Program-made: the position numbers and the translations under genes
The notes under the pieces: model-generated
Seen by the model: the letters and a program-made list of their open reading frames with translations, nothing else
What the model was told of the DNA's origin: nothing
Databases searched by the model: none
Shown here: positions 1-64,000 of the stretch, in pieces
Position numbering within the stretch: position 1 is the stretch's first letter
How the letters are laid out: each line of letters starts with the position of its first letter
Origin: Pseudomonadota bacterium
GTDB taxonomy: Bacteria; Pseudomonadota; Alphaproteobacteria; Geminicoccales; Geminicoccaceae
Length of the DNA stretch: 64,000 nt
Direction: 5' to 3'
Assembly: GCA_030549795.1 (NCBI GenBank)
Contig: JAUQQO010000010.1
Span: forward strand, 186,001 to 250,000

Positions 1-443
1 TGCCGCTCGTGACCAAGCTCGCCCGCGAGCGCGCGAGCGCAGAGGCCATGCGTGGTCTTGCGACCCTGCTCAAAGGCGGACTGGATCTCGCCTCGGCGCT
101 CCCCCTCGTGCGCGAGCTGGTCAGCAACCGCGCCGTGCGGGCCGCCTTGGAGGAGACCATGCGCGCGGTCCGCGAGGGTCGGCCGCTGTGGCGCGCACTC
201 AGCGAAGCGGACGTGCTCGCACCGCTCGCGGTGCGCTTGCTGCGCGTGGGCGAAGAGAGCGGCCGGCTCGCCGAGGTCGCCGAATATCTGGCCGAGGCGT
301 TCGAGGAGCGGGTCGCGAGCCGGCTCGCCCGCCTCGTTGCGCTCGTCGAGCCCTTGGTGATCGTGACGCTCGGCTTGCTCGTGGGTGGGATCGTGGTCTC
401 CATCCTTTCCGCGGTGATCGCGGTCAACGATCTCGCCTTTTAA
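1..443 (+). CDS. GspF-family inner-membrane protein, C-terminal part (5' end outside window)
   Basis: This reading frame is already open at the first base, so only the last ~147 codons are present. The visible part has the C-terminal T2SSF domain pattern: an amphipathic helical region with a conserved EESGRL stretch, an EAFEERV segment, and one long hydrophobic helix (LVIVTLGLLVGGIVVSIL) near the end. Proteins of this family form the inner-membrane platform of type II secretion or type IV pilus systems. Which of the two cannot be decided without the upstream neighbours. The stop lies 20 nt inside the convergent ATPase gene, so the two 3' ends overlap. Confidence 0.8.
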   Translation, partial: PLVTKLARERASAEAMRGLATLLKGGLDLASALPLVRELVSNRAVRAALEETMRAVREGRPLWRALSEADVLAPLAVRLLRVGEESGRLAEVAEYLAEAFEERVASRLARLVALVEPLVIVTLGLLVGGIVVSILSAVIAVNDLAF

Positions 444-3112
444 TGCGCCGCTGCGGTTCGAGCCGGCGTGAGAGGGCCTTGCGCCCCTCTTCGGCGATGA
501 AGAGCAACAACGCACCTATACCGGCAACGATCCAGGCAAGGCCTGGGGGTGGGCTAGTGCCGAAGAGGAGCTGCCCCAAAGGGGTGTAGAGGATCGCGAA
601 CAAGAGCAAGGCTTCGGAAGCAAGTGCCGGGAGGATCAAGGGGTTGCGCGGCAGTTCGCGGGCGAAGGGAAAAATGCGCTCGTGGCGACAGACGAGGAGA
701 TTGGCCATCTGCGCGAGCACGATGCCGGTGAAGGTCGCACTCGTCGCCTGCAACCACAGAGGATCGAAAAAAGAGCGCATCGCCCCAGTGCCATCCGCCC
801 AGCTTTAGTACCGAAGCGTAAGCGCAAAGAGAGCCCACACTCTCGAGTAGCCCAAGCCAAGCATAGGCCCGCACAATAAGGCCGAGATCAACGAGCCGGG
901 CATCGCGCCCCCGGGGAGGCTCATCCATCGCATCCGGTGCCGGCGGTTCGGCGCCCAAAGCAAGGGCGGGCAAGAGATCGGTGCCGAGATCGACAGCAAG
1001 GATTTGTGCCACGGTCAACGGCAAGGGCAGACCGAACAGCGCGAAGAGAAGAAAGGGCACGAGTTCGGGGACGTTAGAGGCGAGGATGTAGGTCAAGAAG
1101 CGGCGGACGTTGGCGAACACCGCCCGGCCCTCGGCGACAGCGGCCACGATGGCGGCGAAATCGTCGTCAACCAGGACGATGTCGGCCGCTTCGCGGGCGA
1201 CGTCGCTTCCCGAGCGGCCCATCGCCACCCCGATGTCACCCCGCTTTAAAGCCGGCGCGTCGTTGACGCCGTCGCCCGTCACCGCCACGACCTCGCCACG
1301 CGCCTGCAAGGCCCGAACCAACCTGAGCTTGTGATCGGCGGCCAAGCGCGCGAAGAGGATCTCCTCGGCATCAAGGGCGAGTTGCAGCTGGGCGTTGGAC
1401 AAGCGCGCGAGCCGATCACCGGTGATCACGCGCGGTCGTTCGCTTTTCACGAGGCCGATGCGGCGCGCGAGCGCTAACGCGGTCAACGGATGATCGCCGG
1501 TGGCCACGATCACCCGGATACCGGCTCGGCGCGCCGCCGCCACCGCCTCGGCGGCCCCCGGGCGGGGTGGATCCTCAAGCCCGAGAAAACCCAAAAAGAC
1601 GAGCGCGCTTTCGTCCTCGGGTGTCTCCCCCGCCTTTAAAGCCCGGAAGGCGAGGGCGAGAAGACGATAGCCGCGCTCGGCCAAGGCCGAGGCTTGAGCG
1701 AGCAGGTGCTCGCGGTCGGCGGGGGCGAGCGGCTGGGCGCCGTCCCTCGACGCGCGGTGGGTACAGCGCGGCAGCACCGTCTCAGGAGCGCCCTTGCAAA
1801 AGAGCAACCGCTGCCCGCCCACCGCATGGATCGTGCCCATGCGCTTGCGGTCGGCATCGAAGGGGATTGTGCCCTCAACGGGAAGCGGGAGGATGCCATG
1901 GTCGCGGGCGGCGCTGACGAGCGCACGCTCCATGGGATCGCCGACGAACCCGTTCGGAGCTGCGATGAGCCCGTGGCAGGAGGCGGGGACTTCGAGAAGA
2001 CGCCTGTGCACGGGATCATCCGGCGTTAGGTCTGCGATCGGCACCGCTCGCGCGGCACCGGCCGGCAGCGCGATGCGGAGGGCCATTTCGCCCGTGGTGA
2101 GCGTGCCGGTCTTGTCGGTGACGATCACGCTCGCAGCGCCGAGGGTTTCGATCGCCGCCAGATGGCGCACGAGCACGCCGCGGCGGGCGAGCCTTTGCGC
2201 GGCCATGGCGAGCGCCAGGGTGACCGTGGGAAGGAGGCCTTCGGGAACGTTGGCGACGATCACACCGAGCGCGAACACGGCGGCAGCGAACGGCGTGAGC
2301 CCGACCCCTAGGCCCACGAGCAGAAAGATCGCGCCTAAGGCGAAGGCGAGGACGGCGATCCATCGGCTCACGCGCGCGATCTCGGCAAGAAAGAGCGAGC
2401 GCGGTTCGGGTTCGGCCTGCACGAGCGCGGCGATGCGGCCGAACTCGGTGTGTTGGCCGGTGGCGAAGACCACCGCGCGGCCCTCGCCGGCGACCACGGT
2501 GGTGCCGGCGAGCACGAGATTGGGCGCTTCAAGCGGAGTGGTGACCGCCGCCGGCGCAGCCGAGCGGGCGCGCGGCCGTGCTTCTCCCGTAAGCGTGGCA
2601 AGGTCGACACGCAGCCCATGCGCGACCACGAGCCGCGCATCGGCCGGCACAAGATCCCCCGCCTCGAGCAGGATTACGTCCCCGGGCACGATCGCCTCGA
2701 CCGCGATGTCCTCGAGCTGACCGGCGCGCAGCACGCGCGCTTTGGCCGGCAACAGCCGCGCGAGCGCCGCCAGCATCCGCTCGGCACGGTATTCTTGCGC
2801 AAAGGCGAAGATGCCGTTGATGAGGACCACGAGGACGATGGCGATGGTGAGCTTGTCCAACCCCGCTTGGGGATCGAAGCGGTGGCCGATCCACGCGAGG
2901 AGCGCAGCACCCCACAAGAGCAGCGCGAAGAAGTGGGTGAAGGTGGCGAGCAAGCGCGGGAGGAGCGGCGCACGGGCGCGCTCCTGCAACCGGTTGGGCC
3001 CGAAATGCGACAGCCGACGCGCCGCTTCCGCTGGATCAAGCCCCTCGGGCGACGAACCGAGGCTCGCGAAGACCTCTTCGACTTCTTGTGTGATGAGCGT
3101 CGCAAGCTCCAC
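424..3112 (-). pseudogene. P-type cation-transporting ATPase with 3' frameshift
   Basis: The protein has the full P2-type ATPase layout: an N-terminal cation-ATPase domain, actuator region with LTGEA (usual motif TGES), a PEGLLP membrane motif, the phosphorylation loop DKTGTLT, an ATP-binding KGAPE segment and the hinge motif GDGVNDAPAL. The PEGLLP-to-DKTG stretch resembles Na+/K+-ATPase-like (type IIC) bacterial pumps, but ion specificity is not established. The main frame runs from a GTG at 3112 and would stop at 554, but it loses family resemblance at a run of six A (767-772; T6 on the coding strand). Removing one T restores a typical C-terminus (FFDPLWLQATSATFTG...) that ends at 424. The break is therefore a single-base homopolymer insertion, either a sequencing error or a real lesion removing the last membrane helices. 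The sulfide-dehydrogenase-like gene upstream on the same strand is only 78 nt away. Confidence 0.85.
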
Positions 3113-3190
3113 GACCGCACCGTCCGCCAGGACTCGCGCCGAGCGCGTTGTAGCGAACGGGGCTGCGGTCAGGCGAGCGCGTGCGGGGCG

Positions 3191-4441
3191 TCAGCCGAGC
3201 ATGCTGCGCCACATCGAGCGACCCCAGTTCATCGCCGCTTCGCTCGATTCGCGCGACGGCGCCGGGTCGACATGGAAGCGTGATTTGGCCCCTTCGCCCG
3301 GGACGAAGCTCGATTCGACCGAGATCATGATCGCGCGGTCGTGGGTGACGGCGGCAAAGCAGATCCCAGCCGGCAGCTCGCTTCCTCCCGCTGCCACCTG
3401 CTCGCCCGCGAGCGCGCGCTTGATCGCCTGAGCGACCACGGCCCCGGCGTTGAACGCGACATGCCCGCTTTTGGGCAAAGGCGTGCCGGCGGCATCGCCT
3501 ATGATCCAGATGCGCTCGTCCGCCTGGGCGCGGAAGTCGGGTAAGCGCACCGCCGCCCAGCGCTCGGCAAGACCCGCCTGCCGCAACAGCCCAGGAGCGC
3601 GCATGGGCGGGATCACGTTGGCGAAGGAGAAGGGAACATCGGCCACGCCGCAATCGAGCGTTCCTTTCGCCAAATCGACAGCCTTTACTTCGTGATCGGG
3701 CAGATATTCGATGAGCTCGCCGTAGTTTGTGCGCATGGCTTCGAGAATCGGCTTGGCGATGGGCGGTGGCAGCGGCTGCGGATTGGCGTCGACGATCACC
3801 ACCTTGCCCTTACTACCACGCTTGCGCAGCTGTTCGGCCACAAGACAAGCGCGCTCATACGGTGCGGGCGGGCAGCGGTAGGGCGGCTTGGGTACGGCAA
3901 TCGCAAAGGTGCCGCCCTCGCTTAAGAAGCGCTCGACGAGGGCCTTGACGGCGTGCTGCTCGAAAGGCCGAAAGCCGACCGGCAGCCGATCGCGCGCTTC
4001 GGCGAAGCCAGCGATCGCGTCCTCCGCATACTCGATCCCCGGTGCGAGCACGAGGAAATCGTAAGGCAAACGCGTGCTCTTGGTGACCACCTCGCGCCGG
4101 TCGCGCTCGATGGCGATGACGGGTTCTTGGATCCGGCGCACGCCCAGCGCGTCGATCGCGGCATAGGAATGCTCGAACTCCGAGAAGGGGCGCGTGCCCA
4201 CGATGTAATGGATACTCAACGGGCAAGAGACGAAGGCTGAGTTGGGCTCTACGAGCGTGAGCTCGATGCCGGGTGTACCTGCGAGCGCGCGCACCACGCC
4301 GAGGCCACCCCAGCCGCCTCCCACCACGACCACCCGCGCCGTAGCACCCCGGGCGAGGCGCGGCGCGGCGAGCGAAGCCAAGGCAGCTGCGGAGGTCGCG
4401 AGCAGCGAGCGGCGGTTGAACTGCAGTGAGCAGCGCATCAC
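3191..4441 (-). CDS. Flavocytochrome c sulfide dehydrogenase-like flavoprotein (FccB/SoxF type)
   Basis: A 416-residue FAD-dependent oxidoreductase. It starts with a Tat-like signal (NRRSLL followed by an Ala-rich hydrophobic stretch and ARG-A), then the FAD-binding VVGGGWGGLG at residues ~39-48. The family's redox-active cysteines appear to be present: C190 in PPYRCPPAPYERA and C361 in AGICFAAV. The C-terminal IIGDAA motif is the second FAD contact. Known relatives oxidise sulfide in the periplasm and pass electrons to a cytochrome c subunit. No such cytochrome gene is adjacent here, so the partner is unknown. A GGGAGG ribosome site lies 7 nt before GTG 4441; ATG 4438 is an alternative start. 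The ATPase gene follows on the same strand. Confidence 0.8.
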   Translation of the reverse strand: MMRCSLQFNRRSLLATSAAALASLAAPRLARGATARVVVVGGGWGGLGVVRALAGTPGIELTLVEPNSAFVSCPLSIHYIVGTRPFSEFEHSYAAIDALGVRRIQEPVIAIERDRREVVTKSTRLPYDFLVLAPGIEYAEDAIAGFAEARDRLPVGFRPFEQHAVKALVERFLSEGGTFAIAVPKPPYRCPPAPYERACLVAEQLRKRGSKGKVVIVDANPQPLPPPIAKPILEAMRTNYGELIEYLPDHEVKAVDLAKGTLDCGVADVPFSFANVIPPMRAPGLLRQAGLAERWAAVRLPDFRAQADERIWIIGDAAGTPLPKSGHVAFNAGAVVAQAIKRALAGEQVAAGGSELPAGICFAAVTHDRAIMISVESSFVPGEGAKSRFHVDPAPSRESSEAAMNWGRSMWRSMLG

Positions 4442-4762
4442 GGTTCAGCCTCCCTCAAAACCGATTGGTTGAGCATTTTCTGATGGACCTTGCCACCCTT
4501 CGTCAAGGAGATGGCGAAACAATAATTTACATGTTCGCGACGTATATTTTTAGAAATTGACAGATCGCGTCGTACAAACCATGGTCCGACCCCGCGTCGG
4601 TGCGCGCACGGTTCACGGAAGCGTCGGACGCCCGCCCAGATGTCCGACCTTAAGCCTTGCTCTGCGCCTGCTGCGATGCCGCAAGCGCACGGGCAACGCC
4701 GAAGCCCCGCCCACCGACGCCAAGCGATCCGGGTTCGTCCCGGTTTGCGATCGGAGGTCGGC
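4442..4762. promoter_or_regulatory. Divergent intergenic region with weak sigma70-like promoters
   Basis: These 321 bases separate the divergently transcribed flavoprotein gene and the SsuA-type gene. Bases ~4500-4560 are clearly AT-richer than the surroundings. A rightward candidate is TTGACA (4557-4562) with CATGGT 17 nt later. A leftward candidate is TTGTAC (4577-4572) with TCTAAA 17 nt later. Both -10 boxes are poor matches. No convincing open frame or RNA gene was seen. Confidence 0.35.
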
Positions 4763-5740
4763 ATGCGTCGTTCTCGACGTTCGTTTCTCGGCACGGCAAC
4801 CCTATTGCCCCTCTTGGCCTCGATCGGCAGGGCTCGCGCTGCCCTTCCACGCGATCTCGTGCTCGATTGGGCAACCTACAATCCGGTCAGTCTCCTGCTC
4901 AAGGAGAAGGGCTGGGTCGAAGAGGAGCTGAGCCGCGAAGGTATACGCGTCCATTGGGTGCAGTCGCTCGGCTCGAACAAGGCTCTCGAGTTCTTGAATG
5001 CGGGTTCGCTCCACTTCGGCTCCACCGCCGGCTCGGCAGCACTCTTGGGTCGCTTGAACGGCAATCCCATCAAGACCGTCTATGTCTTTTCCAAGCCGGA
5101 ATGGACGGCTCTGGTCACCCGGCCCGATACCGGCATCCGCTCCGTCCCCGATTTGCGCGGCCGACGCGTCGCCGCGACCAAGGGGACCGATCCCTTCGTC
5201 TTCCTCTTGCGGGCGCTCGACCGCCACGGGCTCGGGCTTAAGGACGTGCAGCTCGTGCTCTTGCAACACGACCAGGGCAAAGCCGCACTCGAGCGCGGCG
5301 ATGTCGATGCCTGGGCGGGGCTCGATCCGATGATGGCACAACTCGAGCTCGAGCGCGGGGCACGCCTGTTCTACCGCGACCCCGAGGCCAACAGTTATGG
5401 CGTGCTCAACGCGCCCGAGGCGCTGATCGACCGCCATCCCGAGCTGGTCGCGCGCATCATCGCCCTCTACGAACGCGGCCGCCGCTACGCGCTCGCCCAC
5501 CCCGAGGAGCTGCGCGCGTTGCTCGCGAAAGCGGTGCGGATCCCCGAAGCCGTGGCCGCCCGCCAGCTCGAGCGGACCGATCTCTCCGACCCGCGGGTGG
5601 GCGACGCCCAAGAGGCTTCGATCGCGGCTGCCGGCCGTGCCCTGCAGACAGCCGGCCTCATCAAGCCCGATGCCGACATCGAGGCGGCAACCCGCGCGCT
5701 CCTCGAGCGTCGCTTCACCGCCGCGCTGGCCCTTAAATGA
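4763..5740 (+). CDS. ABC transporter substrate-binding protein, SsuA/NitT/TauT type
   Basis: A 325-residue periplasmic solute-binding protein. The ATG at 4763 is chosen because a GGAGG lies 5 nt before it and a Tat/Sec-type signal (RRSRRSFLG, hydrophobic core, ARA-A near residue 26) follows at once. Upstream in-frame codons give no signal peptide. The mature part has the NMT1/SsuA pattern: a domain starting LVLDWATYNPVSLL, a GSNKALEFL segment, and the hinge-like DLRGRRVAATKGT near residue 130. The family delivers aliphatic sulfonates, taurine, nitrate or similar small ligands. Ligand choice cannot be read from sequence, though the sulfide-oxidase-like neighbour makes a sulfur compound plausible (inference). 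First gene of a three-gene operon. Confidence 0.85.
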   Translation: MRRSRRSFLGTATLLPLLASIGRARAALPRDLVLDWATYNPVSLLLKEKGWVEEELSREGIRVHWVQSLGSNKALEFLNAGSLHFGSTAGSAALLGRLNGNPIKTVYVFSKPEWTALVTRPDTGIRSVPDLRGRRVAATKGTDPFVFLLRALDRHGLGLKDVQLVLLQHDQGKAALERGDVDAWAGLDPMMAQLELERGARLFYRDPEANSYGVLNAPEALIDRHPELVARIIALYERGRRYALAHPEELRALLAKAVRIPEAVAARQLERTDLSDPRVGDAQEASIAAAGRALQTAGLIKPDADIEAATRALLERRFTAALALK

Positions 5741-6570
5741 TGCCAAGCGCAGTCGAGACCTCGTTGGCGGCGCGCGCGGCTGCGCTCCGAGCCGCGTCCC
5801 CGCTTAAGCTCCCGCCGGCCCTTTTCGGGTTCTTGTTGCCCGCGAGCCTCGCACTCAGCTGGGAACTCGCAGCTTTTGAGGGCTGGATCACGCTGCGGCT
5901 GCTCCCTCCTCCCTCGGCCGTTGCCGCGACGCTCGCCGAGCTCGCCCAGTCGGGCGAGCTCACGCGCCACCTTAGGGCTACGCTTTTCCGCGTCGGGTCC
6001 GGCTTTGTGCTCGGCGTTGCCGTTGCGAGCGTGCTCGCCGCTCTAACCGGCACCGTCGAGCTCCTGCGCCGGCTTCTCGATCCCTCTATCCAAGCCCTGC
6101 GGGCGATCCCATCGATCGCCTGGGTGCCGCTCTTCGTCCTCTGGTTCGGGATTTTCGAAACGCCCAAGATCCTCTTGATCGCCCTCGGTGCCTTCTTCCC
6201 GACCTATCTCGGGCTCGAAAGCGGCATTCGCGCAGTCGATCGCAAGCTCGTCGAGGTCGGCCGCATCTACCATCTCGGCCGAGTCGGGATCGTGCTGCGC
6301 ATCCTTGTGCCCGCGGCGCTACCCTCTTGGCTCACCGGCATCCGCGGCGGCCTCGGCCTTGCCTGGATGTTCGTGATCGCAGCCGAACTCATGGGGGCTT
6401 CCGAAGGCCTCGGCTATTTGCTGATCGACGGACAGATGAGCGGCAATGCCGCCATCATCCTTGGCGCCCTGTTCCTGTTCGCGCTTTTAGGAAAGCTCAC
6501 CGACGCGCTGCTCGTGATCGTGATCCGGCGGGCGACAGCCTGGCAGGATTCCTTTGTACGCGGAGCTTAA
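5737..6570 (+). CDS. ABC transporter permease, SsuC/NitT/TauT type
   Basis: A 277-residue inner-membrane permease with about six hydrophobic segments. The binding-protein-dependent transport signature lies near residues 175-205 (GRIYHLGRVG followed by VPAALPSWLTGIRGGLGLAW), the loop that docks with the ATPase subunit. It begins with ATG overlapping the stop of the substrate-binding gene (ATGA, 4 nt), so the two are translationally coupled. A second ATG follows directly. It is the membrane channel of the three-part importer. Confidence 0.88.
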   Translation: MMPSAVETSLAARAAALRAASPLKLPPALFGFLLPASLALSWELAAFEGWITLRLLPPPSAVAATLAELAQSGELTRHLRATLFRVGSGFVLGVAVASVLAALTGTVELLRRLLDPSIQALRAIPSIAWVPLFVLWFGIFETPKILLIALGAFFPTYLGLESGIRAVDRKLVEVGRIYHLGRVGIVLRILVPAALPSWLTGIRGGLGLAWMFVIAAELMGASEGLGYLLIDGQMSGNAAIILGALFLFALLGKLTDALLVIVIRRATAWQDSFVRGA

Positions 6571-6571
6571 G

Positions 6572-7315
6572 GTGCTCGAGATCACGCGCTTGAGCAAACG
6601 GTACGACAACGGAACCGCCGCCCTTGCAGGAATCGATCTCGTCATCGATCCGGGGCGGATCGTGGCGGTGGTCGGGCCCTCGGGCTGCGGCAAGAGCACG
6701 CTCTTGCGGCTTTTGGCTGGGCTCGAGCGGCCGAGCTCCGGCACCATCCGGCTCGACGGCGCGCCGCTCGAGGGTCCCTCGCCCAAGATCGGCGTGGTGT
6801 TCCAAGAACCGCGGCTGATGCCCTGGCTCGACGTCCTCCACAACGTAGCCTTCGGCTTGCCCCGTCGGATGCCGGCCCGCGCGCGAACGGCGATGGCCCT
6901 GCGCGCGATCGCGCGGGTGGGGCTCAGCGGCTTCGAGCGCGCTTTGCCCAAAGAGCTTTCCGGCGGCATGGCCCAGCGCGCCGCGCTCGCCCGCGCGCTC
7001 GTGACGCGCCCGCAGCTGCTCTTGTTGGACGAGCCTTTTAGCGCCCTCGACGCCCGTCTGCGCGCCCGTTTGCACGCTGAAGTGCTGCGCATTTGGGCCG
7101 AGGATCGGCCAACCCTCGTGCTCGTCACCCACGATCTCGACGAAGCCGCGCTCCTGGCCGACCTCATCCTCGTCTTGAGCGGTCCCCCCGGTATTGTGCG
7201 CGCCGTGTACACGAACGACCAGCCGCGGCCGCGCGATCCTCGGTCTCTCTCCTTTCAGATGTTGCGCGCCCGCTTGCTCGAGACGCTCAGCGCTTGTGAG
7301 CATGCTGCCGCGTAA
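6572..7315 (+). CDS. ABC transporter ATP-binding protein, SsuB/NitT/TauT type
   Basis: A 247-residue ATPase with all expected motifs: Walker A GPSGCGKST (~35-43), Q-loop at Q78, signature LSGGM (~129-133), Walker B LLLLDEP and the switch VTHD. The GTG at 6572 is preferred because GGAG lies 6 nt upstream, inside the end of the permease gene; a TTG at 6554 in frame is an alternative. It powers the importer encoded by the two preceding genes, and the short spacing shows a single operon. Confidence 0.88.
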   Translation: MLEITRLSKRYDNGTAALAGIDLVIDPGRIVAVVGPSGCGKSTLLRLLAGLERPSSGTIRLDGAPLEGPSPKIGVVFQEPRLMPWLDVLHNVAFGLPRRMPARARTAMALRAIARVGLSGFERALPKELSGGMAQRAALARALVTRPQLLLLDEPFSALDARLRARLHAEVLRIWAEDRPTLVLVTHDLDEAALLADLILVLSGPPGIVRAVYTNDQPRPRDPRSLSFQMLRARLLETLSACEHAAA

Positions 7316-7330
7316 AAAAGCGAGGTAAAA

Positions 7331-7840
7331 ATGACCGCCGATGAACTCAAAGCCCTGCAGGCACCGCTTAAGGCCCGCTACCGCGAGAATCCCTCGGCCG
7401 CCCTCATCACCTTGCGGGCCGAAGGCGAGCTCGGAGAGGGGCTCGCTTGCCGCGTCGAGACGGCCAAAGGCCTGATCGAGGCGGGCCTGCACCCGGCCAC
7501 GGGCGGCTCGGGCCTTAAGGCCTGCTCGGGCGATATGCTCTTGCAGGCGCTCGCCGCCTGCGCCGGGGTCACCCTTCAGGCGGTGGCGACCGCGCTGAAT
7601 ATCCCCATCCGTTCGGGCCGAGTGCGGGTCGAGGGCGAGCTCGATGTTCGCGGCACGCTCGCTGTGGACAGAGAGGCGCCGGTGGGCTTCCGCGCCGTGC
7701 GGCTGAGTTTCGAGCTCGACACCGATGCCTCGAGCGAGCAGCTCGACCGGCTGCTCACGCTCACCGAGCGCTATTGTGTCGTGCTGCAGAGCCTCAAGGC
7801 GCCCGTGCCCGCACAAGCACGGATCCAGCGGCTGGGTTGA
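7331..7840 (+). CDS. OsmC family protein
   Basis: A 169-residue protein with the OsmC/Ohr fold pattern. The two expected cysteines are there: one in LAACAGVTLQAV (helix after the GDMLLQAL segment, ~residue 77) and one in ERYCVVLQSL near the C-terminus. Such proteins use the cysteine pair to reduce organic hydroperoxides, although many family members are uncharacterised. It follows the ABC operon after 15 nt and has a GAGGT ribosome site, so it may be co-transcribed with the transporter. Confidence 0.85.
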   Translation: MTADELKALQAPLKARYRENPSAALITLRAEGELGEGLACRVETAKGLIEAGLHPATGGSGLKACSGDMLLQALAACAGVTLQAVATALNIPIRSGRVRVEGELDVRGTLAVDREAPVGFRAVRLSFELDTDASSEQLDRLLTLTERYCVVLQSLKAPVPAQARIQRLG

Positions 7841-7902
7841 GCTCTTTTAAAGCCCTCGGTGAGGGGCTAGAGGTCCAACAAAACGACACGGCAGATCCGT
7901 TG

Positions 7903-9159
7903 GTGCGGGTTCGGCTGCTCCTCCTTGTGCTTGTTGGGCTTTCCGGCTGCGCCGCAGCGCCCAAGCCTCCGCCGCGCGATCCCGATCTCGATCTCTGCTC
8001 GACCCGCACCCCCGATGCGGCGGCCGCCGGGGCCGCCTGCAACCGGCTCCTCGACAAGCCTGGGCTGAGCGAGGCGCAGCGGATCGAGGTCTTGCGCACC
8101 CGCGCCGAGCTCGCCCGAAGGCGGGGCGACTTCGCGGCTGCGCGCGCCGACCTCGATGCGCTGTTGCGCCTGCGCGCCGATGATCTGCCGGCGTTGGCGG
8201 CGCGCGCGGGCATCCGCGAGCGGCTGGGCGAGCTCGAGGGCGCGCTCGAGGACCGGCGCGCGGCACTCGCCCGCGATCCCGACAATCCGGCGCTTAAAGG
8301 AGCGCTCGCCCGCACGCTCGTCCGCGCCGGACGGCACCAGGAGGCGATTCCTTTGCTCGATGCCGCCCTCGCCGCCACCCCCGAGGACGTCGACAGCCTG
8401 GCTGCGCGCGGCCGAGCGCGCCTTGCACTCGGTGATGCCGAAAGGGCGGTGCGCGATCTGGACGCCGCTTACGCCCGCGCTCCCGACCGCCTCGACCTCG
8501 CCACCACCCTCGGCCGGGCGCTTACCCGTGCGGGCCAAGCCGAACGCGCGGTGGCGCTGTTCGATACCGTGATCCGCCGCGATCCAGATGCGCGCGATGC
8601 GCGTCTTGCGCGCGGCAACGCGCTCGTGCGCCTCGGGCGGGCCGAAGCTGCGCTCGCCGACTTCGAGGCGGTCCTGCGGGCCGAGCCGAACTCTGTGGAT
8701 GCGCTCTTAGGTCGCGGCCGCGCCCTCAGCGCCAAGGGCGAGCCGCAAGCTGCCATCCAAAGCTACGACCGTGCCCTTGCTCTTGCTCGCGAGCGCGCCG
8801 ATCTCTGGCACTTGCGCGGGCTGGCCTGGATGCGGCTCGAGGAACACGAGCGCGCAATTCGCGATCTGAGCGAAGCGCTTCGGCTCGAGCCTGCGCGTGC
8901 GGAAGCGCGGGCAAGCCGCGGGGTAGCGCGCTTAAAGCGCGGTGACGCGAAGAACGCCTTTTTGGACCTCGATCGGGCGATCCGCGAGGGCGTGCGCGAT
9001 CCCTGGTTCCTGTTCAACCGAGCGCGCGCCCTTGAAGAACTCGGCGAGCTCGAGCGCGCCGAGCGCGAATATGCGCGCCTTTTGGCCAACGAACCCGGCT
9101 ACGAGCTCGCCTTAAAAGCCCTCGAACGGCTGCGCAAACGGCGCGCGGGAGGTATGTGA
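7903..9159 (+). CDS. TPR-repeat lipoprotein
   Basis: About 418 residues. The frame is open further upstream, but a lipoprotein signal (VRVRLLLLVLVGLSGC) starts at GTG 7903 (or TTG 7900), so I place the start there. The lipobox is LSGC. The mature protein consists almost wholly of tandem 34-residue tetratricopeptide repeats with the usual small and aromatic positions, forming a helical binding scaffold. The partner is unknown. It likely sits at a membrane facing the periplasm. The last codons overlap the start of the next gene, so both probably form one unit. Confidence 0.78.
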   Translation: MRVRLLLLVLVGLSGCAAAPKPPPRDPDLDLCSTRTPDAAAAGAACNRLLDKPGLSEAQRIEVLRTRAELARRRGDFAAARADLDALLRLRADDLPALAARAGIRERLGELEGALEDRRAALARDPDNPALKGALARTLVRAGRHQEAIPLLDAALAATPEDVDSLAARGRARLALGDAERAVRDLDAAYARAPDRLDLATTLGRALTRAGQAERAVALFDTVIRRDPDARDARLARGNALVRLGRAEAALADFEAVLRAEPNSVDALLGRGRALSAKGEPQAAIQSYDRALALARERADLWHLRGLAWMRLEEHERAIRDLSEALRLEPARAEARASRGVARLKRGDAKNAFLDLDRAIREGVRDPWFLFNRARALEELGELERAEREYARLLANEPGYELALKALERLRKRRAGGM

Positions 9160-9623
9160 TGGCGAACCGACGCGCGCTTGTCCTGGCCGCCGGCGGTGCT
9201 CTGCTCGCCGCACCGAGCCTCGGTGCCGGCGCGCGGCGCCGGCCGCTCGAGCCGCTTTCGATCCTGACGCAAAAGGGCGTCGAACAGTTCGAGGTCGAGG
9301 TGGTGCGCGAACCGGAGGAGCTCTCGCGCGGGCTCATGTTCCGCCGCGAGCTGCCCGAACGCCAGGGCATGCTGTTCGACTTCGGCTTCGAGCAGCCGGT
9401 TTATTTTTGGATGCGCAACACCTTCATCCCGCTCGATATGCTCTTCATCGGTGCGGACGGCACCATCCGCCACCTGCACGAAAACGCCGTTCCACTTTCC
9501 GAAGAGCCGATCCCTTCGCGCTATCCGGTGCGCGCGGTGCTCGAGATCAACGGCGGGCTTAGCCGCCGGCTCGGGATCCGCCCGGGCGATCGCGTGCGCC
9601 ACCCGATCTTTACGAGGCCTTAG
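9159..9623 (+). CDS. DUF192 family exported protein
   Basis: A 154-residue protein with an N-terminal signal-like stretch (ANRRALVLAAGGALLAAPSLGAGA) followed by a complete DUF192 domain: the FEVEVVREPEELSRGLMFR start, GMLFDF, the hallmark FWMRNTFIPLDMLFI and the RAVLEINGG end. Biochemical function is not known. The ATG at 9159 overlaps the TPR gene stop (TGATG) and has a GGAGGT site; GTG 9156 is also possible. Its 3' end overlaps the convergent MBL gene by 4 nt. Confidence 0.85.
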   Translation: MANRRALVLAAGGALLAAPSLGAGARRRPLEPLSILTQKGVEQFEVEVVREPEELSRGLMFRRELPERQGMLFDFGFEQPVYFWMRNTFIPLDMLFIGADGTIRHLHENAVPLSEEPIPSRYPVRAVLEINGGLSRRLGIRPGDRVRHPIFTRP

Positions 9624-10297
9624 CCGCGCACGAAGGGATTGGTCCGCCGCTCGCGCCCGATGGTGGTCGAGGGCCCGTGGCCGCACAGCACGGTAACCTC
9701 GTCGCCCAACGGATAGAGTTTGTCACGGATCGAGCGCGTAAGCGCCTCGTGGTCGCCATAAGGGAAATCGGTGCGTCCGATCGAACCCGCAAAGAGCACG
9801 TCACCGCCGATCAAGAGCTTTAGCGGTGCGCAGAAGAAGACGACATGTCCGGGCGTGTGGCCAGGACAATGCAGGACCGTGAAGGCATAGTCGGAGATCA
9901 ACACAACGTCGCCTTCGACCAGAAAGCGATCGGGAACCACGGCGCGCGCCCCGGCAAGGCCGAAGATCCGACCCTGCTCTTCGAGCCCGTCGAGCAGAAA
10001 GCGATCGGCCTCATTCGGCCCCTCGATCGGAATCGAAACCGGTGGGGCCCCGAGCGGTCGCAGCGCCTGCTCGAGCGTCGCCTTCAACGGTGCAGCCCCC
10101 GCCGCATGGTCGATGTGGCCGTGGGTCAAGAGGATGCGCTCGACAACGATCCCGCGCTCGGCGATCACGCCTGCGATGCGCTCCACTTCGCCGCCGGGGT
10201 CGACCACTGCGCCACGCCGGCTCTTCTCCTCGTAGAGGATGGTGCAGTTCTGTTGGAACGGGGTAACCGGGACGATCGCGACTTTAAGACCGGACAT
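9620..10297 (-). CDS. MBL-fold metallo-hydrolase (glyoxalase II-like)
   Basis: A 225-residue metallo-beta-lactamase-fold hydrolase. Metal ligands are visible in THGHIDH (~residues 61-67), in LHCPGHTPGH, in GGDVLF and in the C-terminal CGHGPSTTIGRE. The latter is typical of the short glyoxalase-II-like/YcbL group, which cleave thioesters such as S-D-lactoylglutathione; the exact substrate here is not known. The internal ATG giving MSGLKVAIVPV is chosen because the family begins there. The gene lies alone, between DUF192 and tRNA-Glu. Confidence 0.85.
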   Translation of the reverse strand: MSGLKVAIVPVTPFQQNCTILYEEKSRRGAVVDPGGEVERIAGVIAERGIVVERILLTHGHIDHAAGAAPLKATLEQALRPLGAPPVSIPIEGPNEADRFLLDGLEEQGRIFGLAGARAVVPDRFLVEGDVVLISDYAFTVLHCPGHTPGHVVFFCAPLKLLIGGDVLFAGSIGRTDFPYGDHEALTRSIRDKLYPLGDEVTVLCGHGPSTTIGRERRTNPFVRG

Positions 10298-10430
10298 GAC
10301 AGCTTCCGCAGTTCGAAACGGCAGCCGGTGACAGTGGTAGCTCGGCTCCGCGGGCACGCATCAGCTCGCGGGCACAGCGCGAGCGCTTCGATCGAGGGGC
10401 GGAACGATGATGGCGAGTCGGATCGCGCAT

Positions 10431-10505
10431 TGGCGTCCCCAACGGGACTCGAACCCGTGTTTCCACCTTGAAAGGGTGGTGTCCTAACCTCTAGACGATG
10501 GGGAC
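10431..10505 (-). tRNA. tRNA-Glu (anticodon TTC)
   Basis: On the minus strand the sequence folds as a cloverleaf: acceptor GTCCCCA pairs with TGGGGAC, the D arm contains CTAGAGGTTAG, the anticodon stem CCACC/GGTGG encloses CTTTCAA (anticodon TTC), and the T arm is CGGGTTCGAGTCCCG. A genomic CCA end is encoded at 10433-10431. It sits between the MBL gene and recJ. Confidence 0.95.
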
Positions 10506-10548
10506 CCGCGCTTGAGCTAATCGCGAACCGCCCGAAGATCAAGGCTTT

Positions 10549-12288
10549 TTAGGCCAAGGCGGCGTCTTCGATCGCGAAGCCGACCCGCTGTTCACCCTGA
10601 TAGTGTTCGAGCTTGACGCGGCCGGCAAGCCGCATGGGTTCGCCGCGGCGCCCCAGAGCCTTCGCAAGGGCGCCGTCTCGGGCGCGAAAGGCGACAGCAC
10701 GCAATCGCCCACCGGCAGAGCCGGCGAGGATGCAGGCGAGATGGCCCTGGCCGACTTCGCGCACCTCTATGATGCGGGCATCGGTGACACAGAAGCGCGG
10801 GGCCTCGTTGCCCGGTCCGAAGGGGGCGAGACGATCGAGCGCAGAGGCGAGTTCGACGGTGACTCCGCAGACGGTGAGCGCCCCGTCGAGGTCGAGCGGG
10901 GCAGGGGTGCGCAGTTCCGCCACCGCTTGCGCGCGCTCGCGGACGAAGGCGGCAAAGGCGGGTATCCGCTCGGTCTCGAGGGTGAGCCCTGCCGCCATGG
11001 CATGGCCACCCCCTTCGCGCACCAGGCCGAGGCGTCGCGCTTCCATCACCAGGGCGCCGAGGTGCAAGCCGGGCATCGAGCGCCCCGAGCCGCGCGCGAG
11101 CCCGCCTGCGTGGCTGAGCACGAAGGCCGGCCGCTCGAAGCGCTCGACGAGGCGGCTTGCGACGATCCCCAGCACACCCGGGTGCCAGGCCTCGCCGGCT
11201 GCTACGAGCACCGGCATGTCGGCATCGAGCTGGGGGCGGATCTCGGCTTCAGCGGCAACGAGAAGCCGCCGCTCGATCTCTTGCCGGCGCGCATTGAGCG
11301 CCTCAAGGCGCGCCGCAAGCGCCTCGGCTTCCTCCTTTTCGCGCGCGAGCAAAAGACGCGTTGCGAGCATGGGTTCGCCGAGCCGCCCGGCGGCGTTGAG
11401 GCGTGGGCCGAGCACATAGGCGAGATGCCAGCTCTCGCGCACCGCCTCGAGCCCGGCACGGGCGGCAAGGGCCGCAAGCCCCGGGCGCTCGCCGCGCGCT
11501 GCCACCTTGAGCCCCTGGCGCACGAAGGCGCGGTTGATCGGATCGAGGGGCACGACGTCGCACACGGTGCCGAGTGCTACGAGATCGAGCAGGCTCAACA
11601 GATCCGGCCCCGTATACCGCGCACCGCGCCGGCGCAGTTCGCGCGCGGTGGCGGCGAGCACCATGAAGGTCACCCCGACCGCCGCCAGGTTCCCAAGCGG
11701 GCTCTTCTGATCCGGCCGGTTCGGATTGACGATGCCGAAAGCGGGCGGGAGTTCGGCGTCTGCCGGATGATGGTCGATCACCAACACCTCCTGGCCGCGC
11801 GCCGCCGCGGCAACGAGCGCAGCAAAGGCGTTGGTGCCATTGTCGAGGGTGAGCACGAGCCGGCAGCCGGCGCGCGCGAGCCCGTCGAGGATGGCCGCGC
11901 TCGCGCCATAGCCCTCTTGCAGCCGATCGGGGATGGCAATCACCGGCGCAATGCCGAAGCCCTCCAGCCAGAGAGCGGCGAGCGCGGTGGAGGTCGCGCC
12001 GTCGACATCATAATCGCCGACGATCCCGATCCGCTCGCCGGCTTCGACCGCATCGGCAAGGCGCGCCGCGACGCGGTCGAGATCGTGTAAGTGGGAGGGA
12101 TCAGGGAGGGTGTTCTTAAGGCGCGGCTCGAGAAAGGCGGGCACGTCTGGGGCATCGAGGCCGCGCGCGGCGAGCACGCGGGCGAGGATCTCGGGCAATC
12201 CATGGTGTTGGGCGATGCGCGCCACCCGCGCTGGATCGGCCGGCCGCAATCGCCAGCTCCGCCCGGAAACCGTACCTTCGACGATCAC
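10549..12288 (-). CDS. recJ: Single-stranded-DNA-specific exonuclease RecJ
   Basis: A 579-residue DHH-family 5'-3' exonuclease acting in RecF recombination and mismatch repair. DHH motifs are clear: GDYDVDG (91-97), LTLDNG (146-151), VIDHH (170-174) and GTVCDVVPL. The DHHA1 part carries the GGHAMAAG motif near residue 430, followed by the OB-fold C-terminus. Length is normal for RecJ. It is the last of four genes in the order aminotransferase-hom-glpX-recJ, a gene order I recognise from alphaproteobacteria, and starts 28 nt after glpX. Confidence 0.95.
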   Translation of the reverse strand: MIVEGTVSGRSWRLRPADPARVARIAQHHGLPEILARVLAARGLDAPDVPAFLEPRLKNTLPDPSHLHDLDRVAARLADAVEAGERIGIVGDYDVDGATSTALAALWLEGFGIAPVIAIPDRLQEGYGASAAILDGLARAGCRLVLTLDNGTNAFAALVAAAARGQEVLVIDHHPADAELPPAFGIVNPNRPDQKSPLGNLAAVGVTFMVLAATARELRRRGARYTGPDLLSLLDLVALGTVCDVVPLDPINRAFVRQGLKVAARGERPGLAALAARAGLEAVRESWHLAYVLGPRLNAAGRLGEPMLATRLLLAREKEEAEALAARLEALNARRQEIERRLLVAAEAEIRPQLDADMPVLVAAGEAWHPGVLGIVASRLVERFERPAFVLSHAGGLARGSGRSMPGLHLGALVMEARRLGLVREGGGHAMAAGLTLETERIPAFAAFVRERAQAVAELRTPAPLDLDGALTVCGVTVELASALDRLAPFGPGNEAPRFCVTDARIIEVREVGQGHLACILAGSAGGRLRAVAFRARDGALAKALGRRGEPMRLAGRVKLEHYQGEQRVGFAIEDAALA

Positions 12289-12316
12289 CCCAGCCCCGCC
12301 CGCCTCTGTCCCGAGC

Positions 12317-13309
12317 TCACAGACCGAAGCCCGGTATCACCTGCGTTTTAAGGGGCAGATTGTGCTCGGCCTCGATGATCCGCACCGTGCCGGTCTTCGA
12401 GCGCATGACGATCGAATGGGTGATCACCTTGTGACCCATGCGCCGCACCCCTCGCAGCATGGTGCCGTCGGTGACGCCGGTGGCGGCGAACATGACATCG
12501 CCCTTGGCGAGGTCCTCGAGGTCGTAGATGCGATCGAAGTCGGTGATCCCCATGCGGCGCGCGCGCGCTTTTTCGTCTTCGTTGCGGAAGACGAGCCGGC
12601 CTTGGAACTGGCCGCCGATGCAGCGCAGGGCGGCAGCTGCGAGCACGCCTTCCGGCGCTCCGCCGATGCCCATGTAGATGTCGATGCCGCTTTCCGGGCG
12701 GGCGGTGGCGATCACGCCGGCGACATCGCCGTCGCTGATCAAGCGGATGCGGGCGCCGGCGGCGCGGACCTGGGCGATGAGCTCTTGGTGCCGCGGGCGA
12801 TCGAGGATGAGCACGACGAGGTCCTCGACCGAGACGCCCTTGGCCTCGGCGAGGCGCTTGAGGTTCCACGCCGGCGGTTTGGTGATGTCGATGAGCTTGG
12901 GCGGCAGGCCGCCGCCCACCGCGATCTTGTCCATATAGATGTCGGGGGCGTTGAGAAAGCCTCCCGATGGCGCCATGGCGATGCAGGAGATGGCGTTGGC
13001 GCCGCCTTTGGCGGTGATGGTCGTGCCCTCGAGCGGATCGAGGGCGATATCGACCTTGGGACCGCGCCCGGTGCCCACTTTCTCGCCAATATAGAGCATG
13101 GGCGCTTCATCGCGCTCGCCCTCGCCGATCACCACCGTGCCGTCGATATCCAGCACGTTTAAGGCCCGCCGCATGGCGTCGACGGCGGCCTGATCGGCCG
13201 CTTTCTCATCGCCGCGCCCCATAAGGCGCGCCGAGGCGAGGGCCGCCGCCTCGGTCACGCGCACGCTGTCGAGCGCGAGGTTGCGATCGCTCACCTGATA
13301 GTCGTCCAT
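12317..13309 (-). CDS. glpX: Class II fructose-1,6-bisphosphatase (GlpX)
   Basis: A 330-residue enzyme that dephosphorylates fructose-1,6-bisphosphate in gluconeogenesis. Family motifs are VIGEGERDE, the metal-binding LDPLEGT, the NAPDIYMDKIAVGG segment and GIGGAPEGVLAAAAL. The start is set at ATG 13309, directly preceded by a very strong purine-rich site (GGGGAGGAGGGAGG) and matching the usual family start. A frame extension upstream is not needed. It is in the middle of the recJ operon. Confidence 0.95.
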   Translation of the reverse strand: MDDYQVSDRNLALDSVRVTEAAALASARLMGRGDEKAADQAAVDAMRRALNVLDIDGTVVIGEGERDEAPMLYIGEKVGTGRGPKVDIALDPLEGTTITAKGGANAISCIAMAPSGGFLNAPDIYMDKIAVGGGLPPKLIDITKPPAWNLKRLAEAKGVSVEDLVVLILDRPRHQELIAQVRAAGARIRLISDGDVAGVIATARPESGIDIYMGIGGAPEGVLAAAALRCIGGQFQGRLVFRNEDEKARARRMGITDFDRIYDLEDLAKGDVMFAATGVTDGTMLRGVRRMGHKVITHSIVMRSKTGTVRIIEAEHNLPLKTQVIPGFGL

Positions 13310-13351
13310 CCTCCCTCCTCCCCCGATCGACGACCGCAAACGGTCAACCGC

Positions 13352-14644
13352 TCACAGCCGTTCGATCCGAATCATCCGCGGTTGCTCGAGCACCGAAGCG
13401 AGCGCGCCGATGCGCGCGAGCGCTGAGGTCATCGCCGCTTCGGTGGTCTCGTGCGAGGTCAATACGATCGGTACCGCCTGGCCGGGATTGCGGCCGCGTT
13501 GGATGAGCGCCTCGATCGAGATCTCATGATCACGAAGGATGGCTGCGATCTCGGCGAGCACACCCGGTCGATCGACGACCATGAGGCGGATGTAATAGCT
13601 GCCCCGATGGGTGGCCATCGGCGCCGGGCGATGGTCGACGAGTGAATCCACCGGCACGCCGAATACGGGCGGCCGATCACCGCGCGCGATGTCGAGGAGA
13701 TCGGCCACCACGGCCGAAGCGGTGGGGCCGGCACCCGCCCCGCGGCCTTCGAAGACCATGGGACCGGCATCCTCGCACTCCGCGACCACGCCGTTGAACA
13801 CGCCTTCCACCTGCGCGATCGGGGATTCCGCGGGCACCATGCAGGGGTGTACCCGCTGCTCGAGGCCATGCTCGGTGAGCCGCGCCACACCTAAGAGCTT
13901 GATCCGATAGCCGAGCTCGGCGGCGTAGGCGATATCGCTCGGCGCGACGTTGCGAATACCCTCGACATAGACGGCATCAAAGCGCGGCCGGCCGCCGAAG
14001 GCGAGGGCTGCTAAAAGCGCGAGCTTGTGGGCGGCGTCGATGCCGTCGACATCCAGGCTCGGATCGGCCTCGGCATAGCCGAGCCTTTGCGCTTCCGCGA
14101 GCACGGCTGCAAAGTCGCGGCCGCTCTCGCGCATCTGGGTGAGGATGTAGTTGGAAGTGCCGTTTAAGATGCCGTAGATGCGGCTGATCCGGTTGGCGGC
14201 GAGTCCTTCGCGCAAGGCTTTGACGATCGGGATGCCGCCCGCTACCGCCGCCTCGAAGGCGAGGGTCGTCCCGCGCGCCTCGGCGAGCGCGGCGAGTTCG
14301 GCACCGTGCACCGCGAGCATCGCCTTATTGGCGGTTACCACCGGCTTGCCGGCGCGCAGCGCCCGCCGTGTGAGCTCGAGCGCGATCCCGTCTGCACCGC
14401 CGATGAGCTCGCACACGACGTCGATCTCGGGATCTTCGGCGAGCGCCCGCGGATCCGCGACCCATCGATAGTCCGCGATCGCCACCGGACGCGGCCGATC
14501 GCGGTCGCGCGCGGAGACCGCGCCGATGACGATCGGCCGACCGACCCGGCGGGCGAGCAGCTCGCGGTTGCGCGCAACGAGATCGAGCACGCCGCAACCG
14601 ACGGTGCCGAGCCCGGCGATGCCGACGCGCAAGGCCTGGCTCAT
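13352..14644 (-). CDS. hom: Homoserine dehydrogenase
   Basis: A 430-residue enzyme reducing aspartate semialdehyde to homoserine, the branch point to threonine and methionine. It has the NAD(P) site GLGTVG (11-16), the conserved GILNGTSNYIL, and DPSLDVDGIDAAHK with the catalytic region. A C-terminal ACT domain (YYIRLMVVDRPGVLAEIA onward, ~350-425) points to feedback control by threonine. It begins 3 nt after the aminotransferase gene, so the two are coupled, and metY for sulfur assimilation into homocysteine lies elsewhere in the window at 52.5 kb. Confidence 0.95.
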   Translation of the reverse strand: MSQALRVGIAGLGTVGCGVLDLVARNRELLARRVGRPIVIGAVSARDRDRPRPVAIADYRWVADPRALAEDPEIDVVCELIGGADGIALELTRRALRAGKPVVTANKAMLAVHGAELAALAEARGTTLAFEAAVAGGIPIVKALREGLAANRISRIYGILNGTSNYILTQMRESGRDFAAVLAEAQRLGYAEADPSLDVDGIDAAHKLALLAALAFGGRPRFDAVYVEGIRNVAPSDIAYAAELGYRIKLLGVARLTEHGLEQRVHPCMVPAESPIAQVEGVFNGVVAECEDAGPMVFEGRGAGAGPTASAVVADLLDIARGDRPPVFGVPVDSLVDHRPAPMATHRGSYYIRLMVVDRPGVLAEIAAILRDHEISIEALIQRGRNPGQAVPIVLTSHETTEAAMTSALARIGALASVLEQPRMIRIERL

Positions 14645-14647
14645 GGT

Positions 14648-15880
14648 TCACGCCACTACCAGTTCGCGCCCGCGGGCGCGCACTGGTTTCGTCGCCAAAC
14701 CGTGACGGGCGAACAGCGCGCGGATCGAGCGCACCGCCTGGCGCAGCCGATGTTTGTTCTCGACCAAGGCCATGCGCACATAGCCTTCGCCATATTCGCC
14801 AAAGCCGATACCCGGTGCCACCGCGACATCCGCCTCTTCGAGCAAAAGCTTGGCGAAGGCGAGCGAACCCATAGCCTTAAAGGGCTCGGGGATCGGCGCC
14901 CAGACGAACATCGTGGCCGCCGGCTTGGGGACCGACCAGCCGATTTTCTCGAGCCCCTCGACCAGCACGTCGCGCCGCTCGCGATAGAGCTTGCGGATCT
15001 CTTCAACACAGTCCTGCGGGCCGTTCAGCGCAGCCGTAGCGGCGACTTGGATAGGCGTGAAGGCACCATAGTCGAGATAGGACTTGATGCGCGCAAGAGC
15101 CGCGATCAATCGCGGATTGCCGGCGGCGAAGCCGATCCGCCAGCCGGGCATGGAATAGGTCTTGGAAAGCGAGCTGAACTCGACCGCAACCTCTTTGGCT
15201 CCTTCCACCTCGAGAACCGAAGGCGGCGGCGGCCCCTCGAAATAGATCTCGGCGTAGGCGATGTCCGAGAGCACGAACATCTCGCGCTCGCGCGCGAACT
15301 TCACCGCTTCTTTGTAGAAGTGGATGTCACAAGTGAGCGCCGTCGGATTGGAGGGAAAGTTGAGCACCATCACCGTTGGCCGCGGCACCGTGTGCTCATA
15401 GGCGTGCGCGAACTCGGCGATGAGATCGATGCCAGGGCCGAAGGGCACGTGCCGGATCGCCGCGCCGGCGATCATGAAGCCATAAGGGTGGATCGGATAG
15501 GAAGGGTTGGGGACGAGGATGGTGTCGCCCGGGGCGGTGATCGCCTGGGCGAGATTGGCGAGCCCCTCTTTCGAGCCCAAGGTCACGCAGACCTCGGTCT
15601 CGGGATCGAGCTTCACCCCGAAGCGGCGGGCGTAATAGTTGGCGAGCGCCTTGCGCAAGCCCGGAATGCCGCGCGAAGTCGAATAGCGGTGTGTCTTGGG
15701 GTCGCGCACCGTCTCGATCAATTTGTCGACGATGTGCTTGGGCGTGGGGCTGTCGGGATTGCCCATGCCGAGATCGACGACGTCGCGCCCCATCGCTCGC
15801 GCGCGCGCTTTCATCACATTGACTTCGGCAAACACATAGGGCGGCAGACGTCGGATACGGTGGAATTCCGGCTCTCTCAT
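14648..15880 (-). CDS. PLP-dependent aminotransferase, AlaC / LL-diaminopimelate aminotransferase type
   Basis: A 410-residue class I/II aminotransferase. Landmarks are DLGMGNPDSPTPKHI at the N-terminus, NPTALTCD, SDIAYAEIYFEG, and the PLP-lysine region SLSKTYSMPGWRIGF. This subgroup is annotated as alanine aminotransferase AlaC or LL-diaminopimelate aminotransferase, and the two cannot be separated by eye. Its place directly before homoserine dehydrogenase is typical of alphaproteobacteria. The ATG giving MREPEFHRIRRLP is chosen since this is where homology begins. Confidence 0.88.
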   Translation of the reverse strand: MREPEFHRIRRLPPYVFAEVNVMKARARAMGRDVVDLGMGNPDSPTPKHIVDKLIETVRDPKTHRYSTSRGIPGLRKALANYYARRFGVKLDPETEVCVTLGSKEGLANLAQAITAPGDTILVPNPSYPIHPYGFMIAGAAIRHVPFGPGIDLIAEFAHAYEHTVPRPTVMVLNFPSNPTALTCDIHFYKEAVKFAREREMFVLSDIAYAEIYFEGPPPPSVLEVEGAKEVAVEFSSLSKTYSMPGWRIGFAAGNPRLIAALARIKSYLDYGAFTPIQVAATAALNGPQDCVEEIRKLYRERRDVLVEGLEKIGWSVPKPAATMFVWAPIPEPFKAMGSLAFAKLLLEEADVAVAPGIGFGEYGEGYVRMALVENKHRLRQAVRSIRALFARHGLATKPVRARGRELVVA

Positions 15881-16004
15881 CGCGCTCTCGGGCTCGCTTG
15901 CACAAGACCGCCGAGCTGGCGTTGCGGACCCCGGCGGCACCTCGGTTCCAATCCCTCTAGCCGAGCGGTGGTTCCTCGTCGATGCCGCAACGCGCAGCAG
16001 TTCT

Positions 16005-17405
16005 TCAGCGCTCGATCCGCCGCTCGGTGCCCTCGTCCGAGATGTCGCCCAACTGGATCTCGATCACCCGCAAGGGCTCATCGCCGGGGTTGGACAGGCG
16101 ATGCCAGCTGCCGCGCGGAACGGTGATCGAACCGCCCAAAGAGAGCTCATGCGCCTGCCCGTTGAGCTCGACGCGCGCCTGCCCGGCCGTCACGACCCAG
16201 TGCTCGTCGCGCCCGCGGTGGCACTGAAGCGCGAGCCTCTGCTTGGGGTCGAGCTCGACCTCGCGGATCCGCATACCCGAACGCTCGAAAAGCGTGGTGA
16301 AGTGGCCCCACGGGCGCAGCTCGCGGGGATGGCACAGGGTCTCTTTGCGCCCCGCAGCAGCGAGTCGGCCGACGAGCGCCTTGACGAGCTCGCCGTCCCT
16401 TCGCGAGGCGACGAGCACCGCATCGGCGGTCTCGATCACCGCGAGATCGCGCACCCCGGCGAGCGCGACGAGGCGGTGCTCGGCACGGACGTAATTGTCG
16501 CGTGCGGAGAACAGCGCGACGTCGCCGCTTACGGCATTGCCCGCCTCGTCCTTGGCGAGAAGCTCCCACAGCGCGTGCCAGGAGCCGACGTCCGACCAGC
16601 CGGGATCACAAGGCACAACAGCCAGCCGCGCGGAACGCTCCATCACCGCCTTGTCGATCGGCAGATCCACAAGCCGCGCATAGAGTTGGGGATCGGCGAG
16701 GCGCTCGGGATGACGGCCGAGGGATTCGGCAGCGAGCTTGAGCCCTGCCGCGAGCTCGGGCTCAAAGCGTGCGAGCTCCTCGAGCAGCACATCCGCGCGC
16801 ATCACGAACATGCCGCTGTTCCAGCTGTAGCCGCCTGCTGCCAACATCGCCTCGGCTTGCGCGCGCGGCGGCTTTTCGATGAAGCGCGCGACCGCAAAGA
16901 CACCTGCTTGGTCGAGCTCGGCGCCGAAAGCGATCCACCCGAAACCGGTCTCGGGCCGGGTGGGGGCGATGCCGAAGGTGACGATACGGCCCTCGGCGGC
17001 AACCGGCACGGCGCGCGCAAGTGCCGCCAAGAGCTCTTCAGGAGCGCGCACGAGATGGTCGGACGGACACACCCAGAGAATCGCGCGCTCCCCGAACCGC
17101 GCCCGCACCCACCAGGCGGCAAGCCCGACGGCGGCGGCGGTGTTGCGCGGGCAGGGCTCGAGCAAGAGATTGGCAAGAAGCGAGGGGTCGATCGCGGCGA
17201 GCTGGCGGCGAACGAGAATCGCCTGGCCCGCCGCTGCGACCGTCACCACCCTTTGTGCCGGCGCGACAGCGAGCACGCGGCGGGCCGTCGCCTGAAGGAA
17301 CGATTCCGCGCCTACGAGCTCGACCAGATGCTTGGGAAAGTCGGCGCGGCTCAACGGCCACAGGCGCGTGCCCGAGCCACCCGCCAACAGCACGGGCACG
17401 AGCAT
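16005..17405 (-). CDS. Mannose-1-phosphate guanylyltransferase / mannose-6-phosphate isomerase
   Basis: A 466-residue bifunctional enzyme of the ManC/CpsB/AlgA type. It makes GDP-mannose for surface polysaccharides. The N-terminal nucleotidyltransferase has the LAGGSGTRLWPLSR loop (7-20) and the FIEKP motif. The C-terminal cupin has the phosphomannose isomerase signature (LQCHRGRDEHWVV, PRGSWHRLSNPG). The ATG at 17405 is used; a GTG at 17429 in frame would add eight residues. It stands alone, but the exopolysaccharide-type genes at 28-31 kb are likely consumers of its product (inference). Confidence 0.92.
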   Translation of the reverse strand: MLVPVLLAGGSGTRLWPLSRADFPKHLVELVGAESFLQATARRVLAVAPAQRVVTVAAAGQAILVRRQLAAIDPSLLANLLLEPCPRNTAAAVGLAAWWVRARFGERAILWVCPSDHLVRAPEELLAALARAVPVAAEGRIVTFGIAPTRPETGFGWIAFGAELDQAGVFAVARFIEKPPRAQAEAMLAAGGYSWNSGMFVMRADVLLEELARFEPELAAGLKLAAESLGRHPERLADPQLYARLVDLPIDKAVMERSARLAVVPCDPGWSDVGSWHALWELLAKDEAGNAVSGDVALFSARDNYVRAEHRLVALAGVRDLAVIETADAVLVASRRDGELVKALVGRLAAAGRKETLCHPRELRPWGHFTTLFERSGMRIREVELDPKQRLALQCHRGRDEHWVVTAGQARVELNGQAHELSLGGSITVPRGSWHRLSNPGDEPLRVIEIQLGDISDEGTERRIER

Positions 17406-17609
17406 GAAATCGGAGGTCGAATAGCCCACTTTCTGCCAACTCTGAAATCGAAAACGCGCGTTGTTACCCAGGCCTTTTATTCGTCGGTGCGCTGGCGCGG
17501 CAAGACGAGCACGCAGCCCCGCTTGACCCCGCGATCACAGCTGCGACATCCAAGTACGGCGCCGCCCGCGGACCAGGGATGATCGACAATCGCGTGCCGG
17601 AGGGGAAGG

Positions 17610-19256
17610 ATGAGCGAGTCACGCGAGCACCCGAAGGAGGGCATCTTCGCGCTGGGCCTCGACCGTTGCGCTGCCAACTATGCGCCGCTTACGCCGATCC
17701 TGTTCCTTGAGCGCACCGCTGCGGTGTGGCCCGATGCCCCAGCCGTGATCCACGGCCGCCGGCGGTATTCCTACCGTGAGCTGCGGGAGCGCTGCCGGCG
17801 CTTGGCCTCAGCACTCGTCCGCCGCGGCATCGGGCCGGGCAAGACGGTGGCGGTGATGGCACCCAACATCCCCGAAATGCTGGAGGCGCACTTCGGCGTG
17901 CCGATGGCCGGTGGAGTGCTCAACGCGCTCAACACCCGCCTCGATCCCGGCACGATCGCCTTCATCCTCGAACATGGCGAAGCCGAGGTTCTGCTCACCG
18001 ACACCGAATATGCACCGGTGATCAAAGAGGCGCTCGTGCGCTCGGCGCGCAAACCGCTCGTGGTCGACATCTGCGATCCCGAGGGTCCGGGCGGCGAGCG
18101 GCTCGGCGCGCTCACTTACGAGGATTTCTTGGCCGAGGGCGATCCGAATTGGGCGCCGCCTCTTCCCGAAGACGAATGGCAGGCGATCGCCTTGAACTAT
18201 ACGTCGGGAACGACGGGCAATCCCAAAGGAGTCGTCTACCATCACCGCGGCGCTTATCTCAACGCTATCGGCAATGTCCTGGTCTGGAGCATGCCGAAGG
18301 CTCCCGTTTATCTCTGGACATTGCCGATGTTCCATTGCAACGGCTGGTGCTTCCCGTGGACGGTGACGCTGCAAGCCGGCGTGCACGTCTGCTTGCGGAA
18401 AGTGAGCTCGGAGACGATCTACGCCGCGTTCGCCGAACATGGTGTGACGCATCTGTGCGGCGCGCCGATCGTCATGGGTATGATCATCAACGCCCCGCCC
18501 GAGGCACGGCGCCCGTTCTCTCAGAAAATCCGCATGATGACCGCCGCCTCTGCGCCGCCTGCGGCGGTGCTCGAGAAGATGGAAGCGCTCGGGATCGAGG
18601 TCACCCACGTCTACGGGCTCACCGAGGTCTACGGGCCCGCGGTGGTGTGCGAACCGCAAGCCGCATGGGCGGAACTCGACGCCCGCACCCGCGCCGAGAA
18701 GCTCGCCCGGCAAGGCGTGCGCTATCCCGTCCTCGAGGCACTCGATGTGCTCGATCCCGCGACCATGACGCCGGTGCCGCGCGACGGCAAGACGATGGGC
18801 GAGGTGATGTTCAAGGGCAACATCGTCATGCGCGGCTATCTTAAGAACCCGAGTGCAACGGAGGAGGCTTTCAAAGGCGGCTGGTTCCACTCGGGCGATC
18901 TCGCCGTCGTCCACCCCGACGGTTACCTCGAGATCAAGGATCGCTCGAAAGACATCATCATCACCGGCGGTGAGAACGTCTCCTCGATTGAGGTGGAAGC
19001 GGCGCTCTACCGCCATCCCGACGTCCTCGAAGCGGCAGTCGTGGCCAAGCCCGACGAGAAATGGGGCGAGAGCGTGTGCGCTTTCGTCCATCTCAAAGAA
19101 GGCTCGAAGACCACGGCCGAAGATTTAATCGCCTTCTGCCGCAACGAAATCGCGCACTACAAAGTGCCGCGCACCATCGTCTTCGGTCCGCTTCCCAAGA
19201 CCTCGACCGGCAAGATCCAGAAGTTCATCTTGCGCGAGCGCGCCAAACAGCTTTAG
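17610..19256 (+). CDS. AMP-binding acyl-CoA synthetase (paralog 1)
   Basis: A 548-residue adenylate-forming ligase that activates a carboxylic acid to its acyl-CoA. Motifs are the P-loop-like YTSGTTGNPKG (197-207), VYGLTEVYGP, GDLAVVHPDGYLEIKDRSKD and, near the end, the catalytic lysine in PKTSTGKIQK. The type is that of medium-chain/dimethylsulfoniopropionate- or methylthiopropionate-like and other fatty-acyl-CoA synthases; the substrate is unknown. GGAGGGG 5 nt before ATG 17610 sets the start. A close paralog lies at 30853-32505. Neighbours are unrelated. Confidence 0.9.
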   Translation: MSESREHPKEGIFALGLDRCAANYAPLTPILFLERTAAVWPDAPAVIHGRRRYSYRELRERCRRLASALVRRGIGPGKTVAVMAPNIPEMLEAHFGVPMAGGVLNALNTRLDPGTIAFILEHGEAEVLLTDTEYAPVIKEALVRSARKPLVVDICDPEGPGGERLGALTYEDFLAEGDPNWAPPLPEDEWQAIALNYTSGTTGNPKGVVYHHRGAYLNAIGNVLVWSMPKAPVYLWTLPMFHCNGWCFPWTVTLQAGVHVCLRKVSSETIYAAFAEHGVTHLCGAPIVMGMIINAPPEARRPFSQKIRMMTAASAPPAAVLEKMEALGIEVTHVYGLTEVYGPAVVCEPQAAWAELDARTRAEKLARQGVRYPVLEALDVLDPATMTPVPRDGKTMGEVMFKGNIVMRGYLKNPSATEEAFKGGWFHSGDLAVVHPDGYLEIKDRSKDIIITGGENVSSIEVEAALYRHPDVLEAAVVAKPDEKWGESVCAFVHLKEGSKTTAEDLIAFCRNEIAHYKVPRTIVFGPLPKTSTGKIQKFILRERAKQL

Positions 19257-19261
19257 GAGGT

Positions 19262-19555
19262 TCAGCTGGGAAGGAGTGCGCGGGCGATCGCTCGCCCCTC
19301 CTCCTCGGTGGCGCCGCGCGCCATCGGGCGGCCGGCGCGCCGGTACCAGTAGCCGGCATTGCCGAGGTCGCCTTCGATCCGGTGCAGCCAAGCGTGCACC
19401 CAACAGCAGTCGGGATCGCGCTCGAAGCGCTGCACGAGCGCGTGGGCTCGATCCCAATCCCCTTTAAGGCCCCACCAAAGGCCCTCAAGCGCGGGCGAGA
19501 GCCCGCTGGGTGGGACGTCTTGGGCGAGCGTGCGAAAAAAATCGTCGGCTCCCAT
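19262..19555 (-). CDS. Small conserved protein of unknown function
   Basis: A 97-residue acidic and tryptophan-rich protein. It contains a WWGLKGDWDRAHALVQ segment and a WVHAWLHRIEGDLGNAGYW stretch followed by YRRAGRP. This pattern looks like one I have seen in hypothetical proteins of other alphaproteobacteria and resembles a single TPR-like helical pair, but no function is known. It ends 5 nt from the convergent acyl-CoA synthetase gene. Its regular composition and short convergent gap argue that it is a genuine gene. Confidence 0.65.
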   Translation of the reverse strand: MGADDFFRTLAQDVPPSGLSPALEGLWWGLKGDWDRAHALVQRFERDPDCCWVHAWLHRIEGDLGNAGYWYRRAGRPMARGATEEEGRAIARALLPS

Positions 19556-19646
19556 CGCGGATCGGTCTCCCCTCTTGCCGAGCGCTGATCAATGATCGCC
19601 CGCGCAGCGCAGGATCGCGCAAGAGCGAAGGCGCAGGAGACGGGTC

Positions 19647-20831
19647 GTGGATCGCCATCTCACCCTGCAAGCGAGCTTACCGGTGGACCGCGAGCGCGCC
19701 GTACTCGTGGGACGGGTGTGGCTGCCGAGCGAAGACGGTCCGGCGCTCGTCGCCGTGCGCGGTGACGAGCTCGTCGACATCACCCGCTTCGGGCCGACCA
19801 TGAGCCTCTTCCTCGAGCGCCCCGATCGAGTGGCGATCGCGCGCGCAGCACCAGCACCGGTGCTCGGCCCGCTCGCCGCGGTGCTCGCCAATTCGCGCTT
19901 CGATCGCCGACGGCCGCCCACGCCCTGGCTCCTCGCGCCCATCGATCTGCAGGCCGTCAAGGCGGCCGGCGTGACCTTCGTAAAGAGCCTGCTCGAGCGG
20001 GTGATCGAAGAGCAGGCGCGCGGCGATGCCGCCCGGGCACAAGCCCTGCGCGCGAAAGTCGAAGCAGCGATCGGGGGTTCTTTACGCGCCATCCGACCGG
20101 GATCAAAGGCAGCGGCGAAGGTCAAAGAGACGCTTTTGGCCGAGGGGCTGTGGTCGCAGTACCTCGAAGTCGGCATCGGGCCGGACGCCGAGATCTTCAC
20201 CAAGGCGCAGCCGATGTCGGCGGTCGGCTCCGGCGCCGAAGTCGGTATCCATCCCGCTTCTTCGTGGAACAATCCCGAACCCGAGGTGGTGCTGGTCGTC
20301 AACTCGCGCGGTGAGATCGTTGCCGCCACGCTCGGTAACGATGTGAATTTGCGCGATTTCGAGGGGCGCAGCGCTCTTCTTTTGGGCAAAGCCAAGGACA
20401 ACAATGCTTCCTGCGCCATCGGCCCGTTCTTGCGCCTTTTGGACGAGACGTTCGACCTCGATGCCGTGCGCACAGCGGATCTGTTGCTGGAGGTCGAGGG
20501 GCCGGACGGCTTTCAGCTTCGTGATGTGTCGTCGATGCGCGAAATAAGCCGTGATCCGCTCGAGCTCGTCGCCCAGCTGATTGGCCCTCACCATCAATAT
20601 CCGGACGGCGCCGTGCTCTTTTGTGGTACCATGTTCGCCCCGGTGCAGGACCGTCGCGGGCCGGGCAGCGGCTTCACCCACGAGATCGGCGACATCGTCG
20701 CGATCTCGACGCCGCGCTTGGGTCGCCTGGTCAACCGGGTGACGACGAGCGACCGCGCCGAGCCCTGGACGTTCGGGACCGGTGCGCTCTTGCGCAACCT
20801 CGCCCGCCGCGGCCTCTTGGCAAGCGACTAG
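19647..20831 (+). CDS. Fumarylacetoacetate hydrolase (FAH) family protein
   Basis: A 394-residue protein with the FAH catalytic domain in its C-terminal two thirds. The metal-binding and active-site pattern is seen as EPEVVLVVNSRGEI, GNDVNLRDFEGRSALLL and KAKDNNASCAIGPF. The family cleaves C-C bonds in fumarylacetoacetate or related diketo acids, or hydrates and decarboxylates such acids. The longer N-terminus is like that of sugar-acid dehydratase/araD-like members (2-keto-3-deoxy type). GTG 19647 follows an AGGAGA site. No pathway neighbours are present, so the substrate is open. Confidence 0.82.
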   Translation: MDRHLTLQASLPVDRERAVLVGRVWLPSEDGPALVAVRGDELVDITRFGPTMSLFLERPDRVAIARAAPAPVLGPLAAVLANSRFDRRRPPTPWLLAPIDLQAVKAAGVTFVKSLLERVIEEQARGDAARAQALRAKVEAAIGGSLRAIRPGSKAAAKVKETLLAEGLWSQYLEVGIGPDAEIFTKAQPMSAVGSGAEVGIHPASSWNNPEPEVVLVVNSRGEIVAATLGNDVNLRDFEGRSALLLGKAKDNNASCAIGPFLRLLDETFDLDAVRTADLLLEVEGPDGFQLRDVSSMREISRDPLELVAQLIGPHHQYPDGAVLFCGTMFAPVQDRRGPGSGFTHEIGDIVAISTPRLGRLVNRVTTSDRAEPWTFGTGALLRNLARRGLLASD

Positions 20832-20846
20832 GCGGGAGCGCGCCGC

Positions 20847-21044
20847 TCAATGGGTGGTAGCGCCGTCGGTGCGCGGACTTAAGGCGCGGATGCGCTCGAT
20901 CTCTTCCTTGATCCGCAGCTTTTCTTTCTTGAGGCGGGTGATGACGGCCTGATCGGGAAGGGGTCGGTGCAACTCTTCCTGGATCAGCTCCTCCAGGCGT
21001 GCGTGCTTGGCGCGCAGGCTCTCGATGTGCTCCTGCATCGGCAT
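20847..21044 (-). CDS. YdcH/DUF465 family small protein (copy 1)
   Basis: A 65-residue, highly charged, wholly helical protein. Its HARLEELIQEELHRPLPD segment followed by an ITRLKKEKLRIKEEIERI coiled coil is the DUF465 (YdcH) pattern. The function is not known. The start is fixed by GGGAGGT 9 nt upstream of ATG 21044. It lies downstream of pfkA on the same strand, and a second member of the family lies on the other side of pfkA. Confidence 0.8.
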   Translation of the reverse strand: MPMQEHIESLRAKHARLEELIQEELHRPLPDQAVITRLKKEKLRIKEEIERIRALSPRTDGATTH

Positions 21045-21199
21045 CGTCGCACTACCTCCCAGGCTGCGTCGAACCGATGACAGTGTAATGACCGAACGCG
21101 CCCCTTTCCACAGGAAAAAAGCGCGGCTTGCTAGCACGATCGGATAGTTCCGTAAACCTCGGCTCGAGGGGTCGGCAGGCCTGGCGTGGGGTGAGGCGC

Positions 21200-22270
21200 T
21201 CAATCGCCGAACGAGATGCCGAGCCCGCGCGCGGTGAGCACGAGCGGATCGAGCGGATCTACGGCTTTGAACGCGGCACAGGCGGCCTCGATGGGCAGAT
21301 CGATGACCCGCCGGTTCTGCCAACCCACCACCCGGTCGAACTTGCGCTGGGCCACGAGATCGACGGCGTGGACGCCGAAGGCGGAAGCGATCGTGCGGTC
21401 GAGGGCGGAAGGCGAGCCGCCGCGCTGGACGTGTCCGAGCACCGTGACCCGGGTCTCAGCGCCGGTGCGGCGGGCGATCGCTTCGGCGATCACCCGCCCG
21501 ATGCCCCCATAGCGCGATTGGCCATGGGCATCGGTGTAGACTTGCACTTCGCCTTCCGTGCTGCGCACCGATTCGGCCACGACGACGAGACTGAAGTTGC
21601 GCCCGGCGGCGCGCCGCTCCTCGATCTTCGCGCACACCTTCTCGATGTCGTAGGGGATCTCGGGGATGAGGATGACATCCGCCCCACCAGCGATCCCCGC
21701 GTGGAGCGCGATGTGGCCGGCATCGCGGCCCATCACCTCGAGCACCATCACCCGATTGTGGCTGGCAGCGGTCACGTGCAGGCGGTCAACGGCCTCGGTC
21801 GCGATGTCGACGGCGGTCGAAAAACCGATCGAGCGCTCGGTATGCCCGAGGTCGTTGTCGATCGTCTTCGGGATGCCGACCAGGTTCCATTTGCCCTTCT
21901 GCGCCAGGCGTCTTAAGATCGCCAGGCTGCCATCGCCGCCAACGCCGATGAGCGCATCGAGGCCGAGCTCGTAATAGCCGGCGATGACCTCATCGGAGCG
22001 GTCGACCGTGCCTCCATCGGGGGTGGGATAGGCGAAGGGATTGCCGCGGTTGGTGGTACCAAGGATGGTCCCCCCGAGCGGCAGGATGCCCTTCACGCGC
22101 TCCGGGGTCAGCCGTTCGGCGGCTACCGGGCGTTTGAGCAGCCCGTGCGTCGCTTCGTGAATCCCCCAGACCTCGAACCCATAGCCCAACACGGCCCTTA
22201 AGGTGACGGCGCGGATCACCGCGTTGAGCCCGGCGCAGTCACCTCCGCTCGTCAAGATGCCGATGCGCAT
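21200..22270 (-). CDS. pfkA: 6-phosphofructokinase
   Basis: A 356-residue PfkA-family kinase converting fructose-6-phosphate to fructose-1,6-bisphosphate. The start MRIGILTSGGDCAGLNAVIR is canonical. The phosphoryl-donor site reads GGDGS (111-115), with Gly where pyrophosphate enzymes have Asp, and the following loop is PKTIDND (134-140), with Lys where classical ATP enzymes have Gly. That combination fits the mixed-substrate (group III) ATP-dependent PFKs. Together with glpX at 12.3 kb it gives both directions of the same step. Confidence 0.92.
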   Translation of the reverse strand: MRIGILTSGGDCAGLNAVIRAVTLRAVLGYGFEVWGIHEATHGLLKRPVAAERLTPERVKGILPLGGTILGTTNRGNPFAYPTPDGGTVDRSDEVIAGYYELGLDALIGVGGDGSLAILRRLAQKGKWNLVGIPKTIDNDLGHTERSIGFSTAVDIATEAVDRLHVTAASHNRVMVLEVMGRDAGHIALHAGIAGGADVILIPEIPYDIEKVCAKIEERRAAGRNFSLVVVAESVRSTEGEVQVYTDAHGQSRYGGIGRVIAEAIARRTGAETRVTVLGHVQRGGSPSALDRTIASAFGVHAVDLVAQRKFDRVVGWQNRRVIDLPIEAACAAFKAVDPLDPLVLTARGLGISFGD

Positions 22271-22375
22271 CGCGCTCTCCCCTCAGCATGCGACCGCGGT
22301 GCGCCGAACGGCGAAGGGTGATGCGGGGATCGATCCGTGCTAGGATGCGTCTGTGTGAATGGGGCGTCGACCGCG

Positions 22376-22585
22376 ATGAGCGAGCACAAGCCACCGAGCG
22401 ACATCGACACCCGGCTCGAGACCCTGCGGGCCGCCCATCGAGCCTTGGACGAACGCATCCGCCAGCTCATCGCCGAAGGTACGACCGATCTTTTGGAGCT
22501 GCAGCGTCTTAAGAAACAGAAGCTCGCGCTTAAAGACCGCATCGCCTTTCTCGAACGCCAGCGCATTCCCGACATCATCGCCTGA
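22376..22585 (+). CDS. YdcH/DUF465 family small protein (copy 2)
   Basis: A 69-residue helical charged protein, MSEHKPPSDIDTR followed by a LRAAHRALDERIRQL helix and LLELQRLKKQKLALKDRI, the DUF465 pattern. The ATG at 22376 is chosen because the homologous region begins there; an in-frame ATG at 22337 exists. It is divergent from pfkA and its last 11 nt overlap the 3' end of purK on the other strand. Function unknown. Confidence 0.8.
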   Translation: MSEHKPPSDIDTRLETLRAAHRALDERIRQLIAEGTTDLLELQRLKKQKLALKDRIAFLERQRIPDIIA

Positions 22586-23657
22586 ATTCGATCGGCTCGT
22601 CCCAGCGCAACCGTGTGACGTGGCCCATCTTGCGCCCCGAGCGAACCTCGCGCTTGCCGTAAAGGTGCAACCGCGCCCCCGGCTCGGCCAACAGCTGCGG
22701 CCATCGCTGCACCTCATCACCCAAGAGGTTCTCCATGACCGCAGCCGCGAACGGGCGCGGATCACCAAGCGGCAGATCGCAGATGGCGCGCACGAGCTGC
22801 TGGAATTGGCTCACAGGACAGGCGTCTTGCGTCCAGTGACCCGAATTGTGAGGCCGTGGAGCGAGCTCGTTGACCAGCAGGCGATCTCCCGGTGCCACGA
22901 ACATCTCGACCGCGAGAAGACCGACGACCTCGAGCCGCTCGGCGATCGCTTCGGCAAGAGCCACCGCTTCTTGGGCAAGCGAAGAGGAGATCGGGGCCGG
23001 TGCGATCGTTTGCTTGAGGATGTGGTGCTGGTGGTGGTTTTCCACCGGCGGAAAGCTCGCCCGCGCACCGTCCGCCCGCCGCGCGGTGATCACCGAGATC
23101 TCGCGCGTAAAGGGCACAAAAGCTTCGAGAACCAGTTCGCCGCCACCGAGCGCCTCGAACGCTCCGCGCGCCTCCTCAGCTGAAGCGATCGTCCGTTGCC
23201 CGCGCCCGTCGTAGCCGAAGCGCCGTGTTTTGAGCACCACGCGCGGGCCCAAGGCGTAAGCGGCTTCTTGGGCTTCCTCAGCCGAGCGCACGGCGCGGAA
23301 CGCTGTGACCGGGAACCCATGGGCGCTCAAAAAGCGCTTCTCGGCCAAGCGATCCTGGGCGACCGCGAGGACGTTTGGGCCCGGGCGCACCGGTCGGTTG
23401 CGCGACAGCCGCTCGAGCGCGGCAACCGGGATGTTCTCGAACTCGACCGTGACCACGTCGACTTGGTCAGCGAAGGCATCGAGTGCTGCCTCATCGCTGT
23501 ACGAAGCGCAGGTGTAGCGGGCGACCGCAAATGCGGGGCTGTCCGGCTCGGGGGCGAAGATGTGGCAGGAATAGCCGAGCTCGGCTGCCGCAAGCGCGGT
23601 CATGCGACCGAGCTGTCCGCCGCCTAGGATCCCGATGGTCGCACCTGGTGGGATCAT
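22575..23657 (-). CDS. purK: 5-(carboxyamino)imidazole ribonucleotide synthase PurK
   Basis: A 360-residue ATP-grasp enzyme that carboxylates aminoimidazole ribonucleotide with bicarbonate and ATP in purine synthesis. It begins [12 protein letters not shown], has the [15 protein letters not shown]-grasp loop, [18 protein letters not shown], and the [14 protein letters not shown] signature near the end. The start overlaps the purE stop by 4 nt, so the pair is translationally coupled and makes the consecutive PurK/PurE reactions. Confidence 0.95.
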
Positions 23658-24169
23658 CGCGCATCCTCGCTCGGCTCGGGCTCCTCGGGATGCTCGCCCA
23701 CCCGCGCGGTCTGGCGCGCCCGCCAGGCGATCAAGCGGGCGCTGAGTGCCGCATCCGAGAGGGCGAGGATGGAAGCGGCCAAAAGCCCGGCATTGATCGC
23801 TCCCGCTTCCCCGATGGCGAGCGTGCCCACCGGCACCCCGCCGGGCATCTGGACGATGGACAAGAGGCTGTCGAGCCCGTTGAGCGCCCGGCTCGTAACC
23901 GGCACGCCGAGCACCGGAAGATGAGTGAGCGAGGCGATCATCCCCGGGAGATGGGCCGCCCCGCCCGCACCCGCCACGATCACCCGGATGCCTGCATCGG
24001 CTGCGCCCTTGGCGAAGGCGTAGAGGCGCTCGGGCGTGCGGTGGGCGGAGACGATACGGACCAGATGGGGCACTTCGAGCTCAGTGAGGATGCGGGCGGC
24101 ATGGCGCATCGTCGCCCAATCCGAGCGACTGCCCATGACGACGGCGACGCGCGGCGGGGAGGGCGTCAC
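23654..24169 (-). CDS. purE: N5-carboxyaminoimidazole ribonucleotide mutase PurE (class I)
   Basis: A 171-residue class I PurE, which moves the carboxyl group of N5-CAIR to give CAIR. The substrate-binding [10 protein letters not shown] lies at 12-21, followed by [14 protein letters not shown] and [17 protein letters not shown] with GVPV and [13 protein letters not shown]. Length is normal. Its ATG at 24169 overlaps the stop of csrA by 4 nt and its own stop overlaps purK, so csrA, purE and purK appear to be a single coupled unit. Confidence 0.95.
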
Positions 24170-24420
24170 GAGCGATCCTCTCCACCGAGCAAGGTGGGTG
24201 CTGCGCGCTCGTCGAGCCGCTCGAGGGCGGTGGCAGCCGATCGGCTGGCCGCCTCGTTGGCGGCGCGGATTTGCAGATAGAGCTCCTCGCGCAGCACCGA
24301 CACGGTCGGCGGGAAGCTGAAGCCGAGCCGTACCTTTCGCCCTTTGAGCTCGATCACGCGCACGGTGATCTCGTCGTTGATGATCACCGCCTCGCCCTCG
24401 CGGCGGGTGAGATAGAGCAT
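24166..24420 (-). CDS. csrA: Carbon storage regulator CsrA
   Basis: An 84-residue RNA-binding translational regulator. The family part covers residues 1-50: [18 protein letters not shown], the [13 protein letters not shown] strand region, and VSVLREE with R44, the conserved RNA-contacting arginine (the usual preceding His is Leu here). The tail after residue 60 is longer than in E. coli CsrA (61 aa). ATG 24420 has GGGGAG upstream. CsrA commonly controls flagellar and carbon genes, and the flagellar operon starts divergently 120 nt away. The 4-nt overlap with purE is unusual. Confidence 0.92.
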
Positions 24421-24543
24421 TCCCTTCAACTCCCCTCGCGATCCGGTTCGCTCCGGAAGATGCGCCCGCATCTGTTGAGGAATTCTTAACCGTCCTCGGC
24501 GTAGATCGCGATCGCGGTGCCGGACCGGTACCCCGGAGGCAAG

Positions 24544-24960
24544 ATGCGCATTCCTCACACCTCCCCCCTGTTCGCCCTCATCTCCGAGCGTCTGCGCTGG
24601 CTCGGTGCGCGGCACACCGTCCTCGCCCAGAACGTAGCCAATGCCGACACACCGGGCTACCGGCCGAGCGATCTGATACCCTTTGTGCGCACGCTTCGCG
24701 AACCGCCGCGGCCCAGCCCGCCTACGCTTGCGCGCACGAGCGCCCGGCATCTTGCCGGCAGCGCCCCCGCGCTCTCGCCCGACCCCCGCAGCCGCGCGGT
24801 CGGGTCTTATGAGACCGCGCCCTCGGGCAACGCCGTCGTGCTCGAAGAAGAAGTGCAAAAGCTCGCACAGAACCAGCTCGAGCACCGGCTCGCCACCCAG
24901 CTCTACGCGCGCCACTTGGCGATGCTCAAGACCGCTCTTGGGACCCCGCCCGGCTCCTGA
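24544..24960 (+). CDS. flgB: Flagellar basal body rod protein FlgB
   Basis: A 138-residue proximal rod protein. It has the family N-terminus (LSWL-like [24 protein letters not shown]) which is the conserved rod/hook [11 protein letters not shown] motif, and a C-terminal helix [22 protein letters not shown]-like region. ATG 24544 follows GGAGG by 4 nt. First gene of a flagellar rod and export cluster on the plus strand (flgB-flgC-fliE-fliQ-fliR-flhB). Confidence 0.92.
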
Positions 24961-24997
24961 AAGCGACGAAGAGCCACCTTCGAAGGAGTGAGCCACG

Positions 24998-25405
24998 ATG
25001 GATCTCGATCTTGCCATGCGCGTTGCAGGTGCCGGCCTCAAAGTCCAGGCGGCACGGCTACGGGTAATCGCAGAAAATCTCGCCAACGCCGAATCGACGC
25101 CGCGGGTAATGGGCGAGGAGCCCTACCGGCGTAAGTTGGTCGAAGTAACCAGCAAGCGCGACCGCGAAAGCGGTGTCGCGCTCGTACAGATCCGCGCCTT
25201 TCCCACCGACAAACGCGAGTTTCCCAAACGCTACATGCCCGATCACCCGGCCGCCGATGCCGCGGGCTACGTGCCCTTTCCGAACGTCAACCCGCTCATC
25301 GAACTCGTCGATATGCGCGAAGCACAAAGATCCTACGAAGCCAATCTCAACGTCATGCAGATGTCGCGCGCGATGCTGGAGCGCACGCTCGACATCTTGC
25401 GCTGA
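24998..25405 (+). CDS. flgC: Flagellar basal body rod protein FlgC
   Basis: A 135-residue rod protein. The N-terminal LKVQAARLRVIAENLANAEST motif and the C-terminal VNPLIELVDMREAQRSYEANLNV region, with the conserved RSYEANLNV sequence, are typical. It is exported by the flagellar type III apparatus and joins FlgB in the proximal rod. ATG 24998 follows GAAGGAG 11 nt upstream, and fliE follows after 17 nt. Confidence 0.95.
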   Translation: MDLDLAMRVAGAGLKVQAARLRVIAENLANAESTPRVMGEEPYRRKLVEVTSKRDRESGVALVQIRAFPTDKREFPKRYMPDHPAADAAGYVPFPNVNPLIELVDMREAQRSYEANLNVMQMSRAMLERTLDILR

Positions 25406-25422
25406 GCTCGGGAGACCATGCC

Positions 25423-25734
25423 GTGAAGACAACCCCAACTCGGGCCCTCGCCGCTTATGCGGCAGCTGCGATCGACGCTGCCAAGCCGCGCACGACTGCG
25501 GTCGACCACCCGCCAGAAGCCGACTTTGCGGCGCTTCTGCGCAACGAGTTCGCGAACGCGGTATCGGCGCTGCGACGGGCCGAAGCCACCGCAGTCGCTG
25601 GCCTTCTCGGCAAGGCGAGCCTGCATGAAGTGGTCGAGGCAGTGAGTGCCGCCGAGCTCAGCCTGCAAAGGGTCACGGCGATCCGCGATCGGGTGATCGC
25701 CGCCTATCAAGAGATCCTGCGCATGCCGATTTGA
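25423..25734 (+). CDS. fliE: Flagellar hook-basal body complex protein FliE
   Basis: A 103-residue adaptor linking the MS ring to the rod. The conserved region is FAALLRNEFANAVSALRRAE, then ASLHEVVEAVSAAELSLQ and the C-terminal VTAIRDRVIAAYQEILRMPI, the family signature. Starts with GTG at 25423 and lies between flgC and fliQ with only 13-17 nt gaps. Confidence 0.93.
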   Translation: MKTTPTRALAAYAAAAIDAAKPRTTAVDHPPEADFAALLRNEFANAVSALRRAEATAVAGLLGKASLHEVVEAVSAAELSLQRVTAIRDRVIAAYQEILRMPI

Positions 25735-25747
25735 AGCGGACGGTGTC

Positions 25748-26023
25748 GTGAGCCCGGAGCAGATCCTCGACATCGGCCGCGAGGCCATTTGGACCATGGT
25801 GGTGGTCGGCGCGCCCGGCATGCTCGCTGCCCTCCTCGTCGGCCTGTCGATCGCCGTCCTGCAGGCCCTCACCCAGGTCCAGGAGGCAGCCGTCGCCTTC
25901 GTTCCCAAGATCTTGGGCGTAGCGGCCACGCTCGTGATCGCCATGCCGTGGACGCTCGGCGTCCTCACTCGCTTTACAACCGAGCTCTTCGCGCGCATCG
26001 CCAACATAGGAGGCGGGCCGTGA
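25748..26023 (+). CDS. fliQ: Flagellar export protein FliQ
   Basis: A 91-residue integral membrane protein of the type III export gate with two hydrophobic helices (AIWTMVVVGAPGMLAALLVG and ILGVAATLVIAMPWTLGVL) around the conserved LQALTQVQEAAVAFVPKI loop. Starts with GTG at 25748. fliP is not visible in this cluster. Confidence 0.93.
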   Translation: MSPEQILDIGREAIWTMVVVGAPGMLAALLVGLSIAVLQALTQVQEAAVAFVPKILGVAATLVIAMPWTLGVLTRFTTELFARIANIGGGP

Positions 26024-26057
26024 AGGCGCCTGCGGCGATCGTAGGCGGCGGGCGGCT

Positions 26058-26819
26058 ATGAGCCCCTTCGCGTTGCCGCCTTTTGAGCCGCACGCGGTGT
26101 GGATCCTCTTCGCCCGGCTCGGCTCGGCCTTCCTGCTCCTTCCCGGCTTCGCCGAAGCCTATGTACCAGCGCGGCTGCGCCTCGCACTGGCGCTCATGAC
26201 GAGCCTGCTCGTAGCCGGCTCGGGGCTCCTCGATCTCCCACCGGTGCCGAGCGAACCCGCCTCGTTTGCGGCGTTGATCGTAAGCGAGATCGGCATCGGC
26301 CTTCTGATCGGGGCCACCGCCCGCTTCGCGCTCGCCGCCGTGCACCTTGCCGGCAGCCTCATTGCCACCAATTCCGGTCTTGCTGGAGCAGCGCTCTTCG
26401 ACCCTTCCGAAGCGACTCCCGGGACACTTCCCGGCGCCTTCCTCTCGACCACCTTTTTGGTGCTGCTCTTTGCCACCGACGCCCACTCTGTGCTGTTGCG
26501 CCGGCTCGTTGGGAGCTATGAGGGGCTTCCGATCGGCGGCGTTCTCTGGGTCGGCGGGGTCGGTGAGCTGTGCGCACGGCTCGGCAGCGAGATGTTCGCG
26601 ACCGGGCTTGCGATGGCAGCACCGCTCTTGGCGGTCTCCTTGCTCACGAACCTCGCCTTGGGCTTGCTCGCGCGGCTGGTCCCGACCCTGCACGTACTCT
26701 TCATCGCCTTGCCGATGCAGCTCTTGTTGAGCCTCGCTGCGCTCGCGCTCTCGCTCGGCGCGAGCCTCCTTCTCGCCCTGCGCTTGCTCGATCGGGGCAC
26801 CGCGTGGGTAACGGGATGA
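26058..26819 (+). CDS. fliR: Flagellar export protein FliR
   Basis: A 253-residue polytopic membrane protein of the flagellar type III export gate. Family marks are FARLGSAFLLLPGFAE, GLLIGATARFALAAVHLAGSL and the C-terminal LGLLARLVPTLHVLFIALPMQL. It follows fliQ by 34 nt and precedes flhB by 3 nt. Confidence 0.93.
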   Translation: MSPFALPPFEPHAVWILFARLGSAFLLLPGFAEAYVPARLRLALALMTSLLVAGSGLLDLPPVPSEPASFAALIVSEIGIGLLIGATARFALAAVHLAGSLIATNSGLAGAALFDPSEATPGTLPGAFLSTTFLVLLFATDAHSVLLRRLVGSYEGLPIGGVLWVGGVGELCARLGSEMFATGLAMAAPLLAVSLLTNLALGLLARLVPTLHVLFIALPMQLLLSLAALALSLGASLLLALRLLDRGTAWVTG

Positions 26820-26822
26820 GCG

Positions 26823-27896
26823 ATGGCCGAGGAACGGGAGGCAGCGGAACGCACCGAGGAGCCGACGCAAAGACGGCTCGAGCAAGCGCGCGAGCGCGGA
26901 CAAATCGCGCTGTCGCGCGAAATCGGCCATTGCTTTGTGCTCGCAACCGGCCTTGTCCTGTTGATCTTCCTCGCTCCGCATACCGCAGCGCAGCTGAGTT
27001 TGGCTTTAGGCGCACTGTTCGCCGAAGCGGCAGGCGAGGGCATAAGCGCCGATTTGCTCTGGCAGCGGGCGGCGGCTTCGACGATCTGGGCGCTCGCGCC
27101 TTGGCTTTTGGCTCTGCTCCTCGCCGGCCTAGCCGGTCCTGTGGTGCAGAATGCGGTCGTCTTCACCGCCGAGCCGCTTCGCCCGCGGCTGGAGCGCATC
27201 TCGCCGGTTGCGGGCTTGAGGCGCTTGGTCTCCGCCGCCACACTCACCGAGTTCGTCAAGAATCTGGCCAAACTCCTGCTCGTCGGCGGCGCCGCCGCCT
27301 TGTCGCTCGCCGACCTCTCAGAGGAGCTCGCAGCGAGCGCCGGACTTGCCGTACTCAGCTGGGTCGAACTTCTTACTGCGCGCGCCGTTCGTCTTATCGC
27401 GTCTGTTCTCGCGGTACTCCTTTTGCTTGCTCTTCTCGACGTGGTCTGGCAGCGCTTCGAACATCGCCGGCGTCTGCGCATGACCCGCCAGGAAGTTCGG
27501 GAAGAGTTCCGCGAAACCGAGGGCGATCCCAAGGTCAAACAGCGGTTGCGCCAGCTCCGCTTCGAGCGCGCGCGCCGTCGGATGATGGCCGAAGTGCCCA
27601 AGGCTACAGTTGTCGTCACCAATCCCACCCACTACGCCGTCGCTCTGCGCTATGAAGCAACGCGCATGCACGCCCCCAAAGTCGTAGCCAAAGGTGTGGA
27701 TCGGATCGCGCTTCGCATCGTCGAGATCGCGCGTGCGCACGGTGTGCCGGTGCTCGAGAACCCGCCGCTTGCCCGCGCCTTGTACGCAGCGGTGGAGCCC
27801 GGCCAGACGATTCCCGCGAGTTTTTACGAAGCCGTGGCTCGGCTCATCGCGCACGTCTTTCGCCTGCGCGGCCTCGATACGGCTCAGCCGCCGTGA
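26823..27896 (+). CDS. flhB: Flagellar export switch protein FlhB
   Basis: A 357-residue export gate protein. The N-terminal EEREAAERTEEPTQRRLEQARERGQI stretch is typical, four hydrophobic helices follow, then a cytoplasmic domain with the self-cleaving NPTH motif at 267-270 (cleavage between N and P switches export specificity from rod/hook to filament). The catalytic asparagine and proline are intact. The 3' end overlaps the convergent glycosyltransferase gene by 13 nt. Confidence 0.95.
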   Translation: MAEEREAAERTEEPTQRRLEQARERGQIALSREIGHCFVLATGLVLLIFLAPHTAAQLSLALGALFAEAAGEGISADLLWQRAAASTIWALAPWLLALLLAGLAGPVVQNAVVFTAEPLRPRLERISPVAGLRRLVSAATLTEFVKNLAKLLLVGGAAALSLADLSEELAASAGLAVLSWVELLTARAVRLIASVLAVLLLLALLDVVWQRFEHRRRLRMTRQEVREEFRETEGDPKVKQRLRQLRFERARRRMMAEVPKATVVVTNPTHYAVALRYEATRMHAPKVVAKGVDRIALRIVEIARAHGVPVLENPPLARALYAAVEPGQTIPASFYEAVARLIAHVFRLRGLDTAQPP

Positions 27897-28387
27897 GCGC
27901 GGAGGGTTCGGGCGAGAAAACCGGCGACGATGTGCGGCACGTCGCTGCCGAGCGGGTAGTCGACCTCGTGCCCGGCGCGCAACACTTCCCCGAGCACGGC
28001 AGTGAGCGCTCGCAAGTCCTCGCAGACGCGGATGGGAAAGTGCGCGGCGATCCGGTGCACGACCAGGCGCTGATCGTCCCCGGGAAAAGATCGGCTCGGG
28101 CGGCCTCGGCGCGGCACCACGATGATCGGCCGCCGCGCCCGCATCGCCTCGCCCAAGATGCCGATACCGCCGTGCGCGATGACCACCCGCGCCTGCGCCA
28201 TCCGCCGCCGAAGCTCATCCGGAGCGAGCCAGCGAGCCCAGGCGAGCCGCTCGGGAATGACCCGCGAGCCGCCGATCTGGGCGAAGCCCGAAAGCCCAAG
28301 GGCAAAAGCGGCCTCGTCGGCGGCGGCGATCAGCGCATCGAAACCGCAGGCGATGGTACCGACAGCAACGAAGAGATCGCGGTTCAT
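27884..28387 (-). CDS. PssE/Alg13-like glycosyltransferase subunit
   Basis: A 167-residue protein like the C-terminal half of a GT28-family glycosyltransferase. It starts with VAVGTIACGFDALI and holds the nucleotide-sugar site ARVVIAHGGIGILGEAMRARRPIIVVPR. This is the catalytic-donor half of split enzymes of the Alg13/PssE/CpsG type, which must pair with a membrane anchor. The preceding gene encodes the matching Alg14/PssD-like half and overlaps by 4 nt. The acceptor sugar is unknown. Confidence 0.8.
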   Translation of the reverse strand: MNRDLFVAVGTIACGFDALIAAADEAAFALGLSGFAQIGGSRVIPERLAWARWLAPDELRRRMAQARVVIAHGGIGILGEAMRARRPIIVVPRRGRPSRSFPGDDQRLVVHRIAAHFPIRVCEDLRALTAVLGEVLRAGHEVDYPLGSDVPHIVAGFLARTLRAHGG

Positions 28388-28854
28388 AAGAGGAGCCCGC
28401 GCGCGAGCACGGCTTCCGGAAAGCGCGCCTTTTGTTCTGGCCACTGCACGATCAAAAGGTCAGCGAACCTTCGACATAAGCGCGCAGAAAAAGATCCGTT
28501 GGGTGCGGCAGCGGTGTCGATGAAGATCACTCTGGCACCTAAGAGCTTGCCCAAGATCACCGTCGGCACCGCCACATCGGCACCGGTCGAGATCACGAGT
28601 TCGGGCCGCTCGCGCAAGAGCACGACGAGCGCCTGCACAGCGTTGACAAGGGTGCGGAGGAACGAGCGCCGAGGATGGCACAAATTGTAGATGCGGCGCG
28701 CCGGCAAGTTGGTCGGCCGCCCCCCGCCGTAAGTGACGTGATAGCAATCGAGGAACATAATTCCTTCGAGCGCTCGCTCGAGTTCGGCGAGATGGCCGCC
28801 GCGGGAATAGGCAAGACAAGTGCGCCGCGGCTCGACGTGCAGGATCGCGCTCAC
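28384..28854 (-). CDS. PssD/Alg14-like glycosyltransferase anchor subunit
   Basis: A 156-residue partner of the gene downstream. The SRGGHLAELERAL start, the HPRRSFLRTLVNAVQALVVLLRERPELVISTGA stretch and the VPTVILGKLLGARVIFIDTAA strand resemble the Alg14 family. Alg14 members place the Alg13-like half at the membrane, where the two transfer a sugar to a lipid-linked acceptor. Overlaps the adjacent genes on both sides by 4 nt, consistent with a three-gene operon. Confidence 0.8.
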   Translation of the reverse strand: MSAILHVEPRRTCLAYSRGGHLAELERALEGIMFLDCYHVTYGGGRPTNLPARRIYNLCHPRRSFLRTLVNAVQALVVLLRERPELVISTGADVAVPTVILGKLLGARVIFIDTAAAPNGSFSARLCRRFADLLIVQWPEQKARFPEAVLARGLLL

Positions 28855-29519
28855 AGCAGGCTCACCTTAAGGCGCGCGGCATAGCGCTGGGCGATGCGAC
28901 CGTCGCGATCGAGGATCACGAGCAGCGGTTCATCGCGACGGAACCGGTCGAGACTCGCGACATCGTCGTAGACATAGAGATCGAGCGGGATGAGCCGAAC
29001 AAGCGCGTGCGCGCGCAACCGCAGCGCCCAAAGATTGGCCGCGAGCCAACCGCGCGGACCCGGCCGACGCACGAGCCGCAAGTCGATATCGGAGCGCGGC
29101 CCGCGCGCAGCGCGGCCAAAAGCTTGCGAGCCGATGCACACGACTTCGACGAGCCAGGGCGAACGGCGCAACGAGGCGGCGATTTCTTTAAGAAAACGAT
29201 CCAAGGCGGCGGGCGAACGTCGCCAGAAGCGACAATAGCGCACGCACACCCAAAGCTGTCCGTTGAAGAGGAAGTTCGCGCTGTGCGCGAGCAAAAGCGC
29301 CGTGAGCCAACCCCAAAACGGCGCAAGGAGAAGGGCGAGCAGCGCTTCGAGGGCGAGCCGAAAGGCGAGCTCACCGCGGTCCATCCCGCGCATCCCTTGA
29401 AAGCACCAGTTGATGGCCAAGATGGCCGGACAGCTCTGCAAAAGCGCCGCCAGCCACGGATTGCGCGGCGCGATCGGGAAGGCCTTGGCCTTGGGGGCGG
29501 TGGAGGCGCTCCTGGACAT
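28851..29519 (-). CDS. Membrane-anchored nucleotidyltransferase-like protein
   Basis: A 222-residue protein with two parts. Residues ~25-95 are hydrophobic (two likely membrane segments). Residues 125-222 look like a polymerase-beta-type nucleotidyltransferase: the GS motif at 130-131 (CIGSQAFGRAARGPRSDIDLRLV region, with D144 and D146 as metal ligands) and a third acidic residue at D180 in IPLDLYVYDD. Substrate unknown. First gene of an operon with the Alg14/Alg13-like pair. The fusion of a membrane anchor to this catalytic fold is not familiar to me. Confidence 0.65.
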   Translation of the reverse strand: MSRSASTAPKAKAFPIAPRNPWLAALLQSCPAILAINWCFQGMRGMDRGELAFRLALEALLALLLAPFWGWLTALLLAHSANFLFNGQLWVCVRYCRFWRRSPAALDRFLKEIAASLRRSPWLVEVVCIGSQAFGRAARGPRSDIDLRLVRRPGPRGWLAANLWALRLRAHALVRLIPLDLYVYDDVASLDRFRRDEPLLVILDRDGRIAQRYAARLKVSLL

Positions 29520-29539
29520 GGCCCTTTTTCAACCATAAA

Positions 29540-30811
29540 GTGACGCGCGTTGCAATCAGGGGTAGAGATCAGCTGCGCGTGGCCTTCGTCTTCCTCTTCG
29601 CCTTCGCCTTTCTCTCCTCCGAGGTCACCCAGCTCTTCGGCCTCGAGCAGCTGCGCATGCTCGGCTTCGGCCTGGCGCTTGCAGCCTTGCTGTTCTGCGT
29701 GCTCTTGCGCACGCCGCAGCTTGCCGCCCGCGCGCCCACGGTGCCGCTCGTCCTCGCCCTCCTTCTCGCCGCCATCCTCGCCTTCGATCCGATGTTGGGC
29801 GAGGTCGATCCGCTGGACTACCGGATCGCGCTTTTGCTGCCGATCTTCGTTCTCGCGCCCAATATCGCTCGCCTTGCGACATCTGTTCGGCTGCGCGAGC
29901 GCGCCTGGTGGTGGTTGGCGACCTATCTCGTGGCGAGCGCCGCGGTTGCTTTCGTGGCCTTGCCCGAGGGCTTCGTGCGCGGGCGCGAGGATCTCATTCG
30001 CCTCGACTTCTCGGGTTCGCTCGTCGCCCACGCGGGCCTGTGCACCATCTTCGCCGTCTGGACCGTTGCGCGCCTTGCGTGTGCGCCGAGCACGTTTATG
30101 CGTGCCGTCCACTTCGCGCTCGTTCTTCTCGCCTCAGCGATGGTGTTCGCAACGGGGACGCGCACTGCGCTTGCGACCCTTGCGCTCATCGGGCTGTTCG
30201 CGATTGGGAGTTCGCAGCAACGCGCGCGTGAGCTCTCCCGCCTTTTGATCGTAGCCGGTGGTTTTCTCGCGCTTTTCAGTGCTTATTCTCTGTTCGTGAG
30301 CGACGATTTCGCCGAGCGGCTCGTCTCGGGCAGCGGTGAAGACTGGTCTTCTGGTCGCTTTGCAAGCCAACTCTTTTGGCTTGCGCGCGCTTTGGAACAG
30401 CCCTTCGGGCTCGGCTTCGGAGCGGTGCGGGAGTGGTTGCGCGACGGTCGCCCGGCCTTGGACGGCTCGCATCATCTTGAATGGCCGCACAACGAATTCC
30501 TGCGCTTTTTCGTCGAAGCCGGCGTGCTCGGGCTCGCATTTATCATGCTCTTGATCGGCTGGCTGGTGCGGCGCGCTCTTTTGGCGGCGCGCGTCGAGTC
30601 CGACCTCGAACGTCGTGCTCTGCTCTTGGCGATCACCGCTGATATGGTGGCTCAGTGTCTCTTTCAAAATTATTTCAATAATATTTACTATGCGACGGCA
30701 CTCGTCACCCTTCTCGTGGTCTTGATCGAACAAACGGAAGCCAGACACGCGCTCGAGCGCGCCACAGCCGGCGAGCCGGCCCCTCTTTCGAAGCTTCCGG
30801 CTGCGCCGTAA
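29540..30811 (+). CDS. O-antigen ligase / polymerase (WaaL/Wzy-like)
   Basis: A 423-residue polytopic membrane protein with about ten hydrophobic helices. Between two of them lies a long periplasmic loop with FASQLFWLARALEQPFGLGFGAVREWL and HHLEWPHNEFLRFFVEAGVLGL, the Wzy_C/O-antigen ligase pattern (HNxFLxxxxExG). It either polymerises or ligates a surface polysaccharide. GTG 29540 is 20 nt from the divergent nucleotidyltransferase start; a GTG at 29579 is an alternative. Its location beside the Alg13/14-like pair points to a surface glycan locus. Confidence 0.82.
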   Translation: MTRVAIRGRDQLRVAFVFLFAFAFLSSEVTQLFGLEQLRMLGFGLALAALLFCVLLRTPQLAARAPTVPLVLALLLAAILAFDPMLGEVDPLDYRIALLLPIFVLAPNIARLATSVRLRERAWWWLATYLVASAAVAFVALPEGFVRGREDLIRLDFSGSLVAHAGLCTIFAVWTVARLACAPSTFMRAVHFALVLLASAMVFATGTRTALATLALIGLFAIGSSQQRARELSRLLIVAGGFLALFSAYSLFVSDDFAERLVSGSGEDWSSGRFASQLFWLARALEQPFGLGFGAVREWLRDGRPALDGSHHLEWPHNEFLRFFVEAGVLGLAFIMLLIGWLVRRALLAARVESDLERRALLLAITADMVAQCLFQNYFNNIYYATALVTLLVVLIEQTEARHALERATAGEPAPLSKLPAAP

Positions 30812-30852
30812 AGAGCGGGGTCGGCAGCGATGAGGCTTTAAGGGAGGCGAAG

Positions 30853-32505
30853 GTGAGCACCGAGCCGGAGGTCAGCATTTTCGACGTGGCGCTCGAGCGT
30901 ACGCGGGCCAACTATCGGCCGCTGACCCCGATCGACTTTTTGAGCTGGGCCGGTAGCGTGTTCCGCGACCGCGTGGGTGTCGTGTACCGCGAGCGACGCT
31001 ACAGCTGGGGTGAGGTGTTCGCGCGCTGCCGCCGCTTCGCTTCCGCTCTGCGCCGGCGCGGCATCGGTCGGGGCGACACGGTTGCGGTCCTGTGTCCGAA
31101 CATCCCGCCCATGCTCGAGGCTCACTATGGCATCCCGATGGCGGGGGCGGTGCTCAACGCCCTCAACACCCGGCTCGATCCCGCAACCATCGCCTTTATC
31201 CTCGAGCATGGCGAAGCCAAGCTGTTCCTCGTCGACAGCGAGCTCGCTCCGCTCGCCCGCGCGGCACTTGCGCGCATGAGCCGCCCGCCGCAGGTCGTCG
31301 ACATCATCGACCCCTATCATCCCGGCGAGCGGATCGGCAGCCTCGACTACGAGGCCTTCTTGGCCGAGGGCGATGCGGAGGCTGAGCCGGTGTTGCCGCG
31401 CGACGAGTGGGATGCGATCTCGCTCTGCTACACTTCGGGCACCACCGGAAATCCCAAAGGTGTCGTTTATCATCACCGCGGCGCGTTCTTGAACGCGCTG
31501 GGCAACGCTCTCGTCCTCGGTCTGTCGCCGTGCTCGGTGTACTTGTGGACCCTGCCGATGTTCCACTGCAACGGCTGGACCTACACCTGGGGCGTTACGG
31601 CGATCGGCGGCACGCACGTGTGCTTGCGGAAAGTCGATCCGGCGGAGATCTTTCGCTTGGTGGCCGAAGAGGCGGTGACGCATTTGTGCGCCGCCCCGGT
31701 CGTGCTCAACATGCTCATCCACAGCCCGGCCGAGGTCCGGCGAAGCTTCCCGCAGCGGGTGGTGGTGGGAACCGGCGGCGCCTCCCCGCCCTCGGCGGTG
31801 ATCGAGGCGATGGCCGCGATGGGCTTTCATATCGTCCATCTCTACGGCCTCACCGAAGTCTACGGACCGGCCACCGTGTGCGTCGAGCAGCCGGCGTGGG
31901 ACACGCTTTCTCCGCGGGAACGCGCGGCCAAGATCGCCCGCCAGGGCGTGCGCTATCCGACCATGGCGGAGCTGTGCGTCGCCGATCCCAAGACCCTCGA
32001 ACCTGTGCCCGCCGACGGCCAGACCATGGGCGAGATCCTGTTGCGCGGCAACACGGTGATGAAAGGCTATCTCAAAAATCCGAGTGCGACCGCCGAGGCC
32101 TTCGCAGGCGGCTGGTACCACACGGGCGATCTCGCGGTCGTCCACCCCGACGGCTATGTGGAGGTCAAGGACCGCTCGAAGGACATCATCATCAGTGGCG
32201 GTGAGAACATCAGCTCGCTCGAAGTCGAAGAGGTGCTCTATCGCCATCCAGCGGTGATGGAAGCGGCGGTGGTGGCCAAGCCCGACCCGTTCTGGGGCGA
32301 AACGCCGTGCGCCTTCGTCACGCTCAAGCCGGACGCACCGCCCGTCGATGAAGCGGAAATCATCCGCTGGTGCCGCGAGCACCTGGCGCATTACAAGGCG
32401 CCCAAAACCGTGATCTTCGGTCCCTTACCGAAGACCTCCACCGGCAAGATCCAGAAGTTCGAGCTGCGCGAGCGCGCCAAAGCGCTCGCGCAAGCCAGCG
32501 GATGA
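30853..32505 (+). CDS. AMP-binding acyl-CoA synthetase (paralog 2)
   Basis: A 550-residue enzyme nearly the same length and layout as the one at 17610-19256. YTSGTTGNPKGVVYHHRG, LYGLTEVYGPATV, GDLAVVHPDGYVEVKDRSKDIIISGGENISS and PKTSTGKIQKFELRERAK are all present. It activates an organic acid to its CoA ester; substrate unknown. The two copies share long stretches by eye, so they arose by duplication. GGAGGCGAAG lies before GTG 30853. Its neighbours are unrelated to lipid metabolism. Confidence 0.9.
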   Translation: MSTEPEVSIFDVALERTRANYRPLTPIDFLSWAGSVFRDRVGVVYRERRYSWGEVFARCRRFASALRRRGIGRGDTVAVLCPNIPPMLEAHYGIPMAGAVLNALNTRLDPATIAFILEHGEAKLFLVDSELAPLARAALARMSRPPQVVDIIDPYHPGERIGSLDYEAFLAEGDAEAEPVLPRDEWDAISLCYTSGTTGNPKGVVYHHRGAFLNALGNALVLGLSPCSVYLWTLPMFHCNGWTYTWGVTAIGGTHVCLRKVDPAEIFRLVAEEAVTHLCAAPVVLNMLIHSPAEVRRSFPQRVVVGTGGASPPSAVIEAMAAMGFHIVHLYGLTEVYGPATVCVEQPAWDTLSPRERAAKIARQGVRYPTMAELCVADPKTLEPVPADGQTMGEILLRGNTVMKGYLKNPSATAEAFAGGWYHTGDLAVVHPDGYVEVKDRSKDIIISGGENISSLEVEEVLYRHPAVMEAAVVAKPDPFWGETPCAFVTLKPDAPPVDEAEIIRWCREHLAHYKAPKTVIFGPLPKTSTGKIQKFELRERAKALAQASG

Positions 32506-35364
32506 TCAAAAGCCGGCGAGGTCGGTGGGCGGCACGCGCGGGTCGCGACCGAGGATCGCGCGAAGCGTCGCCCCCATCACTTCGACGCTGTTGTCGAAGG
32601 CGCCGTGGGTGGCGGCGATCTCGCCCTTGCCGGTGTTGAGCCGCGGCTCCCTGATGACCTCGGGCGGTGGCCCATCGGCCCACAGCTCGAGCCAGCGCAA
32701 CCGTCCGGGATCATCGAGCGCCACGGGCTCGCGCTCGGTTGTGAGCCCGATGTCGACGCGCGAGGGGTCCCACGCCACTTCAAGACCGAGGAGCGGTGCG
32801 CGGGGTTCACGCTCAAGCGCCCGGCTTACGAGATAGAGGAGCGACTTGCCGTAAGGTCCTACGCTGTCCTTCCGTTCGTTCTCGTCACTGAGCACCCAAA
32901 TCGCGGTGTGCCGCGGATCGAGGATCCGCCCGCGACGTCCGCGCGCTGCTTGGGCAAAGGTCTCTGCCGCGAAGCCCATGGTGCAGGCGGGAGCGAACAG
33001 GTGCAGGCTCGCGACCTTGAGCCCTTGCGCCGCGAGCGGCTTTAAGAAGCGGCCGAGGAGAATCGAGCCGGCGGAATGGCCGACGAGATGGAGTTCGAGG
33101 TCGGCGTGCTTCTGGCGCAGGCGCGAAAGAGCTTCTGCGGCAAGCCACAGCGCGCGGCCCTCTTTGCCTGCCAGCATGCCGTTTTCCTTCATCTCGACCC
33201 AAAGAGCGCGCGGGAGCCCGTTGCCGGCGAGCCATTCGATGGTGCGGTCGCGTATCTCGCCGAGCATGCCCGCGATCCGCTGCAACGGCATTCGACCGGC
33301 CCTGAGCTCCAGCCCTTCGCGCACCTCGCGGGCGATGTCTTCGACAAGAGACTTGAACGTCTCGCGCGCGCCCGATCGCCAGGCGACAAAGAGCGGCCAG
33401 ATCCGGTTGCGCAAGAACAAAGGCCCCAAGACGCGAGCCCGGCGCAGGGCGTCCGCTTCACTATTGAGCCCGCCATGGACGTAGATGGCGAACTTGGTGC
33501 TCTCGAGCTCGGCAAGTTCTTCGGCGGGCAAACGATTGAGCAGGAGATCGACTTCGTCCTTGGCGTCGGCAGCATCGGGATGGCGACGCTCCGCACGGCC
33601 GTCGTTGCCGATCACGAGCGTGTGTCGGCGCGCCCGCGCTTCGTCCCAGCGCGGGTCGTCGAGGGCTGGGCGGCGACGTTGCAGCGCGGCACGCGCGAGC
33701 AACGGCCGGTCGATGCCGATCGGCGCGAGCTCGAGCGCGCCCGCTGCCTCACCCGGGCGCCCGGCGAGGAGCACGGGCGCGCCCGTCACCGCCACCCAGG
33801 CGTCCATGCCGTTCGTGAGCCAGTCGTCGTAACTCAAAATGGCGAAGCCGCGATAGCCCCAGCGCTCGCCCCAGGAGTTCTGAACGATGAAGCCGCGGCG
33901 CTCGTAGCCGACGAGCGCGAAGGCGTGCCCACCTTCCGGCGGTTGGCCGCGCCAGGGGATCACCGGCAGTTCGGCCGCCGAACCGAGCCGCCAGCCGCGG
34001 TGCACCATAGCGGAAACGTAGACCGCACCGACCTCGTGGATCGCGGCTTGCAGATCGGTAATCGAGCTGCGGTCGATGCGGTAATAGGCGCCGAGCGGTC
34101 GCTCGGCTGCATCGATCATCCAATTCGGATCCGGGCGCCCGTCCTTCGGCCACAGCGGCTCGGCACAGACACCGTGCTTGTGCCAGGCCTTCATCGCGCC
34201 GCGGCAGGACGAGCCCTCATAGTCCTCGCCCGGCCATTCATCGTAGCGGCGGGCGAGCTCGTAGAGCATCTTGGGGCTCACGCGCACCGGCCGTTGCGAC
34301 TCCGGTCGACCCGCAGCGACCCACCGCGTCCAATAGAGATAGTTGATGCAGGCTGCGAGCCCGTAGCCGGTGCACGCGCCCTCGCGGCCCTGGTCGAGGA
34401 CCATCCCGTCCGCGCAATAAGCCGGCAGATATTGCTCGATGAGCGCAGGCGGCGGCCATTGCGGAGGCAAGGGGACGAGGGGCGCGCGATAGGGAAGATC
34501 GCGCAGATCGATGCGGTCGGGCGCGGCATCCAAGACCGGCAAGGGTGGCGCCGCTTCGCTTATCGCGGCAACACCGACCACAGGCGCCCGCGCCGCCGCC
34601 TCTGCCAAGCCGCGCGCAAAGAGTTCCGCTTCTTCTTCGCGTCGCCTCTGCAGGCCCGCGCTATCCGGCCAAAGGCGCTTCATGGCGCGGATGAGATCGG
34701 GAATGGGCGCGAAATTCTGCTCTTTCATGCAGGCCTTGATCGCCCGCATCTCCTTAAAGCGCTCGCGGGAATCGTCGAAGCCTCCCGCCCCGCGATTGAA
34801 GACGAGCGAAACGAGTGCACCGAAACAGTCATCGGGCAATGCATCGGTGTTGGGAAGGGCGCGTTCGGTACGCGCGATCCACTCGGGCAGCGTGTGGGTT
34901 TCAAAGACTTCTAGCGCCGTTTGCCATGGGATGGAGATGTCATCGAGCGTGCGCAAGAGTGCCTTGATGCGGCGTACCTTCTCGGCTCGCTCGGGTTCGA
35001 CCGCGCGCAAACCGAGCGCTGCCGAAAGCCGCAGGATGGTCACGGCGCTCAGATGCTGCCCCCAGGCGCGTTCGAGCTCGGCGCGCGTGTGATAGCCGAG
35101 ATCCCAGCCGAAGCCGATGGTGATGCCCGAAAAATAACCCGGCCAATGCGGCCGGCTCTTGAGCACTTTTTCGTAGTAATCCTTACCACCACTTTCGTGG
35201 CGCACGATCAAGGCACGCGCTTCGGGCGAAAGCGTACGCCGTCTGCTCTCGGCCGCATCCGCGACCACAAACGGTTCGGCTGCTTCGGCAAGTCCACTTC
35301 CACCAAAAGCCTGTGGCTTCGGCTCCCCGCGCTCGTCCTGCTCGCCTGGGCGCTCGCGTGCCAT
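32506..35364 (-). CDS. Large three-enzyme protein: lysozyme-like, papain-like and lipase-like domains
   Basis: A 952-residue protein without a signal peptide or membrane helices. Residues ~45-255 resemble a pesticin/T4-type muramidase: RHESGG (E57), then SGITIGFGWDLGYH with T82 and D88, and a C-terminal VFNRGAGGFDDS. E, T and D have spacing close to the catalytic E/T/D of pesticin. Residues ~285-530 resemble a C1 (papain) peptidase: Q325 and C331 in DQGREGAC, H480 in GGHAFALVGY, N496 in VQNSWGE. Residues ~625-925 resemble an alpha/beta hydrolase: HGG 630-632, GHSAG with S764, candidate D827 and H920 in THGAFDN. Each active site appears intact. Together they could attack cell wall, protein and lipid, as a toxin or effector might, but no delivery signal or immunity gene is recognised. 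GGGAGGA precedes ATG 35364. Confidence 0.7.
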   Translation of the reverse strand: MARERPGEQDERGEPKPQAFGGSGLAEAAEPFVVADAAESRRRTLSPEARALIVRHESGGKDYYEKVLKSRPHWPGYFSGITIGFGWDLGYHTRAELERAWGQHLSAVTILRLSAALGLRAVEPERAEKVRRIKALLRTLDDISIPWQTALEVFETHTLPEWIARTERALPNTDALPDDCFGALVSLVFNRGAGGFDDSRERFKEMRAIKACMKEQNFAPIPDLIRAMKRLWPDSAGLQRRREEEAELFARGLAEAAARAPVVGVAAISEAAPPLPVLDAAPDRIDLRDLPYRAPLVPLPPQWPPPALIEQYLPAYCADGMVLDQGREGACTGYGLAACINYLYWTRWVAAGRPESQRPVRVSPKMLYELARRYDEWPGEDYEGSSCRGAMKAWHKHGVCAEPLWPKDGRPDPNWMIDAAERPLGAYYRIDRSSITDLQAAIHEVGAVYVSAMVHRGWRLGSAAELPVIPWRGQPPEGGHAFALVGYERRGFIVQNSWGERWGYRGFAILSYDDWLTNGMDAWVAVTGAPVLLAGRPGEAAGALELAPIGIDRPLLARAALQRRRPALDDPRWDEARARRHTLVIGNDGRAERRHPDAADAKDEVDLLLNRLPAEELAELESTKFAIYVHGGLNSEADALRRARVLGPLFLRNRIWPLFVAWRSGARETFKSLVEDIAREVREGLELRAGRMPLQRIAGMLGEIRDRTIEWLAGNGLPRALWVEMKENGMLAGKEGRALWLAAEALSRLRQKHADLELHLVGHSAGSILLGRFLKPLAAQGLKVASLHLFAPACTMGFAAETFAQAARGRRGRILDPRHTAIWVLSDENERKDSVGPYGKSLLYLVSRALEREPRAPLLGLEVAWDPSRVDIGLTTEREPVALDDPGRLRWLELWADGPPPEVIREPRLNTGKGEIAATHGAFDNSVEVMGATLRAILGRDPRVPPTDLAGF

Positions 35365-35394
35365 GGTGCTTTCCTCCCTGCCAACACTTTCGCT

Positions 35395-35410
35395 TTATGA
35401 TTGCTCATAA
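35395..35410. promoter_or_regulatory. Palindrome upstream of the three-enzyme gene
   Basis: A perfect inverted repeat TTATGA-ttgc-TCATAA lies 31 nt upstream of the 952-residue protein's start (minus strand), in an AT-rich stretch in otherwise GC-rich DNA. It could bind a dimeric regulator or overlap a promoter. The divergent BI-1 gene is ~250 nt away. No promoter boxes can be fixed with confidence. Confidence 0.3.
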
Positions 35411-35658
35411 GCAAAAAAGGATCAACGGAAATTTGAAATCGCGGCCAACCTGCGTCGCGCGCGCAGCGCGCACCGCACATCGAGGGACGCAAAGGGCGAG
35501 ATGACGAAGGTTTCATGCTCCAGCAAACGAAAAAATTGGTTTTCTAACAGTGCCTTATCCGGGAGGCGCGGAGTCGGCCCCTCTTGCCTCGAAGCGGCTT
35601 TGGACCATATGCAGGTGGCGTCGGATTAGATCCGGCTCCTCGCGGAGGGACGAAGACC

Positions 35659-36378
35659 ATGGCATTCGGAATGGATCCGAGGCTCGCGCGTGCGCACGCC
35701 ATCCCCGTCGAGCGCATCGACGAGGGCCTGCGCAGCTATATGCTGTCGATCTACAACTATATGGGTCTCGGGCTCGCGCTCACGGGCTTAACAGCCTTCG
35801 TCGTGGCGACGTCTCCCACACTCATGGCGGTCATCTTCGGCACGCCGTTGAAGTGGGTGGTGATGCTCGCGCCACTCGGCTTCGTGTTCTTCTTGAGCGC
35901 GCGCGTGCACCGGATGAGCGTCGCTGCTGCGCAGATCGCGTTCTGGGCCTTCGCGATTGCGATGGGCCTGTCGCTCGCCAGCATCTTCCTGGTGTTTACC
36001 GGGACCAGCATTGCGCGGGTCTTCTTCATCACTGCCGCGACTTTCGGTGCCGTCAGCCTCTACGGCTACACGACCAAGCGCGACCTCTCTCAGTTCGGGT
36101 CGTTCTTGGTCATGGGCTTAATTGGCATCGTCATCGCGAGCCTGGTCAATCTCTTCCTCGGTAGCTCGGCGCTGCAGTTCGCGATCAGCGTGATTGGTGT
36201 GCTCGTCTTCACCGGCCTCACCGCTTGGGACACCCAGCGGCTCAAGGAGGAGTATGTCGAGAGCCTGGGCCAGGAGCTGATCGCTAAGAACGCGATCATG
36301 GGCGCTTTGAGCCTCTACCTCAACTTCATCAATCTGTTCGTGATGCTTCTCCAGCTCTTCGGCCAAAACCGCGAGTGA
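35659..36378 (+). CDS. Bax inhibitor-1 (YccA/BI-1) family membrane protein
   Basis: A 239-residue protein with seven or more hydrophobic helices and the family features: RSYMLSIYNYMGLGLALTG near the start, GYTTKRDLSQFGSFLVMGLIG, and the C-terminal TAWDTQRLKEEY. BI-1 proteins are pH-sensitive leak channels or protease regulators; bacterial roles are incompletely known. GGAGGGA lies before ATG 35659. A GTG start 4 nt before its stop couples it to the next gene, and a terminator hairpin follows. Confidence 0.88.
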   Translation: MAFGMDPRLARAHAIPVERIDEGLRSYMLSIYNYMGLGLALTGLTAFVVATSPTLMAVIFGTPLKWVVMLAPLGFVFFLSARVHRMSVAAAQIAFWAFAIAMGLSLASIFLVFTGTSIARVFFITAATFGAVSLYGYTTKRDLSQFGSFLVMGLIGIVIASLVNLFLGSSALQFAISVIGVLVFTGLTAWDTQRLKEEYVESLGQELIAKNAIMGALSLYLNFINLFVMLLQLFGQNRE

Positions 36379-37490
36379 GCTGGCACCGCCATCGCCGACC
36401 GGCAAAGCAGAAGGCCCGCCCGCTGGCGGGCCTTCTCTTTTGCGCGCGTCTGCGCCGGGCCTTAGCGGCGCTCCTGCCCCTCTTCACCCTTTCCGCCTGC
36501 GAGCCGCGGCAGCTGCGCGAGCCAAGCGATGCGCCCGCGGTACGGGTGGCGCCAGTGCCGATCGATGCGCTCGCCGATAGCCTTAGGCTCAGTGCCGAAC
36601 TGACGCTTCTGGGTGCCTTCGAGCTCGCGAGCGATGACCCCCGCTTCGGCGGTTTCTCGGGCCTTCTCGTCGACCAGGGCCGTTTGTTGCTCTTAAGCGA
36701 CCGTGGCTATCTGTGGTCGGGCGCACTCGCGCCCGACCAACCGATCCCTCTTCGCGAAAGCTCCTGGCGTGTCGTCGCGCTCACCATCGCCGGGCGACAG
36801 CCCGACGCCGAAGACCTCGCCCGCACAGGCGACGGCACGCTGTGGGTCGCGATCGAGGGCGATCACGCGCTCGCGCCGCTTCCACCCACCTCGGATTCGG
36901 TTCGCCTCGAACTCACACCGCAGCACTTGCCCGAGCCGATCGCTTCTCTGCCGCGCAACGGCGGCATCGAAGCGCTCGCCGCCCTGCCCGAAGGCGGCTT
37001 GCTCGCGCTCGCCGAGACACGCCGCGGCGAGGGACATCCGGCGTTGGTGCTCGCGAACGGTGAGGTTTCGATCTTGTCCTACCCCGCAGGCGCGGGCTTC
37101 GCGCCGACCGCGGCCGAGTGGGTGGCCGGGTACCTCTTGGTCTTGGAGCGGCGTTTTACGCCGTGGGGCGGCTTCGCGGCCCGGCTGGTCGCTTGGCCAG
37201 CCGCCAGCGCCGCCGATCTCACTTTCGACACCGCGGCGGTGCGCGAACTCGCGCGCTTTACGCCGTACTGGGCGATCGACAATTTCGAGGGTCTCGCCGC
37301 CGAGCCGCCGGATCGAGAAGGCGCGATCCGGATCTGGCTCATCACTGATGACAATTTCAACCGTTGGCAGCGGACCCTGCTGTTGCTCTTGCGCTGGCAG
37401 CCTCAGCCGGCGCTCGCGCGCGCTTCCAACCGCCGCTTGAGCGAGATGAGCTCTTCCGGCAGCTCGGCTTCCGACACGCTCTTCAAATAA
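36375..37490 (+). CDS. Esterase-like phytase-domain lipoprotein
   Basis: A 371-residue protein with the pattern of the esterase-like activity of phytase family, a beta-propeller ([24 protein letters not shown], then [21 protein letters not shown], and [29 protein letters not shown]). A lipobox (LFTLSAC, ~residue 42) follows an unusually long, very basic leader. GTG 36375 is the only plausible in-frame start before it, since no ATG, GTG or TTG lies between the leader and the lipobox. That start overlaps the BI-1 stop. The terminator hairpin at 36409-36441 therefore falls inside this gene's 5' coding part. Residues from ~343 on overlap rpmB on the other strand and are not part of the family domain. 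Confidence 0.7.
36409..36441 (+). terminator. Rho-independent terminator-like hairpin after the BI-1 gene
   Basis: Perfect 12-bp arms AGAAGGCCCGCC and GGCGGGCCTTCT with a 4-nt loop, followed by CTTTT. It lies 31 nt after the BI-1 stop codon and also within the first codons of the lipoprotein frame. It would end BI-1 transcription or act as an attenuator for the coupled gene. Confidence 0.75.
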
Positions 37491-37690
37491 CCATCGAGAC
37501 CGCCGCGCTTTTCGATGGTGCGCAGAGTGCTCACGGCGATGCGCAGCCGCACCGTTTCGCCGAGCGCCTCGCTGTAGAGCCGCTTGTATTGCAGATTGGG
37601 CAAGAACCGACGCTTGGTCCGGTTGTTGGCGTGGCTCACATTGTGGCCGACCAGCACGCCCTTGCCGGTGAGTTGACAGCGTCGCGCCAT
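37403..37690 (-). CDS. rpmB: 50S ribosomal protein L28
   Basis: A 95-residue protein of the large ribosomal subunit. It begins [34 protein letters not shown] in the canonical way and has the C-terminal extension common in alphaproteobacteria. ATG 37690 is fixed by family similarity. Its 3' end overlaps the convergent lipoprotein gene by 88 nt. Confidence 0.96.
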
Positions 37691-37710
37691 AGGCCAAACC
37701 CTTGTGCACA

Positions 37711-37739
37711 CAGAAAGGGCGGGACTTGACAGCCCGCCC
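37711..37739 (-). promoter_or_regulatory. Hairpin in the rpmB leader, terminator-like
   Basis: On the minus strand GGGCGGG pairs with CCCGCCC across a 9-nt loop (37739-37717), followed by TTTCTG, 21 nt before the rpmB ATG. It might be an upstream terminator or attenuator, for example autoregulation by L28. No published L28 leader consensus was checked. Confidence 0.35.
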
Positions 37740-37925
37740 GACCCTGACGCTCCCCATAAGGCGGGAGAGCCAGCACCGTCAAGCTTCTCGATCGAGGGCC
37801 GAAACACGCAGGCCCGAGCTTTTCACGGATGCGGCCGTCGACGGCAGAGGTGATCCGGCATCGTGCCACGCGATCTTTTCGTGGAAGACGTTTTTAAGCG
37901 CGGGCAGCTCGACCCCTCGGCCCGG

Positions 37926-37954
37926 CCGAAAAGAAAGGGGCACAGGGTGTGCCC
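37926..37954 (-). terminator. Rho-independent terminator of the deaminase-phosphorylase gene
   Basis: GGGCACA and TGTGCCC form a 7-bp stem with a 3-nt loop at 37938-37954; on the minus strand it is followed by CTTTCTTTTC. It lies about 25 nt downstream of the fused nucleoside enzyme gene's stop. Confidence 0.7.
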
Positions 37955-37978
37955 TCTGGCTCGTTTGCCCACAGAGGG

Positions 37979-39193
37979 TCAAGCGCAGCGCGCGAGCTCC
38001 GGCAACGCGGCTTCGAGAACGGCGGCTAGCCTGTCCGCCGCCGCGCCGGCCTCAGCGAGCGTTTCGGCGTGGCTTAAGCTGTGCGGTGAAAGGCCGGCGG
38101 CGAGGTTGGTGACCACCGCGATCCCGAGCACCTTCAAGCCGCACTGCCGCGCCGCAATCGCCTCCGGGACCAAAGACATGCCGACGAGATCGGCACCGAG
38201 CGCGCGCAACATGCGGATCTCGGCCGGAGTCTCAAAGCACGGGCCGAGCACGGCAGCGAGCACGCCTTCTTCGAGCTCAAGGCCGAGCCTTTCTGCGGCG
38301 CGCCGGGTGACGGCACGCAAGGTCTCATCATAGAGACCGTCGAGGGCCAAAAAGCGCGGGCCCACGTGCGCATCCTGCGGCCCCACAAGCGGGTTGCTGC
38401 CTTGCAGGTTGAGGTGATCGCTTACGAGCACGAGCCGTCCAGGTCCGATGCGCGCGCGCAAGGAGCCGGTTGCGCTCGTGAGGATCACGGCGCGACAGCC
38501 CAATTCGCGGGCGAGCCGAAGCGGGGCAGCGAGCGCGCGGGCGGGATGTCCCTCGTAGAGATGCGCTCGTCCCAAAAAGCAGAGGACGGGAACGCCCGCC
38601 CAGCGGCCGTAGGTGATGCGACCGGGGTGGCCCTCAACAGCGGGAACGGGCAGGTCGGACAGCTCGCGCACCGCAAGCGAGAGGATCGGCGTGATCCGCT
38701 CGGCCAGCTTGGACAGGCCGGAGCCGAAGACCACAGCGAAAACGGGCGGTTCGGCCGAAACAGCCTCGCGCAGCTGCGCAAGCGCGTGCGAGGCTTCGCT
38801 TCGGGGCTCGCCGCGCAGGCGAAAGGGCAGGGGCAGAAGTGCGCCGAGCGTCGTTTCCACAAGCACGCGCCCCCTCGGATCGGCGATGCGGATGGGAACC
38901 TCGCTCGTTGCGAACTCGGCCAACCGCTGCCGACAACCTCCGCAGGGCAGACAGGGCGGCGGCCCTTCCCCGACCACCAGGATCTCGACGATGCGCCGCT
39001 CACCAGCCGCCACGAGGGTGCCGAGTGCCGAGGCTTCGGCACATTGGCTCAACGGGTAGGCGGCGTTCTCGACGTTGCAGCCGGAGAAGATACGTCCGCT
39101 TGCCGCACGCAGAGCGGCACCTACAGCAAAGCCCGAATAAGGTGCCCAGGCATGGGCGCGGGCGCAAGCGGCAGCAGCGAACAGCGCATTCAT
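37979..39193 (-). CDS. Fused cytidine deaminase - purine nucleoside phosphorylase
   Basis: A 404-residue two-domain enzyme in one frame. Residues 1-~127 resemble a tetrameric cytidine deaminase: zinc ligands C51 in CAEASAL with E53 as proton shuttle, and C84 and C87 in PCGGCRQ. Residues ~135-404 resemble a trimeric purine nucleoside phosphorylase: VFGSGL, GHPG, GRAHLYEGH, MSLVPEA and VTNLAAG, where N363 matches the human Asn243 that favours 6-oxopurines. Both active sites appear intact. It would process pyrimidine and purine nucleosides in salvage. ATG 39193 gives a start typical of Cdd. I do not recall this fusion in common genomes. Confidence 0.85.
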   Translation of the reverse strand: MNALFAAAACARAHAWAPYSGFAVGAALRAASGRIFSGCNVENAAYPLSQCAEASALGTLVAAGERRIVEILVVGEGPPPCLPCGGCRQRLAEFATSEVPIRIADPRGRVLVETTLGALLPLPFRLRGEPRSEASHALAQLREAVSAEPPVFAVVFGSGLSKLAERITPILSLAVRELSDLPVPAVEGHPGRITYGRWAGVPVLCFLGRAHLYEGHPARALAAPLRLARELGCRAVILTSATGSLRARIGPGRLVLVSDHLNLQGSNPLVGPQDAHVGPRFLALDGLYDETLRAVTRRAAERLGLELEEGVLAAVLGPCFETPAEIRMLRALGADLVGMSLVPEAIAARQCGLKVLGIAVVTNLAAGLSPHSLSHAETLAEAGAAADRLAAVLEAALPELARCA

Positions 39194-39317
39194 CGTCTTT
39201 GCGGTCTTCCCTGTTTGCGCACGGTGCGCAGGCAGCTCCGTTTCTCTCCTATGCCGCGCCGCCTTGCCAGGCGAGCGGAGCGCTTGCGGAAGCCCAGGAA
39301 CGCTTAAAAACAACGCA

Positions 39318-40853
39318 TCAGAGCGCGAAATCGCTCTCAGCGGCGAAGACCGCTTGGCTGCGCCAGCTCGGGCCCGCGGGACGGGCGCTTATCTGCGGCA
39401 GCCGCACCGGCTCTGCGAGAATACAGGCGGCCACGGCATCGAGCCCGTCGTCGCGGCCGCGACCGTTGGGTCGCCAGCTGCGCATCTCGTCGAGGAAGGG
39501 GCTTGCGAGGACGCTTCGGTGCACGTGCAGCCGTCGCGCCGCGAGCAGAGGGTCGAAGGCTTCGAGGATGCGCCGTGCCTTGGGCATGGTCGAGGCTTTC
39601 TCGATCACCGCCGCTCCCACCCCCATGCGGCGCAATTCCTGTCGCAACAGTGCCGGGAGAAAAGCGCCGAGGCCGTTGGTCTCGACGATCAATGAAGGCA
39701 AATGGTTGCGGGCGAGAAAGCGCGCCACGGCGCGACAGAGCGAGGTCGCTTCGTCCACACCCTCCTTGGGCTGGACGCTCAGATATTCGATCGCGTGCAG
39801 CCAATAGTGGCCTTCGGCGTCGATGAAGACGGCCGCGACTACGCTTGCATCGCCGCGATCGGGACGACCGTAGGCCGGATCCCAGGCAGCCGCGGCGGAG
39901 ACCATGCGGCGCCCCCCGATCTCCAAGAACTCCCGGCCGTGCACGGAAACGAGCTCGATGTGTTCTTCGTAAGGGAGTAGGAGATCCGGATCCAAGCGCA
40001 CGTCTTCAAGACGCGTGGGCAAGAGCTGCATTTGACTGCGGAATTTGGCGGGACCCGCGCGCTCGAGGAGCGTGTCCACGATCTCCGCTGAGAAGCGGTC
40101 GGGCCAGCGGCGCTCTCCCGAACGCGAGAGGAGTGCGACCGTGAGCCGCGCGTAACCGGCAAGGAACGGCTCCGATTCGCCAAGGTCACGCCGCGGTGTT
40201 TCGGCGTAGATCGAATGGTCGCTGTGCGGCGTGCCAAGGTACATCACGAGGCCACCCGGTGCCAGGACGAAGTCGAGCTCGCGCAGCCGCTCACGCAAGA
40301 GTTCCCGTTTCTCCGGCGTGTCGGCGGTGTTCGGCACCTCGACGTCGTCGCAGATGATCACATCCGCTCGCGAACCGGTGAGATTGGCACCGATCCCACG
40401 AGCCAAAAGCGAAGGATCGCGGCCGACACGCCGACGGCGAACGGTGAGTTGATCCGCGGCCCAGCATTCGGGTCGGCTCTCCAACAGCCCGCGCGTGAGC
40501 CGGTGGCGCTCGAGGATGCCGCGCACGTTGCGCGTCATCTTGGTCGCAAGCGCCTGGTCAGCGGCCACAACGAGGATGCGCAGATCGGGATCCCCGTAGA
40601 GGAGCCAGGCGCAATAGAGCGCAGCGAGCGTCGACTTGCCCGCGCTGCGGAAGAGCAAGAGAAGCAGCCGGCGCTCACCGTTGCGCCACTGTTCGTCGAG
40701 CCATTGGCAGACCTGCAAATGGAGCAACGGCGTGCTCAAGCCCTGATCGCGGTTCCAAAGCCACACGAAGCGGTTGAACGAGAGCGGGCGACGGGCCGGC
40801 GGCGCAGCGCTGGGCGGTGTGCGCCCGCGCTTTGGGGGCGAAAGCAGGACCAT
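39318..40853 (-). CDS. Phage terminase large subunit (T7-like)
   Basis: A 511-residue DNA-packaging motor. The ATPase part has a P-loop-like FRSAGKST (~68-75) and the VIICDDVEVPN Walker B region. The nuclease part has WDPAYG, SLIVETNGLGAFLP and GRGRDDGLDAVAA acidic motifs. It is the last gene of the minus-strand virion cassette, which corresponds to the position of gene 19 in T7. No small terminase subunit was recognised. Confidence 0.85.
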   Translation of the reverse strand: MVLLSPPKRGRTPPSAAPPARRPLSFNRFVWLWNRDQGLSTPLLHLQVCQWLDEQWRNGERRLLLLLFRSAGKSTLAALYCAWLLYGDPDLRILVVAADQALATKMTRNVRGILERHRLTRGLLESRPECWAADQLTVRRRRVGRDPSLLARGIGANLTGSRADVIICDDVEVPNTADTPEKRELLRERLRELDFVLAPGGLVMYLGTPHSDHSIYAETPRRDLGESEPFLAGYARLTVALLSRSGERRWPDRFSAEIVDTLLERAGPAKFRSQMQLLPTRLEDVRLDPDLLLPYEEHIELVSVHGREFLEIGGRRMVSAAAAWDPAYGRPDRGDASVVAAVFIDAEGHYWLHAIEYLSVQPKEGVDEATSLCRAVARFLARNHLPSLIVETNGLGAFLPALLRQELRRMGVGAAVIEKASTMPKARRILEAFDPLLAARRLHVHRSVLASPFLDEMRSWRPNGRGRDDGLDAVAACILAEPVRLPQISARPAGPSWRSQAVFAAESDFAL

Positions 40854-40856
40854 GGA

Positions 40857-41297
40857 TCACTCGAGCAAGCTGCGTCGTTCGGCGCGCCCGCTGTCCATGA
40901 GCCGAGGCGCGAGCTCGAGCAGGCGCAGCGGCGTATCCTCAAGCAAGCTGCGCGGCCTGCGGGCGGCATGACGCGCGCGCACGAGCTCGATGCGCGCCCG
41001 CGTTTCCCGGTCCTGGGCTTCGCGCAGCGCGCGGCTCTCCTCCTCGAGGCCGCGCAGGACGGCATCGAAGGAGCCGCCCGTGGTCGCGATCCCAAGCGCC
41101 CCTGCGCGGGCGCGCTCTTGCGCGAGCCGGCGCGCCAGCGCCGCTTGCTCGCGGCGGCGCTCTTCGGCTTCCGCGAGCTTGATGCGGCGGATTTCGGCGC
41201 GGCGCTGCGCCTTTAAAAGATCCTTTTGGTCCTCGCGCGCTTTGTGCGCGAGCGCAAGTTCAAGGCCGAGCGTGGCAAGGCTGGTAAGCGCACCCAT
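40857..41297 (-). CDS. Putative internal virion protein
   Basis: A 146-residue, very Arg/Glu/Ala-rich, wholly helical protein with likely coiled coils (KDLLKAQRRAEIRRIKLAEAEER) and a central ALGIATTGGSFDAVL segment. Proteins like this follow tail tubular B in T7-like phages, where internal core proteins are encoded; here only this one short protein is seen. The start ATG at 41297 overlaps the previous gene's stop by 1 nt and terminase follows after 3 nt. Confidence 0.6.
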   Translation of the reverse strand: MGALTSLATLGLELALAHKAREDQKDLLKAQRRAEIRRIKLAEAEERRREQAALARRLAQERARAGALGIATTGGSFDAVLRGLEEESRALREAQDRETRARIELVRARHAARRPRSLLEDTPLRLLELAPRLMDSGRAERRSLLE

Positions 41298-43246
41298 CAG
41301 TCGTTCACCTTGAGCTCTGTTTGCACGGCAAGGAGCGTAAAGGGCGTAGGCGCATCGTCTTCGATGCGCCAAAGGAATCGGCTTTGGCCGCGGCGCCAGC
41401 CGCACGCCCGCAACGCAGCGTCGCCCGAGAACGGCGAGGCGCCGGGTTCGGCAAGCGGAAGCGAACGAAAGCCGTCGCCCGTGTCCACCCGCAGTCGGTA
41501 GGTGTCGGCGACCCGAAACGTGAGGCGGATCGGCCGATGTGCCGCATCGAGCGCGACGCCGCGGCTCGCTGCCGCCGTGGGGGTGGGCTCGATTTCGTGC
41601 GCATACGGAATCCCGATGAGAAGGCGCGAGGCCGGACGCGGCAGAACAACGGTTGAGGAGGCGAGCGTACCGCGAAAGACCGGCTCGCCATCGGCAAGGA
41701 TTAAGACCTCGTGGCCGAGGTGGTCATCGAGGCCAGACCATGTCGTGGTCGGAGTGGAAGCTGTGTAAACGCGCGCGTGGTCGACCCAGATCCCGTCCTC
41801 GAGGACCTCGACGAGCGTTCGGTTCGCCCATTCGAGAATGAGATAGAGCCGACCGCGCAGCACCGTGACCGCACGCGCGGCACCCGCAAACTCCTGCAGC
41901 GACCAGGCGGCGATGTTGGCGTTGCGGTCGATCGCCACCGTGGCGCTGCGACCATCGGCGCGCACGATCCACAACAGGCGCCGCCGCCCGTCGAAGGCGG
42001 CATCGGTGGGATCATCCAAGAGGTGACGGGAGAGGGTGGCGATGTCGGCGGCCTGATAGGCCTGCTCCACTTCCGTATAGAGGAACTCGCGCAGCTCGCG
42101 ACCGCTTGCGCCGATGAACAAAGTGGCGCCGTCGACATCAACCGGCGGCACGCGCGGGCTCGCCTGCGATCCGATGCGGGTCTGGCGCTCGAGCTGAGTT
42201 CCACTGGGGGTGATCGGGAAACCCTTGACGATCCACTCGCCGGCGGTGGTCAGGATCTGGAGATTGCGGCCGGGAACGAGCGCGGTGATCACGTGCCGCG
42301 TTTCATCGGCGAGGCGGAAGGCGATCGCCTCGTCGTCGAGGCCGCTGCCGGGGTCGAAGTTCATCGGTCGGCTGGTGCGCGACATCCACACCCAGTCGGG
42401 AAGATCGCGCGAGCCGCCGAGCACGAGGCGGTCTTGGTGGAAGGAGACGGTGCGCGGCCAGCCGCGGGCCGGGCTGAACGCTTCCTCCTCCCAGCGCAAC
42501 GTCCACGCGCTGTCGGGGAAGGTGTCGTAAGCCTTGGCCAGCACGCGATCCGGGGCCTGATAGGCGAGGATGCGCACGTACCGACCGTTGATCCGCAGCC
42601 AGACGCCATAGTGCTGGGGCGTGAACACCGGTGCGGCCGACGCACCGTCCACATGGCGCGCTTCGACGATCACGAAGTCGCCGAAGGAGGCGCCGGGCGG
42701 CGGATTGGTGCCGTCGCGGCGAACGCGCACGGCGGTGTCGGGTGGCGCGACCTTGGCGAAGGGTGCGAGCGGGCGCTTGATGCCGGGTTCCGGTTCGGTG
42801 GCTTCGAACTCGAAGGGCCGCAGCTCCCAGCTGCCGCCGCCCATCCCGTCGCGGCGGATGATCTCCATGCCCCGCACCTCGGGGTGGACGACGAAGAGGC
42901 GGTCGCGATAGCGGGCCCAGTCGATCTCGCGGAGCTGGGCGGCGGACCAGGGCGCCTCGAGATCGGCGATCGGGCTTCCGTCCCGCAGCACGACCAGGCG
43001 GTAGGGTGCGAGGACGAGCAGGAAGGCGTCGTCTTTGTCGTCAAAGGGGAGCAAGCGCAGGGCAGCCGGCACCTCGGCGAGGATTCGCGTGCCCGGTCGA
43101 CGCGTTACGCCGCCGCCCGGGTGCACGAAGACGTTGCGCAGCCGACGCGCGCCATCTTCTTGCGCCCGCAGATCGATGCGACCGAACATCAAGGGATCGA
43201 GCTCGCCCATGGCGAAGCTCGTCTTGATGAGGAGCTGGCGACTCAT
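41297..43246 (-). CDS. Tail tubular protein B / tail nozzle-like protein (T7 gp12-like)
   Basis: A 649-residue beta-rich protein with many short strands and few helices. It starts with LIKTSFAMGELDPLMFGRIDLRAQEDGARRLRNVFVHPGGGVTRRPGTR, a pattern I associate with phage stabilisation/tail tubular B proteins that form the tail nozzle. In the cassette it comes right after tail tubular A and overlaps its stop by 4 nt. Confidence 0.75.
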   Translation of the reverse strand: MSRQLLIKTSFAMGELDPLMFGRIDLRAQEDGARRLRNVFVHPGGGVTRRPGTRILAEVPAALRLLPFDDKDDAFLLVLAPYRLVVLRDGSPIADLEAPWSAAQLREIDWARYRDRLFVVHPEVRGMEIIRRDGMGGGSWELRPFEFEATEPEPGIKRPLAPFAKVAPPDTAVRVRRDGTNPPPGASFGDFVIVEARHVDGASAAPVFTPQHYGVWLRINGRYVRILAYQAPDRVLAKAYDTFPDSAWTLRWEEEAFSPARGWPRTVSFHQDRLVLGGSRDLPDWVWMSRTSRPMNFDPGSGLDDEAIAFRLADETRHVITALVPGRNLQILTTAGEWIVKGFPITPSGTQLERQTRIGSQASPRVPPVDVDGATLFIGASGRELREFLYTEVEQAYQAADIATLSRHLLDDPTDAAFDGRRRLLWIVRADGRSATVAIDRNANIAAWSLQEFAGAARAVTVLRGRLYLILEWANRTLVEVLEDGIWVDHARVYTASTPTTTWSGLDDHLGHEVLILADGEPVFRGTLASSTVVLPRPASRLLIGIPYAHEIEPTPTAAASRGVALDAAHRPIRLTFRVADTYRLRVDTGDGFRSLPLAEPGASPFSGDAALRACGWRRGQSRFLWRIEDDAPTPFTLLAVQTELKVND

Positions 43247-43815
43247 CCGAGCCTCGCGTCGATGAGCGTGAAGTCTTCGATGGCCCGCGGGGTCGCTTGC
43301 TGACTGTCGATGAGCTTGGCGAGCTTGAGCTCGCTCGCCGCCAAGCGCTGCAGGACTTCAGCACGAGCGGCGTTCTCGGTGAGCGGCAAACAGAGCTCAG
43401 CGGCGAGCCGGGCTGTGAGCGCAGCGATGAAGTGGGGTGGGAACTCCGCCGGAGCCGGCCGGCGCTGGTAGGTCAAGAGCACCGCTTCGGCATCGGCGTG
43501 CAGGCGATTTCCGAACACGCGGTAGACGAGACCACGGCCGCTCTTCCCGCAGCCGGCGGAGACGGTGCGCAAAAGATCCGCAGGCAAGCGGAAGGAGGCG
43601 GCGAAATCGCCGGCCGGCGGAACGGGATCGCGCTCGAGTTCGGCTTGGGCCAGAGAGAAGGCCCACGGATGCGCGAGCAAGGTCGAATCGCGCACAATCG
43701 GATAGAGCCGTGCTGCGAGCTCGGCTTCGAGGGTCGCTTCGGCGAGCGACGTGATCGGCCGTGCACCGAGCTTGACGAGCGCAGTCGAGCAGAGCTCGGC
43801 CTCGGTGAGCGACAT
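43243..43815 (-). CDS. Tail tubular protein A-like adaptor (T7 gp11-like)
   Basis: A 190-residue protein. It begins SLTEAELCSTALVKLGARPITSLAEATLEAELAARLYPIVRDSTLLAHPWAFS, the common pattern of the podophage head-tail adaptor that forms the ring between portal and nozzle. ATG 43815 is preferred because AGGAG lies 6 nt upstream; an ATG two codons earlier is also in frame. Confidence 0.8.
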   Translation of the reverse strand: MSLTEAELCSTALVKLGARPITSLAEATLEAELAARLYPIVRDSTLLAHPWAFSLAQAELERDPVPPAGDFAASFRLPADLLRTVSAGCGKSGRGLVYRVFGNRLHADAEAVLLTYQRRPAPAEFPPHFIAALTARLAAELCLPLTENAARAEVLQRLAASELKLAKLIDSQQATPRAIEDFTLIDARLG

Positions 43816-43838
43816 GGGCATCTCCTGGAGCAAGAGGA

Positions 43839-44195
43839 TCAGATCGCTGGGCCCACGGCCAGCCGCAGGGCGTGGAGGAGGCTCGCGAGGTCGGTCTCGA
43901 AGCTGCCTACAAGGCATCCCTCGCGGCTCAAGGCGACGACGAGCGTGCGGTCCGGGCGCAAGAACAGGGTGGCGCGATCGGGCCGAGCCAACAGCGCCTC
44001 AAGCGGGTGCACCGGCCAGAGCGCGACGACCGCCGGAAGGAGCGCTCCCTCGAGCTCGTAGCGAGGCTGCCCGCGGAGCTGCTCGAACGAGGCCTCGAGC
44101 GGGAGCGGACAATTGGCCTCGGCACCGGATGGTGCCGGGGGGATGACGACCAACCACGCCGCGAGCTTGGCGGCGCGCCAACGGGAAGTGGTCAT
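43839..44195 (-). CDS. Hypothetical protein of the virion cassette
   Basis: A 118-residue protein with a hydrophobic N-terminal segment (AAKLAAWLVVIPPAP) and an Ala/Leu-rich C-terminal half. I do not recognise the family. It lies between the decoration-like and tail tubular A genes; the stem-loop at 44226 precedes it. Start: ATG 44195 with GGAG 8 nt upstream. Confidence 0.5.
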   Translation of the reverse strand: MTTSRWRAAKLAAWLVVIPPAPSGAEANCPLPLEASFEQLRGQPRYELEGALLPAVVALWPVHPLEALLARPDRATLFLRPDRTLVVALSREGCLVGSFETDLASLLHALRLAVGPAI

Positions 44196-44225
44196 GGCGG
44201 GGACTCCGCGGCTGCGGGCGGGGAA

Positions 44226-44254
44226 GACGGCCGAGGCGCGCGGCCTCGGCCGTC
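44226..44254 (-). terminator. Strong stem-loop after the capsid genes
   Basis: Perfect 12-bp arms GACGGCCGAGGC and GCCTCGGCCGTC with a 5-nt loop in the 76-nt gap after the capsid and decoration genes. On the minus strand it is followed by TTCCCC, not a full T-run. It could reduce read-through into tail genes or stabilise the capsid mRNA. Confidence 0.45.
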
Positions 44255-44271
44255 CCTGCCCGGGACGAGGC

Positions 44272-44541
44272 TCAGCTCGCGTTGGTGGCCCCAAGCGGGG
44301 TCACATCGGAGAGATCGACGGTGGTGCCGGTGTTGCCGAGCACGACCAGCAAGCCGTAGCTCGGCACCAATCCGATGCCGGCATGAGCGATGACGAGGTC
44401 GCCCACCCGCAACATCGCCGAGGCCGGATTGAAGTAACCGGCGGTAGCGAGCTCCGAGATCGGATCGGAGGTGCGATAGTGCCAGAGCGTAAAGCCGTTG
44501 GCGTAGGCGAGAGCGCTCAAGTTGCGGGGATCACAAGCCAT
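44272..44541 (-). CDS. Putative capsid decoration protein
   Basis: An 89-residue protein. The LSALAYANGFTLWHYRTSD start and the MLRVGDLVIAHAG segment followed by short strands suggest a beta-rich head-surface protein. It begins 1 nt after the major capsid gene, the usual place for such proteins in phages. The family is recognised only by context and appearance, not by a solid motif. Confidence 0.55.
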   Translation of the reverse strand: MACDPRNLSALAYANGFTLWHYRTSDPISELATAGYFNPASAMLRVGDLVIAHAGIGLVPSYGLLVVLGNTGTTVDLSDVTPLGATNAS

Positions 44542-44542
44542 C

Positions 44543-45361
44543 TCACATCTCCCGGCAGGGGATCTTGACGACGCCCTCGTCGTCGATGAGGACGGCGCCC
44601 TGCGACATCCAGTTGGCGACGAAATGCGCGGCGCGGTCGCCGTGCCAGGTGATGTCGGTCACCACGTCTTGGCCGATGGCGTGACCGACGGCGCTTCTGT
44701 GGTACCAGAAGCAGGTGCGCACGCCGTTCACGAGCGGCAGGCCGGAGTGGGCGATCCACAGCGTGCCGAGCCACATCTTGGCCTGGGCACCGCGCCAGGG
44801 GAGGACGTCGTCGCCCACGAACTCGGCGCTTGCGAACTCGGGAAGCGCGAGCAGCTCCGACCACTGCTTCCAGCCGACCACCGCGAAGCGCTGGCCGTCG
44901 TCGGGGACGTCCCTCTCGCCCAGATGCTCGAAGGCGGCGAGCACCTTTTGCTTGGTGAGGCCTTCGTTCGGCGAGCCGATGGAGGTGCTGGCCTGGGCGA
45001 GCGCGTTGATGATCAGCTCGTCGGTCTTGCGCCCGAGCGCATAGGCACCGGCTGCCGCCAACACCTGGCGCTCGTCGATGTTGGTCTTGAGCTCGTCCAG
45101 CCGGTCGACCCATTCACCAGCGTAGTAATCGACGAGCACGGCTTCGACATAGCTGTGCTCGACGTTCATCACCGGGACCATGCCGTGGCGGGCCTTGGTC
45201 GCGGCCGTGCCTTTGCCGACCTTCTGGAACACGGTCGAGCTGCCGCGCACGTTGTTCTTGGTGCGCACGGTGGGCCGCAATTTCGATCCCTGCCGCTGAT
45301 AAGCGGCGTGGACCTCGCGCTCGAACTGTTTGACGAACGCTTGGTCAATGCTCGTCGACAT
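44543..45361 (-). CDS. Major capsid protein
   Basis: A 272-residue protein directly after the scaffold gene. It has a hydrophilic N-terminal helix (DQAFVKQFEREVHAAYQRQGSKLR), then TVRTKNNVRGSSTVFQKVGKG and VEAVLVDYYAGEWVDRLDELKTNIDERQ, which resemble the HK97-fold phage capsids of some alphaproteobacterial podophages. Length is short for T7 capsid (~345 aa), but the gene order (portal-Bbp19-scaffold-capsid) supports the assignment. Confidence 0.75.
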   Translation of the reverse strand: MSTSIDQAFVKQFEREVHAAYQRQGSKLRPTVRTKNNVRGSSTVFQKVGKGTAATKARHGMVPVMNVEHSYVEAVLVDYYAGEWVDRLDELKTNIDERQVLAAAGAYALGRKTDELIINALAQASTSIGSPNEGLTKQKVLAAFEHLGERDVPDDGQRFAVVGWKQWSELLALPEFASAEFVGDDVLPWRGAQAKMWLGTLWIAHSGLPLVNGVRTCFWYHRSAVGHAIGQDVVTDITWHGDRAAHFVANWMSQGAVLIDDEGVVKIPCREM

Positions 45362-45482
45362 CGTTGACCTCGTGATGGTTGACTGCGCTTAGGCGTTGGC
45401 CGCAGGTTGTCCTTGCGGGCCGTGCGGGCCACGCCGGTTCCGCCGGGTCGGGCCGTTGCGGTTGTCCGCCCGGGAGCGCGCG

Positions 45483-46256
45483 TCACTCGCCGTAAAGGGC
45501 TTTGAAGCCTTCGGTGACGCGCGCGATGAACTCGGGGTCGCGATCGCGCCAATAACGGGGATCGCGGATCATCTGATCGAGGACTTTGGCATCCAGACGC
45601 GCCTCTTGCGCCTCGGAGCTACCGGAGAGCTTGGGCTCGTCCGCCCTCATCATGCGGTAAAGGGCGAGCACGCCGTGATAGCTCGAGGCGAGTGCTGTGA
45701 ACACTTCGGGCTCGAGATGGGCTTCGCCCCATATCTTGAGTTCGCGGGCGATCTCGCGCCATCGCTCGGCTCCGCCGAAATGCGCCACGAGCCGCGCGTG
45801 CGCCTGCGCGAACTCGGCTTCGCTTGCGAGTTCGCGCACGAGCGGAGCGAGCCGCTCGAGGGCGAGATCGTAGACGAGCTGCACCTGCTCTTGGGTGAAG
45901 CCGGCCTCGTGCAGCCTTCGGTTGATCTCGGGATCGGGCTCGAGCAGACCCTCGACCGCGCGGATCTGATACTCCTCGGGTCGCTCGGGGCGACCGAGCG
46001 CGGCGAGCAGACGCTCGCGCGCCTCGCGATCCTCGGGTCCTTGCGGAAGCGGAAGCGAGCGGCCGAGCTTGCGCTCGAGCTCGAGATAGGAGCGCAAGAG
46101 CGCGTCGACCCGAATAGTCCCGGCTTCGGGATCCCAGAATTTCTCTGGCACGCCTGCAGGCGGGGTAGCCGCGCGCTCCTCGCGGTCGGCAGCATCAGGC
46201 GGGACGTCGTGGTCGACCGGCTCGGATGGGGAAGAGACAGGGGTCTCGTGCTGCAA
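45483..46256 (-). CDS. Capsid assembly scaffolding protein
   Basis: A 257-residue acidic helical protein with a disordered Pro/Asp/Glu-rich N-terminus and the VPEKFWDPEAGTIRVDALLRSYLELERKLG segment that is typical of podophage scaffold proteins. It assists assembly of the procapsid and leaves before DNA packaging. It lies between the Bbp19-like and capsid genes. A 121-nt gap to capsid contains no recognised element. Confidence 0.78.
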   Translation of the reverse strand: MQHETPVSSPSEPVDHDVPPDAADREERAATPPAGVPEKFWDPEAGTIRVDALLRSYLELERKLGRSLPLPQGPEDREARERLLAALGRPERPEEYQIRAVEGLLEPDPEINRRLHEAGFTQEQVQLVYDLALERLAPLVRELASEAEFAQAHARLVAHFGGAERWREIARELKIWGEAHLEPEVFTALASSYHGVLALYRMMRADEPKLSGSSEAQEARLDAKVLDQMIRDPRYWRDRDPEFIARVTEGFKALYGE

Positions 46257-46262
46257 GGTCTT

Positions 46263-46553
46263 TCATCCTCGGTTCGCGGGCGGGACAGAGGGCATGCCCT
46301 GGCCGCGTTGGATCAAGAGCAGGATGTGGGCGACGACCGAACGCTGGCCTTCGACGTGACGGAGCTCGGCGTCGCTTGCCGTGGGCGGAACCCGACGGTC
46401 GAGGAAGCAGCGCCTGAGATGCGCGAGCACGATTTCCCCATCGGGACCGCGAAAGCAGCGCGCGAAGGCACGCGCGAGGCGGTCGTCCGAATCCTCGAAA
46501 GGCTTCACTTCCTCGCCCTCGAGCCACGGCTCGAACAAACGGTGCGCGCTCAC
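46263..46553 (-). CDS. Bbp19-like phage protein
   Basis: A 96-residue protein. The RLARAFARCFRGPDGEIVLAHLRRCF start, the PTASDAELRHVEGQRSVVAHILLLIQRG end and its short length match the Bbp19 family seen next to portal genes in podophages. Its role is unknown. GTG 46553 overlaps the portal stop by 4 nt (GTGA) and has GGAGG ~6 nt upstream in the portal gene's end, so I set the start there and not further upstream. Confidence 0.75.
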   Translation of the reverse strand: MSAHRLFEPWLEGEEVKPFEDSDDRLARAFARCFRGPDGEIVLAHLRRCFLDRRVPPTASDAELRHVEGQRSVVAHILLLIQRGQGMPSVPPANRG

Positions 46554-48064
46554 AACCGGCCTCCGTCGTTGGCTTCGGACGCTGTTGGCGGAGCCGGATC
46601 GACAGCATCGGCGCGCACGAGCTCGCCTGCCACGCCCAGCGCGCGGGCGAGCCAGAGCGCAGCAGCGCGGCCATCGACCACGCTCTGTGCCGAAGGGCCG
46701 AGCCGGCTCACCGTCTCGAGCCAAAGAAGCGTGTTTTGGACGTCCGCGCGGGCTTGGGCGCGGGCGAGTGGAGCACGGTAGTCGACTTCGACCAGGCGAC
46801 CGTCGAGCGGCAGCTCGGGGATCTCGCCGCGCCGGTGCAGGATGGAAAGCCCGCGACGCAAGAGCGGGACCAGGAGTTCGGCCTGCAAGCGACCAAAGGT
46901 GGCGCCCAAAAGCCGCGCGGTCTCCACCGCACGCTCGAGCACTTCGGTTGCGGTCATGGGCGGACCGAGGCGAGGTCCCAGTCGATCGACGAGGAGCGTG
47001 TGGCGGATGCGGGCGCGCAGATCCTCGAGCACGAGCTGGGAGACGTCGAAGCGCCCGGGCGCTTGCAGCGGCGTAAGACCGGCGGAACCCGGCGCTTTGG
47101 GGATGATGGCCCCCGGTTGGAGGCGGATGTTGGCCGGGTTGAGCACCCCGTCGTCGTCGGCGAGCCAGATGCCGGTGACCGCGATGGAAGCGTTTTTGAG
47201 GATGAGCTCGACGACCTTGTTGGCGGTGCGGATGTCGGGAAGCGCCGCCATCACCGGAGAGCGGCCATAGAGCTCGCCAGCGCCTTTGCTCCAGCGGAAG
47301 GTGAGCAAGGGCGAGGTCTCAAAGCGTCCCTCGGCGAGTACGAGACCGTGCGGTGCCCCTGAAGAGCCAGGCGGCAGATAGCGCAGATAGCGCAAGCCCG
47401 AGGGTTCGGCCGGCTCGAGCGCATCGATCACCTCGACCAGTTGATCGGGACGCGTGCGCGCCTCTTCGCGCACCGCTTCGGGCAGAAGATCGGCATTCGT
47501 GCGCTCGATCAGACTACCCAGCGTGCGCAGGGTGATGCGGTAGCGGCGCGTGATCTCGCCGTGCTCGCCGTCGACGTAGACCTCGGATGGGGGAATGGCG
47601 GCGAAACGGAAGGCCGAGAGATGACCGACCGGTGCTTCCTCGAACAAGAGATGCGCGGTGCCGCAGGTGACGAGGTCTAAAAAGCACTGGTGGATCTCGA
47701 CCGCGAAATTGGAACGGTCGAAATGGCCCTGCAGGCGGCGGGCGACGGTTTCCAGCATCTCGGCGACCGCGCCGCGTTCGGGTTCGGGGACGTCCGAGCC
47801 GGGGTGGAGGCCGAACCACTCGGACCAGGGCGGGACCAGTTCCGCCATGAGGCTCGCGGCCAATTGTTCGACCGCATCGACGGCGGTGCCGTCGAACAAT
47901 CGTTCCGCGTAGCGCGCGCCGGAAGCGAATTCGGCGCCGAGCCCAAAGCCCCGTTGCGGGTGGGCGTAGGCGTAACATTCGCGCCAGAGAGCTTCCCAAG
48001 GCGCGCGGCGGCTGCGGGCGCGGCGCACGCGCTCATCGAGCAGCGCGAGGTTTTCGCAAGGCAT
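46550..48064 (-). CDS. Portal (head-tail connector) protein
   Basis: A 504-residue protein of the T7-type head-to-tail connector family. Landmarks are WRECYAYAHPQRG, RLFDGTAVDAVEQLAASLMAELVPPWSEWFGL, YGRSPVMAALPDIRTANKVVELILKNASIA and VDRLGPRLGPPMTATEVLER. It forms the 12-mer ring through which DNA enters the capsid. It is the second gene of the minus-strand operon and shows the T7-like order portal-scaffold-capsid. Confidence 0.88.
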   Translation of the reverse strand: MPCENLALLDERVRRARSRRAPWEALWRECYAYAHPQRGFGLGAEFASGARYAERLFDGTAVDAVEQLAASLMAELVPPWSEWFGLHPGSDVPEPERGAVAEMLETVARRLQGHFDRSNFAVEIHQCFLDLVTCGTAHLLFEEAPVGHLSAFRFAAIPPSEVYVDGEHGEITRRYRITLRTLGSLIERTNADLLPEAVREEARTRPDQLVEVIDALEPAEPSGLRYLRYLPPGSSGAPHGLVLAEGRFETSPLLTFRWSKGAGELYGRSPVMAALPDIRTANKVVELILKNASIAVTGIWLADDDGVLNPANIRLQPGAIIPKAPGSAGLTPLQAPGRFDVSQLVLEDLRARIRHTLLVDRLGPRLGPPMTATEVLERAVETARLLGATFGRLQAELLVPLLRRGLSILHRRGEIPELPLDGRLVEVDYRAPLARAQARADVQNTLLWLETVSRLGPSAQSVVDGRAAALWLARALGVAGELVRADAVDPAPPTASEANDGGRL

Positions 48065-48097
48065 GATCGATCCTCGAAGGCTGCGCGTACTAGGCTT

Positions 48098-48544
48098 TTA
48101 ATCCGTCATAGGATTATTGTCAACAGGCCAACCGGCGCCCTGCTCGTGCGCGGTGAAGCCGTGCTTTAAGAGCGCGCGGTAGAGCTGATAGGGTGTCCAC
48201 ACCAGGGGCGCGCGCAGGCCCAACAGGCGCTTGACCAAGGAGACGCAGGTCAAGGGAGCCAGGAGCGCGACACCGCCGGGATCGGCGATGCAGGAGCCGG
48301 CGAGTGCGAGCATGCCGAGCGACCGGTAGTGGCGCAGAAGGTGCTGTTCGTCGTAGCTGGCGATGGCCTCGAGGCGGATCCCGGCCTTAAGGGGGTCGCA
48401 GACGATCCAGCCGCACGGTCGCTTGAGCAGACAGAAGCAGTGGCGAAATCCGGGGCGGAGAAAGGTGAGCAAGGGCGAGCCGGGGCGGTTTTCGAACACC
48501 ACGACGGCCCGCGTGGCGGGTTCTTTGGGGGGCGGGGCGGGCAT
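48098..48544 (-). CDS. Conserved hypothetical protein, first gene of the virion operon
   Basis: A 148-residue protein with a LLTFLRPGFRHCFCLLKRPCGWIVCDPLKAG central part and VSLVKRLLGLRAPLVWTPYQLYRALLKHG near the end. Several Cys and aromatics and a CLLKR..WIVCDP motif are present; a peptidase-like fold is conceivable but not demonstrated. It begins 41 nt from the repressor operator, so it is the first gene under that promoter. Confidence 0.6.
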   Translation of the reverse strand: MPAPPPKEPATRAVVVFENRPGSPLLTFLRPGFRHCFCLLKRPCGWIVCDPLKAGIRLEAIASYDEQHLLRHYRSLGMLALAGSCIADPGGVALLAPLTCVSLVKRLLGLRAPLVWTPYQLYRALLKHGFTAHEQGAGWPVDNNPMTD

Positions 48545-48577
48545 GGGTTGCGGCGGGGAGGGCGTGTTCGGACTTTT

Positions 48578-48606
48578 TGCCTACTGACAGGATTGACGTC
48601 TGTCAA
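48578..48606 (-). promoter_or_regulatory. Leftward promoter of the virion operon
   Basis: On the minus strand TTGACA (48606-48601) lies 17 nt from TAGGCA (48583-48578), a consensus -35 and a fair -10. It overlaps the palindrome at 48585-48605, so a bound repressor would shut it. It would transcribe the 148-residue gene and the whole virion operon. Confidence 0.5.
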
Positions 48607-48612
48607 GAGAAT
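48584..48612 (+). promoter_or_regulatory. Rightward promoter of the S24-fold repressor gene
   Basis: CTGACA (48584-48589) and GAGAAT (48607-48612) are 17 nt apart and lie ~48 nt before the repressor ATG. It also overlaps the palindrome, so the repressor may control its own synthesis. Confidence 0.4.
48585..48605. promoter_or_regulatory. Candidate operator palindrome
   Basis: TGACAG-N9-CTGTCA is a perfect 6+6 inverted repeat between the divergent repressor and virion operon. The arms coincide with the two back-to-back -35 hexamers, a classical arrangement for a repressor-controlled switch. Binding by the adjacent regulator is inferred. Confidence 0.5.
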
Positions 48613-48659
48613 AGGCACGCAAGCGGGTCCGGCCCGCGAAGGGGCGGAGAGGCATCCTA

Positions 48660-49298
48660 ATGCTGACACACAAGCAGGTCTGGGACGGCATCGACCGATT
48701 GGCAGCGCGCCACAAGCTCTCGGCCTCCGGCCTCGCCAAGAAGGCCGGGCTCGATCCCACCACCTTCAACAAGAGCAAGCGCATCACCAAACAGGGCAAG
48801 CCGCGCTGGCCCAGCACCGAGAGCATCTCGAAGGTGCTGGAGGCGACCGGGACCTCGATGCAGGAATTCGTCGAGCTCATGATGGGGGCCACGCCCGGAA
48901 GCCCAGTGGGTCGCGGCTTCCGCTTGCGCTGCACGAGCTTGAGCGAAGTGGAAAAAGGAAGCTGTTTGGATGCCGCCGGGTTCCCGCAACCGGGAGGCTG
49001 GGAAGAGATCGAATATCCGGCGATCGAGGACGAGCATGCCTACGCGGTCGAACTCGACCGCGACGTCGCCCCTCCCTTTTACCGAACCGGCGACATCCTC
49101 GTGATCTCGCCCGGCAGCAGCATCCGCCGCGGCGATCGCGCGATGGCGCGCCTGCGCGACGGCCAGGTCAGCTTCGGCCTCGTGCAGCGGCGCACGGCAC
49201 AACGCGTGGTCTTAAGCGATCTCGTCTCGGGCGCCGAGCAGGCGATCGAGGCGGACCGCCTCGCCTGGCTCGCGCGCATCCTGTGGGTGAGCCAATAG
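48660..49298 (+). CDS. S24/LexA-like helix-turn-helix repressor lacking the catalytic Ser and Lys
   Basis: A 212-residue regulator. The N-terminal helix-turn-helix domain (VWDGIDRLAARHKLSASGLAKKAGLD, TTFNKSKR) is of the type common in alphaproteobacterial S24 family regulators. The C-terminal domain keeps the fold pattern (ELDRDVAPPFYRTGDILVISPGSSIRRGDRAMARLRDG). In self-cleaving relatives a Ser lies at the GDSMEP position, but here the aligned stretch is RDVAPP; the Lys is in an AKEL-type stretch, but here SFGLV. So self-cleavage should not work. It is divergent from the virion operon and likely represses it. Confidence 0.75.
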   Translation: MLTHKQVWDGIDRLAARHKLSASGLAKKAGLDPTTFNKSKRITKQGKPRWPSTESISKVLEATGTSMQEFVELMMGATPGSPVGRGFRLRCTSLSEVEKGSCLDAAGFPQPGGWEEIEYPAIEDEHAYAVELDRDVAPPFYRTGDILVISPGSSIRRGDRAMARLRDGQVSFGLVQRRTAQRVVLSDLVSGAEQAIEADRLAWLARILWVSQ

Positions 49299-49359
49299 GC
49301 ACAGGGTCGGGGCCCTATGGGGCGGCGAGCGGGGCTTTAGGCGTTTTATCCCCGTTGCG

Positions 49360-49388
49360 TTGACAGAATTGGCTTATGGTCCTAGGAT
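49360..49388 (+). promoter_or_regulatory. Promoter before the tailspike operon
   Basis: TTGACA (49360-49365) and TAGGAT (49383-49388) are separated by exactly 17 nt, the best sigma70-type match I saw in the window. It lies 31 nt before the 49419 start. It contains TGACAG, a half-site of the palindrome at 48585-48605, but no second arm. Confidence 0.6.
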
Positions 49389-49418
49389 CCGCTCGTGAAC
49401 CTCGAGCGGAGAGACGCC

Positions 49419-49745
49419 ATGAGCCTGCTCCTGCCTCTCGACGACAACGGTAACCCGATCGCCGTCCTCGGCTTCGACTACCGCGGCACCCAGAAGCTCA
49501 CGGTAGGTTCGCAGTCGGTTCGCAACCCGACGCCCATCCCGAGCGACATCGAGATCGTCACCCTCTACGCCACCGGCCCCTGCCGGTTCGAACTCGGCGA
49601 CGCCACCGTCACCGCCGACCCCGACACCAGCCCCTTCCTCGCCCCCAACCAATACGTGGACGTGCCGCTTAAAGCCGGCGAGCGCTATGTTGCCTTCGTC
49701 GCCGAAGGCGAGCCCTGCACCGCGTATATCATCGGGCGCATTTAA
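49419..49745 (+). CDS. Hypothetical phage structural-type protein
   Basis: A 108-residue beta-rich protein (LLLPLDDNGNPIAVLGFDYRGTQKL, then DIEIVTLYATGPCRFELGD and VDVPLKAGERYVAFVAEGEPCTAYIIG). The small-strand pattern ending in a jelly-roll-like repeat suggests a structural head or tail protein. ATG 49419 follows GGAGAG. First gene of the rightward tailspike unit. Family not identified. Confidence 0.6.
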   Translation: MSLLLPLDDNGNPIAVLGFDYRGTQKLTVGSQSVRNPTPIPSDIEIVTLYATGPCRFELGDATVTADPDTSPFLAPNQYVDVPLKAGERYVAFVAEGEPCTAYIIGRI

Positions 49746-49747
49746 CC

Positions 49748-49918
49748 ATGCCGCTTGCTCTTGCTTCGACCACGGCCGGGCTTTCCTTGACCGCCCGCCG
49801 CCGACCCGAGGTGAGACGCGCCCCTCCCTCCGCTTCGCCCCCGCTTCTCGCCACCGAACTCGGCGAACCGATCGTCACCGAGCTCGGCGAGCGGCTCGCC
49901 GTGGAGCCTTCCCCATGA
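49748..49918 (+). CDS. Small (56 aa) protein upstream of the tailspike
   Basis: A 56-residue frame starting ATG 49748 just after the previous stop. It ends with ELGEPIVTELGERLAVEP, a short repeat-like hydrophilic stretch seen in small proteins ahead of phage tail fibre genes. Its stop overlaps the tailspike ATG (ATGA). No function can be given; coupling to the tailspike is the main support for reality. Confidence 0.5.
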   Translation: MPLALASTTAGLSLTARRRPEVRRAPPSASPPLLATELGEPIVTELGERLAVEPSP

Positions 49919-52278
49919 TCACCCGCCAGATCCACGAGCTGCCGGTTGCCGGCGAGGTGCAGCCGGGCGACCAACTCGTTCTCTCGACCGCGACGTCCCG
50001 ACTCACCCGCCGAGCGAGCATCGAGGCCCTACCTTTCGCGCTGCCCGGCTCGGCGACCCGCCGCCTTATCCGCGATAAGCTCGCCGATGTCGTCTCGGTG
50101 CGCGACTTCGGCGCCAAGGGCGATGGGATCAGCGACGACGCCCCCGCCTTCCAAGCGGCGCTCGAAGCCGCTTTGGCGGTCTATGTGCCGCCCGGCCGCT
50201 ATCGGCTTGCGAGCGTCGTCCACGTTCCGCCGCGACGCCACATCCACGGCGCCGGCCGCGATGCCACCGTGATCCACGCGTTGGCCGAGCGCGCCTTTGT
50301 CTTCCACCGCAACGAGGGCGCCTTCCGCGTCGACCCCGAGGCCACGACCGACTGGAACCGCTCGGCGATCGCCGACCTCACCGTGCGCATGAGCCAGGGC
50401 GGCATCTTCGTCCACGGGCACGAGTTCTCGGCCGAGCGGCTCAAGTTCACCGGAGGCGCTGCCGGCTTCTGGTGCCTCGAGCTCGAGGACTCCAACGAAT
50501 GCTGCCTTAAGGAGATCTCCGCCGGCCCCGGAGGTGGCGAGCATGATCTCTTAGCCAACGGCATCCGGCTCTACGGCTCGCAGACCGGGGCCGGCGTCAA
50601 TTACGGCGACAGCTTGCTCGAAGAGATCGCCATCAAGCTCAAGACCCCGGGGGCGATCGGCATCCTGGTCGAGCACACGGGCTCGCCCGTGTCCGGCCGC
50701 TATTACGTGATGAACAACATTCTCTTCAATCGCATTCAGGTCAACAGCGCCGGCATCCCAAGTGGCACTGTCGGCATATGGCTCAAGCGCACGATGCGCT
50801 GTGTATTCTTGAACTGCGATATCGAGCTCATCGATACGGCGTTCCGGGTTGAGGGCGTAGCTGGCGGCGGCAGCGCCGGCAGTGTACGCCACCTGAGCTT
50901 CATCAATTGTTACGTGCTCAACTGCAACACACCGTGGGTCGACAGCAACGCGACCCTGCCCGGCTCCGTGATGCGCTGCTTTTTCGCCAACTGCAACGGC
51001 TTTGGGCAGCTCAATCCGGTCGGTGTGGCGAGCAACGATCCTTATGCGCGCGCTGGCGAAGGCGATCTCTTTTTGCCCTCGGCCTTGTGGCTCGATGAGC
51101 CGCACACCGGTCAAGCGGCCATCCAGCTGCGCGCCCCCGACATCGGACAGCTCCTTCTCACCGGCGACTTCCACGACGGTGCGAGCCCGGTGCGCGACGG
51201 CAACATCAAAAATGCGAGCCCGCGCCAGGCGCTCGGCTTCGACCTCACCTCGTTCAACGTCGCCCGCATCTTTCGCCCGCGCGGTTATGCCGACGGTCAG
51301 GAGAGCCGCATCGCCATCGGCAACGGCGAAGGCCATCCGGCCGGTCCGCTGCACCGGGTCGAGATCGCCGATCCGCTCTATCTGCCGCCGCGCACGAGCG
51401 AGCCGCCACAGCCGCGCAACGGTTCCGTGATCTATTGCGAGAGTGCTGCGGCGCTGCCGAGCGGAACGCCCTGGGCCGGGCCTGGCTGGTACGCTCGCCT
51501 CGCCAACGGCTGGAACCCGGGCGTGAGCCTCATCGGGCGCGTCCCCGAACGCGAGCGGAACACCAACTTCACCGTCTCGCCTGCCGATTTCGGGCGCGTC
51601 CACCGGGTGAACAACGCCGGCCCGATCGTCGTCACGGTGGCTTCGACCTATACCGTGGGGAGCACGAGCTTACCGCTTTTGCAGGCCGGCGACCCGGCTG
51701 CCACCTTCTGGTTGATCCGCCAGGGCACGGGCAGCGTTACGGTGCAGGCGGGTGACGCCAATGTCGAGATCCGCAATCCCGCGGGCGGCTCGACGCTCGT
51801 GATCCGCCGCCAGCACCAGCTCGTGCAGATCCTGCTCCGCTACAACCCGACGAGCGGCAAGATCGAAGTCTATGGCACCACATTTCCCGATGCCGAGCTG
51901 CCGTATGAGGTATCGGTGGGATGGACCAATGCCAGCCAGGGCACCAACGGTCCGACCAACCCGTACATCGTGCCCGCCAGCCGTGCCGGCCAGCTCTTGC
52001 GGATCAGCTCTTCCGATCCGGTGAGCTACGTCGCCTTCGAAGCGGCGAGCGTGCCTTCGGGTCTTTCCGCCGCCAGCTTCCGTTTGGTGACGGTCAACAA
52101 CCCTATCCGCATCATGGCACGCCCCGACGGCAATCCGCTTCTGACCTTACGGCGCAGCAACGTCACGAGTCCCGCCGGCCATCCCTGTTTCGAGGTGAGC
52201 GAAGTCGGGCGCGTGGTGCTCGTGCATGTGGTCACGAGCGATCCGAACCAACCCAACTCGATTTACATTGAAGGTTAA
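49915..52278 (+). CDS. Tailspike with pectate-lyase-type beta-helix
   Basis: A 787-residue protein. After a short head-binding-like N-terminus (ITRQIHELPVAGEVQPGDQLVLS) comes VVSVRDFGAKGDGISDDAPAFQAAL, the classical start of a pectate-lyase/glycosidase right-handed beta-helix. The body has many short strands with Asn and Gly turns. A C-terminal beta-rich region from about residue 540 follows. Such spikes bind and cut surface polysaccharide of the host, so this would set particle specificity. ATG 49915 is set by the overlap with the small upstream gene; a longer frame upstream overlaps known genes. Confidence 0.8.
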   Translation: MITRQIHELPVAGEVQPGDQLVLSTATSRLTRRASIEALPFALPGSATRRLIRDKLADVVSVRDFGAKGDGISDDAPAFQAALEAALAVYVPPGRYRLASVVHVPPRRHIHGAGRDATVIHALAERAFVFHRNEGAFRVDPEATTDWNRSAIADLTVRMSQGGIFVHGHEFSAERLKFTGGAAGFWCLELEDSNECCLKEISAGPGGGEHDLLANGIRLYGSQTGAGVNYGDSLLEEIAIKLKTPGAIGILVEHTGSPVSGRYYVMNNILFNRIQVNSAGIPSGTVGIWLKRTMRCVFLNCDIELIDTAFRVEGVAGGGSAGSVRHLSFINCYVLNCNTPWVDSNATLPGSVMRCFFANCNGFGQLNPVGVASNDPYARAGEGDLFLPSALWLDEPHTGQAAIQLRAPDIGQLLLTGDFHDGASPVRDGNIKNASPRQALGFDLTSFNVARIFRPRGYADGQESRIAIGNGEGHPAGPLHRVEIADPLYLPPRTSEPPQPRNGSVIYCESAAALPSGTPWAGPGWYARLANGWNPGVSLIGRVPERERNTNFTVSPADFGRVHRVNNAGPIVVTVASTYTVGSTSLPLLQAGDPAATFWLIRQGTGSVTVQAGDANVEIRNPAGGSTLVIRRQHQLVQILLRYNPTSGKIEVYGTTFPDAELPYEVSVGWTNASQGTNGPTNPYIVPASRAGQLLRISSSDPVSYVAFEAASVPSGLSAASFRLVTVNNPIRIMARPDGNPLLTLRRSNVTSPAGHPCFEVSEVGRVVLVHVVTSDPNQPNSIYIEG

Positions 52279-52284
52279 CCTGCG

Positions 52285-52473
52285 ATGGAGCCGAAATCCC
52301 TTAAGGCTATCTGGACTATCCTGCGCGATAGCATGCTCTTGGCAGTGCTGCGCGCGTCACTCGCCCTCATCCAGCTCTCGGCCGACCTTCTGGGCCTCGA
52401 CCGCAACGCCCGCGAGGCGGTGGTGGCGCGGTTGCACGCCATGCTTTTGCCCAATACCGTGCACTCTTCCTGA
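52285..52473 (+). CDS. Small (62 aa) protein following the tailspike
   Basis: A 62-residue frame with an amphipathic helix (AIWTILRDSMLLAVLRASLALIQLSADLLGL) and AREAVVARLHAMLLP end. It begins 6 nt after the tailspike stop. It could be a holin-like or chaperone-like small phage protein, but no second lysis gene follows, so I leave it unassigned. Confidence 0.5.
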   Translation: MEPKSLKAIWTILRDSMLLAVLRASLALIQLSADLLGLDRNAREAVVARLHAMLLPNTVHSS

Positions 52474-52550
52474 CAACCGCAGCGCAGGCTTAGGACTGGC
52501 TTGGGCAGTCGGGACCGGCTAGGCTCACCGCGCGTCTGCGGAGCGAGGCC

Positions 52551-53852
52551 ATGCCGGAGCCCCGACTGCCGAAGTTCGACACGCTCGCGCTGCACGCGGG
52601 TCAGGTGCCCGATCCCACCACCGGTGCGCGTGCCGTCCCCATCTATCAGACCACCTCCTACGTCTTCCGCGACACCGACCACGCTGCGGGCCTGTTCAAC
52701 CTCGAGCGCGCCGGGCACATCTACACGCGCATCTCCAATCCCACCGTCGCCGTGCTCGAGGAGCGGGTGGCGGCGCTTGAGGGCGGCGTGGCGGCCGTGG
52801 CCACCGCGAGCGGCCAGGCGGCGCTGCACCTTGCGATCGCAACCCTGGTCGGCGCCGGCGGCCACATCGTCGCGGCGCGCAACCTCTATGGCGGCAGCGT
52901 CAACCTGTTGCGGCTGACCCTGCCGCGCTTCGGGATCGAGACGAGCTTCGTCGATCCGCGCGATCTCGATGCCTTCGCCGCTGCCATCCGCCCCAACACC
53001 CGTTTGATCTTCGGCGAGACCATCGGCAATCCGGGCCTTGAGGTGTTGGATGTGCCGCGCTTGGCCGAACTCGCGCATGCCCACGGCCTGCCGCTTGTCG
53101 TCGACAACACCTTTGCCACCCCCTGGCTGTTCCGTCCGATCGAGCACGGCGCCGACATCGTCATCCATTCGCTCACCAAATGGCTCGGCGGTCACGGGGT
53201 GGCGATCGGCGGCATCGTCGTCGACGGCGGCCGTTTCGATTGGAGGGCGAGCGACAAGTTCCCGACCTTAACCCAGCCCTACGAAGGCTATCACGGCGTC
53301 ATCTATGCCGAGACTTTCGGACCCGCCGCCTTCGCGGCACGCGCGCGCACCGAAGGCTTGCGCGATTTTGGCGCCTGTTTGAGCCCGCAGAACGCCTTTT
53401 TGATCCTGCAAGGGATCGAGACATTGCCGGTGCGCATGGCGCGGCACATCGAGAACACCGCCAAAGTCCTCGATTTCCTCCTCCGCCATCCGGCCGTGAG
53501 CTGGGTGGTCCATCCGAGCCTGCCCGATCACCCCGATCACGAACTCGCCAAACGGCTGATGCCGCGCGGGGCGGGATCGATCGTGAGCTTCGGGGTCAAA
53601 GGTGGGCGCGAAGCGGGCGCGCGCTTCATCGAAGCCTGTCGCCTCGCCTCGCATCTCGCGAACGTGGGCGACGCCAAGACGCTGGTCATCCACCCGGCTT
53701 CCACCACCCACCTCCAACTCGGCCCGGAACAGCTCGCCGCCATCGGTTTGCGCGACGATACCATCCGTCTTTCGGTCGGGCTCGAGGATCCCGAGGACAT
53801 CATCCTCGATCTCGACCGCGCGCTGCGTGCCGCGCAGCGTGCGGCGCGTTGA
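52551..53852 (+). CDS. metY: O-acetylhomoserine aminocarboxypropyltransferase (sulfhydrylase)
   Basis: A 433-residue PLP enzyme of the Cys/Met metabolism family. It makes homocysteine from O-acetylhomoserine and sulfide. SGQAALHLAIATL, the PLP lysine K210 in HSLTKWLGGHGVAIGG, and the C-terminal HPASTTHLQLGPEQ with DTIRLSVGLEDPEDI are typical. The long Thr/Ser-rich insertion and size fit MetY rather than MetB. No SAM riboswitch was seen upstream. Together with hom it forms the homocysteine branch. Confidence 0.93.
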   Translation: MPEPRLPKFDTLALHAGQVPDPTTGARAVPIYQTTSYVFRDTDHAAGLFNLERAGHIYTRISNPTVAVLEERVAALEGGVAAVATASGQAALHLAIATLVGAGGHIVAARNLYGGSVNLLRLTLPRFGIETSFVDPRDLDAFAAAIRPNTRLIFGETIGNPGLEVLDVPRLAELAHAHGLPLVVDNTFATPWLFRPIEHGADIVIHSLTKWLGGHGVAIGGIVVDGGRFDWRASDKFPTLTQPYEGYHGVIYAETFGPAAFAARARTEGLRDFGACLSPQNAFLILQGIETLPVRMARHIENTAKVLDFLLRHPAVSWVVHPSLPDHPDHELAKRLMPRGAGSIVSFGVKGGREAGARFIEACRLASHLANVGDAKTLVIHPASTTHLQLGPEQLAAIGLRDDTIRLSVGLEDPEDIILDLDRALRAAQRAAR

Positions 53853-53872
53853 TGCTGTAGGGAGTGGCGGCC

Positions 53873-54646
53873 GTGCGCGCGCATGTGTCGACCTACGGCA
53901 AAGCGGTGGTACATGGCGCTCGTGCTGCGGTTCTCGTCCACGGCGCCGGCATGGACCAGAGCGTGTGGACGCTCCAGGGTCGCTATCTCGCCTTCCATGG
54001 CTGGAACGCCTTCGCGGTCGATCTTCCCGGCCACGGCCGCGCGCGCGGCGAGCCGGCTCTTCCCTCAATCGAGGCGATGGCGGATTGGCTCGCCGAACTG
54101 ATCGCGCAGCTCGGGACCGGCCCTGCGACGGTAATTGGGCATTCGATGGGCGCGCTCGTCGCGCTCGACCTCGCCGCCCGCCATCCCAAGTGGGTCGAGA
54201 AGCTCGTGCTCGTGGGAGCCGCTGCCCGCATGCCGGTCCATCCCGAGCTGCTCGCGCTTGCGCGCGCTCACGACCCCAAAGCGGTCGAGCTCATCTGCGA
54301 TTGGGGGTTCGGAGCCCGCGCGCATCTCGGCGGCAATCCCTTACCCGGCGCCTGGCTCGTGGGCAGCGCGCGGGCGCTCCTGCTGCGCGGCGACCCTGCT
54401 GTGCTCGCAAACGATCTTTCCGCCTGCGACGCTTATGCGGAAGGCGAGCGCCGCGCACGCGAGATCGCATGTCCGGCCCTTGTGCTCGCCGGAGCCGAGG
54501 ACCGCATGACGCCACCCGCCGCTGGCCGGCGGCTCGCCGAACTGTTGCGCTTTGGCACCTATCATGAGCTCGCGCGCGTCGGCCACATGATGATGGTCGA
54601 GGACCCCGAAGCTACACTTGCTGCCTTGACGCGCTTTCTCGCCTGA
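53873..54646 (+). CDS. Alpha/beta hydrolase
   Basis: A 257-residue alpha/beta-hydrolase-fold enzyme. The oxyanion segment LVHGAGMDQS, the nucleophile elbow GHSMG with S91, the acid in GAEDRMTPP and the histidine in VGHMMMVED are present. Substrate unknown. GTG 53873 is used (GGGA 9 nt upstream); GTG 53864 is an in-frame alternative. It follows metY by 20 nt on the same strand. Confidence 0.85.
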   Translation: MRAHVSTYGKAVVHGARAAVLVHGAGMDQSVWTLQGRYLAFHGWNAFAVDLPGHGRARGEPALPSIEAMADWLAELIAQLGTGPATVIGHSMGALVALDLAARHPKWVEKLVLVGAAARMPVHPELLALARAHDPKAVELICDWGFGARAHLGGNPLPGAWLVGSARALLLRGDPAVLANDLSACDAYAEGERRAREIACPALVLAGAEDRMTPPAAGRRLAELLRFGTYHELARVGHMMMVEDPEATLAALTRFLA

Positions 54647-54751
54647 GCGCGCGCCCCGCAGCCCGTGCAAGACGCCGTGAGGCATAGGTCGGTTTTAAGC
54701 CCCATGCCGGCGGCGCTATAGGCCAAGAGCGGACAACGGGGAGGAAGGACG

Positions 54752-55507
54752 ATGCGTCTTGCCGGCAAATCCGCCATCGTGACCGGGGCCGGTCAGGGTT
54801 TCGGGGAGGGAATCGCCACACTCTTCGCGCGCGAAGGGGCAAGCGTGGTGGTCGCCGACATCAATCCCAAGACGGCCGAGAAGGTCGCGCGCGCGATCAT
54901 GGCCGAAGGCGGCCGCGCGGTCGCGGTCGCTTGTGATGTGAGCACCGACGCCGGTACCGAGGCGATGGTGCGCGCCGCCCTCGACCGCTTCGGCAAGCTC
55001 GACATCATCGTCAACAACGCCGGCGTCACCCACGTCAACAAGCCCTGCACCGAGGTCACCGAGGAAGAATTCGACCGTATTATGGCGGTCAACGTCAAAG
55101 CGCTCTTCTGGGCAGCCAAGCACGTCGTGCCGATCATGCAGCGCCAAGGTGGTGGGGTGATTTTGACGACGGCATCCACCGCCGGCATTCGCCCTCGGCC
55201 CGGTCTCGTTTGGTACAATACCTCGAAGGGTGCGGCTATCACCGCCACTAAAGCACTCGCGATCGAACTCGCCCCTTTTAAGATCCGGGTCAATTGTCTG
55301 TGCCCGGTGGCTGGGGAGACCCCGCTTCTGCCCGCCTTTATGGGCGGCGACACGCCGGAGTTGCGCGAGAAGTTCCGCGCTACCGTGCCCTTGGGCCGGC
55401 TTTCCACCCCGCTCGATGTAGCGCGTGCCGCACTCTTTCTCGCTTCCGACGAAGCCGAATTCTTAACTGGTGTCGCCCTCGAGGTCGACGGCGGGCGCTG
55501 CATTTGA
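54752..55507 (+). CDS. SDR family oxidoreductase
   Basis: A 251-residue short-chain dehydrogenase/reductase. TGAGQGFG (11-18) binds the NAD(P) nucleotide, NNAG is at 88-91, and the catalytic Y155-x-x-x-K159 (YNTSK) follows the Ser in TTASTAG. The C-terminal FLTGVALEVDGGRCI is characteristic. It reduces a keto group or oxidises an alcohol; substrate unknown. GGGGAGGAAGG lies before ATG 54752. The GST-like gene follows 23 nt later. Confidence 0.9.
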   Translation: MRLAGKSAIVTGAGQGFGEGIATLFAREGASVVVADINPKTAEKVARAIMAEGGRAVAVACDVSTDAGTEAMVRAALDRFGKLDIIVNNAGVTHVNKPCTEVTEEEFDRIMAVNVKALFWAAKHVVPIMQRQGGGVILTTASTAGIRPRPGLVWYNTSKGAAITATKALAIELAPFKIRVNCLCPVAGETPLLPAFMGGDTPELREKFRATVPLGRLSTPLDVARAALFLASDEAEFLTGVALEVDGGRCI

Positions 55508-55530
55508 AGCGGCCGAGCGGAGAGCCGGGA

Positions 55531-56151
55531 ATGATCAAGATCTGGGGACGAGCGAACTCGATCAACGTCCAAAAAGTGATGTGGACGGTAGGCGAGCTCG
55601 GGCTCGATTTCGAGCGCATCGATGCCGGCGGCGCCTTCGGGGGGCTGGATACGCCCGAGTACGGGCGCATGAACCCCAACCGAAAGATCCCGACCATCCG
55701 CGACGGCGAGGTGGTGGTGTGGGAATCGAACGCCTGTGTGCGCTATCTCGCCGCTCAATATGGGGCAGGGTGGCTATGGCCGCTCGATCCCGGCCAGCGC
55801 TCGCAGGCCGACCGCTGGATGGACTGGATGCTGACCACTCTCATGCCCGACCTCACCATCGTCTTCTGGCAGACCATTCGCACCCCTCCCGAACGGCGCG
55901 ACATGGCTGCCGTTCACGAGGCGGCGACCCGGCTGGCGCCGATCTGGGCGATCCTCGATGGCCATCTCAGCGAACGAGCATTCGTGGCGGGTGCGGAGTT
56001 CACCATGGGCGACATACCGGTGGGCTGCGCCTATTGGCGCTACGTCAATCTTCCCATCGAGCGCCCGCAGCTGCCGCATCTGGAGGCGTGGTTCGCGCGG
56101 CTCAAAGAACGCCCGGCCTATCGCACGCACGTCATGCTGCCCCTGAGCTGA
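55531..56151 (+). CDS. Glutathione S-transferase family protein
   Basis: A 206-residue protein. The N-terminal thioredoxin-like half has IKIWGRANSINVQKVMWTVGELGLDFERIDAGG and the glutathione-binding NPNRKIPTIRDGEVVVWESNACVRYLA. The C-terminal helical half is complete. Catalytic Ser/Tyr/Cys identity was not resolved by eye. It conjugates glutathione to electrophiles or acts as a dehalogenase or isomerase. It follows the SDR gene and likely shares its transcript. Confidence 0.88.
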   Translation: MIKIWGRANSINVQKVMWTVGELGLDFERIDAGGAFGGLDTPEYGRMNPNRKIPTIRDGEVVVWESNACVRYLAAQYGAGWLWPLDPGQRSQADRWMDWMLTTLMPDLTIVFWQTIRTPPERRDMAAVHEAATRLAPIWAILDGHLSERAFVAGAEFTMGDIPVGCAYWRYVNLPIERPQLPHLEAWFARLKERPAYRTHVMLPLS

Positions 56152-56273
56152 GCGCGATCGCCGGGAAGCGCGAACCCCACGCGCTTGCATTTTCGTACTC
56201 GGCAGGCGCTTGCGCACGCGCACACGGCCCTTGGCGCGGTGCCTCGTCTGCGTCTAGCTGAGCGCGCCCTTAG

Positions 56274-57857
56274 ATGGAGCAGCGGGTGCCGAGCGGGTTT
56301 CGTGTGCCGAGCTTAGGCGTGCTTCTTTTGCTGTTCTGGTGCACGGTAACCGTCGCCGCGGCAGCCGGTTCCGATCGCTCGGAGCACAGCGCGCAGCCTT
56401 TGCCCGCCAAGCGCGATGCTCATGTGAGCTCCGCGCCGGACGGCGGCTCGCTGTGGAGCGGCAGCGAGCGGGCGCAGGCGCGTCGCGCGGTTGCGCTCGC
56501 GCTTTTGGCCCGCGAAGCGCGCCTCGATCCTTCCGTGGCATTCGATCCCAAATTGCTCGAGCAGATCGGCGACGATCCGCCGCGGGCGCGGCGGGCTGAT
56601 CTTCTGCTCACCCGGGCATGGCTCGATTATCTCGTGCGACGGCGGGGCGGCTTGCGGCTCGGCGAGCCGGCGATGGTCGCCCGCACTCTCGCCCTCCTCG
56701 ACAGCGTATCGACGTCCGAACCCTTCGCGCTCGCCGTCACCGAACTGCGCATCGTAGAAGCCCTAGGCGGCTGGCAGCCGGTTTCGGCACGGCTCGAAGA
56801 GGAGCCCGCTCCACCCACCGCCGAAACGCCCCAAGGGATGGAGAAGGGCCCAGCGAGCCGACGCCGGTGGGTGGCCGAGCGGACGCAACTCATACGCCGT
56901 CTCGTGCAGTCCGCCGATCTTTCGGCCCGTTATCTCGCCGTGCCGGTTCCCGAGCGCGTCCTGCAGCAAGCGGTGATGCGCTTTCAAAGGCGGCACGGGC
57001 TCTTCGCGGACGGCACGGTCGGCAAGCGCACGCTCGCGGCTTTAAATGAGCCCATAAGCGAGCAGATCGCCCGCGCCGAGGTCAATGTCTTACGCGCGAG
57101 CGAACGCGCTGCACGTTCCGGCCTTCGCCGCTATGTCGAAGTCAACATTCCGGCTTTCGAGCTTCGTTATTTCGAAAACGGGACCTTGAAACTCCGCTCG
57201 CGCGTGATCGTGGGTGACGACAAGACACCAACGCCTGTCTTCGACGACGTGATCAGGTACATCGACGTCAACCCGAGCTGGTACGTACCGGCCACGATCG
57301 TCAAAGAAATCCTCGAAAAGGCAAGCCGCGAACCGGGCTATTTCGAGCGTGCCGGCTTCGTCTGGCAGACCGGCGAGAACGGACGGGTGCGCTTGGTGCA
57401 ACGCCCGGGGCCGGAGAACGCGCTCGGCCGCTTTAAGTTCGTGTTTCCGAACCACCATGCCGTCTATCTCCACGACACCGCCCAGCGCGGCCTTTTCGGT
57501 CGCGCCGACCAGGCCCTAAGCCACGGCTGCATTCGCGTGGAACGCCCACTTGAGCTCGCACTCGCGCTCCTCTCCGAACAGGGTTGGACGACCGAACGGT
57601 TGCAACAAGTGCTGGACAGCGGGCGCACGCGGCGGATCGAGCTCGCCGAACCGGTACCGGTATTCCTCGACTACCGCACGGTCGAGCTCGACCCCGAGGG
57701 CCGATTGCTGCTCTTGAGCGATCTCTATGGCCACGACCGCGCCGGGCGAGTGAGCTTCGAGGGCAAACTTATGCGGGCGCGAGCCAGCTCAGGGGCGGCG
57801 CCCTCAAACGCCGCCGCTTCGCTCGCCGAGCGCGCAGCCGAGGTCGTCGTCGACTGA
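56274..57857 (+). CDS. L,D-transpeptidase (YcbB-like) with peptidoglycan-binding region
   Basis: A 527-residue exported protein. A signal-like N-terminus (GVLLLLFWCTVTVAAAAG) leads to a scaffold region, then a peptidoglycan-binding repeat (AVMRFQRRHGLFADGTVGKRTLAALN, ~residues 234-258) and the YkuD catalytic domain, with VNIPAFELRYFENG, GDDKTPTPVFDD and the active-site SHGCIRVERP, Cys ~419. It makes 3-3 peptide crosslinks or attaches proteins to the wall. A disordered tail follows the domain. Confidence 0.9.
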   Translation: MEQRVPSGFRVPSLGVLLLLFWCTVTVAAAAGSDRSEHSAQPLPAKRDAHVSSAPDGGSLWSGSERAQARRAVALALLAREARLDPSVAFDPKLLEQIGDDPPRARRADLLLTRAWLDYLVRRRGGLRLGEPAMVARTLALLDSVSTSEPFALAVTELRIVEALGGWQPVSARLEEEPAPPTAETPQGMEKGPASRRRWVAERTQLIRRLVQSADLSARYLAVPVPERVLQQAVMRFQRRHGLFADGTVGKRTLAALNEPISEQIARAEVNVLRASERAARSGLRRYVEVNIPAFELRYFENGTLKLRSRVIVGDDKTPTPVFDDVIRYIDVNPSWYVPATIVKEILEKASREPGYFERAGFVWQTGENGRVRLVQRPGPENALGRFKFVFPNHHAVYLHDTAQRGLFGRADQALSHGCIRVERPLELALALLSEQGWTTERLQQVLDSGRTRRIELAEPVPVFLDYRTVELDPEGRLLLLSDLYGHDRAGRVSFEGKLMRARASSGAAPSNAAASLAERAAEVVVD

Positions 57858-57870
57858 GCGCACCCCGCTT

Positions 57871-58353
57871 TCACCGAGCGTTGCGGGTGTGAACGATGGG
57901 TTTCGCGTACTGCGGCTCGGTGTCCCAGGGAAACAGGATCCAGGTATCCTGGCTCACCTCGGTGACGAACGTGTCGACGATCGGCCGGCCGGCCGGCTTC
58001 GCATAGACCGTCGCGAAGTGCGCCTTGGGCAGCATCGCGCGCACGATGCGCCCGGTGCGGCCGGTATCCACGAGGTCGTCGACGATGAGGCAGCCCGCCC
58101 CGTCGCCCTCCACGCCCTTTAAGACCACGGCCTCGCACCGGACCGTCTCATCGTACGAGGCTACGCAAACGGTATCGACGATGCGGATGTCGAGCTCGCG
58201 GGCGACGATGTGCGCCGGAACCAGGCCCCCGCGGGTGACGGCAACGATGCGCGAAAAAGGGCCGAGATCCGAAAGACGCCAGGCGAGCGCTTTGGCGTCG
58301 CGGTGCAGCTGTTCCCACGAGACCGGGAAATAGCGGCTCGTACGCTCGCTCAT
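57871..58353 (-). CDS. gpt: Xanthine/purine phosphoribosyltransferase
   Basis: A 160-residue type I phosphoribosyltransferase. The PRPP-binding motif [13 protein letters not shown] (~residues 88-100) is clear; the N-terminal [20 protein letters not shown] with [16 protein letters not shown], and the C-terminal ILFPWD segment match xanthine-guanine phosphoribosyltransferase Gpt. ATG 58353 is chosen because the family begins there. Convergent with the L,D-transpeptidase gene. Confidence 0.88.
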
Positions 58354-58478
58354 AAGGGCGTCTCCCACGATGGACGGCGAGGTGTGGAGCTTATCCCGTC
58401 TTGTCAAGACGAGGCGCTTGGGGCTTCATCGTGCTACCGGCATCGCTGCGCGCGAACCGGTGCAACGCGGCACAAACG

Positions 58479-58682
58479 ATGGACGAAGACATCCGCCGCC
58501 CGGCGCCCGCACTCGGTCTACCGCGACCACTCGAAGGCGTGTCGATCGCCGAGCTCGAGGCCTATCGCGCTCTCCTCGTGCAAGAAATCGCCCGCGTGGA
58601 TGCCGAACTCGCGCGGCGGTCGGCGCTGCGCAGCGCGGCGGAATCGCTTTTCCGTCCTCCCCGCACGGACGAGGCCCGGTGA
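58479..58682 (+). CDS. DUF1192 family small protein
   Basis: A 67-residue protein with a helical core (LEGVSIAELEAYRALLVQEIARVDAELARRSALRSAAESLF), the DUF1192 signature of alphaproteobacteria. Function unknown. ATG 58479 fits. It ends 6 nt before the Nudix gene on the same strand, and is divergent from gpt. Confidence 0.85.
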   Translation: MDEDIRRPAPALGLPRPLEGVSIAELEAYRALLVQEIARVDAELARRSALRSAAESLFRPPRTDEAR

Positions 58683-58688
58683 GGTCCG

Positions 58689-59240
58689 ATGCGCTATTGC
58701 AGCAGCTGCGGCGGTCCCGTGCGCCTGCAGCGGCCGCCCGGTGACGACCGCGAGCGCCATGTGTGCACCGTCTGCGGAACCATCCACTATCACAATCCCA
58801 AGATCGTGGTCGGTGCCCTCTGCCTCTGGCAGGACCGCTTGTTGTTGTGTCGGCGCGCGATCGAGCCCCGGGCGGGCTTTTGGACGGTACCAGCCGGCTA
58901 TCTCGAGCTCGGTGAAACGGCGGAGGAAGGGGCGGCACGCGAAGCCTGGGAAGAGGCGCGCGCCCGCATTCGCATCGAGGGCTTGCTCGCCGTCTACAGC
59001 GTGCCGCGCATCGGCCAGGTGCAGCTTCTCTACCGCGCTCAGCTGCTCGAGCCGGAGGTGGCTCCCGGACCGGAGAGCCTCGAGGTACGGCTCCTTTCCT
59101 GGTCGGAGATCCCCTGGGACGAACTCGCCTTTCCCACCGTGCGCTGGCTGCTCGAGCGGGCGTTGGCGCTACGCGATCAAGACGGTCCGCTGGTTACGGT
59201 ATTCAACCCGATTCCGGCGCCTTCCTCGCGCGAGCCTTGA
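58689..59240 (+). CDS. Nudix hydrolase with zinc ribbon
   Basis: A 183-residue hydrolase. The N-terminal zinc ribbon has C4, C7, C26 and C29. The Nudix box begins at G70 and has the GX5EX7REUXEE pattern with R84, E85, E88 and E89; the usual Gly after EE is Arg. It likely hydrolyses a nucleoside diphosphate derivative such as an ADP-ribose or a similar molecule. The substrate is unknown. The gene is joined to the DUF1192 gene by 6 nt. Confidence 0.9.
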
Positions 59241-59420
59241 CAGCTGCCACACAGCTGATACGCGAGCATCCATGTTGAGCCGGCACGAATCCGCAGGTCT
59301 CGCACGCGATCGACGACGGGTGCGTTCGCCCCGTTGAGAGCTTCCCCAGCCGTGCGCGCCTCGTGCGGCCGCGGGAAGCGCTGGTGAAAGCGATCTGTCC
59401 TGTGCGAGCGCGCGCGACCC

Positions 59421-60089
59421 ATGCTCCATCTCCGGCTCGAAACCCCTGAGGATTTAGACGCGATCGAAACCCTGCTCGATCTCGCGTTCGGTCCCGACCG
59501 GCGACGCAAGGTCTCCTATCGCTACCGCAACGGCATCCCGCCGATCCGCGAACTCTGTCTTGTCGCTGAGGAAGCGGGGCGCATCGTCGGCACCATCCGC
59601 TACTGGCCGATTCGCCTCGACGATCAACCGGCCCTGCTCTTGGGCCCGGTGGCGACGGATCCGAACCGCCGCGCGGTGGGTATCGGGCGTGCGCTCATCT
59701 TCGAGAGCTTGGCGCGCGCTGCCGATCTCAACTGGCGCCTCGTTTTCCTCGTAGGCGATCCTGAATATTACCGCCGCTTCGGCTTTGTGGTCGTGCCACC
59801 GCACATTGTCATGCCGGGAGAAAACCCGCGGCGCTTGCAGTGGCGGGGGCTCGGTGGCGCTACCTTACCGGCGCGCGGCGGGGAACTCTTGCGCGCCGAT
59901 GGAACGCGCATCCAACCAGGCGAGCAGGGGAGCGCGAATGGCGCGCAATCCCTTGTACGCGGCCATTTCCTCCGGCATCTCGCGGAGGCGGGCGGCGAGA
60001 GCGGCGGCGACCCCGCTTTGCCGGGTCGCCTCGTCGAGCCGAACGATCCGCGTCTTGATCGTGAACACGATCGCCCCTGTGCGGGGTAA
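59421..60089 (+). CDS. GNAT family N-acetyltransferase with unusual C-terminal tail
   Basis: A 222-residue frame. Residues 1-~148 resemble a GNAT acetyltransferase: LHLRLETPEDLDAIETLLDLAFG, the acetyl-CoA loop VATDPNRRAVGIGRALIFESLARA, and FLVGDPEYYRRFGFVVVPP. Residues 149-222 lie antisense to the DUF3445 gene's 3' end and are rich in Gly and Arg; they are not family-like. The gene seems to have lost its stop and read on for 225 nt into the opposite gene. The acceptor substrate is unknown. Confidence 0.75.
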   Translation: MLHLRLETPEDLDAIETLLDLAFGPDRRRKVSYRYRNGIPPIRELCLVAEEAGRIVGTIRYWPIRLDDQPALLLGPVATDPNRRAVGIGRALIFESLARAADLNWRLVFLVGDPEYYRRFGFVVVPPHIVMPGENPRRLQWRGLGGATLPARGGELLRADGTRIQPGEQGSANGAQSLVRGHFLRHLAEAGGESGGDPALPGRLVEPNDPRLDREHDRPCAG

Positions 60090-60770
60090 GCGGCGCAGCG
60101 TCTGCCGTTCGACCCGAAGCCACAGCCGTTCACCTACTTCCTGCGCATCGAGCGAGCGCGGGTGGTCGGAACGGTCGAAAAGACAGAGCTCGGGTGTCGC
60201 AGTCAAGCTCCAATTCGCCCGCCACACCGGCCGCTCGACCGCCAGTGTCTCGAAGAAACGCTCGCTCGGCGCCCCCAATCGCGCCGCGAAACCGGGTACG
60301 GGTGCGTGGATTTCGCGCATGGTCTTGCCGAGCTTGTCGGCGAGTTTCCAGTGCAGTGGAAAGCATAAGTGCCCGGCTACGAGCCGATAGGTGCCGTGCG
60401 CGTCGGCTGCGAGCAAAAGGAGGTCTTCTTGCACGAGCCGCCCCGCCGCCAACAAAGGCTCGTCCTCATCATAGGCGACATGCTCGCCGGAACTGCGCAC
60501 GATGAGCCCGTCGGCTACTGATGCGAAGCGCTCGGGCGCAAACTGCCGAAGCCAGTCGAGCACGAGCGCGAGCAGTTCGCGGCACGCCGCCTCGCTTCCC
60601 GGCAAGGTGGCATATACCTCCGCGCGCTTTTCTTCCGTGAGCCGGCGCCGCTGTGCCGTCTCCGCTTCCCAGCGGTCATCGAGCCAAAGCCAATTGGGGA
60701 GATCGAGCGCGCGCAGGCCCATGGCGAGTTTCCACGGGCCTTCGAGGAACAAAAGGGGTGTGGGCTGCAT
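59865..60770 (-). CDS. DUF3445 heme-dependent oxidative N-demethylase-like protein
   Basis: A 301-residue protein of the DUF3445 family. The pattern GPWKLAMGLRALDLPNWLWLDDRW at the start, LVQEDLLLLA, YRLVAGHLCFPLHWKLADKLG in the middle and the GAIVFTIKTRIVRLDEAT end with MAAYKGLRAIRAPLLAWLD are characteristic. Some relatives are named heme-dependent oxidative N-demethylase or dimethylamine monooxygenase subunits. ATG 60770 is chosen because the frame upstream runs into tRNA-Pro. No subunit genes are near. Confidence 0.85.
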   Translation of the reverse strand: MQPTPLLFLEGPWKLAMGLRALDLPNWLWLDDRWEAETAQRRRLTEEKRAEVYATLPGSEAACRELLALVLDWLRQFAPERFASVADGLIVRSSGEHVAYDEDEPLLAAGRLVQEDLLLLAADAHGTYRLVAGHLCFPLHWKLADKLGKTMREIHAPVPGFAARLGAPSERFFETLAVERPVWRANWSLTATPELCLFDRSDHPRSLDAQEVGERLWLRVERQTLRRLPRTGAIVFTIKTRIVRLDEATRQSGVAAALAARLREMPEEMAAYKGLRAIRAPLLAWLDARSIGAQEFPAARR

Positions 60771-60880
60771 GACGGCCAAGCATCCGGCGGCGCCACTTTT
60801 GTCAAGAAGCGCGTGGATCCGGAGTTCGAGGTGCGAGCTGCGTTGCGAAGTCGGAAGCGATCGCCTACACAGGTAAGGGG

Positions 60881-60954
60881 CGGGGCGTAGCTCAGCCTGG
60901 TAGAGCGCCAGCTTTGGGAGCTGGATGTCGCGTGTTCGAATCACGCCGCCCCGA
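60881..60954 (+). tRNA. tRNA-Pro (anticodon TGG)
   Basis: The cloverleaf is complete: acceptor CGGGGCG pairs with CGCCCCG, the D arm is GCTCAGCCTGGTAGAGC, the anticodon stem CCAGC/GCTGG holds TTTGGGA (anticodon TGG), and the T arm is CGTGTTCGAATCACG. The A discriminator ends at 60954, with no encoded CCA. Only 13 nt separate it from livF. Confidence 0.96.
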
Positions 60955-60967
60955 TAAGATCGGCACC

Positions 60968-61672
60968 ATGTTGCTCAGGGTTTCCCGGATCGCTGCCGGA
61001 TACGGCAGCGCGCGCGTGCTCTTCGGCGTCGACCTCGAGGTCGACCAAGGCGAAGTGGTGGGCCTGCTCGGCCGCAACGGCATGGGCAAGTCGACCACTT
61101 TGCTCGCGATCATGGGCGCCGTGCCGCTTTTAGAGGGCAGCATTTGGCTTGATGGCCGCAAGATCGATGGTCTTGCGCCGCATCGCATCGCGCGCCTCGG
61201 GCTCGCACTCGTACCCGAAGGTCGGCGCGTGTTCGCAGATCTCTCGGTGCGCGAGAACCTGCTCGCGGTAGCGCGCCCGCGCAGCGATGGGGCTACGGGT
61301 TTCACGCTTAAGGACATCTTCGCCCTCTTCCCGCGCCTGCGCGAACGCAGCGAGCAACGAGCCGATCAGCTCTCGGGGGGCGAGCAGCAGATGCTCGCCA
61401 TCGGCCGGGCGCTCATGACCAATCCGCGGCTCTTGCTCCTCGACGAGGCGACAGAGGGTCTGGCCCCCCTCGTGCGCAAGGAGATCTGGCGGGTGATCGG
61501 CGAGCTCAAAGCACGCGGCCAGGCGATTTTGCTCGTGGACAAAAACGTGCGCGCCCTCGCGCGCCTGGCCGATCGCTTCTATGTGCTCGAGCGCGGCCAG
61601 GTCGTCTGGCATGGCGCGCCTTCTGCCCTGCTCGCCGATTCCACGATCCTCGAACGCCATTTGGGAGTTTGA
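60968..61672 (+). CDS. livF: Branched-chain amino acid type ABC transporter ATP-binding protein LivF
   Basis: A 234-residue ATPase. It starts MLLRVSRIAAGYGSARVLFGV, with Walker A GRNGMGKST (35-43), the family's typical Met in the P-loop, LSGGEQQMLAIGRAL signature, Walker B LLLLDEATEGLAP and the C-terminal DRFYVLERGQVVW. It powers import of branched-chain amino acids, urea or amides. LivG/H/M are not visible; a LivK-like binding protein begins at 63032. It begins just 13 nt after tRNA-Pro, without an evident ribosome-binding site. Confidence 0.9.
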   Translation: MLLRVSRIAAGYGSARVLFGVDLEVDQGEVVGLLGRNGMGKSTTLLAIMGAVPLLEGSIWLDGRKIDGLAPHRIARLGLALVPEGRRVFADLSVRENLLAVARPRSDGATGFTLKDIFALFPRLRERSEQRADQLSGGEQQMLAIGRALMTNPRLLLLDEATEGLAPLVRKEIWRVIGELKARGQAILLVDKNVRALARLADRFYVLERGQVVWHGAPSALLADSTILERHLGV

Positions 61673-61674
61673 GG

Positions 61675-62895
61675 TCAGCCTTGCCGGCGCCGGCTGCGCG
61701 GCAGGGCCCCTTGCGCTTCGGCGCGCGCTCGCAAGGCGGGATCGATCCGCGCTTCCTCGAGGATCTCTTCGGTGTGTTCGGCAAAACGCGGTGGAACTCG
61801 GCGCAAGGGGGCACGACTGCGCGATGGTTTGATGGGCGTTGCCATCGCCCGATAGCGCCCTTGCTCGACGATCATCTTGCGGTGCGCGGTATGCGGATGT
61901 TCCACTGCCGCCTTGACCCCGAACAGCGGGCCGGCGGGAACACCGGCGTCGATCAACTGCTGCCACAGCTGGGCCCCGTCGTGCCGGGCGAGCGCGCGCT
62001 CGAGTTCGACCTTCAACGCTTCGCGGTTCACCACGCGATCCGCGTTGGTGGCAAAGCGCGGGTCTTGAGCGAGCTCGGGAACGCCTATGATCTCGCACAG
62101 GCGCTTAAACGCCCGCTCGTTGCCGACGGCGAGGAAGAGCGGAACCGTACCGGTGCGAAACGTGTCATAGGGGCTGATGTTGGGATGGGCGCTGCCGGTG
62201 AGCCCGGGTTCCTTGCCGGAGAGGAAGAAATTGGCGGCATGCGGGTGCATCATCGCATGGCCGCAGTCGAACAGCGCGACGTCGAGATGCTGTCCGCGGC
62301 CCGAGCGTTGGCGCTCGATCAAGGCCATGAGGATGGCGATCGCGGCATAAAGACCGGTGCCGATGTCGACCAGGGGAACGCCGATGCGGGTGGGGCCGCA
62401 CTGCGGTGCGCCATTGATCGAGAACATCCCCACAAGCCCCTGCACCACCGCATCATAGCCCGGCCGTCCGCCGAGCGGACCGTCGGGGCCGAAGCCAGTG
62501 ATGCTGCAATGCACCAAACGGGGAAAACGCTCGGCTAAGAAAGCGCGCCCGAGGCCCCAGGCTTCGAGCGTTCCCGGCTTCATATTTTCGACCAGAACAT
62601 CTGCGCCTTCGAGGAGCGCAAGGAGCAGTTCACGGCCCGCGGGCGTGGTAAGATCGATGCCGATCGAGCGCTTGTTGCGGTTGACGCCGATGAAATAGGA
62701 AGCATCTCCGTCGAGAAAGGGCGGCCCCCAATCCCGCACCTCGTCCCCTTGCGGTGGTTCGACTTTGATCACATCCGCGCCGTGATCGGCTAGGATTTGC
62801 GTACAGAATGGCCCTCCGAGCACGCGGGTGAGATCGATCACGCGGATCCCGGCGAGCATCCCTTCGGTGGGCAGCGAGTCTTCCTCGTTCCTCAT
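61675..62895 (-). CDS. CaiB/BaiF family CoA-transferase
   Basis: A 406-residue type III CoA-transferase. The GIRVIDLTRVLGGPFCTQILADHGADVIKVEPPQGDEVR start, the RNKRSIGIDLTTPAGRELL segment and the catalytic-region Asp ~177 in PTRIGVPLVDIGTGLYA are typical. It moves CoA between acids without free CoA. Substrates unknown. The stop is 2 nt from the convergent livF stop. Confidence 0.9.
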   Translation of the reverse strand: MRNEEDSLPTEGMLAGIRVIDLTRVLGGPFCTQILADHGADVIKVEPPQGDEVRDWGPPFLDGDASYFIGVNRNKRSIGIDLTTPAGRELLLALLEGADVLVENMKPGTLEAWGLGRAFLAERFPRLVHCSITGFGPDGPLGGRPGYDAVVQGLVGMFSINGAPQCGPTRIGVPLVDIGTGLYAAIAILMALIERQRSGRGQHLDVALFDCGHAMMHPHAANFFLSGKEPGLTGSAHPNISPYDTFRTGTVPLFLAVGNERAFKRLCEIIGVPELAQDPRFATNADRVVNREALKVELERALARHDGAQLWQQLIDAGVPAGPLFGVKAAVEHPHTAHRKMIVEQGRYRAMATPIKPSRSRAPLRRVPPRFAEHTEEILEEARIDPALRARAEAQGALPRSRRRQG

Positions 62896-63031
62896 GCGGT
62901 TTTCCGTTTGCTTGCGCGCCTCGGTGGCGATCCTAAGCCCCTTGTGCGCGCGGATCCATCTCGGGACTGGAGATGCGCGCTCCGCTCTGGCAAGGTCGGG
63001 CCGTAGCGTTGCCGATGGGGGGATGAGGGGT

Positions 63032-64000
63032 ATGCGGTCTGCGCTCGCGCTCGTTGCAGGAACCGCGCTCTTCCTGGGAGCGGCCCAGGCTCAAGAGCTG
63101 CGCGTGGGATTTATGGCGACCTTTACCGGGCCCGGCGCGAATTTGGGCCAGCATCTGCGCGACGGTTTCCTGCTCGGCGTCGACCATCTCGGCGGCCGTC
63201 TCGGGGGGCTCGAGACCAAACTCTTCATCGTCGACGATCAACTCAAGCCCGACGTCGCTCGGCAAGAAGTCGACAAACTCCTCGAGAAAGAGAAAGTTCA
63301 CTTCGTCGTGGGCGTCGTCTTTTCCAACATTCTCCTTGCAATCTACAAGCCGGTGATCGAGTCGGGTGCGTTCTTGATCTCCGCGAACGCCGGGCCTTCG
63401 CAGATCGCAGGCGCCCAGTGCTCGGAACGTTTCTTCTCCACCTCCTGGCAGAACGACCAGACCCACAGCGCGCTCGGAAAATACGCGCAAGACAAGGGCT
63501 TCAAACGCGTCTTTCTCCTCGCCCCCAACTATCAAGCGGGAAGAGACGGGCTCACTGGTTTTAAGCGTTACTTTAAAGGTACGGTTGTCGATGAAGTCTA
63601 CACCCAGCTCGGGGCGGTCGACTTCTCTGCCGAGATCGCGAAGATCCAAGCCGCCAAACCCGATGCCGTCTACGCCTTCATGCCCGGTGGTCCGGGTATC
63701 GCGCTTGTAAAACAATATGCGCAAGCCGGGCTCACCCGGCAGATCCCGCTCCTTTCCGCCTTCACCGTCGATGACACCTCGCTTCCCGCCCTCGGAGCCG
63801 CTGCCGAGGGCTTGATCTCGGCCTCGCAGTGGGCGGCCGATTTCGACAATCCCGCGAACCAGCGCTTCGTTGCCGATTTCCGCAAGAAATACGGCTATGT
63901 CCCCTCTTACTTCGCCGCCCAGGCCTATGATGCAGCCCAGTTCATCGATGCCGGCGTCAAGGGCGTGAACGGCAAGCTCGACGACAAGGCCGCCCTTCGC
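63032..64000 (+). CDS. ABC transporter substrate-binding protein, LivK/branched-chain amino acid type (3' end outside window)
   Basis: The first 323 codons of a periplasmic binding protein of the Leu/Ile/Val receptor family. A signal peptide (RSALALVAGTALFLGAAQAQ) leads to LRVGFMATFTGPGANLGQHLRDG, then HFVVGVVFSNILLAIYKPVIESGAFLISANAGPSQIAG, GRDGLTGFKRYFKGTVV and YVPSYFAAQAYDA. The gene runs past 64000 in frame. ATG 63032 has GAGGGG upstream; ATG 63023 is in frame too. Together with livF it indicates an ABC importer whose permeases lie outside the window or elsewhere. Confidence 0.88.
   Translation, partial: MRSALALVAGTALFLGAAQAQELRVGFMATFTGPGANLGQHLRDGFLLGVDHLGGRLGGLETKLFIVDDQLKPDVARQEVDKLLEKEKVHFVVGVVFSNILLAIYKPVIESGAFLISANAGPSQIAGAQCSERFFSTSWQNDQTHSALGKYAQDKGFKRVFLLAPNYQAGRDGLTGFKRYFKGTVVDEVYTQLGAVDFSAEIAKIQAAKPDAVYAFMPGGPGIALVKQYAQAGLTRQIPLLSAFTVDDTSLPALGAAAEGLISASQWAADFDNPANQRFVADFRKKYGYVPSYFAAQAYDAAQFIDAGVKGVNGKLDDKAALR

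Follow-up and report, generated by a model that had tools for sequence, protein, structure and literature searches.

A block of genes in a member of the Geminicoccaceae is probably a domesticated, vertically inherited virion cluster of podovirus type, most likely a gene transfer agent (GTA). This reading is backed by the gene content of the block, by vertical inheritance within the family, by selection, by linkage to a repressor gene and by enriched operators. We regard a domesticated podovirus-type particle encoded beside a RogA-type repressor as well supported; judging from its genes, the cluster would most likely serve gene transfer. The DNA analysed, here called the window, is a 64-kb stretch comprising positions 186,001-250,000 of contig JAUQQO010000010.1 in the 3.16-Mb assembly GCA_030549795.1 (Pseudomonadota bacterium, Geminicoccaceae), and all window positions are counted from its first letter.

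The initial annotation had described ten minus-strand genes in T7-like order; the order stands, but the count is 11. Profile matches agree, in both identity and order, with the T7-type portal, scaffold, capsid, tail tubular proteins A and B and terminase that it had named. With increasing coordinates, the minus-strand genes encode the T7-type terminase large subunit (terL, 39318..40853; phrog_38, E 4.7e-75), a 146-aa internal virion protein-like product (ivp, 40857..41297), tail tubular protein B-like (ttpB, 41297..43246; phrog_376, E 3.1e-102) and A-like (ttpA, 43243..43821; phrog_394, E 8.6e-38) proteins, a fast-evolving 118-aa protein with an N-terminus that looks by eye like a signal peptide (43839..44195), an 89-aa virion-module protein (44272..44541; phrog_18004, E 1.1e-17), the major capsid protein (44543..45361; PF19821, E 1.3e-80), a scaffold of the T7 capsid assembly type (45483..46256; PF05396, E 3.6e-14), a Bbp19-like protein in the interval between scaffold and portal (46263..46553; PF25181, E 2.6e-19), the portal, or head-tail connector (46550..48064; PF12236, E 3.2e-123), and, as the first gene of the operon, a 148-aa candidate cell-wall enzyme (48098..48544), so labelled from its predicted structure and an alignment. 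The capsid protein has a solved structural relative (9eg4, E 4.4e-30). The ivp gene matched no Pfam or PHROG family and is named from its position alone, which is conserved across the family clusters. The 118-aa gene is present only in the genus and in G007, as judged by BLAST over the window and the other family loci (L101-L120).

On the plus strand lie a RogA-like repressor gene with HTH and S24 domains (48660..49298; weak Pfam matches), a gene for a 108-aa protein, possibly a virion decoration (49419..49745), a pectate-lyase-like tailspike gene (49915..52278; PF12708, E 7e-14, and tail spike PHROGs) and a gene for a 62-aa protein, helical by eye and present in the genus (52285..52473). The tailspike unit had been noted on the opposite strand before, and a pectate-lyase domain in its main product agrees with a tailspike; among the family loci compared, the unit occupies this place in the genus only. 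The regulator with HTH and Peptidase_S24 domains, which sits between the two units, had been overlooked. A relative of the 108-aa protein (25% identical) is encoded between the scaffold and capsid genes in L132. The 148-, 118-, 108- and 62-aa genes matched no Pfam or PHROG family. The flanks are ordinary metabolism, as first described, with cdd-pnp on one side and metY on the other; G+C within the block (0.66-0.69) is similar to the surroundings, and a genome search found a single portal of this type in the genome.

As had been noted before, the block lacks genes for integration, replication and lysis: Pfam searches of 15 block ORFs, 14 of which were also compared with PHROGs, gave no hit to an integrase, polymerase, primase, holin or endolysin, a 56-aa ORF at 49748-49918 lying outside this set. 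Direct repeats, likewise unseen earlier, were not found around the block either, as none of the 20 repeat families listed (of 31) has one copy in each flank. The only tRNA genes in the window, at 10431 and 60881, are not adjacent to the block. In these searches the window block showed neither the integrase nor the attachment sites of a temperate podovirus, and what it contains are tailed-phage virion genes kept as cellular genes, with no integration or replication genes, as in a GTA. For other genera, flanks were covered by ten hand-chosen proteins, of which seven were ordinary host proteins, one had no family, one was a serine recombinase and one an IS-type transposase, the latter in the flank of L107; in G018, a serine recombinase gene adjoins terL.

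The first operon gene may encode a cell-wall enzyme. Its 148-aa product has an invariant His35 and Cys100 in an alignment of 45 sequences, and its AlphaFold2 model (pLDDT 88.3) was most similar to TseH (6v98; Z 7.7, rmsd 4.6 over 123 residues), followed by the cysteine peptidase 3kw0 (Z 5.7, rmsd 4.2, 109 residues) and a next row at 4.5, Z values of a size that can be unspecific. Foldseek returned no match for the model below E 1e-3. On the strength of the model, the protein is a likely candidate for a permuted NlpC/P60-like cell-wall enzyme.

We then consider where the cluster occurs. Counting weak matches, 25 of 40 relatives have a portal match; within the family the portal was found in 21 of 24 genomes, the present one included (absent from G009, G014 and G015), and the matches in G010 and G016 contain TGA. 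The synteny comparison that the initial annotation had proposed places the cluster beside metY in all six genus genomes, where its genes gave unbroken matches. The cdd-pnp flank is common, among the genus loci, to the window and L101 only (the contig of L103 begins there), and the neighbours of the cluster vary from genus to genus, from which we conclude that the cluster has moved. Its internal order is the same in other genera, terL-ivp-ttpB-ttpA-89 aa-capsid-scaffold-Bbp19-portal-148 aa, with the repressor divergent. The family loci number 21 (window and L101-L120), and in 15 of them the full set of 11 core genes could be identified. L109, L110 and L113 are cut at contig ends, the Bbp19-like, capsid and 89-aa genes were not found in L108 (G008), and L115 and L118 are each short of one core gene in the gene calls. 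Damage is seen in G018, with broken terL and ttpA frames, and, in the class sample described below, in the cluster of G074.

Inheritance was assessed by comparison with rpoB, for which 15 of the 21 family loci had a usable locus; trees of five concatenated virion genes and of rpoB were built for the same 14 genomes. The two trees have 8 of 11 splits in common, and the three discordant splits have rpoB support of 0.47, 0.70 and none. Distances of each of eight virion genes correlated with those of rpoB (Mantel r 0.53-0.82, p 0.001, 8 of 8 genes), and, when the genus was reduced to the window, r was 0.31-0.66 (p 0.001-0.078). With the nearest genus member as reference, dN/dS was 0.075 for the capsid gene, 0.076 for the 89-aa gene, 0.09 for ttpA, 0.10 for the portal, 0.11 for terL, 0.13 for ivp, 0.16 for ttpB and 0.20 for the scaffold, and 0.06, 0.11 and 0.14 for the repressor, 108-aa and tailspike genes. 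Looser values of 0.28-0.36 were obtained for the 118-, 96-, 148- and 62-aa genes (62-aa, 0.36), the 118-aa gene ranging from 0.35 to 0.62 over the genus comparisons. Ratios rose when L102 and L104 served as references, to 0.17-0.18 for the portal gene and to at most 0.28 for the scaffold and 0.62 for the small genes; host neighbour genes ranged from 0.03 (metY) to 0.47 (phytase-like). The capsid gene has the lowest dS in the block (0.37), as would be expected for a highly expressed gene. Measuring dN/dS had been suggested at the outset, and the range of 0.06-0.20 for the main genes indicates purifying selection and argues against random decay. Within one family, the cluster therefore combines vertical inheritance with purifying selection, as a GTA should.

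The repressor of the window is a 212-aa protein whose matches to HTH_26 and Peptidase_S24 are weak, just below the Pfam cut-offs, and in which V stands in place of Ser, and G in place of Lys, in the S24 cleavage dyad. In these respects it resembles RogA, a 213-aa LexA-like protein without key cleavage residues that, according to the available part of PMC9632790, binds a promoter with two GGAA-N4-TTCC repeats and whose homologues were found in 819 alphaproteobacterial genomes out of 1,331. The window protein shares the HTH and S24-like domains, the length of about 213 aa and the missing catalytic residues; the features of RogA are taken from the available description in that paper, and the likeness is one of architecture, lost cleavage residues and operator spacing. 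All readable family repressors have lost the dyad at both positions (L109 is cut), whereas S and K are both kept in 42 of 74 distinct cluster-linked repressors, so regulation differs among lineages; of 14 repressors not linked to a cluster, 11 have both residues. A comparison of the window repressor with 50,697 phage records gave no match at E 1e-5, which favours a host gene, and a search for solved structural relatives returned none.

Putative operators were sought upstream of 82 of 104 repressor ORFs, 71 of them linked to a cluster and 11 unlinked. The palindrome AGG-N8-CCT precedes 24 of the 71 distinct cluster-linked repressor genes, whereas 50 shuffles averaged 3.0 and never exceeded 7; the counts are not independent because the upstream sequences are related. 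Among spacings of 4 to 12 only 8 stands out (spacing 4, 7 versus 3.3 in shuffles). In a smaller set with a stricter start rule (34 of 86 kept), spacing 8 gave 16 of 34 versus 1.5, and spacings 3 and 14 were also above the shuffles (6 and 5). The motif also occurs at 3 of the 11 repressors without a cluster, once as GGAACAAATTCC. In the window, an operator-like TAGG-N8-CC at 48583-48570 starts in the -10 region of a putative virion-operon promoter (48570..48606, minus strand; TTGACA at 48606-48601, 17 bp, TAGG at 48583-48580), and TTGAC does not vary in an alignment of 11 of the 21 upstream regions of the family. A putative promoter and operator region of the tailspike unit (49338..49388, plus strand; TTGACA at 49360-49365, 17 bp, TAGGAT at 49383-49388) has its TTGACA flanked by two GG-N8-CC sites, 49338-49353 and 49369-49384, found by eye with no shuffle control. 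In L146 (Skermanella), TAGGAATTTAAACCTA with TTGAC precedes the capsid half of the cluster.

The regulon may extend to an unlinked gene, here called X. The pattern TAGG-N8-CTTGACA, based on sister genera, matches the window's own genome exactly once, which is near chance expectation, and a reversed control pattern gave more loose matches (257/234) than the pattern itself (95/106). The exact match stops 30 bases before gene X, which encodes 227 aa between nadE-like and dus-like genes (neighbours named by eye). Gene X occurs in 9 of 40 relatives; all six genus genomes have X with a loose TAGG-N8-YY no more than 50 bases from its start, arranged in two ways and with no shuffle control, and X of G001 is interrupted by an in-frame TAG. 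Weak relatives of X have ATAGGTTCATTTTCCTAT upstream in G006 and G020 and TAGGTACATAGTCC upstream in G008. X matched no Pfam or PHROG family, and its profile gave no convincing row against solved structures (best E 0.012); X could supply the absent small terminase or act as an activator, 'small terminase' being a reading by eye because of that search result. A one-mismatch operator match was also seen at position 470952 of the window's own contig (C46), at a response-regulator gene.

We examined the wider distribution in a class sample of 385 genomes. A close portal, defined as E < 1e-150 with the cut chosen after the list was seen, occurs in 46 genomes of 28 families, and 100 genomes match when weaker hits are counted. 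The repressor profile matches 114 of the 385, including 45 of the 46 with a close portal; portal and repressor lie within 6 kb in 41 of these 45, and of the other four repressors three are on different contigs (one in G303) and one is 10.6 kb away. For comparison we used PF09343 (DUF2460), which we take to be a marker of RcGTA gp12. It was found in 55 of the 385 genomes and in none of the 46 with a close portal (Fisher p 0.0011, phylogeny not corrected for), an overlap that becomes 4 when all 100 portal matches count. None of the 24 family genomes has PF09343 while the control, Caulobacter vibrioides, matched, and a variant of RcGTA was therefore placed lower as a candidate. The repressor was found in 22 of the 55 PF09343 genomes, not significantly above the others (p 0.08), and in this sample it is thus only loosely associated with RcGTA; 47 genomes (29 counting weaker portals) have the repressor with neither marker. 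The available part of a survey reports no RcGTA-like cluster among 62 genomes of Acetobacterales, 13 of Azospirillales and 24 of Rhodospirillales (PMC6821227), and because of this the mutual exclusion may partly mirror a deep split of orders. Families f29 and f98 include both kinds of cluster, in different genomes.

The repressor also has a shared locus near lysK, which we read as ancestral. Among 12 genomes with the RcGTA marker (L201-L212), lysK is near the repressor in nine and pyrD on its other side in nine. In L151, L167 and L180 the podovirus-type cluster lies between the repressor, with lysK, and DUF952, and in G051 (L220, one contig) between the repressor and DUF952-pyrD, with lysK nearby; of the 75 named loci where a portal was identified, 16 show lysK. 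Fuller clusters contain, in addition, a 121-aa gene and a fibre gene (of T7 type by eye), followed after terL by a 100-aa gene, in some cases a weak cell-wall hydrolase, below cut-off, and at the end a three-TM holin, GTA_holin_3TM, in 8 of the 75 loci (two tested, 3e-11 and 1.2e-11). The GTA holin family PF11351 matched none of the six genus genomes and, family-wide, only G007, beside a GH108 endolysin. The clusters of Azospirillum and Magnetospirillum are interrupted or split according to gene calls. The podovirus-type cluster may thus be a second kind of gene-transfer machine, one not recognised before. Tentatively, and with somewhat more reserve than belief, we extend this to the proposal that Alphaproteobacteria have two unrelated GTA types, both tied to RogA and not occurring together, of which the podovirus type would have entered next to the repressor at lysK-pyrD and would serve Rhodospirillales-like orders, those without an RcGTA-like cluster in the survey.

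We envisage the following mechanism, in which repression, packaging of host DNA, release and transfer are what we infer from the genes. The RogA-type repressor, LexA-like and in the family without self-cleavage residues, would bind GG-N8-CC operators at promoters and thereby keep the virion operon, the tailspike unit and probably gene X silent. In the subset of cells where repression ends, a capsid with a short tail would be assembled and filled with DNA by the T7-type terminase. The particles would exit by lysis, through enzymes encoded elsewhere or through the 148-aa protein.

The initial annotation had offered two origins for the block, a trimmed prophage or a domesticated particle. The domesticated particle is favoured by the constant metY locus, the trees that follow rpoB, purifying selection and the single portal, and further by a linked regulator of GTA type and a GTA-type holin in other families. 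A trimmed prophage remnant in decay would explain the missing replication, integration and lysis genes and the damage in relatives such as G018 and G074. It finds no support in the low dN/dS of the main genes, the unbroken genus matches and the spread over 28 families, and the rpoB-congruent trees together with purifying selection contradict decay; we consider it most improbable. A mini-phage or satellite that still moves, with replication borrowed from a helper, would suit the flanks that vary between genera, the serine recombinase gene beside terL in G018 and the portal relatives encoded in 588 of 600 matched IMG/VR stretches. However, the window block has no integrase and no att repeat was seen, the virion trees follow rpoB, and the nearest annotated phage is only 35% (portal) and 50% (capsid) identical. 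Moreover, the IMG/VR loci read show the same cluster, with a recognised portal in 63 of the 80 kept and the repressor in 27 of the 63, and a mobile element of this kind seems to us quite improbable.

It is also conceivable, if unlikely, that the block encodes a domesticated particle with another role, for example killing relatives or delivering an enzyme-bearing spike. The pectate-lyase-like tailspike kept in the genus and the first operon gene, which may encode a cell-wall peptidase, would fit such a role. Against it, purifying selection acts on the portal, scaffold and terminase genes, which a DNA-free particle would be unlikely to need; the linked regulator, too, is of GTA type. If the block is indeed a GTA, some 'proviruses' in public viral catalogues would be cellular DNA-transfer machines, and RogA homologues outside RcGTA carriers would gain a role. 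Repeated domestication of phages beside one regulator would then be testable in culturable Azospirillum, Skermanella and Geminicoccus, which are among the named relatives with genomes.

We found no podovirus-type GTA of Alphaproteobacteria described in the open-licence literature. In the phage collection, the nearest relative of the cluster is a 5-kb contig of faecal origin that carries no annotation, with 59% identity in the capsid and 53% in the portal. The nearest annotated relatives are the Pelagibacter podoviruses Hodr EXVC031P and HTVC010P (Hodr capsid 50.4%, portal 35.0%), which differ in being complete phages, about 34 kb in size and with many genes besides these. RcGTA and CcGTA (Rhodogtaviriformidae) resemble the window cluster in that virion genes are kept by the cell with no replication or integration genes; a RogA-type repressor occurs in some of the same genomes, and fuller podovirus-type clusters have a GTA-type holin. 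They are of siphovirus type, whereas the portal, scaffold, tail and terminase of the window cluster are of T7 type. Azospirillum lipoferum particles, which were reportedly described as siphovirus-like, are not claimed here for the podovirus-type cluster. As related in the available part of PMC3899980, which credits Boyer et al. 2008, mitomycin-induced A. lipoferum particles contained random 10-kb host DNA, and its authors assign them to an RcGTA-like region. By its description in the available part of PMC12946183, FpGTA of Faecalibacterium is alike in having a 10.5-kb virion operon of short-tailed-phage type, together with an unlinked second operon. Its packaging of host DNA was demonstrated experimentally, and its host is Faecalibacterium, not an alphaproteobacterium. 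The main text of PMC12946183 never uses the word 'repressor', whereas the window cluster adjoins a repressor gene. That gene is itself comparable, by the description available in PMC9632790, to RogA of Caulobacter crescentus (CCNA_00080), with HTH and S24-like domains and key cleavage residues missing; RogA represses the activators gafYZ, whereas the window repressor gene instead adjoins the virion operon.

Portions of the podovirus-type virion cluster are retained even in genomes of just 1.2-1.5 Mb (G113, locus L215; G223, L216; G044, L217). In three genomes of the 385-genome class sample, the portal match fell into two pieces with the repressor adjacent; the pieces lay about 17 kb apart in G074, whereas in G207 and G377 the gaps were short. 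Within the family, the G018 cluster (L115), whose terL and ttpA frames are broken, adjoins a serine recombinase gene (PF00239, PF07508; L115:2012-3661). G009 (L277, L278), also of the family, retains a homologue of the RogA-like repressor and lacks the portal, and our search for cluster genes around this homologue recognised none.

In the window, the virion operon includes a fast-evolving 118-aa protein (43839-44195) with a signal-peptide-like N-terminus. A 56-aa ORF (49748-49918), which follows the 108-aa gene and precedes the spike, has matches in three genus genomes, with dN/dS of 0.20-0.42. The flanking ORF at 37979-39313 combines a cytidine deaminase domain with a purine nucleoside phosphorylase domain.

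In G007, of the window's family, GTA_holin_3TM adjoins a GH108 endolysin (L262:4661-5808) with host genes on both sides, and this pair is possibly a relocated lysis unit. Gene X (227 aa; G000:C44:57550-58230, equivalent to L260:4051-4734), unlinked to the cluster in the window's own genome, is preceded by a putative RogA-like site in all six genus genomes and is interrupted by a TAG in G001. We regard X as a candidate small terminase or activator.
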